Shown here piece by piece: positions 1-41,322 of a stretch of DNA of 41,322 nucleotides (positions are counted from its first letter, which is position 1; the number at the start of each line of letters is the position of its first letter). This stretch comes from Bacillota bacterium (GTDB lineage Bacteria; Bacillota_I; Bacilli_A; RF39; UBA660). Both the position numbers and the translations under genes were made by a program. The stretch lies in assembly GCA_003149915.1 (NCBI GenBank), contig QAMK01000005.1:1-41322 (forward strand), given 5' to 3'. The notes beneath the pieces were generated by a model. It did no database searches. It worked only from the letters and a program-made list of their open reading frames with translations, and was not told where the DNA came from.

Positions 1-386
1 ATTACCTTTCTTTTTAAATCTACTTTTATATTTTCGTACTTTGTTCCTTTATAAGTACTCGTAATATAATTTGTTCGATAACTTCTTTTAGAACCATACT
101 TCCCTTTGAATTTTGGATCATTATTTTGATGCCTAAAATAACGGTTAAAGGCATCGTCTAAATCAAACAAACTACACCTCAAACTACAAGAGTCCACCTC
201 CTTTAAAAATGGGTATTCTGGATATAAATTCGGTAACTCTTTTATCATATCAAAACCAGTTAAATGTTCTTCTTTTCTTTTTTCTAGATAATGGTTATAA
301 ACGAATCTTGTGCAGCCAAAAGTTTTTTGAATCATAATAATCTGCTGCTTGTTTGGATACATTCGAAACTGATAACTTTTATACAT
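1..386 (-). CDS. tnpB: TnpB-type transposon protein, N-terminal fragment
   Basis: This frame runs off the left edge of the window; 128 codons are visible without a stop. It opens with MYKSYQFRMYPNKQQ, followed by KTFGCTRFVYNHYLEKR and, near residue 100, DPKFKGKYGSKRSYRTNYI. This is the classic N-terminal region of TnpB (OrfB) of IS200/IS605- or IS607-type elements. The family is an RNA-guided endonuclease related to Cas12; its RuvC-like catalytic part would lie beyond the edge. The ATG at 386 follows an AGGAGGT site (401-407, complement) with a somewhat long 14-base spacing. No tnpA is visible. Family assignment is firm; element type and whether the gene is intact are unknown. Confidence 0.85.
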   Translation of the reverse strand, partial: MYKSYQFRMYPNKQQIIMIQKTFGCTRFVYNHYLEKRKEEHLTGFDMIKELPNLYPEYPFLKEVDSCSLRCSLFDLDDAFNRYFRHQNNDPKFKGKYGSKRSYRTNYITSTYKGTKYENIKVDLKRKV

Positions 387-428
387 ATGAATGCTATCAC
401 ACCTCCTTTTTCGTTCACAGTTAACAAG

Positions 429-457
429 AATATATCAAACAAATGTATGATAGTCAA
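429..457 (-). promoter_or_regulatory. promoter of the TnpB gene
   Basis: On the complement, TTGACT (452-457) and TATATT (429-434) are separated by exactly 17 bases and point at the TnpB gene. The match to a housekeeping sigma promoter is good. Confidence 0.6.
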
Positions 458-534
458 GTAAAATATAAATTTTTTTGATATTTTTCCATTCCGATACGCT
501 TTTTCTCATATGCGAAGCAATTTCCTAGTATATA

Positions 535-569
535 AAAAACAATTCAATCACTTCGGTTGAATTGTTTTT
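535..569 (-). terminator. intrinsic terminator of the metallopeptidase operon
   Basis: A perfect 13-bp stem (535-547 with 557-569) with a 9-base loop, ending in a T-run on the complement. The loop contains the TGA stop of the metallopeptidase gene (548-550). It also separates that operon from the TnpB element. Confidence 0.75.
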
Positions 570-1249
570 ATTAGTCGCTTTCCTCTTTGTTTTTCTTTAC
601 TACGATTCTCCAAATACTTACGATTGACGTAAGAAACTAAATCAGTACTTTCCTGCGATGGATGTTCACTTGCATAATACTCTGCAAAAGAATCAGCAAA
701 TAACTCACGTCCTACATAGTAAATTTCTTCCGAATCATGGCCAATTTGTCGTAAAATACGAAAAATTTCGGAATCTCTACTAATATCAAACGTAGCATCT
801 AACATATGAGCAAACTCATGATAGACAATAGAAGATACGGTATCCGTTTCTAAAACAGGATTATGCTTGCGAATTTGAGCAATCAGAGAAACCAATTCTT
901 CTTTCGTACAAGAAGAAAGACATGCTCCAAGACAAAAACAGTGCTTAACTTTCTTTCCTTCCCGCCAATGATAAATCGTCATTGGATTTTTCGTGTCCGT
1001 ACGAGATGATTGAATAGATTCTTGAATTTCTTTTATCTTTCGCCAAGTAGACTTCTTACCTTCTTGCATCCGACTAAAATAACGAAGTAAAAAATCCGAA
1101 TTGCCAATTGCCACAATCGATGCTTCCATATCGGGATACAACTCTAACATCGTCTGCAAACTAAGTGTAAGTTCGGAAAGTACCGGAAAATCAATACCAG
1201 AAAAATCAACATGAATAGAATGAAAGTTCATAGAAACCCTACCAATCAT
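548..1249 (-). CDS. putative zinc metallopeptidase (HExxH)
   Basis: A 233-residue cytoplasmic-looking protein with YHEFAHMLD at residues 143-151, an HExxH zinc motif, followed about 35 residues later by RELFADSFAEYY (181-192), whose E182 is the likely third ligand. This arrangement is typical of small peptidase-like domains found in phage, toxin and accessory proteins; I cannot name the exact family. A cysteine cluster CFCLGACLSSC (104-114) precedes it and could bind a metal or be redox active. The start overlaps the stop of the upstream 353-residue gene by ATGA, so the two are translationally coupled. A second ATG at residue 7 is also possible. Peptidase activity is inferred from the motif only. 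Confidence 0.7.
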   Translation of the reverse strand: MIGRVSMNFHSIHVDFSGIDFPVLSELTLSLQTMLELYPDMEASIVAIGNSDFLLRYFSRMQEGKKSTWRKIKEIQESIQSSRTDTKNPMTIYHWREGKKVKHCFCLGACLSSCTKEELVSLIAQIRKHNPVLETDTVSSIVYHEFAHMLDATFDISRDSEIFRILRQIGHDSEEIYYVGRELFADSFAEYYASEHPSQESTDLVSYVNRKYLENRSKEKQRGKRLIKTIQPK

Positions 1250-2307
1250 TTTCCAGAATATGGATTCTTTGGAACCTTACGATAACTCTGCCTAGTTTCT
1301 TGACTTTGTTCCTTCTCACTAGAAAATCCAAGTTTCTCTAACGTCGGATTCACTTGTAGTAAAAAAACGTGTTTGATAATCTCAGACCTTGCTTCTTGAT
1401 AATCTCTGTTTGTTGCAAATCGAGACTCACCAATCATCAAATAAACAAAATCGTTATAGGTATTTGGATTTAATCCATCCACAGAATAATTATTATCACT
1501 GAGAAATTTAGGATCTACTTTGAAACCGTTACAGGCGAAATATTGGAATGACGTTATAAATTCAGTGGCTCCTAACGTTTTCATTTGCTTCACGAATTCT
1601 ACAAAGTGACATGCATACGTAACATCGTATTTTAGAAGTTTTTTGAAAATGGAAACCAATTTCTTATCATTCAAATCATTCGTATTGACGCCACGACCAG
1701 AATAAAAACTAGGCATGGCAACAAATCCAGACGTAGATAAAATATGATTCGCAAAATCGTAAGCAGGGACACGGTTCTTTAAGTAAGAGGATGCTCCTTC
1801 TCCCTTTAGATGATACAAATAGTTAAAAAACGTATTGCGTAATTCATGAATTTTAGAAAACTTAGGCTTTTGTTCCAATCTATCCATCGCAGAAACAATG
1901 GCCGCAATCTCTTCTTCACTCATCTGATTAAATGATCTTTTAGCAATCAAAAGTCCTAATACATCAACAGAGAAATTTGTATCGGAATAAACGGTATCTT
2001 TATCTCTCATGAAAAAACATGAGATTCTATTTTTAAAATAGTCGGATAAAAACTTAGATTGTAAAAAAGCCATACCACCTTTCGTATATTGATAGACGAA
2101 AGTTCCATTCGAATCGCGTCTTAAAAAAATATCGATAAATTCATCTCCACAATCATCAATGAAAGAATAAGAGACATTTTTCTTTCCTGCTAAACTTTGG
2201 TACATCTCAATAATTTCATGTTCCGTTTTCATCAAATCGATTTCTCTAGCACATTGTTCAAAAAATCCATCCCAATCATTAAAACTAGCTTGTCTTGATT
2301 CTGTCAT
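1246..2307 (-). CDS. hypothetical protein, 353 aa, coupled to a metallopeptidase
   Basis: I do not recognise this protein. It is soluble, mostly alpha-helical by composition, without signal peptide or membrane segment, and rich in aromatic residues and isolated cysteines. No catalytic motif stands out. The C-terminal about 25 residues (KEQSQETRQSYRKVPKNPYS) are polar and probably disordered. The ATG has a good AGGAAG site seven bases upstream, and a near-consensus promoter precedes it. It is the first gene of a two-gene operon; its stop overlaps the start of the HExxH peptidase gene, so it may be the partner, substrate or regulator of that peptidase (inference). Confidence 0.75.
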   Translation of the reverse strand: MTESRQASFNDWDGFFEQCAREIDLMKTEHEIIEMYQSLAGKKNVSYSFIDDCGDEFIDIFLRRDSNGTFVYQYTKGGMAFLQSKFLSDYFKNRISCFFMRDKDTVYSDTNFSVDVLGLLIAKRSFNQMSEEEIAAIVSAMDRLEQKPKFSKIHELRNTFFNYLYHLKGEGASSYLKNRVPAYDFANHILSTSGFVAMPSFYSGRGVNTNDLNDKKLVSIFKKLLKYDVTYACHFVEFVKQMKTLGATEFITSFQYFACNGFKVDPKFLSDNNYSVDGLNPNTYNDFVYLMIGESRFATNRDYQEARSEIIKHVFLLQVNPTLEKLGFSSEKEQSQETRQSYRKVPKNPYSGK

Positions 2308-2333
2308 AATACCGCTTCCTTTTTGTAATCGCT

Positions 2334-2362
2334 ATGATAACATAAACCGATTTCAAAGTCAA
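2334..2362 (-). promoter_or_regulatory. promoter of the unknown protein/peptidase operon
   Basis: On the complement TTGACT (2357-2362), a 17-base spacer and TATCAT (2334-2339). The -35 overlaps the T-run of the preceding terminator. Confidence 0.6.
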
Positions 2363-2381
2363 AAAAACTCCACTAGGAGTT
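2361..2381 (-). terminator. intrinsic terminator downstream of the coaD-DUF1653 genes
   Basis: AACTCC (2366-2371) and GGAGTT (2376-2381) with a 4-base loop, followed by seven T on the complement. It lies 75 bases beyond the DUF1653 gene. Confidence 0.65.
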
Positions 2382-2456
2382 CTTGTGTAAATTCATCTAG
2401 ATATAAAAATTCGTTTTCTTTATTTGCAAATAATAACTGATAAAACAATTGAAAAA

Positions 2457-2705
2457 TTATCCATGCCGTTTACTTAAAATGTTCTGAAGTTCAAATTTAT
2501 TTTCTTGTGTGACATCCGGATATTTTTCATGATTCACTTTTCCTAAAAAATCTTCTACCGGGCAAATCCATTGTTCTCCTTCTCCATACAAAGCGCGATA
2601 GACGACATATAGTCGTAAATCGTCCGCATTTTTTGCAATTCCTTCAACCAGATAATAATCTCCTTTAAAATGACGATAGACACCGTGAACTTTAATTTCT
2701 TCCAT
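2457..2705 (-). CDS. DUF1653 family protein
   Basis: An 82-residue protein matching the DUF1653 pattern throughout: VYRHFKGDYYLVEGIA near the start, LYVVYRALYGEGEQWICP in the middle, and KYPDVTQENKFE towards the end. The family is small, often stand-alone, and of unknown function; the fold is expected to be a small beta barrel. The start has AGGAAG nine bases upstream, and only two bases separate it from the upstream membrane-protein gene, so they are cotranscribed. Confidence 0.85.
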   Translation of the reverse strand: MEEIKVHGVYRHFKGDYYLVEGIAKNADDLRLYVVYRALYGEGEQWICPVEDFLGKVNHEKYPDVTQENKFELQNILSKRHG

Positions 2706-2707
2706 AT

Positions 2708-3262
2708 TTATAACTTCCTTTCTGAAGGCAAAACTTGAATATTAGAGTTTTTCTTTAATAAATAAGAATCCAGATGAAAAAATTGATTACCAACAATCCC
2801 AGTGGAATATGTAAGCAGTGAAAAATCCCCTTCTGTTGTAGAAATACAACAATATTCATTTTGGATTCCTCTACCATAATACTGATTTTGTATCGTTAAT
2901 GACTGAATATCTTGATAAGAAAAAACATAAACTTTCCCATCCAACAAAACAATCATAAAATTTTCTGTCAAGAAATAATCTTTTTCATTCCAAAAATCGA
3001 TGGTTCCTAATTTTGATAATAGTTTTTCATTTTTTAAATATTGATAAATCTTCTTTAAAGAAAAATAAACCTCAATACGTCCCAAAACTCCCACGAAAAA
3101 TAGAACATCACATAAAACTGCTAAATACCACGGAATCTCATAAAAATAGCAGATTGCCAATAAAACACATAAAATGATGATTGCTACTGCCACATAAACC
3201 CAAATATCAGCTTTTGCAATAGCAATATATTCCTCTATGCTCCGTTCTTTTTGTTTCGTCAC
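2708..3262 (-). CDS. membrane protein with C-terminal YcxB-like region
   Basis: 184 residues with two adjacent membrane segments (about 20-40 and 43-62) and a soluble C-terminal half. That half, with strands such as FMIVLLDGKVYVFSYQDIQSL, resembles the YcxB/PH-like domains common in Firmicutes membrane proteins; this match is by feel, not by alignment. The first codon is GTG with GGTGAT just upstream. It lies 48 bases after the MBL hydrolase gene and 2 bases before the DUF1653 gene. Function unknown. Confidence 0.7.
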   Translation of the reverse strand: MTKQKERSIEEYIAIAKADIWVYVAVAIIILCVLLAICYFYEIPWYLAVLCDVLFFVGVLGRIEVYFSLKKIYQYLKNEKLLSKLGTIDFWNEKDYFLTENFMIVLLDGKVYVFSYQDIQSLTIQNQYYGRGIQNEYCCISTTEGDFSLLTYSTGIVGNQFFHLDSYLLKKNSNIQVLPSERKL

Positions 3263-3310
3263 AAAATCACCAACTCTATTAAGAGTATATCACAAAACAA
3301 AGTTATCTTA

Positions 3311-4129
3311 TCACTTCAAAATAAGTTTCTTTCCCTCTTCTGCCGCTTCTGTATTAGAAAACACTCCTCTTGCTTCCATGACGTACTGTTCTTTAGAAAT
3401 CAAAGGCCAAAAATGAGTAAGCAGTAATTGATGGACGTTAGCATCTCTTGCAATCATGCCTGCTTCAAATGCAAACAAGTGCGTATCGCTACTTTTCACT
3501 TGCCCTTTTAAAAAGGTAGATTCGCAGATGAGTAAATTGGCATCTTTTGCAAATGTTGCAAGTGTATTTTTTAAATACCCGGTATCACTGGAGTACACGA
3601 CTTTGCAACTAGAGTCTTGTAACCGAATACTGTAAGTCGTTAAGGGATGAGGGTTCTGAGAAAATGACACTTCTAAATCATCAAATTTAATCTTTTGATT
3701 TTGTTTATAAGGAACGACTTTTAAGAATCCAATCGATTCTAAATTCATCACGAAATCGTAGTCGATAAGATGCTTTGTTACTGATCTACTAACACCCCAA
3801 CCCGCTTCATCGATGTAACTTTCATCCGTATGAATCACATCTCCTGCCGGAACGTAAACTTGAATCTTATTCGTAAGATATCCCAAACGATGAAACACAT
3901 ACGATAACTGGGCAATCGAAAGCAAATCACCATAGTGATCCGGATGAAGATGGCTAATGATAATAGTCATGTTTTGATAGTCTTCAGGCTGTAGATAGTT
4001 AGTAACACCGTTTCCACAATCCATTAAAATATTTTGGTCGTGATATTTGACTAAAAAACCAGGACACATATGTCCATCATAGCAAAAAGGAGATACCGTC
4101 CCTAGTGGAATAATAGAAAATGAACTCAT
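3311..4129 (-). CDS. MBL-fold metallohydrolase (RNase Z/phosphodiesterase-like)
   Basis: A 272-residue metallo-beta-lactamase-fold enzyme. Metal ligands are visible: HLHPDH at 60-65 (HxHxDH), H161 in NPHPL, D182 in YSSDTGY, and H239 in LLTHFWP. The pattern follows the RNase Z / YhfI-like branch, which hydrolyses phosphodiester bonds in tRNA 3' ends or small nucleotides. Length is slightly short for RNase Z, and the exosite arm is not evident, so a YhfI-like hydrolase is more likely. The start overlaps the coaD stop by ATGA, showing translational coupling. Confidence 0.85.
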   Translation of the reverse strand: MSSFSIIPLGTVSPFCYDGHMCPGFLVKYHDQNILMDCGNGVTNYLQPEDYQNMTIIISHLHPDHYGDLLSIAQLSYVFHRLGYLTNKIQVYVPAGDVIHTDESYIDEAGWGVSRSVTKHLIDYDFVMNLESIGFLKVVPYKQNQKIKFDDLEVSFSQNPHPLTTYSIRLQDSSCKVVYSSDTGYLKNTLATFAKDANLLICESTFLKGQVKSSDTHLFAFEAGMIARDANVHQLLLTHFWPLISKEQYVMEARGVFSNTEAAEEGKKLILK

Positions 4130-4617
4130 AAACTTCCTCTTTTCTTTAAAATCATTTGTGTTTGAACATAAGGATCTACATACTTAGAAATATCCTTATC
4201 TAAGGAAAAGACTTGCTTCACAGCAGAAGAGGAAACAAATTGATACTCTTGATCAGCAAACAAGCAAATAGTATTCACTCTTCCATTCGAAATATCTTTA
4301 TTAATTTGGGAAAGAGATACCTCATAATCATAATCACTAAAGCTGCGTAATCCACGAATAATTGCCTTACAATCGTATAACAATGCCAAATCAGCAGTAG
4401 CACCACTTCCTGTAACCACTTTCACTTTTTGATATTTTTCATACAAATGCTGAATCATAGCAACTCGTTCTTCTATTGAAAACATACCATTTATCTTAAG
4501 AGGATTTTGCAAAACGGCCACAATCACCTCATCAAAGAGCTCACTTGCTTGAGAAATAATGTTCATATGTCCCTTTGTAATTGGATCAAAACTACCTGGA
4601 TAAAGAACACTTGTCAT
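4126..4617 (-). CDS. coaD: phosphopantetheine adenylyltransferase
   Basis: CoaD transfers AMP from ATP to 4'-phosphopantetheine, the penultimate step of coenzyme A synthesis. The 163-residue length fits. The nucleotidyltransferase motif GSFDPITKGH is at 8-17 (catalytic H17), AIIRGLRSFSDYDYE at 85-99 contains the ATP-binding arginines, and FVSSSAVKQV at 127-136 is the ISSSxVRE-type loop, here with Lys134 where Arg is usual. It is coupled downstream to the MBL hydrolase gene and upstream to a tiny reading frame whose TGA overlaps the coaD ATG. Confidence 0.93.
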   Translation of the reverse strand: MTSVLYPGSFDPITKGHMNIISQASELFDEVIVAVLQNPLKINGMFSIEERVAMIQHLYEKYQKVKVVTGSGATADLALLYDCKAIIRGLRSFSDYDYEVSLSQINKDISNGRVNTICLFADQEYQFVSSSAVKQVFSLDKDISKYVDPYVQTQMILKKRGSL

Positions 4618-4655
4618 AGCTTTTCGCCTGCTCTTTGCAACGTTTCAATCAACAT
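4614..4655 (-). CDS. possible 13-codon leader peptide upstream of coaD
   Basis: ATG at 4655 with AGGAAG upstream starts a 13-codon frame (MLIETLQRAGEKL) that ends in TGA overlapping the coaD ATG. The coaD start itself has no clear Shine-Dalgarno site, so this frame may deliver ribosomes to coaD. A TATAAT box sits just upstream (4677-4682, complement). It could also be the remnant tail of a lost upstream gene. Confidence 0.4.
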   Translation of the reverse strand: MLIETLQRAGEKL

Positions 4656-4723
4656 AAAACCACTTCCTTTACTTGCATTATACAAAGAACTTGAATATAA
4701 TAAAAATACTTTATTTTCATGTC

Positions 4724-4746
4724 TATCATAACGTCTTGTTATGATA
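4724..4746. promoter_or_regulatory. perfect 9-bp palindrome in front of the LysR gene
   Basis: TATCATAAC (4724-4732), five bases, GTTATGATA (4738-4746). It ends at the ribosome-binding site of the LysR gene (AAGGAGG, 4746-4752) and lies between divergent genes. It fits an autoregulatory operator; as RNA it would form a hairpin masking the ribosome-binding site. Confidence 0.5.
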
Positions 4747-4756
4747 AGGAGGTCTC

Positions 4757-5668
4757 ATGAATATCGATTTAGAACTTTACCGAATCTTTGAAGCAGTAGC
4801 AAGAAACCAAAATATTACTAAAGCCGCTCAAGAACTTCATATTTCCCAACCCGCTATCAGTAAACGAATCCATACATTGGAGTCTCAATTAGGTGGAACT
4901 CTATTCATTCGAACCAAACGGGCAACGATACTGACAGAAGAAGGAAAAATATTCTATGAATACATTAAACAAGCCATGCAATATATCGCCAGTGCTGAAA
5001 ACAAATTTACAGAACTCGTCCACTTAGAAACAGGCCATATTAGAATCGGAACCAGTACGACTTTAACCAAAGAATTCTTAATTCCCTATTTAAAAAAATT
5101 TCATGAATCCTATCCTAAAATTCAAATCGATTTGGTTACAGAATTACCGGATGAGATGCTAAAAATGTTACGAAACGGTCTACTAGACATCGTTTTACTG
5201 AACTTAAATGGTAGAAAACAGGAAGAAGATATCGAAATCATAAAATGGAAAAAGATAAACGACTGCTTTGTAGCAAGCAACAAATATGCTAGTCTAAAAG
5301 AAAAAGAAATTTCCATTGCTGAATTAAACGACTATCCAATCATCTTACAAAGAAAGAATTCCAATACGAGAACATTTCTAGATGACTACTTAGAGAAAAA
5401 CCATCTTACCATTACTCCTAATATGGAAGTAGCCACGATATCGATGGCCATCGCACTAGCCAAAGCAGATTTTGGCATCGCGTATATTACCAAAGAGTAC
5501 GTAAAAAAAGAATTACACAATCAGGAATTATTTGAAATTCATACAAAGGAAAAAATTCCAAGCCGTTGGATTGGAATTGCTATTTCCAAAACACATCATC
5601 CGAGTTTTAGTACAAATCAGCTAATTATAGAAATGAAAGAAGGAAAAGAACATGACCAGAGAAGATAA
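4757..5668 (+). CDS. LysR family transcriptional regulator
   Basis: 303 residues with the LysR plan: winged helix-turn-helix at about 4-62 (ITKAAQELHISQPAISKRI, then GGTLFIRTKRATILTEEG), a linker helix, and a periplasmic-binding-like effector domain from about 92 (GHIRIGTSTTLTKEFLIPYL). ATG has an ideal AAGGAGG site. It overlaps the next gene by 17 bases, so the GNAT-like protein is the probable partner or target. A perfect palindrome sits over its leader. It is a paralogue of the second LysR gene in this window. Confidence 0.92.
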   Translation: MNIDLELYRIFEAVARNQNITKAAQELHISQPAISKRIHTLESQLGGTLFIRTKRATILTEEGKIFYEYIKQAMQYIASAENKFTELVHLETGHIRIGTSTTLTKEFLIPYLKKFHESYPKIQIDLVTELPDEMLKMLRNGLLDIVLLNLNGRKQEEDIEIIKWKKINDCFVASNKYASLKEKEISIAELNDYPIILQRKNSNTRTFLDDYLEKNHLTITPNMEVATISMAIALAKADFGIAYITKEYVKKELHNQELFEIHTKEKIPSRWIGIAISKTHHPSFSTNQLIIEMKEGKEHDQRR

Positions 5669-6221
5669 ATGGAAACAAAATTATATTGAAAATTTAGATT
5701 TACAAAATATCACTTGGCTCACCTTAGAAAAAGATGATTTTCTAGAATTTATCAATCAAAACTACTTCGATGAAGAATTAGGCGAATATGTAATAGGAGA
5801 AGATCCAGAAATCCCATTCGGAATGCATTATGTAGCAGACATTCAAAATCAAAGTACAAAATATTTATTAGGAATTGTCCCAAATTCGATTCAGAAATTC
5901 ACCATCGTAGCCGCTTGTATGTATCAAGAAAATTACCATTTCTTTACCAATCAAACGATGCCTACAACTTACATCATAACTGCCGAAACCAATCAGTATT
6001 TTCGCAAGATGGGATTATATCACCAACTTTGCGATGCCATCAGTCAAACGATCAATCCCCAAATACCTGTCGTATGTAGTAACGAATCGGAAGAAGGAAA
6101 AATCTGTCATACCTTCCAAACATTAAAAGAAACCTTAGAAAAAAACGGTTTTAAAAATTTAATCATTGCCGAAAAAGAACTCGATCAAAAACCGAAACAG
6201 TACCAAAAATTATTCCAATAA
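5652..6221 (+). CDS. GNAT-like acyltransferase-fold protein
   Basis: 189 residues, soluble. From about residue 80, strand KFTIVAACMYQ, then TTYIITAETNQYFRKMGLYHQLCDAI, then PVVCSNESEEG and a helix ending LEKNGFKNLIIAE: this succession resembles the N-acetyltransferase (GNAT) core, with QYFRKMGLYHQL in the place of the acetyl-CoA loop. The glycine-rich R/QxxGxG/A signature is not well preserved, so activity is uncertain. ATG is 17 bases inside the LysR gene, after AAGGAAAAG. Coexpressed with that regulator; ends at a strong terminator. Confidence 0.6.
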   Translation: MTREDKWKQNYIENLDLQNITWLTLEKDDFLEFINQNYFDEELGEYVIGEDPEIPFGMHYVADIQNQSTKYLLGIVPNSIQKFTIVAACMYQENYHFFTNQTMPTTYIITAETNQYFRKMGLYHQLCDAISQTINPQIPVVCSNESEEGKICHTFQTLKETLEKNGFKNLIIAEKELDQKPKQYQKLFQ

Positions 6222-6246
6222 AAAATTCTCATACGAGAATTTTTTT
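6221..6246. terminator. bidirectional intrinsic terminator
   Basis: A perfect 10-bp stem AAAAATTCTC/GAGAATTTTT with a 4-base loop and T-runs on both strands. It ends the LysR/GNAT operon and also the convergent gene that stops at 6245. Confidence 0.85.
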
Positions 6247-7012
6247 ATAATTTCTTAACAAGTACATTAGAGTTTGTCTTCTGCATGTTTTCTGCCAGTT
6301 CATCTGGCTTGATGCCATGGATATCGCAACCATTTTTTTCGGTATAGCGAGTAAACATCTGCGTTGCATCTGATAAAGCATCATCGAAACAAAATCCCCA
6401 TAATGTACCAATCGTATTCACAGTAGAGAAGCGAACAGGCGGATGAGAGCCAATCTTTCGATTTGGGATTGCTTGGAACAATTCTATATCGTTACAATTC
6501 TTAGCAACAAACAAAATACTTTTAGAAATTCCAACGCATTCACCAATTAGCACTGCAAAATCATCCATATAACAATTTCTTTGATTTCCAAAATGTTGAA
6601 ACACCTCTTCGCTAGCAAGAATCGTTACCTCTCCCTTACTACCCTTTTTGGAAGAAAGGATAACTGGAAACGTTTTTAACTGATACGTTTCTTCTCCTGA
6701 TTGATTGGCAACACTTTGAATTCCCTGCAATGCTACAATCGGATCTGTTAAAACTTCAGGACTTCGATAATCCTGTTTCATCAAATTGATACGTTTAGAA
6801 ATTTCTCGACAAACCGAATCAATATAATCCACTTTTGCTACAATTTGACGACCGAGTTCTTTTCTAGAATCTGTATTCTCTTCGTACTGGGCACGTAATT
6901 CCATAAGTTCTTGATACTCATGTCCCAGCAATTCAAAATCATCTTGACAAACTGCAATTCCATGGGCTAACCAATTAGCATTCCCCTTCATAATATCTGT
7001 AAATTGACTCAT
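6245..7012 (-). CDS. hypothetical protein, 255 aa
   Basis: No family recognised. The N-terminal 90 residues look like a helical bundle (LGHEYQELMELRAQYEE, RKELGRQIVAKVDYID), followed by a mixed alpha/beta half with scattered cysteines. No signal peptide or membrane segment. I start at the ATG at 7012, preceded by GAAGGAAGGGA; an open frame further upstream lacks a ribosome-binding site and would run into the neighbouring gene. It follows the BtaA-like gene with a terminator between. Function unknown. Confidence 0.7.
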   Translation of the reverse strand: MSQFTDIMKGNANWLAHGIAVCQDDFELLGHEYQELMELRAQYEENTDSRKELGRQIVAKVDYIDSVCREISKRINLMKQDYRSPEVLTDPIVALQGIQSVANQSGEETYQLKTFPVILSSKKGSKGEVTILASEEVFQHFGNQRNCYMDDFAVLIGECVGISKSILFVAKNCNDIELFQAIPNRKIGSHPPVRFSTVNTIGTLWGFCFDDALSDATQMFTRYTEKNGCDIHGIKPDELAENMQKTNSNVLVKKL

Positions 7013-7071
7013 ATAAACACATCCCTTCCTTCTCAGTATATCACAAAAAGAAAAAACAGCACTCTGAAAAC

Positions 7072-7101
7072 AAAAAAAGAAACGATTATTTTCGCTTCTT
7101 T
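7072..7101 (-). terminator. intrinsic terminator of the BtaA-like gene
   Basis: On the complement AAAGAAGCG pairs with CGTTTCTTT (one G-U pair) across an 8-base loop and is followed by a short T-run. It overlaps the end of the gene that stops at 7086. Confidence 0.55.
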
Positions 7102-8195
7102 GTATAAATGACAGTATCTCGATTATCAATTGGATTCAAAGTAAATGGTTTTACTTTTCCAGTCGCAAAGTCAAATTTCTGAGTAAATAATCCATTGAGA
7201 ATTGGTTCGACAGAACAAGTTTCTAAATCAAAATGACGATCTAACAAATCGTAAGTATGTTGATAAATCTCTAACGTTTTCTCCTCTTCTGGATTAGTGG
7301 AAACATAAGAGGATAACTTTTCTGGTCTAGCACCAAACCAATAATCTAACATCATGACACCACCCGGATTTAAATGGTTATCGTAAATATCTTTTACTTG
7401 TTTGATTTTAGTATGAAACTCCTCCACATCCGAATTACAATCTAGTTGATATATAAACAATAAAGTATTGCTAAAATCGATAAAATCAAACGTTTCAGAA
7501 GAAGACAAAATACCAGAAATAATATCTTCATTGGAAATCGCAATATCCGTTTTTGGTAAATTTTCCCTAACGGTATAATAACGACTTTTGTTTTTTAAAT
7601 AAGGAATCCCATAACGAAGTTTGGATAAATCGATACCAGGTCCTTTAAATAGATAATTTTTTAAATCTTCTTGCGGATTCATACCAAAAATCACATCCCA
7701 TGCATTTTGATAACACTCGTCCGCAATCGCTTGCTTCACAGTTTGGAAAACATCGTTCGATAAATACCGTTTAGAAGTATAATCCACTAAAAACTGATCG
7801 TACTCCTTAGGAGAGAGAGTCAATATACTTGCCCGTTTCAAATGATAGACAGCATTTTGTAAACGATTGACATCCCAGACGTGAATGGTACCGACGCCTT
7901 CTGCGACACACTCAAAAACATTATCGACGGAACCTAAAATGCTAGCGACATGATTAACATCCGTTGGCAATATCTTCCCGATGAAGCGTTGATTTTCAGT
8001 AGTGACAAGATATGGCTTGTCAAAGTATACTTCACCAAGATTTCCATTAATCACTGCTTGTAACTGTGCAGCGATTTCCGCACCTGGCTCATCTGATCTT
8101 AAAATGCGAATATCATTTTGTAGCATCTCTTTTAAAAAAGGCAATTCTGTTGAAATATCTTTCATCATTTTGATTAAATCGTTATCTTGTTTCAT
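7086..8195 (-). CDS. BtaA/DUF3419-like protein with methyltransferase-type fold
   Basis: 369 residues, soluble. The segment VAEGVGTIHVWDVNRLQNAVYHLKRASI-like (about residues 95-122), followed by LSPKEYDQFL, matches the way DUF3419/BtaA proteins read: an acidic residue at the end of strand 2 (VWDVN) for SAM binding, then QNA.....K. The usual glycine-rich first SAM loop is poorly kept. BtaA enzymes transfer the 3-amino-3-carboxypropyl group of SAM to diacylglycerol; related DUF3419 proteins are uncharacterised. Start ATG at 8195 follows GGGGGAT; earlier in-frame codons lack a ribosome-binding site. The assignment is tentative. Confidence 0.55.
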   Translation of the reverse strand: MKQDNDLIKMMKDISTELPFLKEMLQNDIRILRSDEPGAEIAAQLQAVINGNLGEVYFDKPYLVTTENQRFIGKILPTDVNHVASILGSVDNVFECVAEGVGTIHVWDVNRLQNAVYHLKRASILTLSPKEYDQFLVDYTSKRYLSNDVFQTVKQAIADECYQNAWDVIFGMNPQEDLKNYLFKGPGIDLSKLRYGIPYLKNKSRYYTVRENLPKTDIAISNEDIISGILSSSETFDFIDFSNTLLFIYQLDCNSDVEEFHTKIKQVKDIYDNHLNPGGVMMLDYWFGARPEKLSSYVSTNPEEEKTLEIYQHTYDLLDRHFDLETCSVEPILNGLFTQKFDFATGKVKPFTLNPIDNRDTVIYTKKRK

Positions 8196-8254
8196 AATAC
8201 ATCCCCCAAAATTAAGTCCTATTCTACAAAATAACAACTCATTTGTCAAAAATA

Positions 8255-9034
8255 TTATTTGTCTAGCAAATCAGGTTTGTACGTAATCTTTGTAACATTG
8301 TCGTATAGATGTTCTTCTACTCCATTTACTCTCCGATCGACACTGGCACTTTCATAAGAACATCCATCTTTTTCATAAAATATAATTTCGCGGTTAAACA
8401 ATTCATACTGCAAAGAAGAAGAAACATCGGAATAAATGGAAACTGTCATGGTATCCTTTTGAAACGTAATCCATATTTGATAACGGTTACTGCTTTCGTT
8501 TTTCACTTTCAAATCGAGCCATCCCGGATGAATCGTGGCGTCGCACCCAGCCAGCGTCCCTTTAGGATCTGGAATGTTCTTAATGCGATGTGGATGTCTT
8601 TCGACGATATACAGAGGACTCTTTAGAAAAGTTTCGTATAAAGTATTCGTAAGAGCGCAAACACCGCCACCCTTTTTTGCTACTAATTTACCATCGATAT
8701 CGACTAACCCTTCTTTATAATCGCCATACTTTTTCGGATTTCTAGTAGACCAATAAAATGAGAAAACCTCATTTGGTTCGATGATGAGTCCCTGTAACAT
8801 CTGACTTGCCAACTTTAAATTATGAACTTTGTTATACTGATACTCCATCGAAGCACCCGTTTGATAATTCAGTAGCGAAACAGAAGTCTTTGAAACCAAA
8901 TATGGAAGTCTAACTTCTCTCTTCCTAGCATAATGATTCCCATCAAAGCGCATTTTAAGTTGTACCCAAACATTTCTTTGCCACATTCGAATGGGAAGTA
9001 AAAATGGAAATAATTCCGTCAATCTTTTTCTCAT
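8255..9034 (-). CDS. vanW: VanW family protein
   Basis: 259 residues, aligned by eye along its length to VanW of vanB-type clusters: LTELFPFLLPIRMWQR at the start, MRFDGNHYARKR, NLKLASQMLQGLIIEP, FSFYWSTRNP, KGGGVCALTNTLYETFL, and GWLDLKVKNESSNRYQIWI. The family is of unknown biochemical role and is common in Gram-positive genomes without vancomycin resistance; no vanHAX genes are present here. ATG at 9034 follows AGAGGG six bases upstream; in-frame ATGs at 9058 and 9040 are less well placed. Its own promoter lies upstream, next to the LysR/transglutaminase-like operon. Confidence 0.88.
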   Translation of the reverse strand: MRKRLTELFPFLLPIRMWQRNVWVQLKMRFDGNHYARKREVRLPYLVSKTSVSLLNYQTGASMEYQYNKVHNLKLASQMLQGLIIEPNEVFSFYWSTRNPKKYGDYKEGLVDIDGKLVAKKGGGVCALTNTLYETFLKSPLYIVERHPHRIKNIPDPKGTLAGCDATIHPGWLDLKVKNESSNRYQIWITFQKDTMTVSIYSDVSSSLQYELFNREIIFYEKDGCSYESASVDRRVNGVEEHLYDNVTKITYKPDLLDK

Positions 9035-9048
9035 ATTCATCCCTCTTG

Positions 9049-9076
9049 ATGATAGCATATCAAAAACAGATTACAA
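9049..9076 (-). promoter_or_regulatory. putative promoter of the VanW gene
   Basis: On the complement TTGTAA (9071-9076), 16 bases, TATCAT (9049-9054), about 15 bases before the VanW start. Confidence 0.4.
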
Positions 9077-9103
9077 CAAAGTGACAAACGAATTACAGTT
9101 TTG

Positions 9104-9700
9104 TTATTTTCGAGAGTCAAATCGAGCGACCAAAGACTTTACTTTATCGTTTTCCATTTGACCATCAAATGCCGTGTAAGTACGATAAAACGCATCCCTT
9201 ACATTTTCACTACCTAAAATATAGACGGAAGAAGATGGAACATCTAACAATCTCTTTAATATCAAATCCGGAATATGTTCCTCTTTTTGATGGGCTTGAT
9301 ACAAAGAGAAATCCTGTTGGACAAAAGACGTTGGAATTTTTGCTAAAATCTCCGGTTCTAAGAAAAGATCGTAAAGATACTGTTCACAAATAAGATTCAA
9401 GGCCGGATCCAAAACGTATGTCTTTCCTTTATAATCCAAAGAAATCCAAGCATGTTCACAAGATAAAATAACACCTCGACAAACGAAAGAATTTGACAAA
9501 ACGAGACTTGCTACTTCAGTTGCTTGAAAACAGTAACCCAACAGTTTTCCTCTTTCCATCGCATCCCAAAAAGAAGCATTAAACTCTCCTACTTGAACAT
9601 GCAAAGGATGCAGTCGTTCTCGCAAATAGAAAACGATTTCTTTAGAAACCGCTCTACTAATCTTTTGTAATACAAATAAAGAAATTGACAAAAGAATCAT
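9104..9700 (-). CDS. transglutaminase-like cysteine protein
   Basis: 198 residues. A Cys-His-Asp triad in transglutaminase order is readable: GYCFQATEVASL (C57), CEHAWISLDYKGKTYVLDPALN (H83 and D98). The spacing, the aromatic HAW and the final LDP are typical of transglutaminase/arylamine-acetyltransferase-like folds, which act as peptidases or acyl transferases; the substrate cannot be told. The first about 15 residues are hydrophobic but short for a signal peptide. ATG overlaps the stop of the upstream LysR gene (ATGA), so both are coupled. Family assignment is by motif only. Confidence 0.6.
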   Translation of the reverse strand: MILLSISLFVLQKISRAVSKEIVFYLRERLHPLHVQVGEFNASFWDAMERGKLLGYCFQATEVASLVLSNSFVCRGVILSCEHAWISLDYKGKTYVLDPALNLICEQYLYDLFLEPEILAKIPTSFVQQDFSLYQAHQKEEHIPDLILKRLLDVPSSSVYILGSENVRDAFYRTYTAFDGQMENDKVKSLVARFDSRK

Positions 9701-10581
9701 CTCTTTTCTAATAATTCGATTAATTTTTTGACACTAAAACTCGTAATGCCGTCTTTCAATACATAATATCCAAACGAAATACTTGGCAATGATTTCATAA
9801 CCGATAGTTCAAACACATTACCTTGATCCAATTCCTTTTGAATATACTCCTTGGTAGCCACTCCAATACCAAATCCAATTTTTACAAAGTCCTCTAGCAA
9901 AGTAGAAGAAGCAATGTATGTAGAAACATCAAAAGAAACGTTATTTTCTCTGCAAAACGCATCGAAACGGCGCCTAGAAGTAGAAGGCTCTCGTTGTAAT
10001 AAAATGGGATATTTCGTAAGTTCCTCTAAAGTGAGATTTTTTCCTCTCAATGAATCATATGCCGAAGAAGCAATAAAAATATCGTGAAGTTCGCCTAAGG
10101 GATGAAAAGAAAACTCTGAATCAGGACCATTGTACTTAGCAATCAAAAAATCGATTTCACCAGTTTGCAACTTTTTCTTAAGCATCGCACTAGGATCCGT
10201 ATAAATCAAAATCGTGATATTGGGATATTCTTTATGAAACGTTTCCAAATAAGGAAGCAAATAAAATCTAGTAAGAGACGTACTAATACCAATCTTAATG
10301 GTTCCCTTTAATAAAGAAGCGTAATCCGAAAAAATCAAATTAGCATTACTAAAAGCATTGACACCATCTTTAATTGATTGATAAATGGCACGTCCCGTCT
10401 CTGTTAAAATCATACCTTGATTGCTACGAATAAAAAGTGGGCCACCAAGTGAGCATTCTAGATTCCGAATGTGCTTACTGACTGCTGGTTGCGAAATATG
10501 TAACTCCTTTGCAGCAGCAGTTACATTTCCAGTAGTTGCAACAACGTAAAAAATTTTGTATAATTCATAATTAATATCCAT
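9697..10581 (-). CDS. LysR family transcriptional regulator
   Basis: 294 residues from ATG at 10581, giving MDINYELYKIFYVVATTG, the same beginning as the other LysR protein here. Helix-turn-helix at about 17-37 (VTAAAKELHISQPAVSKHI), then GGPLFIRSNQGMILTETG; effector domain from about 90 (GTIKIGISTSLTRFYLLPYL). GGTGATGAG just upstream supports this start over earlier in-frame codons. It is cotranscribed and coupled with the transglutaminase-like gene. A well-spaced promoter faces that of the alarmone hydrolase gene. Confidence 0.92.
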   Translation of the reverse strand: MDINYELYKIFYVVATTGNVTAAAKELHISQPAVSKHIRNLECSLGGPLFIRSNQGMILTETGRAIYQSIKDGVNAFSNANLIFSDYASLLKGTIKIGISTSLTRFYLLPYLETFHKEYPNITILIYTDPSAMLKKKLQTGEIDFLIAKYNGPDSEFSFHPLGELHDIFIASSAYDSLRGKNLTLEELTKYPILLQREPSTSRRRFDAFCRENNVSFDVSTYIASSTLLEDFVKIGFGIGVATKEYIQKELDQGNVFELSVMKSLPSISFGYYVLKDGITSFSVKKLIELLEKR

Positions 10582-10632
10582 CTCATCACCCATAACCAAA
10601 AGTAATTGTAACAATAATTTTTTTGTATTTTT

Positions 10633-10661
10633 ATTATAGTGATACATCTGCTATAATGCAA
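10633..10661 (-). promoter_or_regulatory. promoter of the second LysR operon, overlapping an opposing -10
   Basis: Complement: TTGCAT (10656-10661), 17 bases, TATAAT (10633-10638). On the + strand a TATAAT (10652-10657) for the alarmone hydrolase gene overlaps this -35, so the two promoters face each other and could compete. Confidence 0.55.
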
Positions 10662-10678
10662 GCATAGGAGGTAATTTT

Positions 10679-11341
10679 ATGAACTTATTCGATCTAACGG
10701 AAACATTTGAATTTCTAAAAAACTATTCCATTCAAAAACAGAAACCAAACACCCTAAAAGCACTTTTACTGATTCAAGAACTTCACAAAAATCAATTTCG
10801 GAAAGAAGGATCCCCCTTCGTCATTCATCCGATGAGCGTCGCTATGGATGCCATTACCCTAGGCTTAGACGATGATAATCTGTTAGCAACCGCCCTACTG
10901 CACGACGTAGAGGAAGATTGTGGTGTCAATACAGAAGATCTTGGTTTTAACGATACGATAACCCATTCAGTCCACTTGCTAACCAAGCGAAAAGTTCCAA
11001 AAGATCAAAAGCAAGCCGAACTAAAGCGATACTTTCATGACTTACAAACTGATAAAAATGCTATCATTGTCAAACTATTAGACCGCAAAAATAACTTATC
11101 GACAATGGTACATGCATTCTCATACGAAAAGATGAAAGAGTATGTAACAGAAACAAAAACTTACTGCATTCCTCTTTTAAAAATTACCCAAAAATATCCC
11201 GACTTAAATAACTTCCACCATATTATAAAAGGATTCTATTATCCGTTCTTAGAAAGTTTTGAATATCAAGATAGCATGATTCAAAAAGAAAAACCATTTC
11301 AATTCCAAAAACGTCCACAAAAAATGTCTACGACACCGTAG
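10679..11341 (+). CDS. small alarmone hydrolase (RelA/SpoT HD domain only)
   Basis: 220 residues holding a (p)ppGpp hydrolase domain without a synthetase. Visible signatures: H36 in LIQELHKNQFRKEGSPFVIHP (H50), LLHDVEED (H75-D76, E79-D80), and VKLLDRKNNLSTM (D135-R136). These are the metal and ED motifs of active Mn-dependent ppGpp hydrolases of the MESH1/SAH type. It would remove the pyrophosphate of (p)ppGpp and reset the stringent response; related enzymes can also cleave other nucleotides. GGAGG lies eight bases before ATG. Its TAG stop lies in the terminator stem. Confidence 0.85.
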   Translation: MNLFDLTETFEFLKNYSIQKQKPNTLKALLLIQELHKNQFRKEGSPFVIHPMSVAMDAITLGLDDDNLLATALLHDVEEDCGVNTEDLGFNDTITHSVHLLTKRKVPKDQKQAELKRYFHDLQTDKNAIIVKLLDRKNNLSTMVHAFSYEKMKEYVTETKTYCIPLLKITQKYPDLNNFHHIIKGFYYPFLESFEYQDSMIQKEKPFQFQKRPQKMSTTP

Positions 11342-11350
11342 ACTTTTTTT
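11326..11350. terminator. bidirectional terminator carrying both stop codons of two convergent genes
   Basis: GTCTAC (11326-11331) and GTAGAC (11338-11343) with a 6-base loop, then seven T on the + strand and A-rich sequence before it. TAG of the + gene (11339-11341) and TAG of the - gene (11328-11330) lie in opposite arms. Confidence 0.8.
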
Positions 11351-12095
11351 GTGTTCCTGATTTTAAATTTTTAATTAGTACAACACCAGATCCCTCTTCA
11401 ATTCCAAACAAAGAAGTACTATTAGTAGAATTTTCATCAACATATACTGGCTTAGCACTTTCTAAATACTGATCAATTAAATTCTGCTGATAAGGTGTCA
11501 ATACTTCTCGCGGAATAGATGTGTTCAAAATTGCTTTCACATCACCAAAACTAGCAGACGGTAAAAACTCAATACGATCTGCCACAGAATAATAAGTCAG
11601 TTCTCCTTGATTAATAAATAATGGAGATCTTTCAGAAATTGTAATTCTTCCTAAAGAGCAATACACATGTTTTTGATCATTCAAATCAATAGAGTTTGAA
11701 TGATTCTCTTGAACAAACGAATTATGAAAAATGGCATTTGCCACGGCATCGAACTGTTCTTTATCGACCAGACGATAAGCCTCTTCCTCTTCACTTCTTA
11801 TCTGCCATTCGCCATCATCTTTATGGGCATACCCAACAAAATGATGAAAACCATCATCTGGATAGTTAGTTGCAATGACTGCTAACATGTGACGAAACCA
11901 TCCTAGCTTTCGTTCAAAAAGACAACACAATTCAACTTCTTCATCATTTTTTAATGTTTGAAATCCATATCTAGAAATTTTATCGGATACTTCTAAACAT
12001 TGATCTAATTTTCTTAATTGACTCGCTAAATTTAAATATTCTGGACGAAGTCCTAAAATTACATCTTGTAACTGATATTCTTTATTCTCTGTCAT
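11328..12095 (-). CDS. hypothetical protein, 255 aa
   Basis: Not recognised. It has a helical N-terminal half (VILGLRPEYLNLASQLRKLDQCLEV-like) and a C-terminal half ending in a polar tail (KNLKSGTQKKSTVS). No signal peptide, membrane segment or catalytic motif. ATG at 12095 follows TGGAGGA by seven bases; the open frame upstream has no ribosome-binding site. It has the same length as the unknown protein at 6245-7012, but I see no convincing similarity. It overlaps the end of the convergent alarmone hydrolase gene by 14 bases. Confidence 0.7.
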   Translation of the reverse strand: MTENKEYQLQDVILGLRPEYLNLASQLRKLDQCLEVSDKISRYGFQTLKNDEEVELCCLFERKLGWFRHMLAVIATNYPDDGFHHFVGYAHKDDGEWQIRSEEEEAYRLVDKEQFDAVANAIFHNSFVQENHSNSIDLNDQKHVYCSLGRITISERSPLFINQGELTYYSVADRIEFLPSASFGDVKAILNTSIPREVLTPYQQNLIDQYLESAKPVYVDENSTNSTSLFGIEEGSGVVLIKNLKSGTQKKSTVS

Positions 12096-12136
12096 AATTT
12101 TCCTCCAGTAAAAAATAGTATAGCAGAAAACAGAGT

Positions 12137-12164
12137 GAAAAAAAAGAAGAATTTTGTTCTTCTT
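12137..12164 (-). terminator. intrinsic terminator of the yfcE operon
   Basis: AAGAAGAA (12144-12151) pairs with TTCTTCTT (12157-12164) around a 5-base loop, followed by a T-run on the complement. The yfcE TAA lies at the stem edge. Confidence 0.65.
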
Positions 12165-12705
12165 ATGAGGTAAATAATACAGAATCGATAACCGTTCCAT
12201 CTAAGTCTTTCAAGAATAAGCCGGTATCATCTAATAACAAATAACTGTGGGCACTGTTTTCTTTTGGCAAAGAAACAGAACCAGAATTTACATAATAAAC
12301 ACCATTTTCTTGTTTGATAAATCCGACATGATAATGACCATATATCAAAAAGTCTACTTTCTCATCTGGAAGATGTCCCAAATGATACACATGTCCGTGC
12401 GTGCAGTAAAAATGATATCCATGAAATTGAAACGAATAATGATCTAAAAAAGGAAAATTGGAAATCATCTCATCTACTTCGGCATCACAATTGCCACGAA
12501 CACAATGAATGGAACTAGAAATAGAATTGAATAAATCAGCAACTTTTGAAGGATTATATTCATCTGTAAGAGGATTTCTAGGTCCATGATAATAAAGGTC
12601 ACCTAATAAAACCATCTCACTGGCACCCTCTCTTTGATATGCTTCCATCAATTTCTTGGCATACCGATAAGAGCCGTGAATATCCGATGCAATTACAATT
12701 TTCAT
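12163..12705 (-). CDS. yfcE: YfcE-type phosphodiesterase
   Basis: 180 residues, colinear with E. coli YfcE, a Mn-dependent phosphodiesterase active on small phosphodiesters. Metal-binding motifs are complete: ASDIHG (D8, H10), LLGDLYYHGPRNPL (D36), VRGNCDAEVD, THGH, and IYGHYH (GHxH), then YVNSGSVSLPKE. No membrane segment. It starts two bases after the exported-protein gene stops, so the two are one operon. The physiological substrate is unknown in the family. Confidence 0.92.
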   Translation of the reverse strand: MKIVIASDIHGSYRYAKKLMEAYQREGASEMVLLGDLYYHGPRNPLTDEYNPSKVADLFNSISSSIHCVRGNCDAEVDEMISNFPFLDHYSFQFHGYHFYCTHGHVYHLGHLPDEKVDFLIYGHYHVGFIKQENGVYYVNSGSVSLPKENSAHSYLLLDDTGLFLKDLDGTVIDSVLFTS

Positions 12706-12707
12706 AG

Positions 12708-13244
12708 TTATCCTCCCATCACAATTCCAGTTGCAGTGATAGTTCCATAAAACATCGTACCATCATCTTCTGCTGAAACCCAAAGAGTGAGTGAATATGG
12801 AATCGTCTCCCCGGCTTTGATGACACCAGAATCGATAATTCTACTAGAATCCAAATTTAGCGTCGGTAAAATCGTATCATCATGCCGCAAAGAATAACGG
12901 ATGACCGTATCTTCTAGAAAAGAACAAGGTGTCGTACAATTTTGAAAAACATCCTCGTTATTTTGCAAATAAAGTGTATACGAAACATCGTGTTTTTCTT
13001 GATTAACTAATTCGAAAGTATATTGTTTTTCCCTCATTCCATCCAAATCGGATACAACTTGATTATTACTAATTTCAACGTTTGTACTACCGGTAAGTTT
13101 CAAAGAAGCATTGACAAGTTCCGCATCTATGGCACCAGTCTGAATATCAGTAACCAAAGAATAACTACTGCCGATTAAAACCAAAAAAAGACCAGTTACC
13201 AAACAACAGAAAAACGTCACTTTAAAACGACTACTAATTTTCAT
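12708..13244 (-). CDS. exported or membrane-anchored beta-sandwich protein
   Basis: 178 residues. Positive N-terminus, then a hydrophobic segment (about 8-30) that could be a signal peptide or anchor, then an extracytoplasmic domain of beta character. A close cysteine pair (CTTPC) could form a disulfide. Strand-rich stretches such as KAGETIPYSLTLWVSAEDDG look like TasA/camelysin or surface beta-sandwich proteins, but I cannot assign a family. AGAGGTG precedes ATG. First gene of an operon with yfcE. Confidence 0.65.
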   Translation of the reverse strand: MKISSRFKVTFFCCLVTGLFLVLIGSSYSLVTDIQTGAIDAELVNASLKLTGSTNVEISNNQVVSDLDGMREKQYTFELVNQEKHDVSYTLYLQNNEDVFQNCTTPCSFLEDTVIRYSLRHDDTILPTLNLDSSRIIDSGVIKAGETIPYSLTLWVSAEDDGTMFYGTITATGIVMGG

Positions 13245-13365
13245 ATGACACCTCTATCCTACATAAACATTATACGGAAGATTGGACAATTGTTCAAGGA
13301 GTTATTTCTTTAAAATCATAATTGTGTTAAAATAGTAATAGATTATGAAATAAGGAGTGTATCAC

Positions 13366-14307
13366 ATGGATAATTTTATGAATGGAATATTTGCTTTTTT
13401 ATTTTGCATGATACCAATTATTGTATTTAAAATAAAAGATTGTATTCCAAAAGCGAATAAGAAAACTCACCTTCTCATGACGCTGGGATGGGCATCAGTC
13501 AGTTTGCTATTTACCTTTTTATTAATGCTTGTAAGTCGCAGTACATTTAAAATCATTCCAACTCTCATTACGATTGCCATCACATCCATTTATAATTACT
13601 TCTTAATGGAAAACGAAATCGATGCAAAAAATCTAGTAAAAATGTTAATTATATTTTTACTGTTTATGATGAGTAGTTACTTACAGTTGATTCCGATTGC
13701 AATCTTCAATATCGATTTGAACAACCTATCAATGGCAACTGCTACTTGGTTAACTGTATTTTCAGATGCTATTCTATTGATGATATTATTTTTGATTTAC
13801 CGCAAAGACTTAATACGAGACTTTAAAGATTTTCGCCATCACATTTGGGAAAACATGGATGTCGCCATTAAATATTGGTTAATAGGTCTCATCATCATGG
13901 GAACTTCAAACGTATTAATTACCTTCCTAGCAACAGGCGCTCAAGCAAGTAATGAAATGGGCGTTCAAACAATGATTCATGATGCACCACTTGCTAGTTT
14001 CTTGGCAGCAGGAATTCTGGCTCCAATCATCGAAGAGTTGACATTCCGCAAAAGTTTCTTCGATGCATTAAAAAACAAATGGTTGTTTATCTTAACATCT
14101 GGTCTGATTTTCGGAGGATTACATGTCATATCCGCAACTAGTTGGCAAGACTTTTTATTCATCATTCCATACAGTTCTTTAGGTGTTGCATTCGCAGCGA
14201 TGGTATACAACAGAAAAAACATATTAACTTCGATTTCAATGCATATGATTCATAACGTCGCTTTAATTCTTCTATCGATTGCAACCATGGCGGTGATTTT
14301 ATTATAA
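13366..14307 (+). CDS. CPBP family intramembrane metalloprotease
   Basis: 313 residues with about eight membrane segments. The three catalytic motifs of the CPBP (CAAX protease/bacteriocin-processing) family are present in order: IIEELTFRKSFFD (E223, E224, R228), LIFGGLH (F249, H253), and SMHMIHN (H293, N297). Members cleave prenylated or peptide substrates within the membrane. I start at ATG 13366, eight bases after AAGGAG; the in-frame GTG nine bases earlier overlaps that site. The next gene begins two bases after the stop, so they are an operon. Confidence 0.92.
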   Translation: MDNFMNGIFAFLFCMIPIIVFKIKDCIPKANKKTHLLMTLGWASVSLLFTFLLMLVSRSTFKIIPTLITIAITSIYNYFLMENEIDAKNLVKMLIIFLLFMMSSYLQLIPIAIFNIDLNNLSMATATWLTVFSDAILLMILFLIYRKDLIRDFKDFRHHIWENMDVAIKYWLIGLIIMGTSNVLITFLATGAQASNEMGVQTMIHDAPLASFLAAGILAPIIEELTFRKSFFDALKNKWLFILTSGLIFGGLHVISATSWQDFLFIIPYSSLGVAFAAMVYNRKNILTSISMHMIHNVALILLSIATMAVILL

Positions 14308-14308
14308 T

Positions 14309-15232
14309 ATGACACGAGAAGAACGAAACAAAGAAATTCAAGAAGAACTAAAGCGAAAAGAAGAACAAAAAGAAACACTAAAAAAGGTGGGAAAAGTTAC
14401 AAAGATCGTTTTAATCATCGTCTTAATCATCTCATCTTTCATCTTGTATGCTAGATTTGTAAGTACTTCATTTCTAGTCGTTCGAGAATACAAAGTGACG
14501 AGTCCAAACCTACCGACAAACTTTACCGGATTTAAAATTGTACAGTTCAGTGATCTCTACTATGGTTCTACTATCGATACAGAAGACTTGCAAGATATTG
14601 TAGATAAAATCAACGAACTAAAACCGGATTTAGTCGTCTTCACAGGAGACTTAATTGCTCCTAATTACACCCTTGAAGATGGCGAACAAGAAAATATCAC
14701 AAACTTGTTAAAATCGATTACTTCGACAGTGGGAAAATATGCTGTCAACGGAAATAATGATATTCAAAATGAAGTATTTGAAAGTATTTTACTGGGAAGT
14801 GATTTTAAATATTTGAATAACGAGTCTGACTTCATCTACTACCAAAATCAAACTCCTATTCTATTATCTGGAACATCTACTTTATATCAAGGAAATGCAG
14901 ATGTTACCAAAACATTTCAAGATAAAAATACCAATGCTTATTACACGATTTCCTTAATGCATGAACCGGATCAAATAGAGACAATAGTAGCAAACAGAAA
15001 AATCGATTTAGCACTTGCCGGCCACTCCTTAAACGGGCAGATTAGAATTCCAAGAATCGGAGCAATCATCCATCCGATGGGTGCTCAAAACTATCCTAAT
15101 GAGCACTATCTCGTTTCGACAACTTCTAACACGACTGAATTGTTCGTATCGGGAGGACTCGGAACTGACACTGCACCATTTCGATTATTCAATCATCCAA
15201 GTATTAACTTCTATCGTTTATACAAAAGTTAA
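14309..15232 (+). CDS. membrane-anchored metallophosphoesterase with altered metal ligands
   Basis: 307 residues: a charged N-terminal coil (about 1-28), one membrane segment (30-50), and a YkuE-type calcineurin-like phosphoesterase domain. Compared with the family motifs, SDLH reads SDLYYG (Tyr84 for His), GNHD reads NGNND (Asn150 for His), and GHTHGGQ reads GHSLNGQ (Leu241 for His). D82, D114, H218 and H239 remain. Loss of several ligands suggests weak, altered or no phosphoesterase activity. It is cotranscribed with the CPBP protease. Stops within 4 bases of the convergent gene. Confidence 0.8.
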   Translation: MTREERNKEIQEELKRKEEQKETLKKVGKVTKIVLIIVLIISSFILYARFVSTSFLVVREYKVTSPNLPTNFTGFKIVQFSDLYYGSTIDTEDLQDIVDKINELKPDLVVFTGDLIAPNYTLEDGEQENITNLLKSITSTVGKYAVNGNNDIQNEVFESILLGSDFKYLNNESDFIYYQNQTPILLSGTSTLYQGNADVTKTFQDKNTNAYYTISLMHEPDQIETIVANRKIDLALAGHSLNGQIRIPRIGAIIHPMGAQNYPNEHYLVSTTSNTTELFVSGGLGTDTAPFRLFNHPSINFYRLYKS

Positions 15233-15558
15233 AAATTCCAAGAAAGTCCATCCATATTGTGAGATGGGCTTTTTTCATTACTAAGAAGAGATAAACAGTA
15301 TAAATACGAAAAGGTTCCAGCAAAAATCAAAACACTGTTGATTAATCTTCTCGTTCCTTCATTATTCACCTCTTTCTCAACAGCATAAAGAAAAATTAAA
15401 ATAGTGATTGTAATCGTCCATCCAAGACGACGCAAAGCATGATTAGAATCAGACCAAGTAGAAAGCAAATATTTTCCATAAGAAACGAAAGATACCCCTA
15501 AGAAAACACCTAAAATAATCCAAAACAGTACTCTTTTATCTTGTAACACATCATTCAT
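15229..15558 (-). CDS. small membrane protein, 109 aa
   Basis: Three hydrophobic segments (about 10-30, 45-62, 73-92) and a polar tail. No recognisable family. No clear Shine-Dalgarno site precedes the ATG at 15558, and a strong terminator for the ABC permease gene lies immediately upstream, so expression would depend on read-through or an unseen promoter. Its last 14 residues are encoded over the terminator of the convergent gene. Reasonable but not certain as a real gene. Confidence 0.55.
   Translation of the reverse strand: MNDVLQDKRVLFWIILGVFLGVSFVSYGKYLLSTWSDSNHALRRLGWTITITILIFLYAVEKEVNNEGTRRLINSVLIFAGTFSYLYCLSLLSNEKSPSHNMDGLSWNF
15243..15275 (+). terminator. intrinsic terminator after the phosphoesterase gene
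   Basis: AAAGTCCATC (15243-15252) pairs with GATGGGCTTT (15263-15272), one G-T pair, followed by a T-run. It lies inside the 3' end of the convergent membrane-protein gene. Confidence 0.7.
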
Positions 15559-15571
15559 AATAAAGAATATG

Positions 15572-15605
15572 AAAAAAAGTGTAGAATGATTACTCTACAC
15601 TTTTT
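15572..15605 (-). terminator. strong intrinsic terminator of the ABC exporter operon
   Basis: A perfect 12-bp stem (15574-15585 with 15594-15605) and an 8-base loop that holds the permease stop codon, followed by a T-run on the complement. Confidence 0.85.
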
Positions 15606-18034
15606 AAAGATTCAATCATATTGATCCGTTTTAATTTAAAGAACGTAATAATTTGCATTAAAATGGAAAAGGCAAGTGTTAATAAACCAGCCCAAACGAA
15701 ACTAGTAACCTGAATCGTTCTCAAGAATGTAACCGTCTCATTTTCTAATAAATCGATTAAGTAAGCATGTAAGAACGGTGTCATACAAAATCCTAGTAAG
15801 ATTCCTACGAAGACAGTAACTAACGTCTCACGATAGATGTATTCGTTCGTTTCTAAATCTTTAAATCCCAATACTTTTAACGTTGCAATTTCTCTTGTTC
15901 GTTCACTAATATTGATAGAAGTTAAATTATACAAAACGGCAAAACATAATAAGCAAGATATGATGACCAAAAGAGCAATGATATAGTTTAATCCTTCGAT
16001 ACCACCATTGGACTTTGCTAATAACGTAGACGCTAAATTGACACTTAATACCTCATCTTGATTCAACAGTTCGGTACTTACTTCTTCCTCATCCAACACA
16101 TCTTCTGAAACGAAAGAATTAAAGGTTAGCTCATCTCCGGTAAGAGATTCATATAATCCTTTACTCATGTAAATATAGTTAGAGACATAATTCAAAGCCA
16201 CACCAGAAACTTTCACTTGGTAAACAGTATCGTTACTATCTCGTAAAGAAATCGTATCCCCTGCCTGAACAGAAAACAAATCCGCAATTTTATTACTGAT
16301 AATCACTCCGTCATCAGTAAGAGTTAGATTATCTTTGGTCTCATTATCTTCCAAATCGAAGTAATGTTTAAATTTAGTGGAATCATCTTCAGGAATCAAA
16401 ACTGTGACACTAAGATCATCCACACCATCTTTGATAACATCGTAGTAAGATTGATTTAATAACAATTCATTCGTTACAATCCCATCGATAATCGGCTCTA
16501 CTTCTTCATGATTTTGAACGGTATGATTTAACACAACTAAATTGTCGTAACGATGAATTTCTTGAAATTGTTTCTCGCCAACTCCATTGATACTATCTTG
16601 AACAGCAAATCCAATCATGATTAGCATCGTACATCCAGCCGTTCCAATCAACGTCATAAAAACTCTCTTCTTATAGCGGAAAATGTTTCGTAACGTAATC
16701 TTCCAAGAAAAAGATAGATGATTCCAAATAAATCCAATTCGTTCCAACAAAATGGTCTTCCCAGATTTTGGCGACACTGGTCGTAACAAATTAGCAGGTT
16801 GATTCTTTAATTCACGGTGGCAAGAATATACCGTTACCAAGAACATTAAAGTAACTGCTACCAACAAATAGATACAGAAATAATCGATACGGAAATGATA
16901 AGAAAGTGGTGGAATATCGATTGGGAAACAAATATAAATCAACTGCGGAATAATAATACTACCTAACAGATACCCTAAAATCGTTCCTAAAATCGTACTC
17001 GATAAAACATAAACCAGATAATTAAAAATAATTCGTTTATTGGTAATACCAAGTGAGGCAAACGTTCCCATCTCACCACGTTCTTCGACAATCATCCGAG
17101 ACATCGTATTAGAAGTCATCAAAACGACAATGATAATAAAGAAAATCGGAATTACATTGGATAATGTCGTTAACTGATTATATTCATGTCCCGTTGTCGT
17201 ATACATGGTAACGACATCGTCACGGTCAAATAAATACCAATCTGATGTAAGTCCAGATCGAATTTCTTCTACTACCTCTTCTGGATACCCTTGATAAGGT
17301 TCTAATAACTCATCGATTCTAGCCTCTTCTCTTTCAGAAGAAATTCCTTCGATGGCTTGCACTGCATCGTTAACGGCTTCATTGTAAGCACTAGAATACG
17401 GAACATTGTTATCACCTTTGTTGGCAGTGACATAAATCTCCGTATACGTATCATAATCAAACACGGTCTCTGGTACAAATATGTAAGATGTAAGAGAACC
17501 ATTTCCAATATCGGCATCTCCATAATCAGCACCAGTATATAAAGGTGACCGAATGGTTCCCGTTACAGTAAACTCATGAACCTTTAAATTTTCGCCTTCT
17601 ACTTCCCGAACGGTAATGACATCTCCAACGTGATAAGTATTGGCATCTGCCAAACAAGAAGAATCATCTTCTGGATAAGCCCCTTCAATCAAATCGACAC
17701 CATTTATTTCATCCGTCAAAGCATGAACTTTAATGACATGATCTTCTTCCATAACGAACTTGGAGTAACTGCCTTCGGCATCTTCTACTTCCGGCAAATT
17801 CCGAATTGCTTCCACATCGGTATTAGTTAAACCTAAAGAACCTTGCACCTTAATATCCATCAAATTGGTCTCTTGATAATAATTCGTTTGAACTTCCTTC
17901 ATGTCAGGAATCGATTCTTTAATTCCAGCATAAAAAGCGACGCCAATCAAAATAATCATCATCAAAGAAATGTAACGACCAAAAGACTTTTTAATTTTTT
18001 TAATCGTATTTTTTAATAACACAGAAATCACCAC
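15590..18034 (-). CDS. ABC transporter permease, FtsX/MacB type
   Basis: 814 residues with the duplicated FtsX plan: N-terminal membrane helix (about 18-36), a large extracytoplasmic domain, a helix bundle at about 285-405 (LSNVIPIFFIIIVVLMTSN and following), a second extracytoplasmic domain after a helix near 470, and a final bundle at about 690-805. It pairs with the ATPase gene just upstream, with which it overlaps. Such transporters export peptides, lipids or antibiotics, or act as mechanotransducers; the cargo is unknown. Start is ambiguous: GTG at 18034 or 18031, or GTG at 18022, which gives the more usual N-terminus MLLKNTIKKIKKSF. Confidence 0.9.
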   Translation of the reverse strand: MVISVLLKNTIKKIKKSFGRYISLMMIILIGVAFYAGIKESIPDMKEVQTNYYQETNLMDIKVQGSLGLTNTDVEAIRNLPEVEDAEGSYSKFVMEEDHVIKVHALTDEINGVDLIEGAYPEDDSSCLADANTYHVGDVITVREVEGENLKVHEFTVTGTIRSPLYTGADYGDADIGNGSLTSYIFVPETVFDYDTYTEIYVTANKGDNNVPYSSAYNEAVNDAVQAIEGISSEREEARIDELLEPYQGYPEEVVEEIRSGLTSDWYLFDRDDVVTMYTTTGHEYNQLTTLSNVIPIFFIIIVVLMTSNTMSRMIVEERGEMGTFASLGITNKRIIFNYLVYVLSSTILGTILGYLLGSIIIPQLIYICFPIDIPPLSYHFRIDYFCIYLLVAVTLMFLVTVYSCHRELKNQPANLLRPVSPKSGKTILLERIGFIWNHLSFSWKITLRNIFRYKKRVFMTLIGTAGCTMLIMIGFAVQDSINGVGEKQFQEIHRYDNLVVLNHTVQNHEEVEPIIDGIVTNELLLNQSYYDVIKDGVDDLSVTVLIPEDDSTKFKHYFDLEDNETKDNLTLTDDGVIISNKIADLFSVQAGDTISLRDSNDTVYQVKVSGVALNYVSNYIYMSKGLYESLTGDELTFNSFVSEDVLDEEEVSTELLNQDEVLSVNLASTLLAKSNGGIEGLNYIIALLVIISCLLCFAVLYNLTSINISERTREIATLKVLGFKDLETNEYIYRETLVTVFVGILLGFCMTPFLHAYLIDLLENETVTFLRTIQVTSFVWAGLLTLAFSILMQIITFFKLKRINMIESLKSVE

Positions 18035-18726
18035 TCAATCTCTGAAGGTAACTTCGGATCTGTATTGATATGAACGTGTTCAACCGTACCATTTTTAATG
18101 GTAATCACTTTATCTGCAACATCAGCAATGACAGAGTTATGCGTAATTAAAATCGTCGTAATACCCATGTTTTTACAAGTGTTGACCAAAAGTTCGATAA
18201 CTTTTTGACCAGTAACAGAATCTAGTGCTCCAGTCGGTTCATCGCAAAGCAAAATTTTTGGATTCTTAGCAATCGCACGGGCAACAGCAACTCGTTGTTG
18301 TTCTCCTCCAGATAGCTGTGGTGGAAAGTTTTTCATTCTGTTTTCCAAGCCAACTAGTTTTAAAACCTCTTTTGGATCCAGTGCATCTTTACATAATTGA
18401 CATGCCAACTCTACATTTTCAAGTGCTGTCAAGTTTACAATCAAATTGTAAAACTGAAAGACGAACCCAATGTCATTCCGCCGATATTGAATTAGATCCT
18501 TATACTTGTACTGATCGACTCTTTTTCCATCGACAATAATTTCTCCAGATGTTGGCGTATCCATTCCTCCAAGCATGTTTAAAATCGTTGTTTTACCGGC
18601 ACCAGATGGGCCTAAAATGACGACAAGTTCCCCTTTTTCAATGGAGAAAGAACAGTGATCGACAGCTAATACTTTGACTTCTCCTTGATATTCTTTCTTG
18701 ACATCTTTAAATTCAATAAAAGCCAT
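18028..18726 (-). CDS. ABC transporter ATP-binding protein, LolD/MacB type
   Basis: 232 residues with Walker [10 protein letters not shown] (39-47), Q-loop in FVFQFYNL, signature LSGGEQQR (136-143), Walker [13 protein letters not shown] (catalytic Glu161), and a TILITHN switch histidine. It energises the FtsX-type permease encoded next, whose start it overlaps. AAAGGTGAAG precedes ATG; an extended -10 (TGATATAAT) lies upstream, close behind the terminator of the map gene. Confidence 0.95.
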
Positions 18727-18783
18727 TTTATCTTCACCTTTCGTTTGAATATTTCCTCTCTATTAAGCATTATATCATAAATC

Positions 18784-18818
18784 AAAAAAAAGATTAGCAC
18801 TTTTTACAATACTAATCT
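18784..18818 (-). terminator. intrinsic terminator of gpmA-map
   Basis: AGATTAG (18791-18797) and CTAATCT (18812-18818) with a 14-base loop, followed by seven T on the complement. The map stop codon (18812-18814) is in the stem. Confidence 0.7.
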
Positions 18819-19564
18819 AACCTAGGAGTTAAAATCTCATACCCATCTTTAGTGACCAAAACGGTGTGTTCATAATGAGCAGAAGGTTTCCCATCGTCTG
18901 TTTTCACGGTCCAGCCATCATCCAATTGATAAACACGGGCAGTACCATAATTTAACATCGGTTCGATACAGATGACCATACCTTCTCGCAATCTTGGTCC
19001 TTCCCCAGGATGACCAAAGTTTGGAACCTCTGGATCTTCATGCATATCAGTACCGATACCATGACCACAAAGTTCTCGTACGACACCCAAGTGATGTGTC
19101 CTAGCGTACTTCTCAATAGCATTCGAAATATCCCCGATATGGTTTCCCGGTTTAACCATCTTAACACCCTCGTACAATGCCTTTTCCGTGTGTTCCATCA
19201 GATACTTTTTATCATCAGATACATCTCCAACGGCATACGTCCAAGCGGCATCTCCTTGATATCCTTTATAACCGATTACCATATCAATGGTAATGATATC
19301 TCCATTTTTTAACTTTCTCTTAGAAGGAATTCCATGTACAACTTCATCGTTTACGGAAGTACACAACGTTGCAGGAAAACCTTCGTAACCTTTACAAGAA
19401 GGAACTCCTCCCATTTTACGAATAAACTCTTCTGCCAATCGGTCCAACTCTTTAGTCGTGATTCCCTCTTTAATAAACGGTTTTAAATATTGATGTGTTT
19501 TAGAAACCATCATGCCGGCTTCCCTCATCAAAGCAATCTCTCGTTCACTTTTAATCGTAATCAC
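18812..19564 (-). CDS. map: type I methionine aminopeptidase
   Basis: Removes the initiator methionine from nascent proteins. 250 residues from GTG at 19564, giving MITIKSEREIALMREAG as usual in Firmicutes. The metal ligands are readable: Asp in TIDMVIG, Asp in YQGDAAWT, His in HGIGTDMHEDP, Glu in CIEPML, Glu in YEHTVL. I prefer GTG 19564, eight bases after AGGAAG, to the in-frame GTG at 19573 that overlaps this site. It starts 16 bases after gpmA and is cotranscribed with it. Confidence 0.93.
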   Translation of the reverse strand: MITIKSEREIALMREAGMMVSKTHQYLKPFIKEGITTKELDRLAEEFIRKMGGVPSCKGYEGFPATLCTSVNDEVVHGIPSKRKLKNGDIITIDMVIGYKGYQGDAAWTYAVGDVSDDKKYLMEHTEKALYEGVKMVKPGNHIGDISNAIEKYARTHHLGVVRELCGHGIGTDMHEDPEVPNFGHPGEGPRLREGMVICIEPMLNYGTARVYQLDDGWTVKTDDGKPSAHYEHTVLVTKDGYEILTPRLD

Positions 19565-19580
19565 AAGCGACACTTCCTAA

Positions 19581-20276
19581 CTATTTTTGTTTTAAATAAT
19601 AATGTCTAATTGGAGTCAAATCATCGTTTAATTCATAACAAATTGGATTTCCAGTTTCAATTTCCAAATTCATAACTTCTTCGTCTGATAACTGATCCAA
19701 ATACTTCATTAAACCACGCAAACTATTACCATGAGCGGCAATAATAACCTTCTTACCTGCTAACAAATCATTTTTAATATCGCTGTTCCAATATTCAATA
19801 ACACGTTTTACAGTATCTAAAAGGTTCTCTGTTCTTGGTAGTTCTTCTGGTGTCAAATCTTTATACTTAGGATCATTGCCAGGGTATCTTGGGTCATCTA
19901 ATGCAAGTTCTGGTGGACGAACACTAGCACTTCTTCTCCATAAATGAACTTGTTCTTCCCCATATTTTTGCTTTGTCTCATCTTTATTTAAGCCTTGCAA
20001 CGCACCATAATGACGCTCATTTAAACGCCAACTATAATGAATTGGAATATTTTCTTCGCCAAGTTCTTTTAAAATATACATCAAAGTATCATTGGCACGT
20101 TTTAAAACAGAAGTATAGGCAACATCAAATGTAAATCCTTGCTCCTTTAATACTTCTCCAGCCTCTTTAGCTTCTTTTACTCCTTGTTCAGAAAGTTCAA
20201 CATCTGTCCAACCAGTAAATTTATTTTCTAAATTCCAAACACTTTGACCATGTCTTACTAAAACTAATTTAATCAT
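19581..20276 (-). CDS. gpmA: 2,3-bisphosphoglycerate-dependent phosphoglycerate mutase
   Basis: 231 residues; interconverts 3- and 2-phosphoglycerate in glycolysis. Starts [20 protein letters not shown] with the RHG phosphohistidine motif (H9), then [15 protein letters not shown] and the second catalytic histidine in [12 protein letters not shown]. Length matches the dPGM family. AAGGAGG precedes ATG, and an extended -10 (TGATATAAT) lies upstream. Confidence 0.95.
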
Positions 20277-20341
20277 ATTTTTTCCTCCTTAATTCCGTTA
20301 AAATTATATCACAAAACAAAAAAACAGGAAATAAAAACAAT

Positions 20342-20362
20342 AAAAAAGAGCCATCTGGCCCT
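20342..20362 (-). terminator. intrinsic terminator of the TVP38 gene
   Basis: On the complement AGGGCC pairs with GGCTCT (one G-T pair) around a 4-base loop and is followed by six T. The stem begins at the last base of the TVP38 stop codon. Confidence 0.6.
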
Positions 20363-20934
20363 CATAGCAAATGTACAAATAAACTGTATCCTAAAAGAGA
20401 AAGTGGTTTACCAACTAAAATAATCCAAATAAACGTACGAAACTTCATATTACTTAAACCAGCAATATAACATAATAAATCATCTGGAAGCCCAGGAACT
20501 AAGATTCCCCAGAAGAAAATCCATTTGAAAGTATTGTTTCTAACATATGCCAAATACTTATCGATAGTTTTCTGCTCAAAAAATGCTTGAACAATTTTCA
20601 TCCCCAAAGTGCGAGATAAGTAAAATGCACCAATAGAGCCTAAGGTAAGTCCAACATAGTTATAAATAAATCCAAAAACAGGACCAAAAGCAAGCACCCC
20701 AGCAAGGCAACTGGCACCACCAGGAATTACCGGAAACATAACTTGAAAAGCTTGCAACAATAAGAATACTAACGGTCCCCAAACACCAAACGTGCGAATT
20801 TTATCTACTAACAAATCTTTATCCCGAAAGATTCCCAATTGTAATCCATAAATAATAAAGATAACTAGCAAAATCGTAACGACAATGGTTGTAATCTTAA
20901 ATATCGTCTTCGTCTTTGATTTTTTGCGACTCAT
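20362..20934 (-). CDS. TVP38/TMEM64 (DedA-like) membrane protein
   Basis: 190 residues, lysine-rich N-terminus then about five membrane segments. FPVIPGGASCLAGVLAFGP, YVGLTLGSIGAFYLSRTLG and PGLPDDLLCYIAGLSNM match the VTT/TVP38 family of lipid scramblase-like or envelope-maintenance proteins. ATG at 20934 follows AGGTG by seven bases; the in-frame GTG nine bases earlier overlaps that site. It follows a very small membrane-protein gene by 12 bases. Confidence 0.88.
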   Translation of the reverse strand: MSRKKSKTKTIFKITTIVVTILLVIFIIYGLQLGIFRDKDLLVDKIRTFGVWGPLVFLLLQAFQVMFPVIPGGASCLAGVLAFGPVFGFIYNYVGLTLGSIGAFYLSRTLGMKIVQAFFEQKTIDKYLAYVRNNTFKWIFFWGILVPGLPDDLLCYIAGLSNMKFRTFIWIILVGKPLSLLGYSLFVHLL

Positions 20935-20946
20935 ATTAATCACCTA

Positions 20947-21087
20947 CTACGAATTTCTGACTAACGTACGTTTTAAATAACGAAACAAAAGAACAATTCC
21001 TAATATAGGAACTGCAATAATTACAAAGAAAGCGGATATTGTCATCCAAAAAAGTGTAAAGAAAAAGTTTCGAATTTTAAAAATCAT
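20947..21087 (-). CDS. small single-span membrane protein, 46 aa
   Basis: ATG at 21087 with AAAGGATG upstream gives a 46-residue protein: MIFKIRNFFF, one long hydrophobic span, and a basic tail LFRYLKRTLVRNS. It sits 12 bases before the TVP38 gene and is probably cotranscribed. A longer frame upstream has no ribosome-binding site and overlaps the acetyltransferase gene. Function unknown. Confidence 0.55.
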   Translation of the reverse strand: MIFKIRNFFFTLFWMTISAFFVIIAVPILGIVLLFRYLKRTLVRNS

Positions 21088-21158
21088 ACTGCATCCTTTC
21101 AAACTACCCTTATTATAACAAAAAATAGTGAAAAGATACCTTACAGTTCTGTAAGGAT

Positions 21159-21713
21159 TTAAAGAGTTCGAATTACCCGGCAAGGATTACCGACAGCAAT
21201 AGAATCACTTGGAATATCGTGCGTTACGACACTGCCAGCACCAATTACGACATTATCTCCTATCGTAACACCAGGTAAAACTGTAACATTGCCACCAAAC
21301 CAGACGTTACTTCCTACCGTAATTGGCTTTGCATCCTCTAAGCCTTGATTGCGAATGTGATAATCGAGTGGATGAGAAGACGTATAAAATCCACAATTCG
21401 GTCCAACAAACACATCGTTTCCAAATGTGATAGCACCAGCATCTAGTAAAATCAAATTATGGTTGGCATAGAAGTTTTTCCCGATTCGAATGTTGTAACC
21501 ATAATCACACCAAAAAGAAGGTTCGATCCAAGCATCATTTTCCATATGTAAAATAATTCGTCTAAGAAGTGCTTTACGACCTACTGAATCATTAAAATCC
21601 AATCGGTTATATTGAGCACAAAGATTTTTTACTTCATTTCTTTCCCGAATTAAAGTTTGATCATAATTTGCATTGTATAATTCACCACGTAACATCTTTT
21701 CTTTTTCCGTCAT
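21159..21713 (-). CDS. sugar O-acetyltransferase (Maa/LacA/NodL family)
   Basis: 184 residues. N-terminal maltose-acetyltransferase cap (TEKEKMLRGELYNANYDQTL), then left-handed beta-helix hexapeptide repeats (IRIGKNFYANHNLILLDAG, ITFGNDVFVGPN) with the catalytic histidine in YTSSHPLD, and the closing VLPGVTIGDNVVIGAGSVV and AVGNPCRVIR. It transfers acetyl from acetyl-CoA to a sugar hydroxyl; the natural acceptor is unclear in this family. Good AAAGGAAA site before ATG. Confidence 0.93.
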   Translation of the reverse strand: MTEKEKMLRGELYNANYDQTLIRERNEVKNLCAQYNRLDFNDSVGRKALLRRIILHMENDAWIEPSFWCDYGYNIRIGKNFYANHNLILLDAGAITFGNDVFVGPNCGFYTSSHPLDYHIRNQGLEDAKPITVGSNVWFGGNVTVLPGVTIGDNVVIGAGSVVTHDIPSDSIAVGNPCRVIRTL

Positions 21714-21826
21714 AAAAATTTCCTTTCAATTTTGTAATGATTCATCTCTATTATAAACGATTATCACACTGGAATAAATATAAAAAAGAGTATCAATGTT
21801 ATACAATCAAAAAACAAATTTTCTAT

Positions 21827-22321
21827 TTACGAAACAGAATTCAAACAATCTAAAATAACTTGATACGATGAAACCAAAGAAGGAAGAGAACATTTTGCAT
21901 TCGCAGCAGAAGGACTCGGCAATAAAAAAGCATCGATATTCGTATTTGGTTTCATATATTTTTGATACAAGTCGTATGCTTTTCTCCCTGTACAAAACAC
22001 AAACTCAATTTGACTATTTTGTAAAAGTTCCGTCAAATCATTCACTTCGATATTTTTAATAGATGCATCAGAAGAACCTGAAATTTCACAAGAAGCAACC
22101 GTATCCCATAAAGCAATCCCATGGGAAAGTAAAAACTTTTTTTTCGCATCAACATCCGGTAAAGAAACACCAAACAAGGATTCCAAAATTCGCCAAAAAC
22201 GATTTTGCGGATGGGCATAATAAAACCCAACTTCCCTAGATTTTACGGAAGGAAGACTACCCAAAATCAGAACTTTACTAAACTCGTTATAAATTGGTTC
22301 CAATTCATGATAAACACGCAT
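21827..22321 (-). CDS. DNA-deoxyinosine glycosylase (uracil-DNA glycosylase family 6)
   Basis: 164 residues. GSLPSVKSREVGFYYAHPQNRFW (within 21-43) and LPSPSAAN (134-141) are the signatures of the hypoxanthine-DNA glycosylase branch of the UDG superfamily, which excises deaminated adenine from DNA. The ATG at 22321 follows AGGTGAT. It is a single gene, divergent from the HD-type nucleotidase gene. Confidence 0.85.
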   Translation of the reverse strand: MRVYHELEPIYNEFSKVLILGSLPSVKSREVGFYYAHPQNRFWRILESLFGVSLPDVDAKKKFLLSHGIALWDTVASCEISGSSDASIKNIEVNDLTELLQNSQIEFVFCTGRKAYDLYQKYMKPNTNIDAFLLPSPSAANAKCSLPSLVSSYQVILDCLNSVS

Positions 22322-22442
22322 AAAATCACCTATTCTTATTTTATCACAAGATAATCGAAATAAAATACATATAGTAATTTACCAAATAAAATCTTTATTT
22401 TGCAATCATACATGATATAATAACGGTATTACAGGAGGGTTT

Positions 22443-23978
22443 ATGAAAAAAGCAAATCAAATCAGACAGATCTTACAATTTTATGTACAGATTAACAAAC
22501 TAAAAACAATCATTGCTGATGAACCAAATAACTTTAGTATAGCCGATAATACATTCGGAAGTATCATCTTGGCAATCGCTTGCAACTCTGAATTTCAAGA
22601 AACACCAAACGTAGGTAAAATCTTAAGAATGCTAATTCTAGACGAATACGTAAGACAAAACGAAACGTATCCAACTAGCATCATCCAATACAAAAGTGAA
22701 CTAGATGAATATTGGGCTTTGCAAAGCAAAGATGCAAAATTAGCATTTAAATATAAATTGATGGATTCCTACTTTACGAAATTAATTTCCGAAAAATTAG
22801 ACAAAGTTCCAAAATCACAATTTTTAAATGAAGCTAAAATATTTTTAAATTTAATGGGAAACGACGACGATAAAAAATGTGAAGAAATCATTAAATTCTA
22901 CTGTTTAAATTATCGTTTAAAAAAGAAAAAAAGAGCCGGTTGGGATAATACGCACTGGCAAGTTCAAGCAAAAAGAACAGAAACTGTTGCAGAACACATT
23001 GTCAGTACGATGGCACTTGCTATGGCAATTGAAACAGAATGCAGATACGACATCGATTTAGATAAAGTTCTTATAATGCTGGCCATTCACGAAACAGGCG
23101 AAACATTAATTGGCGACATCACTCCACACGATGGCATGAGCAAAGAACAAAAGAAAATGATAGAAGAACAAGCCATGGAAGATGCTTTAGGAAATTTGGA
23201 AAACAAGACTCAAATGTTAGCAACACTTCTAGATTTCGATAATCGAGAAACGAAAGAAGCACAGTTCGCCCATCTTATCGATAAACTAGATCCTGTAATA
23301 CAATGTAAAATATATCAAGATTTGGGATTACAAAAACCAATCACACTTCTACAAGGTAGCAAATGTTTAAAAAGTCCTAAAATAAAAGATTGCATCGCAT
23401 CTGGAGCCAAAACTGTATTTGATATTTGGTATGAAACAGAAAAACATTACTTCCAAGGAAACAGAGCATTTCCAGAGTTGGAATCGATATTAAAAGCCAC
23501 CAAAGACAATAACCTATTCACCAATCTTTGGCATGGCGTTTTTAAAGAATCAATTGAATTAACGGAAGAAGAGCATTGTGCTTTAGTAAAACAAATTGTA
23601 GGAATTGCCAAAAAACTTTATGATGATGACAACGTAGACTGCGTATATTTAAGTAAAGAACAAGATTCTAATTATCCCAAAGGCAATATTCAAGTCGTAG
23701 CGGTTCTAAAAGAAGAAAAAGAAAAAGAGCCATCGATTCAAGATGTTAGTGACCAAATTTCAATTACTGTACAATATCATCCAATAAGTAATTACTCATA
23801 TGCTGATCCAGATACGATTGGAATGCATGCCGAACCTACTATTCTATTTGATAAAAGTGGTCGTATGACGAAAATAAAAGATACTTTAACACATACAAGT
23901 CATATTTCTATCTGGAACCAAGTAGAATACGTCCCTCCTATCGAAAAGCCAATTACTCTACAACTAAAAAAACAGTAA
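22443..23978 (+). CDS. large HD_3-type (YfbR/HDDC2-like) phosphohydrolase with HE motif
   Basis: 511 residues, far longer than the roughly 200 of YfbR/HDDC2 5'-deoxynucleotidases. The core is at about 155-300: AEH (H185), LAIHETGETLIGDITPHDG (H216, E217) and HLIDKLDP (D280). The ITPHDGMSKEQKKMIEEQAM stretch matches HD_3 closely, but the HD doublet is HE. The flanks (1-150, helical; 310-511, mixed) match nothing I know. Likely acts on nucleoside monophosphates. Promoter TTTATT/16/TATAAT (22394-22421) and GGAGGG before ATG; strong terminator behind. Confidence 0.75.
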   Translation: MKKANQIRQILQFYVQINKLKTIIADEPNNFSIADNTFGSIILAIACNSEFQETPNVGKILRMLILDEYVRQNETYPTSIIQYKSELDEYWALQSKDAKLAFKYKLMDSYFTKLISEKLDKVPKSQFLNEAKIFLNLMGNDDDKKCEEIIKFYCLNYRLKKKKRAGWDNTHWQVQAKRTETVAEHIVSTMALAMAIETECRYDIDLDKVLIMLAIHETGETLIGDITPHDGMSKEQKKMIEEQAMEDALGNLENKTQMLATLLDFDNRETKEAQFAHLIDKLDPVIQCKIYQDLGLQKPITLLQGSKCLKSPKIKDCIASGAKTVFDIWYETEKHYFQGNRAFPELESILKATKDNNLFTNLWHGVFKESIELTEEEHCALVKQIVGIAKKLYDDDNVDCVYLSKEQDSNYPKGNIQVVAVLKEEKEKEPSIQDVSDQISITVQYHPISNYSYADPDTIGMHAEPTILFDKSGRMTKIKDTLTHTSHISIWNQVEYVPPIEKPITLQLKKQ

Positions 23979-24004
23979 AAACTTACCAAACGGTAAGTTT
24001 TTTT
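23977..24004 (+). terminator. intrinsic terminator of the HE-domain gene
   Basis: AAAAACTTACC/GGTAAGTTTTT with a 4-base loop and a T-run. The first stem bases overlap the stop codon region. Confidence 0.85.
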
Positions 24005-24113
24005 AGTTTAATTATTATTTTATAGCAAGACGAAAACATAGATAAAACTTCCAAAATAGCCTCATTCTTTAATCTATCTTTATCATTTTAATGTTATTTT
24101 CATCATACTTTAG

Positions 24114-25184
24114 TTAAATTCTAGTTATCAAATTATGAAATTGATTCCAACCAATGAATCCATCTTTTTGTAATCTTCCCACAACAATTCCTGTTGAAAT
24201 GTTATGATTCTTAGCAAATTCTTTTATTAGATTTTCATTCAATACTGTATTATTGTTAACGAAATCCTGATATATATGATTTGGTATTAAAATATTTCTA
24301 GCAAATTCATCAGCTTCCAATTCAATATCATTAGATTCAGTATCTTCTAAATCAACAAAAACCTCTTTTTTACTATGTTTAATCAAATGAGCGATTTCAT
24401 GAAATAAAGTAAACCATAAAATATCATCTTTTTTTCCTCTATCACTTATCATAATGATAGCTTTATCACATGTAACCTTATAAGATACACCATTAACATA
24501 AGTATTAGGTAAATGCGGTTCATAAATCAAAGCAACTCCACATTCTTTCAGCAACTGTTTTATTAAATTTAACTGTTCCAAAAATTGTTTATTGGCTAGT
24601 TCTCTTATTTTTTTAGTATTTTCTTTTAATTTTTCAATATTGAATTTCGGATATTCATCTTTATTCGCCTGAATTTCTCCATATCTTAGCCAACAATATA
24701 AAGATTCAAACGATACTTTTTTCGTATTCGTTTTTCTAAATGCTAGTTTCCTTTTTAATTCTGTATCAAAACTAAGAGAAGCAACAGAGAAAAATTTCCT
24801 TAAATTGATAACTTTCTCATATGGATCTCTTGTTTGTTCAATACAGTTCCAATTACGTTTTGCCATTTCAGAATAAGGTATATTAACTAAATACTTTTCA
24901 TCTTCCTTAATAGATTCAATATCCTTTTTCCGTTCTAGAGATTCTCGATAACTACTTTCCAAATTATTCCAAAAACTTGCAGGAATATTAAATACATATT
25001 CCAGTTTTAATGCTGTTGCAGTCGTTATTGGTGCTTTCCCTTTAATAATTTCATTGATTGTTTTCTTGTTGATTCCAGTTTTATCAGCAAGATCCAATTG
25101 TGTCATACAATTAACTTCTAGCAATTCCAAAATCGTTTCACCCGGTGCTATTACATATTCTTCTAATTTATCCAATTTACTCAT
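24114..25184 (-). CDS. higA: HigA-type antitoxin fused to an ImmA/IrrE peptidase
   Basis: 356 residues. N-terminal XRE helix-turn-helix (about 15-75: MTQLDLADKTGINKKTINEI, PASFWNNLE) of the HigA class, followed by an ImmA/IrrE metallopeptidase domain with FHEIAHLIKH (H262, E263, H266) and ELEADEFARN (E290). The gene starts inside the end of the HigB-like toxin gene (8-base overlap), the usual higBA order. The peptidase fusion suggests the antitoxin could cleave a regulator or itself. Operator and promoter precede the operon. Confidence 0.87.
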   Translation of the reverse strand: MSKLDKLEEYVIAPGETILELLEVNCMTQLDLADKTGINKKTINEIIKGKAPITTATALKLEYVFNIPASFWNNLESSYRESLERKKDIESIKEDEKYLVNIPYSEMAKRNWNCIEQTRDPYEKVINLRKFFSVASLSFDTELKRKLAFRKTNTKKVSFESLYCWLRYGEIQANKDEYPKFNIEKLKENTKKIRELANKQFLEQLNLIKQLLKECGVALIYEPHLPNTYVNGVSYKVTCDKAIIMISDRGKKDDILWFTLFHEIAHLIKHSKKEVFVDLEDTESNDIELEADEFARNILIPNHIYQDFVNNNTVLNENLIKEFAKNHNISTGIVVGRLQKDGFIGWNQFHNLITRI

Positions 25185-25509
25185 AATGTTTAGACACCTC
25201 CATTATCTCTATTATTTTTATTTCTTTTAAATCTTCTATTATAATATTATTTTCTTTCTGTCTAAAAATTAATCTATACTGATTCGTAATGCTAATAGCA
25301 AATTGATTATCTCTATCACCGGTTAATTTATGTCGCCTAAAAGGAGGATTCGTCGGAACATCGTTTAATGAATTAAAAGATTTTAATTCTTTTATCCTTC
25401 TAGGTAATTTCTTCGAAACTTCGATTCCATATTTTGTAACCAATTCTTTATTATATTTTGGATTTTCACAAAGATTTCGAAGTTTTTCATTCTTATACGT
25501 TAATTCCAT
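25177..25509 (-). CDS. higB: HigB/RelE-superfamily toxin
   Basis: 110 residues of the RelE/ParE fold. The C-terminal signature GDRDNQFAISITNQYRLIF followed by IIEIMEVSKHYE is typical of HigB-like mRNA interferases that cut ribosome-bound mRNA. Catalytic identity is not proven from sequence. ATG at 25509 follows AGGAAAGGAGAGG. Coupled to the antitoxin gene by overlap. Confidence 0.85.
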   Translation of the reverse strand: MELTYKNEKLRNLCENPKYNKELVTKYGIEVSKKLPRRIKELKSFNSLNDVPTNPPFRRHKLTGDRDNQFAISITNQYRLIFRQKENNIIIEDLKEIKIIEIMEVSKHYE

Positions 25510-25529
25510 CCACCTCTCCTTTCCTTTTA

Positions 25530-25579
25530 ATTAACGTAATTGGTTAATTGAATTATACCATATTACAAATAAATGTCAA
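25530..25579 (-). promoter_or_regulatory. promoter and operator of the higBA operon
   Basis: On the complement TTGACA (25574-25579) and TATAAT (25553-25558), 15 bases apart. Just downstream is a perfect 7-bp inverted repeat AATTAAC-7-GTTAATT (25530-25550), at the transcription start. This placement fits autorepression by the HigA helix-turn-helix. Confidence 0.6.
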
Positions 25580-25794
25580 TATTTTAATTTACCTTTTTAG
25601 TAAATCATTTTATAAAAAAGGAAAAATCTTCTATATAAAAGTATATTTTCCGTTTAAAAATACATATTTTAAACAAACTAACAATATCTTATCCATTTAA
25701 AGTAATTAAAAAACAATATATAATCATAAATCTAATATAATATTGATTTAAGCGCGATTAAATGATAATCTTTTATATAAGGAGGTAATATATA

Positions 25795-26019
25795 ATGATC
25801 AGTCCACAACTTTATGTAGAGAAATTAGCCAATAAATCTTATCATGAGCTGTTAGTAGAAAGAGATGAGTTACTTAAAAAAATATATGAATTTGAAAATA
25901 ATACAGAAGAAGACAACACAATAACAAAACCATCTCCTGACACAATATATCAATGTCATCTACTATATTTATCTGAATTATGCAAATTAATTCTTACCAA
26001 ATATAAGAAAGAAAAATAA
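25795..26019 (+). CDS. small hypothetical protein, 74 aa
   Basis: ATG with an ideal AAGGAGG site, preceded by TTGATT/17/TAATCT and followed by a strong terminator, so it is a complete small transcription unit. The protein is hydrophilic: a helical first half (LANKSYHELLVERDELLKKI) that could be a short coiled coil, an acidic linker, and a helical second half ending KYKKEK. Not recognised. It is next to the HigBA module and a tRNA gene. Confidence 0.65.
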   Translation: MISPQLYVEKLANKSYHELLVERDELLKKIYEFENNTEEDNTITKPSPDTIYQCHLLYLSELCKLILTKYKKEK

Positions 26020-26040
26020 ATCATTTTTAATATTTAAAAA

Positions 26041-26068
26041 AACTTACGAACCACATAGTTCGTAAGTT
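26041..26068. terminator. bidirectional terminator between the small gene and tRNA-Gly
   Basis: A perfect 11-bp stem AACTTACGAAC/GTTCGTAAGTT with a 6-base loop; U-rich on both sides. Confidence 0.75.
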
Positions 26069-26077
26069 ATTTTCAAA

Positions 26078-26151
26078 TGGAGCAGATAACGGGAATCGAA
26101 CCCGCATATTAACCTTGGGAAGGTTACATTCTACCACTAAATTATATCTGC
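26078..26151 (-). tRNA. tRNA-Gly (anticodon CCC), CCA encoded
   Basis: Reading the complement: acceptor GCAGATA (26145-26151) pairs with TATCTGC, then T and the encoded CCA (26078-26080). D-arm TTTAGTGGTAGAA, anticodon stem TAACC/GGTTA with loop TTCCCAA (anticodon CCC, codon GGG), and T-arm CGGGTTCGATTCCCG. All arms pair correctly. Confidence 0.93.
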
Positions 26152-26280
26152 ATACATCAACTATATCACATTTTTATTCGATTGAATAAACTTTTCTATT
26201 TTCGCAACTATCACTAAAACACTTCATAGAAATCATCTCAAACGAAATTTATTTGTTATAATAAATACCCAAAAGGAGAA

Positions 26281-26424
26281 ATTCGTTTTGTCACAAGAGA
26301 AGAATACGGACTAGATCAAATAATACGTACCATTAAAGAAGACGAAGTAGAACGCGTATTTTCAGAGTTTCAGCCAAAGAAAACATTTACTTATACCCCC
26401 AAAAAACAATTAACATCTAAATAA
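26281..26424 (+). pseudogene. small frame without a start codon, probably a frameshifted gene
   Basis: An open frame reading VTREEYGLDQIIRTIKED then EVERVFSEFQPKKTFTYTPK, ending TAA at 26422. TATAAT (26257-26262), AAAAGGAG (26271-26278) and a terminator frame it like a gene, but no ATG, GTG or TTG is in frame near that site. TTG at 26288, ten bases after AAGGAG, is one base out of frame and hits TAG after eight codons. One lost base after the TTG would explain this. Could also be a sequencing error. Confidence 0.45.
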
Positions 26425-26433
26425 ACATAAAAA

Positions 26434-26460
26434 AACGTAGCACCAACTACGTTATTTTTT
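26434..26460. terminator. bidirectional terminator
   Basis: AACGTAG (26434-26440) and CTACGTT (26447-26453), 6-base loop, T-run after it on + and on the complement. It ends the small frame and the WG-like repeat gene, whose TAA (26452-26454) overlaps the stem. Confidence 0.8.
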
Positions 26461-28431
26461 TTCACGAATTAACAATTTTGGATATTGTTCTTGTACTTGT
26501 GAACTATCTTCATAAAGTCTTTTTAAAACTCCATTAAATTCATCGTCTGACATTTCTTCAATCGACTGACAAATACTCTTATATTTATTAGAATCAAACT
26601 CATTTACTACTACCGTGCCATAATCTCCTTCATATGCTGCTGTGTAAAAAGGCCGTTTTATTTTAACGCCAGGTTCAATGAAAACATCAAGACCATGATT
26701 GTACATAAAGACACAATTACCAGCCACATAAATTTTATCTTTACCAACTTCGTTTTTGACACACTGAACATCATGTATCGTATCTGCAATTTTTTTACCA
26801 TGATAATCCCTCAAAGTATGAAAACCATAACCATCATCTAAAACAATCATATCATCTAAGAAACGAATATTAGAATATGTAATGCCAAATGATACCTCTT
26901 CCAAAGTATGAGAAGGAACTCCATAATGACGATTAATTTCCATCAAATGCATACCATCTTCCTTTTTGACGGCAAAATAAACAGAATCACAATCATAACG
27001 AGGAGTTTGACGACATTCTGGACAAATTTCAATTTGATCAAACGTATCATTAGAAAGATATTTACCGAATCCATATAATTTCTTTTTACCATCTTGTGTA
27101 ACGCAAAAGTAATCATCTCCTAAATGTTTAATTTCTTCCACACCGAACAAATCAGAAGAATAAGAAGTTTTTAAACCATAGCCAGAATCATCATGATAAA
27201 TAAAATAGTATTCTCCTGAATCTGTAATCGCAATATTATCTAAAACTTTTCTTTCTTGATTCGTATCATATACATCACACTGTCCCTGATGATAAAGAGC
27301 AACACAAGAAGAAAACAAAGGTTTAATTTCATCATACTCTGCTGGTATTTGATATTCTGAAGTCGAATATAGTAAGCCAAATTGTCCATCTTTTTCTAAA
27401 AGAATCATATCAGAATCATCTGCAAGAACCCGAACGGAATCATAGATTGGTTCACAGATATGCGTTAGCTCATAATAAAGCGCTCCATTGTCATAATTCA
27501 ATTTTTCTTTTAAACAGAATACACCAACTTGCCCTTCTTTCAAATAAGTAAATAAATAGGGATAAGTAAAAGAAGAAACATCATCTGCCAAAAGTGACGT
27601 CATGATTTTTCCATCTTCGCGATTAATTAAATCAATCATTGAGCCGTGTTTTCCCATCATAATAAAAGAAGCGACTGGTTTCACATCATCAAAACTAGCA
27701 TCCATCATCTTACCATTCATATAATAAAAATATTGTCCATCTTTCTTTAATTTCAAATCCACCAAATTTCCGTATTCAAAGTCTCCATATTCGTCAGCCA
27801 AAGAAATATCATCATATTCTAATTTTGTCTGGAATCCATCAACAGAATAAATACCAAATTTTCCATTTTTAGATACGATATATTCATTTGGTGAAATATG
27901 GTGAACAGAATCATATTCTTCTGAAAATTCTTCTGGATGTTCCCGGTAACGAAGAGAATTCAGTATATGATACTTTCCAGTCTCTTCATCCATTACACCA
28001 AAAACTAAATCATCAGCCATAAAAGAAAAATCATCCTGCAACTTTGCACCATCTACTATCATTTGATGCTTTTTAGCATCATATAAAGAAACCCTAGTAT
28101 AATCTGAATAAGGTGTATTTCCATCATTGAATAGAATTTGATACAAGCCATCATCTACAAGACGACCTTCAAAATTATCAGAATCTGTTACAAAAAATAC
28201 TTCATGATCAGATGTCATCAACCCACTATGATAATCGTCAATCTTAATTCCTAAAACACCTTGAGATCCTTTTTCTGTATAACGAGCGAAAGCCGGCATA
28301 AAAACAGTTTCCTTTTCCATCCTCATACGATGCTTCTTTGGCTTTGCACTCTGAGTTTGTTTAGACATTGCTTGCTCATTCCTTTTAAATTCTTCTCTAC
28401 TGAACTTGTTAAAATCACTACTCTTTTTCAT
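26452..28431 (-). CDS. WG-like repeat (beta-propeller type) protein, 659 aa
   Basis: Polar, basic N-terminus (about 1-40), then a long run of diverged repeats of the form K-D/N-G-x-F/Y-G-I/L...Y-D-x-I, for example VSKNGKFGIYSVDGFQTKL followed by YDDIS, and LLEKDGQFGLLY followed by PAEYDEIKPL. This is the WG repeat pattern, expected to form propeller or solenoid binding surfaces. A CPECRQTPRYDC stretch near residue 480 holds three cysteines. No signal peptide or membrane segment, so cytoplasmic. It lies 67 bases downstream of an unknown gene on the same strand. Confidence 0.75.
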   Translation of the reverse strand: MKKSSDFNKFSREEFKRNEQAMSKQTQSAKPKKHRMRMEKETVFMPAFARYTEKGSQGVLGIKIDDYHSGLMTSDHEVFFVTDSDNFEGRLVDDGLYQILFNDGNTPYSDYTRVSLYDAKKHQMIVDGAKLQDDFSFMADDLVFGVMDEETGKYHILNSLRYREHPEEFSEEYDSVHHISPNEYIVSKNGKFGIYSVDGFQTKLEYDDISLADEYGDFEYGNLVDLKLKKDGQYFYYMNGKMMDASFDDVKPVASFIMMGKHGSMIDLINREDGKIMTSLLADDVSSFTYPYLFTYLKEGQVGVFCLKEKLNYDNGALYYELTHICEPIYDSVRVLADDSDMILLEKDGQFGLLYSTSEYQIPAEYDEIKPLFSSCVALYHQGQCDVYDTNQERKVLDNIAITDSGEYYFIYHDDSGYGLKTSYSSDLFGVEEIKHLGDDYFCVTQDGKKKLYGFGKYLSNDTFDQIEICPECRQTPRYDCDSVYFAVKKEDGMHLMEINRHYGVPSHTLEEVSFGITYSNIRFLDDMIVLDDGYGFHTLRDYHGKKIADTIHDVQCVKNEVGKDKIYVAGNCVFMYNHGLDVFIEPGVKIKRPFYTAAYEGDYGTVVVNEFDSNKYKSICQSIEEMSDDEFNGVLKRLYEDSSQVQEQYPKLLIREKK

Positions 28432-28498
28432 TTATTAACCATAACCTCCCTACTACAATTACCTTTAGTATAAAAGAAAACAACAAAATTAACAAGAA

Positions 28499-29521
28499 TT
28501 ATTTTTTACGATATTGTCTTCCTCCACGATGACATACTTCATCAAAGAGTTTTAAGTCCTTTAATTGAGACTCTTTAGACACGACCGAAAAGTTTAGTAA
28601 GAAAGTCTTTAAAACATCTTCTTCGTGCTCATCATAAAAAGTAGATAAAAATTCTGATGTCATATGCTCTTTTGTCATACTTTCCACCATCATTTGTTCA
28701 AATTCAGTTTGGACAGAAAAATCTTTTTCATAGATTCCTGCTAACACGCATTCTAAAAGAGCAATCTTTCTTTCATCTTCTCCTTGATTAAATGAAAGTC
28801 TAGCTTGTACTTGACGAATAACAGAATGATAAAACTTATTTTTCTGTCGTTTCTCTTCTGGCAACTCGCGCAATACTTGAGTCATTTGTCGTAAATTATC
28901 TGGCATAAAGAATGGCGAATCAAATGCATGCTTACTGAAAACAAATAATTCTAAAGCATCCGAAGCAGCCTCAACTACCGTGTAATAAACTTTTTCTTTT
29001 GGAGACACAGAGTTTTGACTTAGTAAAACATGCGATAACGGTGCCAAACAATCATAAAATTCGACAATATTTTCAAATTCAGAACGATAAAAAGTACTAA
29101 CAACTGTCTGCTGATAAAGAGGCGACGGATGATTTAAATAACAGCAAACATCATTTAACAACAAACAAAAATGAGCATAAGGAATCTGAATTGTAACATT
29201 ATGTTGCATTTGAAATGCGCCTAAAAGTACATTATAAACTTCTTCCCGCTTAGAATCCAATTTTATTCCCATTTCTTGACGGTAATGTGTAATTTCTAAG
29301 AAATTGCCAAGTAACATACCAAATACTAAAGATTTAGAGACATGGGGAAACTGTTCTACTATATAATCATAATATGGATTAGGTTCTTGAAACAAAATAT
29401 ATCTGCCTATACGTTCGATTGTTTCGTCATAAGAATAATATTTAGATGAAATATCAATAATACTTTTAAAACACTCTGAAACTTCATCACTTAAAAATAC
29501 GACATCTTCTGTTCTTTCCAT
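28499..29521 (-). CDS. hypothetical protein, 340 aa
   Basis: Not recognised. Soluble, acidic and strongly helical, with helices like SKSLVFGMLLGNFLEITHYR and KVYYTVVEAASDALELFVF; it may be an alpha-solenoid. No catalytic motif. ATG at 29521 is seven bases after CAGGAG; the upstream open frame has no ribosome-binding site. It precedes the WG-like repeat gene and may share its transcript. The two may work together (inference from position only). Confidence 0.7.
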   Translation of the reverse strand: MERTEDVVFLSDEVSECFKSIIDISSKYYSYDETIERIGRYILFQEPNPYYDYIVEQFPHVSKSLVFGMLLGNFLEITHYRQEMGIKLDSKREEVYNVLLGAFQMQHNVTIQIPYAHFCLLLNDVCCYLNHPSPLYQQTVVSTFYRSEFENIVEFYDCLAPLSHVLLSQNSVSPKEKVYYTVVEAASDALELFVFSKHAFDSPFFMPDNLRQMTQVLRELPEEKRQKNKFYHSVIRQVQARLSFNQGEDERKIALLECVLAGIYEKDFSVQTEFEQMMVESMTKEHMTSEFLSTFYDEHEEDVLKTFLLNFSVVSKESQLKDLKLFDEVCHRGGRQYRKK

Positions 29522-29635
29522 AAAAAAACTCCTGAATATAAGTATAGTATAACAGAAAAAATGACTTACAAAGGAAATTATTTTTCTTGATATTGAATTC
29601 AAAATATCCATTTTAAAATATAGATAGCCTTTTGA

Positions 29636-30016
29636 TTATTTTTCCTCTAAAAGATGATCCTTTATTATTGTAGAAGAGATTCCTCCTGTTCGTTCAATAT
29701 GAACAATCTTACAAGAATCCTTTAAATAATCAAAGTAATGCGTCGTTGTAACCATCACATCAATTTGTAAATCTTCTAACATTTGAGGAGTAATTTCACA
29801 ATCCCGCAAAATGACCTCATCTACCACTTTGAAAGAGGAAATCATCTTCATTCGAATCTCTTCATTAAAATACGGATTCTTTCCCTTTTCTTTGGCAAGT
29901 CTGTCCGAAGTGACATAGACAATTAAATAATCTCCATATTTTTTAGCACGTTCCAAATAACGAACATGACCGTAGTGCACAATATCAAACGTACCATGAG
30001 CAAGAACTTTCTTCAT
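29636..30016 (-). CDS. TagD-like cytidylyltransferase family protein
   Basis: 127 residues of the small nucleotidyltransferase fold: MKKVLAHGTFDIVHYGHVRY (HxGH at 14-17), then YVTSDRLAKEKGKNP, and RTGGISSTIIKD (R109 to D120) as the RTxGISTT motif. The pattern is that of glycerol-3-phosphate cytidylyltransferase (TagD) and related enzymes that make CDP-activated precursors for wall teichoic acid or lipids. No other teichoic-acid genes are nearby, so the substrate is open. ATG at 30016 follows AGGAAG; the in-frame GTG nine bases earlier overlaps it. Confidence 0.8.
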   Translation of the reverse strand: MKKVLAHGTFDIVHYGHVRYLERAKKYGDYLIVYVTSDRLAKEKGKNPYFNEEIRMKMISSFKVVDEVILRDCEITPQMLEDLQIDVMVTTTHYFDYLKDSCKIVHIERTGGISSTIIKDHLLEEK

Positions 30017-30085
30017 ACGATTCACTTCCTTATTTTTATTGTATCAAAAAAATATAGAGAGTCGCTAGAAATTACTTATCTACAA

Positions 30086-30114
30086 TTGTTATTTTATCTA
30101 TTTTTTGTTAAAAT
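30086..30114 (+). promoter_or_regulatory. promoter of the dCTP-deaminase-like pair
   Basis: TTGTTA (30086-30091), 17 bases, TAAAAT (30109-30114), 19 bases before ATG with TAGGAGGG between. Confidence 0.55.
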
Positions 30115-30133
30115 TTGAAATAGGAGGGTTTAT

Positions 30134-30685
30134 ATGTTAGATAAAGACGCAATCAAAACAGAAATCACAAGAAATAGCATATATGTAGACGGTGGAATCG
30201 ATCACATTAAAGATGACTACATAGAAGTTACTTTAGGAGACACATTGAAAGTGTACGATGCTCCCTATTTAAGTATCACAAATCCTACTTCAACAAAAGA
30301 ATTTAAAATGGATGAAGATGGATTTATTTTAAAACCAAACGAGTTATACATCGGTAGAACTCGAGAGTATACCAAAACTTATGGATTCGTTCCCTTACTA
30401 GCAGAAAGTGAAGAACTAGCAGCAGTCGGAATGGAAATCCACGTAACAGCAGGATTCGGGGACAACGGATTTGAAGGCACATGGACCTTAGAAATTGTCT
30501 GCACCAATCCAACCAAAGTATACCCTGGCATGCCAATTGGACGTGTCTATTACTACCCTTTAATTGGAGATGCTGATATCGAATATCGCGGAAAATACTT
30601 TGGACAAGTAGAGCCGACAGCTTCTAGATTATCACAAGAATACGAAGGACAGAAAGTGATGGTGAAAAAGAATGTTAACAAGTAA
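30134..30685 (+). CDS. dCTP deaminase-fold protein, single domain, keeps catalytic Glu
   Basis: 183 residues of the Dcd/dUTPase fold: EVTLGDTLKVYD, GFILKPNELYIGRTREYT, EIHVTAGFGDNGFEGTWTLEI, and YPGMPIGRVYYYPL, then YRGKYFGQVEPTASR. The catalytic Glu (E138 in E. coli Dcd) is E120. But the RSSxGR loop that provides Ser111 and Arg115 reads SEELAAVG, with E93 and A97 in those positions. On its own it should not deaminate dCTP by the known mechanism. It overlaps the next gene, a two-domain Dcd-fold protein, by 14 bases. Confidence 0.82.
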   Translation: MLDKDAIKTEITRNSIYVDGGIDHIKDDYIEVTLGDTLKVYDAPYLSITNPTSTKEFKMDEDGFILKPNELYIGRTREYTKTYGFVPLLAESEELAAVGMEIHVTAGFGDNGFEGTWTLEIVCTNPTKVYPGMPIGRVYYYPLIGDADIEYRGKYFGQVEPTASRLSQEYEGQKVMVKKNVNK

Positions 30686-31745
30686 TGAAATTAAAAAACA
30701 AATCGATAATGGCACCATCCAAATTGAAAATATGGCGGAAGATGCTTTAAAAAAGCCAAACAGTTGTGACCTTCGAATCGGAAATGTTCTATATGTATTC
30801 GATTATGAAATTGTCGACACCAAAAATTGTAAAAATTATTTACAAGAAGTATTAAAAGATCAAATTAGTCATTTAAGAAGAGTCGTGATTCCAGAAACAG
30901 GATTACTATTAGAACCACATAAAGTATACTTAACCAAAACAGTGGAAAAAATAACGACGAACGGTTACGTTCCTGTCATGAATGGAAAAACGATGTTATC
31001 TTTACTAGGTGTCAGTGTCGAACTAACGAACGGATATAAAACGGATCACTTCGATGACCATTTACTATTAAGTATCATCGCATCCAAACCGACAATTATT
31101 TATCCAGATATCAAAATCGCCAACTTAGCATTTTTCCCTAGTTTAAAACCATCAAACGAAATCAGAAAAATAGACGATCAAAAATCTTGTGGATTATATC
31201 AATCCGGAATGCTAAGTGGAACAGAGATTCAAAAAAGAATGCAATGCGATAATCCGGATATTATCATTACACCACAAGATAACATTGTCATCAATCCAAA
31301 CTCTGTCAACCTAACCTTAAATGATACAATTGCCATTTATTCTGATCCAGTATTAGATATGAAAAAAGAAAATGCAACTCAAAAATTTCAGATTGGAGAA
31401 GATGGCATGTGGGTTTACCCGGATGAAATCTATTTAGGCAGAACCAACGAATGGACTGAAACGAATCGTGTCGTACCAATGATGAGTGGCCGTAGTTCTT
31501 TAGGTCGCAATGGCCTTCACGTTCACTGTTCTGCTGGGATGGGTTCCCTAGGGTATAAAGGATATTGGCATATGGGAATTAGACCAGTCAAACCGCTTAG
31601 ACTGATTAAAGATATGAAATGTTGTCAAATCTACTACTTAACCGCCGAAGGAGAACAAGATAAAAACTATCAAGGATATATGCAAAATATGTCAGGCGAA
31701 CAGTTAAGTAGTCCTTTATATAAATCATTAACCAAAAAGAGATAA
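30672..31745 (+). CDS. two-domain dCTP deaminase-fold protein
   Basis: 357 residues with two Dcd-like domains. N-domain (about 1-165): KPNSCDLRIGNVLYVFD, EPHKVYLTKTVEKIT, then NGKTMLSLLGVSVELTNG; all catalytic positions are lost (T107, L111, S134 for Ser111, Arg115, Glu138). C-domain (about 180-345): NSVNLTLNDTIAIYSDP, YPDEIYLGRTNEWTE, MSGRSSLGRNGLHVHCSAG keep the Ser and Arg (S275, R279), but YWHMGI has Gly302 where the catalytic Glu belongs. It complements the single-domain protein encoded upstream. The start lies inside that gene. Confidence 0.82.
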   Translation: MLTSNEIKKQIDNGTIQIENMAEDALKKPNSCDLRIGNVLYVFDYEIVDTKNCKNYLQEVLKDQISHLRRVVIPETGLLLEPHKVYLTKTVEKITTNGYVPVMNGKTMLSLLGVSVELTNGYKTDHFDDHLLLSIIASKPTIIYPDIKIANLAFFPSLKPSNEIRKIDDQKSCGLYQSGMLSGTEIQKRMQCDNPDIIITPQDNIVINPNSVNLTLNDTIAIYSDPVLDMKKENATQKFQIGEDGMWVYPDEIYLGRTNEWTETNRVVPMMSGRSSLGRNGLHVHCSAGMGSLGYKGYWHMGIRPVKPLRLIKDMKCCQIYYLTAEGEQDKNYQGYMQNMSGEQLSSPLYKSLTKKR

Positions 31746-31758
31746 TAATAGATAATAC

Positions 31759-31790
31759 GAAAGAAGCAAGGAATTTCCCCTGCTTCTTTC
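31759..31790 (+). terminator. hairpin after the dCTP-deaminase-like pair
   Basis: GAAAGAAGCA (31759-31768) and TGCTTCTTTC (31781-31790), perfect 10 bp with a 12-base loop. There is no long T-run after it, so it may be a weak terminator. Confidence 0.45.
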
Positions 31791-31807
31791 ATATGAGAAA
31801 AACAAAT

Positions 31808-32527
31808 CTAAATTTTTGTGACAGATGCTATCTTATTTTTTCTAAAATGCTTATAAACAAAAACGATAACTACCCCGGAAATAAAACGTATCAAAATATC
31901 ATCAATATCGAAAATAGCAAGTAATAGAACCCATTTAAGAATTTCTAACAAAATATTAGTCAAAAGGAAAAATCTAAAAAGATGTTGTTTCTTTTGTTTA
32001 AAATTCAAGCAAAAGATTCCAATAATAGAGCCAATTATAAAGTTAACGATAATATTTCGCAACAAATTCATATAATTACCTGACTGTATCGTAGAGATGA
32101 TATTGATAAAAGGAATAATTGAAAAATTATTCATTAACGAAAATAATGTCATATTGTCAAATCCTTGAAAGTCAGTAATCAAATATAAAATCATCATAAA
32201 AAGAAGAATTCCAAATAACAGGAGTAAAAGATAATGTTTCTTACCTTGTTTGTTGGAAAGAGCGAAAGTATGCAATAACAAATTAATATCCTTTTTTTGA
32301 GCATTATCATCTTGATTGGAATATTTACCATTTAAAAGTTCTAAAACAGAAACATCCAAAACTTTAGACAAAGGCTCTAAAAGAGAAATATCGGGAAGTC
32401 CTACACCACGTTCCCAGCGCGATACTGCTTTATTTGTTACACAAATTTGATTGGCCAATTCTTCCTGTGTAAGACCTTTCTTAGTTCGTAACATACAAAT
32501 AAACTTACCAACACGTTCTGAATCCAT
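31808..32527 (-). CDS. XRE regulator fused to a VanZ-like membrane domain
   Basis: 239 residues. Cro/CI helix-turn-helix at about 5-63 (LTQEELANQICVTNKAVSRW), linker, then four to five membrane segments (about 98-118, 128-147, 158-175, 184-206, 212-227). NIIVNFIIGSIIGIFC and ILLEILKWVLLLAIFDIDDI resemble the VanZ family (NxxxFxPxG; E..Q...R.xDxDD). Membrane-tethered XRE proteins of this kind are probable envelope sensors. ATG at 32527 follows AGGTGAG; GTG six bases earlier overlaps that site. A single-gene unit. Confidence 0.75.
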   Translation of the reverse strand: MDSERVGKFICMLRTKKGLTQEELANQICVTNKAVSRWERGVGLPDISLLEPLSKVLDVSVLELLNGKYSNQDDNAQKKDINLLLHTFALSNKQGKKHYLLLLLFGILLFMMILYLITDFQGFDNMTLFSLMNNFSIIPFINIISTIQSGNYMNLLRNIIVNFIIGSIIGIFCLNFKQKKQHLFRFFLLTNILLEILKWVLLLAIFDIDDILIRFISGVVIVFVYKHFRKNKIASVTKI

Positions 32528-32626
32528 ATTCACTCACCTTCTATATTATATTATAAAAATACTTTTCCAAAAAAAGCAATCGACGGAACGTAGACTTTAT
32601 AAAAAGCAAAAAAATAGATAAGTTTT

Positions 32627-33202
32627 TTATCTATTTTGCGCCTTCTTTTGTAACGACTCCAACATATCTTGAATGAGTAAGACGGTCTCGTTTTGACGTC
32701 TTCCCTTTTTATGAACCATCTCGTTCCATTCTTCTAGAACCGTATGAACATTAGATTCATTTACTTTATCATGAAAAATTTGAAGTGCCGTTTTTTTATA
32801 ATCCATAAGAGCTACTGCTCCTAATGCACGATAATAGGCAACTTCTGGAATATCGGACTTATAATAAAAATCAAGTGCCATCTCATCCGTTACTTTTCTA
32901 GGATTTTGAAGGATGATTTTATTAGAACGAAATACTCCATGTGGTGTAGCAGAATCTACTACATCGATTACTTCTGCATCAGGAGGAACGATAACATCAT
33001 ATAACGTATCACCACGGTGAAGCCAGCGGATAATTTTACTTTCCGTCGAAAAATTAAATCCACCAAAATCTTTTCCAGATTTTGCAGTAGGATCCCAATG
33101 AGATGCGACATTGACTTCCCCAATTTGATACCGAACAGATGAATCCGCTCCACTATTTTCATCAAACATTACTTTTAAATATTTTGTCACTGGAAACTTC
33201 AC
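32627..33202 (-). CDS. hypothetical protein, third gene of the MazEF operon
   Basis: 191 residues from GTG at 33202, whose GTGA overlaps the mazF stop. Conserved-looking core: VNVASHWDPTAKSGKDFGGF, then STESKIIRWLHRGDTLYDV, VIDVVDSATPHGVFRSNKI and NPRKVTDEMALDFYY. The family exists in Firmicutes, I believe, but I cannot name it. The many polar invariant-looking residues (H, W, R, D) suggest an enzyme or nucleotide-binding fold, with some resemblance to ADP-ribosyltransferase-type folds that I would not press. GTG at 33190 is an alternative start. Its place after mazEF suggests a modifier or cargo gene. Confidence 0.65.
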   Translation of the reverse strand: MKFPVTKYLKVMFDENSGADSSVRYQIGEVNVASHWDPTAKSGKDFGGFNFSTESKIIRWLHRGDTLYDVIVPPDAEVIDVVDSATPHGVFRSNKIILQNPRKVTDEMALDFYYKSDIPEVAYYRALGAVALMDYKKTALQIFHDKVNESNVHTVLEEWNEMVHKKGRRQNETVLLIQDMLESLQKKAQNR

Positions 33203-33540
33203 TCCTCTATACAAGAATTCAATAACATAATAACACTAAGTAAATCATTATCACTCAACTTTTCAACAAACTTTAAATTTCTCGCTTCATAATCGATGCT
33301 TCGAATATGTTCACATAGAACAGAGCCGGAAACTTTTTTGGTGTCTTCTAAAATATAATGTGTTGGATAAACTTTAAGATTAGAAGTAATTGGACAAACC
33401 ATCACCATCCCTGTTTGTTCATTAAAAACATTATTACTAATAACTACTCCTGGTCGATATCCAGCCTGTTCATGCCCTCTAATCGGATTAAAATCTAAAA
33501 GAACAATATCTCCTTGCATTGGACAATATTTTTTTACCAT
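33199..33540 (-). CDS. mazF: MazF/PemK-type endoribonuclease toxin
   Basis: 113 residues of the MazF fold: MQGDIVLLDFNPIRGHEQAGYRP at the start (with the G-x-E-Q-x-G-x-R-P loop), VVISNNVFNEQTGMVMVCPIT in the centre, and LCEHIRSIDYEARN near the end. The family cleaves mRNA at short sequences. It overlaps mazE upstream by 7 bases and the third gene downstream by 4. Confidence 0.92.
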   Translation of the reverse strand: MVKKYCPMQGDIVLLDFNPIRGHEQAGYRPGVVISNNVFNEQTGMVMVCPITSNLKVYPTHYILEDTKKVSGSVLCEHIRSIDYEARNLKFVEKLSDNDLLSVIMLLNSCIEE

Positions 33541-33776
33541 ATTTCCTTACCTACATTTCCATCCCAAGAAAATTCTTTCGCCAAATTTTCACCATGATAT
33601 TCTTGAAAACGTTCTTTCAAAGATATTTTTCTTTTCTTAGGAATACTCACAATTAACTTATCGCCATCTTGTTCAATGTTTACTATATCATTTGTCTTAA
33701 TATTTAAAGATTTTAAAATACTGCTTGGGATTCGGATTCCAGATGAATTCCCCCACTTTTGAACTTTTACTTCCAT
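33534..33776 (-). CDS. mazE: MazE/AbrB-type antitoxin
   Basis: 80 residues: an AbrB-like swapped-hairpin DNA-binding domain (VKVQKWGNSSGIRIPSSIL, then INTNDIV-type strand and DKLIVSIPKK), followed by a C-terminal tail (LKERFQEYHGENLAKEF, then W) that would wrap around MazF. First gene of the operon; TTGACA/TATACT promoter with palindromic boxes upstream. Confidence 0.9.
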   Translation of the reverse strand: MEVKVQKWGNSSGIRIPSSILKSLNIKTNDIVNIEQDGDKLIVSIPKKRKISLKERFQEYHGENLAKEFSWDGNVGKEIW

Positions 33777-33794
33777 TATTCATCACCTATTTAC

Positions 33795-33823
33795 AGTATA
33801 TACAATGTATATACACATGTCAA
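33795..33823 (-). promoter_or_regulatory. promoter and twin palindromic operator of mazEF
   Basis: Complement: TTGACA (33818-33823), 17 bases, TATACT (33795-33800). Between and over the -10 are two copies of the palindrome GTATATAC (33796-33803 and 33807-33814), 3 bases apart, a natural MazE operator. Confidence 0.65.
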
Positions 33824-33870
33824 TGCTTTTCTAAAAATAAAATAATCAGTTTATTTTTCGTATTTATCTT

Positions 33871-34749
33871 TTACTTCCGTCTTACCTTAATCACATCATC
33901 ACTTTCTAAGTGTCCGACTAATAAAGAAGAGTCGTTCTCATGATGAGACATGTTAGAAAGAACTTGTTCTTCGTCAAAATTAGCATAACAATATTTACAA
34001 AAGTGCTTACAAGAATTATAGACACCAATATCTACCATAGCAGCACAACCGCAACCGCGTGCCTTCCATACTGCAAACTTTTTTCCAGTTAATTGATACG
34101 CTTGCAACCTAGATACACATTCGCCTTCGACAAAACCGTATTTCACTAAATTGTTTTTCTCAAAACAAGTCTGTACAGTCATACCATGATTCTTGGCTAT
34201 ACGACTAAATTCTTTACCAATCGTTTCATAATCAGATTCAGTAAAAGGAAGAATTCCTAACATTTCCCAGTTTTTCTTTGAATTCTTATATTCATCGATG
34301 AACGATACGATAATTTGTTTTACATAACCATCAAGTAAAGAGCACATTCGCTCGAATGCTTTCAAGTGATAAGAAAGAGAATATTTTTTACTAATAAAAA
34401 TCGGATCATAGCGAACAGAGACAAATTCCCTCCCGAGTTCGTTGGATATTTGCTTAATCGATTCGATAATTTCATCTTTCTTTATCACATTCGGCTCCAC
34501 ATCCCGCTTGTAAGGCGTCAAAGTGACTTGAAATAAAATCGGTTTATGAATCTCTTTTAAATAAGGCACGATTGGCTTAGGATTTTTCGTACAGAACACA
34601 ATCAAATCGACATCTTCAAAATAGATTCTACTTACTTGTTTTGGATAAAACGGATTTCTGACATCGATGAATCCTTCTCGATATCGTTTTAAAAACCAAT
34701 CTGTATAAAAGGCCACAATGTCACATCTACCACTCACGTTTAAAATCAT
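33871..34749 (-). CDS. DUF1848 family protein with cysteine cluster
   Basis: 292 residues. Starts MILNVSGRCDIVAFYTDWF and continues RNPFYPKQVSRIYFEDVDLI, VFCTKNPKPI, PILFQVTLTPY, as in DUF1848. The C-terminal ARGCGCAAMVDIGVYNSC followed by KHFCKYCYAN is a cysteine-rich motif that looks able to hold an Fe-S cluster or zinc; the fold is thought to resemble radical-SAM TIM barrels, and members are associated with repair- or RNA-related photolyase-like roles only speculatively. Function unknown. Twelve bases after a 5'-nucleotidase gene, so probably cotranscribed. Confidence 0.88.
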   Translation of the reverse strand: MILNVSGRCDIVAFYTDWFLKRYREGFIDVRNPFYPKQVSRIYFEDVDLIVFCTKNPKPIVPYLKEIHKPILFQVTLTPYKRDVEPNVIKKDEIIESIKQISNELGREFVSVRYDPIFISKKYSLSYHLKAFERMCSLLDGYVKQIIVSFIDEYKNSKKNWEMLGILPFTESDYETIGKEFSRIAKNHGMTVQTCFEKNNLVKYGFVEGECVSRLQAYQLTGKKFAVWKARGCGCAAMVDIGVYNSCKHFCKYCYANFDEEQVLSNMSHHENDSSLLVGHLESDDVIKVRRK

Positions 34750-34761
34750 ATTACCATCTCT

Positions 34762-35322
34762 TTACTTTTTTAAAATCAATCGTTTGACCTCCTGCATATC
34801 ATTTGCTCTTACTGCACCATATTCTTCGATAGTAGAATCTGCCAAATCCAAATTATGATACGCCGTATACAAGATTTTCGTATCTGCATTTTCTAAATTA
34901 GAAAGTTTGTCATCCACTTTTACATCGCACTGTAAAACAGATTTATCTCCTAAAAAGACAAATCGATTGGGATCTAAAAATGGAAATGTTCTCGTTAAAA
35001 ACTGATATTTATAATCGAGCAATACACCAGATTTGGACACAACTTCCGGAATAATATAAGACGTTCCAATGTACACCTTATGATGCTCATTTAATTCTTT
35101 TAACAGTTCGGTAGCACCTTCTGTAACAGTCGCATAATCATATAAATTGTGCTGTAAGAAATACTCAAAAAAAGCCTCTTTATCAGGCACGACATCTTGC
35201 ATGTAATACGTTTTAAAATCCGATTCCGTATAATGTGTTCCTAAATAAGAGTTAATCAAATATAAAAACCCTCCCGAAACTAAAACATCATCCATATCAA
35301 ACATAATTCTCATTTGTTTCAT
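34762..35322 (-). CDS. 5'(3')-deoxyribonucleotidase-like HAD hydrolase (NT5C family)
   Basis: 186 residues. HAD motif I FDMDDVLV (nucleophile D9, general acid D11), then EGATELLKELNEHHKVYIGTS (motif II Thr/Ser), and LQCDVKVDDKLSNLENA (motif IV acidic pair). The layout matches NT5C-type nucleotidases that dephosphorylate dUMP, dTMP and related nucleotides. ATG at 35322 follows TGGAGGA; the long upstream extension of the frame crosses a terminator and the sortase gene and is not used. Confidence 0.82.
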   Translation of the reverse strand: MKQMRIMFDMDDVLVSGGFLYLINSYLGTHYTESDFKTYYMQDVVPDKEAFFEYFLQHNLYDYATVTEGATELLKELNEHHKVYIGTSYIIPEVVSKSGVLLDYKYQFLTRTFPFLDPNRFVFLGDKSVLQCDVKVDDKLSNLENADTKILYTAYHNLDLADSTIEEYGAVRANDMQEVKRLILKK

Positions 35323-35353
35323 AAGTCCTCCATTTGAACTTATTATAACAAAA

Positions 35354-35385
35354 GAAAAAAGACCGAACAAGTTTTTGTTCCGTCT
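35354..35385 (-). terminator. intrinsic terminator of the sortase operon
   Basis: On the complement AGAC-G-GAACA pairs with TGTTC-G-GTCT (one internal mismatch) around a 6-base loop, followed by six T. The sortase stop codon overlaps the stem edge. Confidence 0.65.
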
Positions 35386-36100
35386 ATATTTTGCGAAAAG
35401 CAACGACGATAAATGAGTTTTCCGGGTAGTAGTAACAAGTTTGCAAAAGTAAGATATCATCATCTGTTGAAACCGAAACTCCCGTATCGTAAAGTGAGTT
35501 TTCTTTTAAGTAATTTAAATGTGCTTGATACTCTTCTTCTGTAAACGATAACTTCATGTGTTCTACTTCATCTTTCACAATCAATACAGCAAAAGCCTGA
35601 TAACGATAATAACCGTTCTCACTCCTAAGTGTCAAAATAGAATGTTCTGGATAAAAGGATTCATCCAAATACTGTTCTAAAATTTGAAACTCCGTATTGA
35701 CGTTTCTAGAATTGTGTCCGTAAATTAGCAACTTTTGATCTGTTAGAACATTCCGGTAATCTAAGAAGGTACTCCCCATTCCATCAGGTTTTCCGCTCAA
35801 ATCGTGATCTAAGTAAAACTCATTATCTTCTGCTTGCAACACAACGCTACTAAAATCCGTATTTTCAATTTCTATTTTTGCAATAATATCGTCATTTTGA
35901 TACGTTTCTTTTAAAATCGCAATTTCGTTTTTGGTAGAAAATGGATTCGAAAACGAAACTGGCACCACATCGTGAGAAGGAGTCGGTGTAACGACCACCT
36001 CATACGGACTCTCAAAAAAGAAATTAGTGGAAGATAAAAAATGGATACAAATACCAATTCCAATCAAGGTGAAAGCGACAATGAGTAATCTACGGTACAT
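35384..36100 (-). CDS. class B sortase
   Basis: 238 residues: N-terminal membrane anchor (about 5-25), then the sortase barrel. Catalytic residues are clear: H129 in LLIYGHNSRN, C222 in ILLLQTCYYY, R236 in VVAFRKI. The long helix between (LSFTEEEYQAHLNYLKE) is typical of class B enzymes, which usually join NPQTN- or NPKTG-type signals to peptidoglycan. ATG lies 11 bases inside the end of the secreted-protein gene, in a different frame, so the two are coupled; that protein is the likeliest substrate. Confidence 0.9.
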   Translation of the reverse strand: MYRRLLIVAFTLIGIGICIHFLSSTNFFFESPYEVVVTPTPSHDVVPVSFSNPFSTKNEIAILKETYQNDDIIAKIEIENTDFSSVVLQAEDNEFYLDHDLSGKPDGMGSTFLDYRNVLTDQKLLIYGHNSRNVNTEFQILEQYLDESFYPEHSILTLRSENGYYRYQAFAVLIVKDEVEHMKLSFTEEEYQAHLNYLKENSLYDTGVSVSTDDDILLLQTCYYYPENSFIVVAFRKI

Positions 36101-37193
36101 AATCCGTCTTCGGTGGAGTTGGAACTTCTACTTCACCAGATACTGGCATATCGGTTCTCTCTAGTTGTAGTTCCAAATAAAAACCGATGTAATAATTCAT
36201 ATAGGTATTTGTAGTGTAACGTCCATTGATATAAATATGTGGCATGTTGATACTTGCTTCTTCGCCTGACTCTAATTTCGCAAACGAATTTTGAAGCAAC
36301 CGATTAGCATATTGATAAGAAGATTCTTTTCGCATGTAAGAACCGATGCTATAATTCTGACTATTTTCATCATTGATTTCTTCTTGTCCAAATGAGAATG
36401 CAACTAGTTTATTGTATAGATAGTTAAAGGCAAGTTCGATGACTTCGCGGTTACTTTCTCTTGCACTTTGCGTATAGTTTCCATCCAATAGTTCTGAGAT
36501 TGCCTTATCTGGTAAATCCTCTAACTTCGTTGCATTCGTACCATATTTTGCATTATAGAAATCCAAATAGTAAAGGTTTAAATCTGCGACACCGTTCGGA
36601 TACTTTATAGGATCTAACTGTGCACTAATGGAATCATCTTGCACCATTTCTGACGTCAAATCAGAAGTTCTATCAACTCCGAAAAGTGCCTGTAATGCCG
36701 TGTTCTTCGTCCGGTAAAAACTGATTTCTTCTCGGATTGGAACACCAGAGAAAGATGTCGCGGAAGAGACGATGTCTCCTAAAACCGATTCATCGTAAAT
36801 CGAAAAATCTTCGACACTTAGAACAAATGAATCATCGACATATGCATATTCATGGGAAGACTCGTTTCGAATATGGATGATAAAACTATCGTTCATACCA
36901 GGTAATGCCGCATCTCTGATGTATCCATCCGGGACCAAAGTAATTCTTTCTTGGTCGAATCCTTCTGGAATCGTATATGTAATCTCGTAATGTTTTGATG
37001 GATTACCGTTTTCATCCACTATATCCGTAATGGTTACATCAGATGCCACAATCCCTTCTGTCATCTCATTCATCTGATACTGTGGTGCACTCCATTTGCT
37101 TACCTCTGCGAATACTGGTACTGCTAAAAAACTTCCTACCAACACTGCTACAGCGAAAAATACTTTACTGTACTTCCTAATTTTTTTCTGCAT
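36090..37193 (-). CDS. secreted protein with C-terminal PPKTD motif
   Basis: 367 residues. Signal peptide with signal-peptidase I site (SFLAVPVFAEV, about 29), an extracellular mixed region, and a proline-rich end EVEVPTPPKTDYVP. PPKTD resembles a class B sorting motif (NPKTG/NPQTN), but there is no membrane helix or basic tail after it; the protein stops four residues later. Middle part (about 225-330) is helical, e.g. REVIELAFNYLYNKLVAF. AAAGGGGAAA precedes ATG, TATAAT lies at 37215-37220 (complement). Family not recognised. Confidence 0.75.
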   Translation of the reverse strand: MQKKIRKYSKVFFAVAVLVGSFLAVPVFAEVSKWSAPQYQMNEMTEGIVASDVTITDIVDENGNPSKHYEITYTIPEGFDQERITLVPDGYIRDAALPGMNDSFIIHIRNESSHEYAYVDDSFVLSVEDFSIYDESVLGDIVSSATSFSGVPIREEISFYRTKNTALQALFGVDRTSDLTSEMVQDDSISAQLDPIKYPNGVADLNLYYLDFYNAKYGTNATKLEDLPDKAISELLDGNYTQSARESNREVIELAFNYLYNKLVAFSFGQEEINDENSQNYSIGSYMRKESSYQYANRLLQNSFAKLESGEEASINMPHIYINGRYTTNTYMNYYIGFYLELQLERTDMPVSGEVEVPTPPKTDYVP

Positions 37194-37250
37194 ACATTTC
37201 CCCTTTCCGCTTCCATTATAGGAGAAGGAAAATAAGAAAAATGTCGATGC

Positions 37251-37278
37251 AAGAAAAAAAGAACAAAAATGTTCTTTT
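37251..37278 (-). terminator. intrinsic terminator of the AssT-thioredoxin operon
   Basis: AAAAGAACA (37257-37265) pairs with TGTTCTTTT (37270-37278), 4-base loop, T-rich run after it on the complement. The thioredoxin stop codon overlaps the stem. Confidence 0.7.
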
Positions 37279-37912
37279 ACTGATTTTGTAACAGAGACAT
37301 ACCTAAATCGTAACGATCCGTTTTGGCATATTCTGCATCGATGGCAGCAATGATATCATCATTCATAGAAGTTCCATAACCAGAGAATGTTTGATCTCCA
37401 ATGATGAAAAATGGAACGCCACCAATGTTAACATTTAGTTCTACTTCAACATTTTCCATCAAAGCTTTGTTCTCATTATCGTACCAGGTTTCAAAAGTGT
37501 ATAAATTGAATTTTGCTTTTTCTTGATCCGATAAACTTTGTAAAAATTCAATCAATTCTTCACAATGAGGACATCCTCTACCATAAAACAAATACATATT
37601 AAACGTTCCGTTAGATGCTTCTTTCACATCACTCAAATGAATATCCGATTGTAATTGTGGAACATCGCTATTATTATATGTTTCACTATCAGAATCTGCT
37701 GTAGCAGTAGGTGTTGATGTCGGTGTACTAGCAGGAGTCTCATCTGGTGATGGTGTACTAGTTACATTATCATCCGATTCAGAAGTAGCAGGAGTTTCTT
37801 GATTATTATAAGAAACTCGGTTGTTACCAGGGCCATAATTCACATATAAGAATACACCCAATAAAATAACGACAAGGAGTAATCCTCCTGTTATCAAATA
37901 ATCTTTTTTCAT
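37277..37912 (-). CDS. membrane-anchored extracytoplasmic thioredoxin-like protein (CPHC)
   Basis: 211 residues: membrane anchor (about 7-25), a long Ser/Thr/Pro-rich linker (about 35-90, with TPSPDETPASTPTSTPTATA), then a thioredoxin fold with FYGRGCPHCEEL (C114, C117) and GGVPFFIIGD (cis-Pro167). CPHC is the active site of DsbA-type oxidases, so disulfide formation outside the membrane is likely. The ATG overlaps the stop of the AssT gene (ATGA). E. coli AssT also has a dedicated Dsb pair (DsbL/DsbI), which makes AssT the likely client. Confidence 0.85.
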   Translation of the reverse strand: MKKDYLITGGLLLVVILLGVFLYVNYGPGNNRVSYNNQETPATSESDDNVTSTPSPDETPASTPTSTPTATADSDSETYNNSDVPQLQSDIHLSDVKEASNGTFNMYLFYGRGCPHCEELIEFLQSLSDQEKAKFNLYTFETWYDNENKALMENVEVELNVNIGGVPFFIIGDQTFSGYGTSMNDDIIAAIDAEYAKTDRYDLGMSLLQNQ

Positions 37913-39882
37913 GAAAATTGAACACTCGCTTTCGTTTTATAAATTTGATCATTAATCTGTACATAGACAGAGTATGTACCACGTAATCCCGCATCGTTAA
38001 TGTACTTCGTAACGACAATACCGTTTTCATTTTCTTCTTCCGTGAAGATGTCGACACAAAGTGCCGTATAAGGTTTCTTACTAATTGGTACATTGTAAAT
38101 TAATTTTTTTCCATTTTGATATAAAATGACATTGACGTCCGTTCCTCTTACAAATTGACCAGAGAATACAAGACGATCCTCTTCTCTCGTAATCGAAATA
38201 TTATGAGATTCGTAATCTGAATCGATATCTTTGGCATCCAATACAAATCCATATTCCGTATCAGTTACTGTCGTTTCTCCTAAAGTTCCTAAACGACGTG
38301 CTTTTCCTAATGTAAAGGTTTCATTTTCTGCATATAAACTTAGCTTTTCAACACGATAATTATTTGTTGGTAAAACAATTTCAAAAATCACGTCATCATT
38401 TAACAATTCAACCGTATCAGAAACCAATCGGTCTGCACCAGAAATTCCAGCTGGTTGATTTGAGTTTTCTCCATCGACATAAACGATACCACCAGAGTGA
38501 ACAATATAATGATCACTTGCTAAATAATCGACATCGGAAATGTATGGTGAATAAAATTCAGAACCACGTTCTTTACCATATTCATAAACTTGACGAATGG
38601 TCATATCTTCCGTATTGATTTCATACATGACACCACGAGAGTAACTTTCCGTTGCAGGAACATAATCTTTTCGAATTTTAGATTTATTATTTCCATTATC
38701 AAAAATAAATACGTATCCTTCTGGTGTAATCATCGCAGCATGTTGACTCCATTGCCATTCAAAATCACCATCTCCAACTGGTGTAAAGAAATATTTTTGA
38801 TACTCTTCACTCCAATTAGTAGAATCTCCAATAATCCAATTTAATTCACCCGTCTCATAAGAAATATTGATGACGGCATCTTGATGTCTTCCAGAAAGAG
38901 TAATAGAATTTGTTTTTTCATCGTACCAAACAGAATTGTTATGGAACCAGTCGTAACTCGTCCAGTTCTCACTCTGACCATCTTCCATATTTAAGATATT
39001 TTTTAAATCGAATGTTTTTACAATACGGCCAGTTGAACGATCCAATTCTACGATAACATCTTCCACTGTACCAGCATCGCTATTAAAGTCATCCGTTGCT
39101 ACTAACAAGTTACCAGATGGCATTTCAAAATAATCGTGATGATATCCACCCGGCAAACTGTACTCGACATAAATCTTACCAAGCAAATCGATTTCATATA
39201 ATCCGGTCATGTAATAAGGAGAATTGACAAGACGTTCCGTACTAATCAAAATATGACCGTTGTCTAATCTCGAATTATCCCAAAGTGCATAACTCGTTAA
39301 ATACCAACGAACATCCCCATTGACATCGTATGCACAAGTATATCCTTTAGAAGACGGTGTAAAGAAATAAAGTTCATTTCCTAATTCAGATTTATCAGCA
39401 GTTACTGAAGTCGGTAAAATGAAATTATCTGGTAATTCTGCCGTCTCAATTTCAAATGTTTTAGATTCATCTCCTACTGTAACTGTAACTTCATTTACAG
39501 TTCCCGCATACAAACCGTAAATTGGCAAATAGTGCTCCGTTCCTTCTTCAAATGTATGGGTATAGGTAGTCCACTTATCTTTTCCTTCAATCGTAACCGT
39601 TGGCGCAACGCTCTCCTCTGTTTCAAACATGATAAGTGCTGTTAACGGCGAAATGTGATATGGATCCAACACGACATTGGCATTTTCTAATGTATACCCT
39701 TCTGTCGTAAAATCCGCTTCATATCGTACTTGTTCCGTAACCAAACTAGCAACTGATTCTAGTTCGTCATGAAAAGATGATTGACGATCTAAATAAAGAT
39801 AAATTCCACCAACAATCAAAATTAATATTAAAATTCCACCAATGATAAAATATGGTGCCTTTTGTTTTGTTCTTTTTTTCAT
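37909..39882 (-). CDS. AssT-type arylsulfate sulfotransferase, membrane-anchored
   Basis: 657 residues: anchor (about 11-30), N-terminal beta domain, then a propeller. Residues equivalent to those of E. coli AssT are visible: GGYHHDYFEMPSGN (H248/H249), YDWFHNNSV (H314), SGRHQDA (R332, 18 residues after H314 as in E. coli), and QWSQHAAM (H381, the likely sulfohistidine). Such enzymes move sulfate from one aryl sulfate to another phenol without PAPS. It has only two cysteines, C183 and C609, so not the E. coli disulfide pair. Acts outside the membrane. Good promoter and GGAGGG site. Confidence 0.85.
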   Translation of the reverse strand: MKKRTKQKAPYFIIGGILILILIVGGIYLYLDRQSSFHDELESVASLVTEQVRYEADFTTEGYTLENANVVLDPYHISPLTALIMFETEESVAPTVTIEGKDKWTTYTHTFEEGTEHYLPIYGLYAGTVNEVTVTVGDESKTFEIETAELPDNFILPTSVTADKSELGNELYFFTPSSKGYTCAYDVNGDVRWYLTSYALWDNSRLDNGHILISTERLVNSPYYMTGLYEIDLLGKIYVEYSLPGGYHHDYFEMPSGNLLVATDDFNSDAGTVEDVIVELDRSTGRIVKTFDLKNILNMEDGQSENWTSYDWFHNNSVWYDEKTNSITLSGRHQDAVINISYETGELNWIIGDSTNWSEEYQKYFFTPVGDGDFEWQWSQHAAMITPEGYVFIFDNGNNKSKIRKDYVPATESYSRGVMYEINTEDMTIRQVYEYGKERGSEFYSPYISDVDYLASDHYIVHSGGIVYVDGENSNQPAGISGADRLVSDTVELLNDDVIFEIVLPTNNYRVEKLSLYAENETFTLGKARRLGTLGETTVTDTEYGFVLDAKDIDSDYESHNISITREEDRLVFSGQFVRGTDVNVILYQNGKKLIYNVPISKKPYTALCVDIFTEEENENGIVVTKYINDAGLRGTYSVYVQINDQIYKTKASVQFS

Positions 39883-39905
39883 AATTTTTCCCTCCTACGA
39901 AAATA

Positions 39906-39934
39906 ATTATAAAAAAGATCTATCTATTTTTCAA
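39906..39934 (-). promoter_or_regulatory. promoter of the AssT-thioredoxin operon
   Basis: Complement: TTGAAA (39929-39934), 17 bases, TATAAT (39906-39911). The spacer and the first -35 base hold the motif shared with the regulator promoter. Confidence 0.65.
39919..39929. promoter_or_regulatory. candidate operator, copy 1 (AssT promoter)
   Basis: TCTATCTATTT, identical to 40691-40701 in front of the XRE regulator gene. It sits between -35 and -10, where a bound repressor would block transcription. Inferred from identity and position. Confidence 0.4.
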
Positions 39935-39948
39935 TCAAACGTAAGTTG

Positions 39949-39970
39949 AAAAAACTCAACCTGCGGTTGA
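39949..39970 (-). terminator. intrinsic terminator of the XRE regulator gene
   Basis: TCAACC (39956-39961) and GGTTGA (39965-39970), 3-base loop, then six T on the complement. The stem contains the TGA stop of the gene. Confidence 0.65.
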
Positions 39971-40681
39971 ATCGAGAGAACAAGTACCATTTAAAGAAAG
40001 TGGAATGTGATGATGAACCTCTTCTCCATCGATTGTCGTTCCAATAATTTCTAAATACAAACTGTTATTGATATATTCCGCACAGTTTCTAGAATAATCG
40101 GATGCATTGATAGAAAAATCTTGTAAATAATCTTCTAATCGAATTCCATTTTCATTCTCATATACGGAACCAGATATTTTGGTATCATAAGAATTCGTAC
40201 TTCCGTAAAGAGCACATTCAATTCTTGTATACAACGCATCATCTTCGCCACCACAATAATCGATATTCGAAATATAGATAGAAGACTTTCTAGCATTGTA
40301 TGCCAAACTACCGGTAATCGTAAACATATCACAATCGCTAGACAACGTTTTAAATTCAAAGTTATCATCACGGTAAAATAAGAAAAACAACAAACAGAAA
40401 CTACCGATTAAAATAACAAACAACAAAATTAGCCAAAGCCATGATTTTTTATCTTTCGATTCTTTTTTGGGAATATAATCACCATCTAAAAAATCGTTCA
40501 AATCCATATGGTAATCTTGACAAATCTGTTTCAAAAGTGCAACATCCGGAATATTTTTGCCATTTTCCCACTTAGAAACAGCCTGATATGTCACACCATA
40601 ACGAGACGCAAATTCCTGTTGCGTCAAATGATTTTCCTTACGAATTTTTTTAATCAATTGTCCAATTTTACTTTGATCCAT
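39956..40681 (-). CDS. XRE regulator with membrane span and extracytoplasmic domain
   Basis: 241 residues: XRE helix-turn-helix (about 5-60, LTQQEFASRYGVTYQAVSKW), a charged linker, one membrane segment (about 80-103), and an extracytoplasmic domain of about 135 residues with five cysteines (in SSDCDMF, DYCGGED, IECALYG, RNCAEY, NGTCSL). This looks like a one-component sensor whose outer domain could read redox state or a ligand. It is directly upstream of the AssT operon and shares a motif with its promoter. AGAGG lies eight bases before ATG. Confidence 0.82.
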   Translation of the reverse strand: MDQSKIGQLIKKIRKENHLTQQEFASRYGVTYQAVSKWENGKNIPDVALLKQICQDYHMDLNDFLDGDYIPKKESKDKKSWLWLILLFVILIGSFCLLFFLFYRDDNFEFKTLSSDCDMFTITGSLAYNARKSSIYISNIDYCGGEDDALYTRIECALYGSTNSYDTKISGSVYENENGIRLEDYLQDFSINASDYSRNCAEYINNSLYLEIIGTTIDGEEVHHHIPLSLNGTCSLDSTAG

Positions 40682-40690
40682 AGTATAACC

Positions 40691-40701
40691 TCTATCTATT
40701 T
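40691..40701. promoter_or_regulatory. candidate operator, copy 2 (regulator promoter)
   Basis: TCTATCTATTT directly downstream of the regulator's -10 (complement strand), identical to 39919-39929. Suggests autoregulation by the XRE protein. Confidence 0.4.
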
Positions 40702-40730
40702 ATTATACAAAAAGAAAAAGCCTTCGTAAA
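40702..40730 (-). promoter_or_regulatory. promoter of the membrane-bound XRE regulator gene
   Basis: Complement: TTTACG (40725-40730), 17 bases, TATAAT (40702-40707). A hairpin AAAGCCT/AGGCTTT (40717-40723 with 40741-40747) surrounds the -35 and abuts the insertion element. Confidence 0.5.
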
Positions 40731-40746
40731 TATTTTCCTCAGGCTT

Positions 40747-40800
40747 TGTAATTAACTTGTGATAATGTCATAGTGTAATTAACTTTTGAATATGTCATAA
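40747..40800 (+). repeat. two tandem 27-base direct repeats at the IS end
   Basis: Units 40747-40773 and 40774-40800 both begin TGTAATTAACTT and share ATGTCATA; they differ at four positions. Likely transposase-binding sites. Confidence 0.75.
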
Positions 40801-40837
40801 TCTTAAGTTATAATAACACCTCATCGGAGGTGAAAAA

Positions 40838-41322
40838 ATGAAAGGAAGTTATTACACAAATATGGAATTACAACAACTAAATATCATTCAATCTGTCATC
40901 GATAGAAAAAGAACTGGCAAAGAAGCCGCCAGCGCTTTAAAAATCTCTGAAAGACAAATTTGGCGAAAAGTGAAATCAGTAAAAGAAAATGGCAAAATCG
41001 GAATTAAACATAAAAATCATTTTCATCAACCAAGTCATACAATTCCTGAAAATATCAAAAAGAAGATAATTGAACTAAAATGCTCGCAAGATTACTGTGA
41101 TACTAATTTTACTCATTTTAAAGAATTATTAGAAGAAAGAGAAAATATCATGATTTCTTATACTGCTCTTTACAATATTCTCACTACTCAGGGAATTAAA
41201 TCCAAAAAGAAACATAAAGATCGAAAAACTCATAGAAGACGAAAAAGAAAAGAATATGAAGGCGAACTGGTTCAGGCAGACGGAACACCATTTGATTGGT
41301 TTCAAAACGGTCATAAATATTC
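40838..41322 (+). CDS. ISNCY-type DDE transposase, N-terminal part
   Basis: 161 codons visible, cut by the window edge. ATG follows CGGAGGTG. N-terminal helix-turn-helix (RTGKEAASALKISERQIWRK), linker, then RRKRKEYEGELVQADGTPFDWF at the end: QADGTPFDWF is the first catalytic Asp segment of the ISNCY (IS1202-like) group, usually continuing into a D-D-E catalytic core. The remaining catalytic residues are beyond the edge, so intactness is unknown. Confidence 0.82.
   Translation, partial: MKGSYYTNMELQQLNIIQSVIDRKRTGKEAASALKISERQIWRKVKSVKENGKIGIKHKNHFHQPSHTIPENIKKKIIELKCSQDYCDTNFTHFKELLEERENIMISYTALYNILTTQGIKSKKKHKDRKTHRRRKRKEYEGELVQADGTPFDWFQNGHKY

What the first reader, a model, noticed from the sequence alone, without database searches (positions are those of the whole stretch)
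30134..31745. Split dCTP-deaminase active site across two overlapping genes (three Dcd domains)
Three Dcd-fold domains occur in two coupled genes. Aligning by eye to E. coli Dcd: domain 1 (183 aa gene) keeps Glu138 (E120) but has E93 and A97 for Ser111 and Arg115; the C-domain of gene 2 keeps Ser111 and Arg115 (S275, R279) but has Gly302 for Glu138; the N-domain of gene 2 has lost all three (T107, L111, S134). Dcd and dUTPase work as trimers with active sites at subunit interfaces. One plus two domains make three, so the products may form a pseudo-trimer with a single composite active site, or a nucleotide sensor without activity. dCTP deaminases also serve in antiphage defence.
Basis: partly seen in the sequence, partly recalled or inferred. 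Interest (0 to 1): 0.8.

Follow-up and report, generated by a model that had tools for sequence, protein, structure and literature searches.

The report
Enzyme active site split between genes
Two overlapping genes of an uncultured bacterium, probably from a gut, each carry only half of the active site of a DNA-precursor enzyme (dCTP deaminase), and the same two halves recur in its relatives, so the two proteins probably work only when joined, as one lopsided three-part enzyme with a single working site.

Summary
Gene 1 (30134-30685) encodes one Dcd domain, gene 2 (30672-31745) two. Against E. coli Dcd, gene 1 keeps the catalytic-glutamate side (D128, E138, K178) and has lost the R110/S111/S112/R115 side. 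The gene 2 C-domain has exactly the reverse; the gene 2 N-domain has neither. The partition is a family trait: in 26 of 26 loci tabulated gene 1 has E138 without R115 and the C-domain R115 without E138. In 27 of 27 genome loci found through gene 2, gene 1 lies directly 5' (25) or is fused to it (2). AlphaFold2 models of two natural fusions (pTM 0.87, 0.83) pack the three domains together, and single-site Epstein-Barr virus dUTPase aligns from the gene 1 domain to the C-domain. Four simpler 1+1 gene pairs in related genomes show the same complementary loss. Best reading: an obligately heteromeric, pseudo-trimeric dCTP deaminase with one composite site, possibly serving dTTP synthesis. Defence is not supported. 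Closest known: homotrimeric Dcd, alphaproteobacterial two-domain Dcd (2r9q), herpesviral dUTPase. A new variant of a known kind.

The parts
30134..30685 (+). gene 1: single Dcd domain, 183 aa; donor of the E138 half-site (H103, A106, D110, T118, E120, Y151, K154, Q158), motif 2 lost (S92, E93, E94, A97)
   Evidence: ORF; PF22769 2.5e-21; residue map
30491..30493 (+). codon of E120, equivalent of catalytic Glu138 of E. coli Dcd
   Evidence: E in 121 of 121 rows
30672..31745 (+). gene 2: two Dcd domains, 357 aa; overlaps gene 1 by 14 bp
   Evidence: ORF; two PF22769 stretches; same 14-bp overlap in 12 of 25 unfused relatives
30672..31187 (+). gene 2 N-domain, approximate limits; both half-sites degenerate (K106, T107, M108, L111, S134)
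   Evidence: DCD_N PF06559 22.3 bits against cut-off 21.4
31209..31742 (+). gene 2 C-domain, from M180; donor of the motif-2 half-site (R274, S275, S276, R279); E138 lost (G302)
   Evidence: best PF22769 stretch 180-322
31494..31508 (+). codons of S275 to R279, equivalents of Ser111 to Arg115
   Evidence: kept in 118 of 118 rows with letters
31575..31577 (+). codon of G302 in the place of Glu138
30122..30128 (+). AGGAGGG ribosome-binding-site-like sequence before gene 1
   Evidence: read directly
30086..30114 (+). promoter-like site upstream of gene 1 (TTGTTA, 17 nt, TAAAAT); weak, since such matches are near chance frequency
   Evidence: 11 found in the region, shuffles mean 8.1, sd 2.8

Best explanation
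The two genes encode one asymmetric dCTP deaminase of the trimeric dUTPase superfamily. One copy of protein 1 (one domain) and one copy of protein 2 (two domains) assemble into a pseudo-trimer with three Dcd positions. Only one of the three interdomain clefts is a working site: the C-domain of protein 2 supplies R274/S275/S276/R279 (motif-2 side) and protein 1 supplies D110, E120 (the catalytic Glu) and tail residues such as K154. The other two clefts are dead, and the N-domain of protein 2 is a structural filler. The 14-bp overlap probably couples translation so that the subunits are made 1:1. Substrate is most likely dCTP, with product dUTP or, as in the bifunctional relatives, dUMP. Shown: the domains, the residue partition, co-occurrence, fusion, purifying selection. 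Predicted: the packing. Inferred: 1:1 assembly, activity, substrate, product and pathway.
Against: No coordinates were accessible, so the E120-R279 distance and the handedness of the domain order are inferred from a structural alignment whose output gives only end residues. Alignments for folding had 7 fused rows (two pairs of them nearly the same gene), so the gene 1 domain was thinly sampled. The unfused 1:1 complex was not modelled. Gene 1 scores below the NCBIfam dCTP deaminase cut-off (61.9 against 92.8). The unit is patchy: 13 of 385 genomes sampled from one order, 5 of 145 from one family, so it is not essential to the group. Support for a thymidylate role is thin: ThyA is found in 10 of 27 carriers (3 of them partial matches) against 60 of 141 genomes sampled from the order, so there is no enrichment; 7 of 27 carriers show neither ThyA nor ThyX; 25 of 27 also have a zinc-deaminase-family (PF00383) gene that could include a dCMP deaminase; 13 of 27 match thymidine kinase. 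All are metagenome bins, so absences are weak.
Confidence: 0.75

Rival explanations
1. Catalytically inactive nucleotide sensor or regulator: the pseudo-trimer binds dCTP or dTTP at the one intact cleft and signals, without turnover.
For: Two of three clefts are dead and one domain is a pseudo-domain; dUTPase-superfamily proteins can act as regulators (staphylococcal phage Dut, start of an abstract in the listing).
Against: E138 of gene 1 is E in 121 of 121 rows although E. coli E138A is in the PDB with dCTP bound (title of 1xs4); D128 and K178 are also kept; no regulator gene recurs beside the pair.
Confidence: 0.12
2. Separate oligomers: protein 1 and protein 2 form their own assemblies and do not share a site; protein 1 may regulate protein 2, or both act on other ligands.
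For: Unfused in 25 of 27 loci; a two-domain Dcd structure exists on its own (2r9q).
Against: A gene 1 homotrimer would have no motif 2 and a gene 2 oligomer no Glu138 anywhere; natural fusions; pTM 0.87/0.83 for the fused chains; co-occurrence.
Confidence: 0.08
3. Antiphage defence by dCTP depletion.
For: Patchy distribution: 13 of 385 genomes in the order. A MazEF-like gene pair lies nearby in the window.
Against: Only a chance-level PADLOC match for gene 1 (0.045, to an unrelated model) and none for gene 2 (the 2023 library). Of 20 neighbours scanned with Pfam (of 130), 15 matched: 7 core genes (PBP, FtsA, DNA polymerase III alpha, UvrA, acetate kinase, release factor PCRF domain, ThyX) and 8 general ones (GNAT, MFS, ASCH, HAD, HD, cytidylyltransferase, flavin reductase, Band 7); neighbours were not run against PADLOC. 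The defence dCTP deaminases I recall belong to the zinc-deaminase fold, not the dUTPase fold (recalled, not from a call).
Confidence: 0.05
4. Same pseudo-trimer, but acting on another pyrimidine nucleotide (for example a modified dCTP).
For: Substrate not testable here; the patchy distribution fits a specialised task.
Against: The diagnostic positions 110, 111, 112, 115, 128, 138 and 178 are all kept in one half or the other.
Confidence: 0.12

Closest known systems
Homotrimeric dCTP deaminase and bifunctional dCTP deaminase:dUTPase (E. coli Dcd 1xs1; M. jannaschii 1ogh/3gf0; B. halodurans 4xjc; M. tuberculosis 2qxx)
   Different: Those are identical subunits with three equal sites; here no single domain has a complete site and only one site can be completed
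Two-domain 2'-deoxycytidine 5'-triphosphate deaminase of alphaproteobacteria (Agrobacterium 2r9q; NF005734/PF06559)
   Different: Single gene; motif 2 sits in the N-domain, the reverse of gene 2; the N-domain there still has a Glu; gene 2 scores 16.2 against that family's cut-off of 283. A one-domain partner was not searched for
Herpesviral monomeric dUTPase (EBV 2bsy, PRV 8zwq)
   Same: One active site left between two dUTPase-fold domains, motif III ahead of motif II in the chain; aligns from the gene 1 domain to the C-domain
   Different: One chain, two domains, dUTPase; I take the likeness as convergent
Drosophila virilis dUTPase pseudo-heterotrimer
   Same: Three dUTPase-fold domains in one chain forming a trimer (PMC12524310 section 2.1)
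   Different: Domains nearly identical, three working sites
Tandem Dcd pairs of Streptomyces, Nocardiopsis, Nonomuraea, Rhizobium and some Bacilli ('type III' here)
   Same: Two adjacent Dcd paralogues with divergent site residues
   Different: In 9 of 9 tabulated pairs one partner keeps E138 but has lost D128, the other has Gln138 with D128 and K178 kept; they group apart in the tree (support 99)

Membership tests
dCTP deaminase family (DCD, PF22769) | Curated Pfam score | tested here: met
   76.8 and 164.8 bits against 27
dCTP deaminase equivalog (TIGR02274) | Curated equivalog score | tested here: inconclusive
   gene 2 above (120.5 against 92.8), gene 1 below (61.9)
Homotrimeric dCTP deaminase | Every subunit carries both half-sites (R110/S111/R115 and E138) | tested here: not met
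   No domain of the pair carries both
Homotrimeric dCTP deaminase | Three equivalent working sites per trimer | not testable with these tools
   Sequence allows at most one site; no assay or complex model
dCTP deaminase (function) | Deaminates dCTP, inhibited by dTTP | not testable with these tools
   No experiment possible
Two-domain Dcd (NF005734/PRK07559) | Curated family score | tested here: not met
   16.2 against 283; PF06559 N-domain marginal, 22.3 against 21.4
Two-domain Dcd (2r9q) | Arrangement of the two domains | tested here: met
Herpesviral monomeric dUTPase | Single chain with motif order III, I, II, IV, V | tested here: not met
   Two genes in the window; three domains. Similar working arrangement only
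Known antiphage defence proteins (PADLOC 2.0.0) | Profile match | tested here: not met
   Gene 1: best 0.045 to an unrelated model; gene 2: none
Bifunctional dCTP deaminase:dUTPase | Releases dUMP | not testable with these tools
   Only hints: closest solved relatives by sequence are bifunctional, and a PF00692 dUTPase was found in only 17 of 27 carriers

The most novel reading that the evidence does not exclude
One order of Bacilli preserves a graded series from a complete, presumably homotrimeric enzyme to an obligate hetero-oligomer and on to a single asymmetric chain: complete single gene (L086) -> A+B gene pair with complementary half-sites (L078, L079, L084, and L064 in a carrier genome) -> A + (N-B) one-plus-two form (25 loci and the window) -> three-domain fusion (L031; also L018 and the P0231 group). 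It would be a natural, steppable record of how paralogues of a ring enzyme lose complementary halves of a shared site and become mutually dependent, and a dCTP deaminase whose trimer-wide dTTP cooperativity has been traded for one site.
Probability: 0.45. Interest if true: 0.8.

Novelty: new variant of a known kind. Interest (0 to 1): 0.68.

Why it matters
dCTP deaminases are known as homotrimers with three equal sites at subunit interfaces, regulated cooperatively by dTTP through the trimer. Here that symmetry appears to have been broken across two genes, leaving one site. If true, it gives (i) a bacterial, two-gene counterpart of the single-site herpesviral dUTPase; (ii) a natural asymmetric trimer in which cooperativity between sites can be tested by its absence; (iii) a set of living intermediates for the question of how paralogues become obligate partners, directly testable by mixing subunits from the 1+1, 1+2 and fused forms; (iv) a warning for annotation: homologues of either gene are named 'dCTP deaminase' in public sources although neither gene alone should be able to be one.

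Tried and rejected
Whole-genome context of the window itself: no genome is held. A mixed alignment of gene 1 and gene 2 rows with fusions (A2) had its conserved columns on the C-domain, which I read as gene 1 rows being placed there, and was discarded; models were made from fusions plus gene 2 rows only (A3, A5). Complex prediction of the unfused pair: the structure tool takes single chains; I did not build an artificial fusion.

Defence reading: PADLOC on the two genes and Pfam on 20 of 130 neighbouring proteins gave no support. A phage origin: the phage collection gave only matches under 60% identity, 0 of 22 records covering 80% of gene 2, and 14 of 14 viral loci show a single Dcd ORF within the stretch held, no pair. 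Conserved operon partner: over five loci only a TagD-like cytidylyltransferase gene recurs (9 of 28 loci including the window), divergent from gene 1; I take it as shared ancestry of the neighbourhood. ThyA enrichment among carriers: none (10 of 27 against 60 of 141).

One origin for the motif-2 donors (C-domain and B genes): not rejected but not shown (p-AU 0.586, and 0.268 without 15 active-site columns). The place of the N-domain in the tree is unsure (branch length 1.58). Rows left out: searches use 26 loci (25 of 27 genome loci plus the window; L018 and L034 left out); trees use 17 or 11 of these; L061 dropped out of the tree; E. coli used for numbering only; one search uses 23 of 28 loci (L018, L023, L025, L031, L034 left out). 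L034 gene 1 came out short (95 aa) in my ORF call, but the frame is open for 184 codons. L084 gene A is cut by the contig end. A note of mine called the G108 and G140 copies decayed; one search shows open frames, and I withdraw it.

Paper searches with no hit: 'dCTP deaminase' with trimer/active site/Glu138, pseudo-trimer, Arg115; deaminase/trimer/pseudoenzyme/heteromer/dUTPase. The searches for heterotrimer, gene duplication, paralog and general complementary-loss terms listed nothing describing a split or two-gene Dcd, as far as the listings show. Papers used: PMC4827122 (12 passages), PMC12524310 (12 passages and the whole of section 2.1), PMC10733785 (3 passages); Johansson et al. 2005 (E. 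coli Dcd structure) was seen only as a reference-list entry, its content is recalled.

Full report
WHAT IS THERE. The window carries two overlapping genes on the + strand: gene 1, 30134-30685, 183 aa, and gene 2, 30672-31745, 357 aa. Gene 1 is preceded by AGGAGGG (read). The start of gene 2 lies inside the last codons of gene 1. Pfam finds one DCD stretch in gene 1 and two in gene 2. Numbered by E. coli Dcd (from NC_000913), gene 1 has S92/E93/E94/A97 at 110/111/112/115 and H103/A106/D110/T118/E120/Y151/K154/Q158 at 121/124/128/136/138/171/178/182. The gene 2 C-domain has R274/S275/S276/R279 and, at 128/138/178/182, S292/G302/Y336/M340. The N-domain has K106/T107/M108/L111 and S134 at 138.

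IT IS A FAMILY TRAIT. Gene 1 has 447 homologues and gene 2 126 at E 0.001 in the protein search. In the 120 listed of each plus the query, E138 is E in 121 of 121 gene-1 rows, with Y171, K178 and Q182 in 120 of 121. R110 is R in 3, S111 is S in 3, S112 is S in 2 and R115 is R in 1 of 121; no row has two of R110, S111 and R115. In the gene-2 C-domain R110, S111, S112 and R115 are kept in 118 of 118 rows with letters and E138 is G, A or S in 117 of 117. In the N-domain position 138 is S, T, N or C in 121 of 121. By contrast, 24 single-gene relatives other than E. coli have R115 in 23 and, at 138, E in 21, Q in 2 and a gap in 1. Not every site residue divides: the C-domain also keeps H121 (24 of 26), A124 (17 of 26) and Y171 (26 of 26), one C-domain (L032) has K178, three gene-1 rows of 26 have S112, and the N-domain still has a basic residue at 110 (Lys 16, Arg 10). 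Position 182 is Q in only 9 of 24 single-gene relatives, so it says little. The diagnostic positions are 110, 111, 115 against 128, 138 and 178.

THE GENES STAY TOGETHER. A pattern-based scan of a collection of 84,980 species genomes with a gene-2 alignment gave 42 loci. The 27 that are gene-2-like (L008-L034) come from metagenome assemblies titled mostly uncultured Bacilli, with Tenericutes, Bacillales, Mycoplasma, an unnamed bacterium, Candidatus Onthousia and Candidatus Ventrenecus among them; that they are gut bacteria is my inference. All 27 have gene 1 directly 5': 23 overlapping by 1-23 nt (12 of them by 14 nt), 2 with a 1-nt gap, 2 fused in frame. The other 15 loci hold single Dcd ORFs or fragments. 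In 25 of the 27 genomes there are exactly three DCD matches. G009 has a further pair; the extra weak match in G014 coincides with its dUTPase. In a sample of the order of G004, 13 of 385 genomes carry the one-plus-two form, each with a gene-1-like match beside it, and 6 carry tandem single-domain pairs. In the family, a gene-1 profile finds 7 of 145 genomes: 5 one-plus-two, one 1+1 pair (G108) and one complete single gene (G140). So the unit is accessory, and I have not seen it split up; the 27 loci were found through gene 2, so the converse (gene 1 never without gene 2) rests on the 7 family genomes alone. Distances between loci for gene 1 and gene 2 correlate (r 0.84, 0 of 2000 permutations as high, 23 loci), and all three domains are under purifying selection (dN/dS 0.02-0.23 over 8 pairs; window against L008: 0.09, 0.10, 0.06, with synonymous sites near saturation).

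HOW IT PROBABLY WORKS. In dUTPases each site is built at a subunit cleft, motif III from one subunit and motif II from its neighbour (PMC12524310, section 2.1); dUTPases and Dcds have three equivalent sites at intersubunit clefts, and Dcds respond cooperatively to dTTP (PMC4827122, passages). The two-subunit make-up of the E. coli Dcd site is recalled from Johansson et al. 2005. With one copy each of protein 1 and protein 2, three clefts arise: C-domain motif II facing gene-1 Glu (complete), N-domain motif II facing C-domain Gly, and gene-1 motif II facing N-domain Ser (both dead). The invariant Glu argues for catalysis and not only binding, since the E138A enzyme is in the PDB with dCTP (title of 1xs4). 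Pathway: in L032 a ThyX-family gene ends 14 nt before gene 1 on the same strand, and 20 of 27 carriers have a ThyA or ThyX match (three of the ThyA matches are partial). But ThyA is no commoner in carriers (10 of 27) than in 141 genomes sampled from the order (60), and 25 of 27 carriers also have a PF00383 deaminase. Thymidylate supply is therefore only my first guess. 17 of 27 have a PF00692 dUTPase, and the closest solved relatives by sequence are bifunctional enzymes, so dUMP release is possible.

WHERE IT CAME FROM. Four tandem 1+1 pairs show the same complementary loss: gene A has GR[LF]S.AA (S111 to Leu/Phe, R115 to Ala; R110 and S112 kept) with WTLEI; gene B has GRSSIGR with Glu138 replaced by Gly or Ala. 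Three (L078, L079, L084) are in genomes drawn from the order or family of G004; the fourth (L064) is in G009, which also carries the one-plus-two form. Gene 1 and the A genes form one clade (support 95.9; 92.7 with 15 active-site columns removed), and C-domains with B genes are not rejected as one clade (p-AU 0.586 and 0.268). The simplest story is: one duplication and complementary loss, giving an A+B enzyme in which any A2B or AB2 trimer has one site; then a third, non-catalytic domain joined to B; then fusion, seen in L018, L031 and the P0231 group. A Streptomyces pair (L004) also has complementary losses (Glu138 to Met in one gene, motif 2 lost in the other); it groups with a separate, wider set of pairs ('type III', 9 tabulated) in which one partner has Gln138 and the other lacks D128. 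Unequal Dcd partners have thus probably arisen more than once.

AGAINST THIS READING. No assay, no measured distance, thin sampling of the gene-1 domain in the models, unsure rooting, patchy distribution, no enrichment of ThyA, incomplete genomes. The alphaproteobacterial two-domain enzyme (27 of 76 genomes sampled from the class of a Rickettsiales bin have its N-domain family) already shows a partial division of motifs between domains (6 sequences read), so specialised Dcd halves as such are not new; what appears new is a conserved two-gene, one-plus-two enzyme in which no domain is complete.

VERDICT. Real, conserved and well explained as an obligately heteromeric, single-site dCTP deaminase; a new variant of a known kind. 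I found no description of it in the searches listed under Tried and rejected.

Noticed in passing
L064:6012-7075, L078:54-1124, L079:1860-2914, L084:1-957: Tandem 1+1 Dcd gene pairs with complementary half-sites; G009 (L064) carries both such a pair and the one-plus-two form.
   Followed up: yes
L004, L005, L006, L007, L065, L066, L067, L080-L083: Other tandem Dcd pairs, in actinobacteria and Rhizobium (on plasmids) and Bacilli; several actinobacterial ones sit in operon-like clusters with glycosyltransferases, methyltransferases, a cytidine deaminase and a UTP-glucose-1-phosphate uridylyltransferase, which look like nucleotide- or nucleoside-product pathways.
   Followed up: partly
G009, G010, G015-G018, G027: ThyX-family (PF02511) domain matched twice in one open frame of about 476-481 codons: a tandem-duplicated ThyX.
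   Followed up: no
L032:5727-6986: ThyX-family protein of 419 aa immediately upstream of the Dcd pair.
   Followed up: partly
window 29636-30025 (-): TagD-like cytidylyltransferase gene divergent from gene 1, also in 8 related loci.
   Followed up: partly
window 33199-33776 (-): MazE/MazF-like gene pair, with a 195-aa ORF without a convincing Pfam or NCBIfam match right after the MazF-like gene (32627-33214).
   Followed up: no
window 31755-31794: 18-pair inverted repeat between gene 2 and the convergent HTH gene; terminator-like on the - strand.
   Followed up: no
L087-L092; PDB 2r9q: Two-domain alphaproteobacterial Dcd has motif 2 (KSSTGR) only in the N-domain, and FDPG, VLEV and the tail in the C-domain: a division of labour that I did not look up in the literature.
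   Followed up: partly
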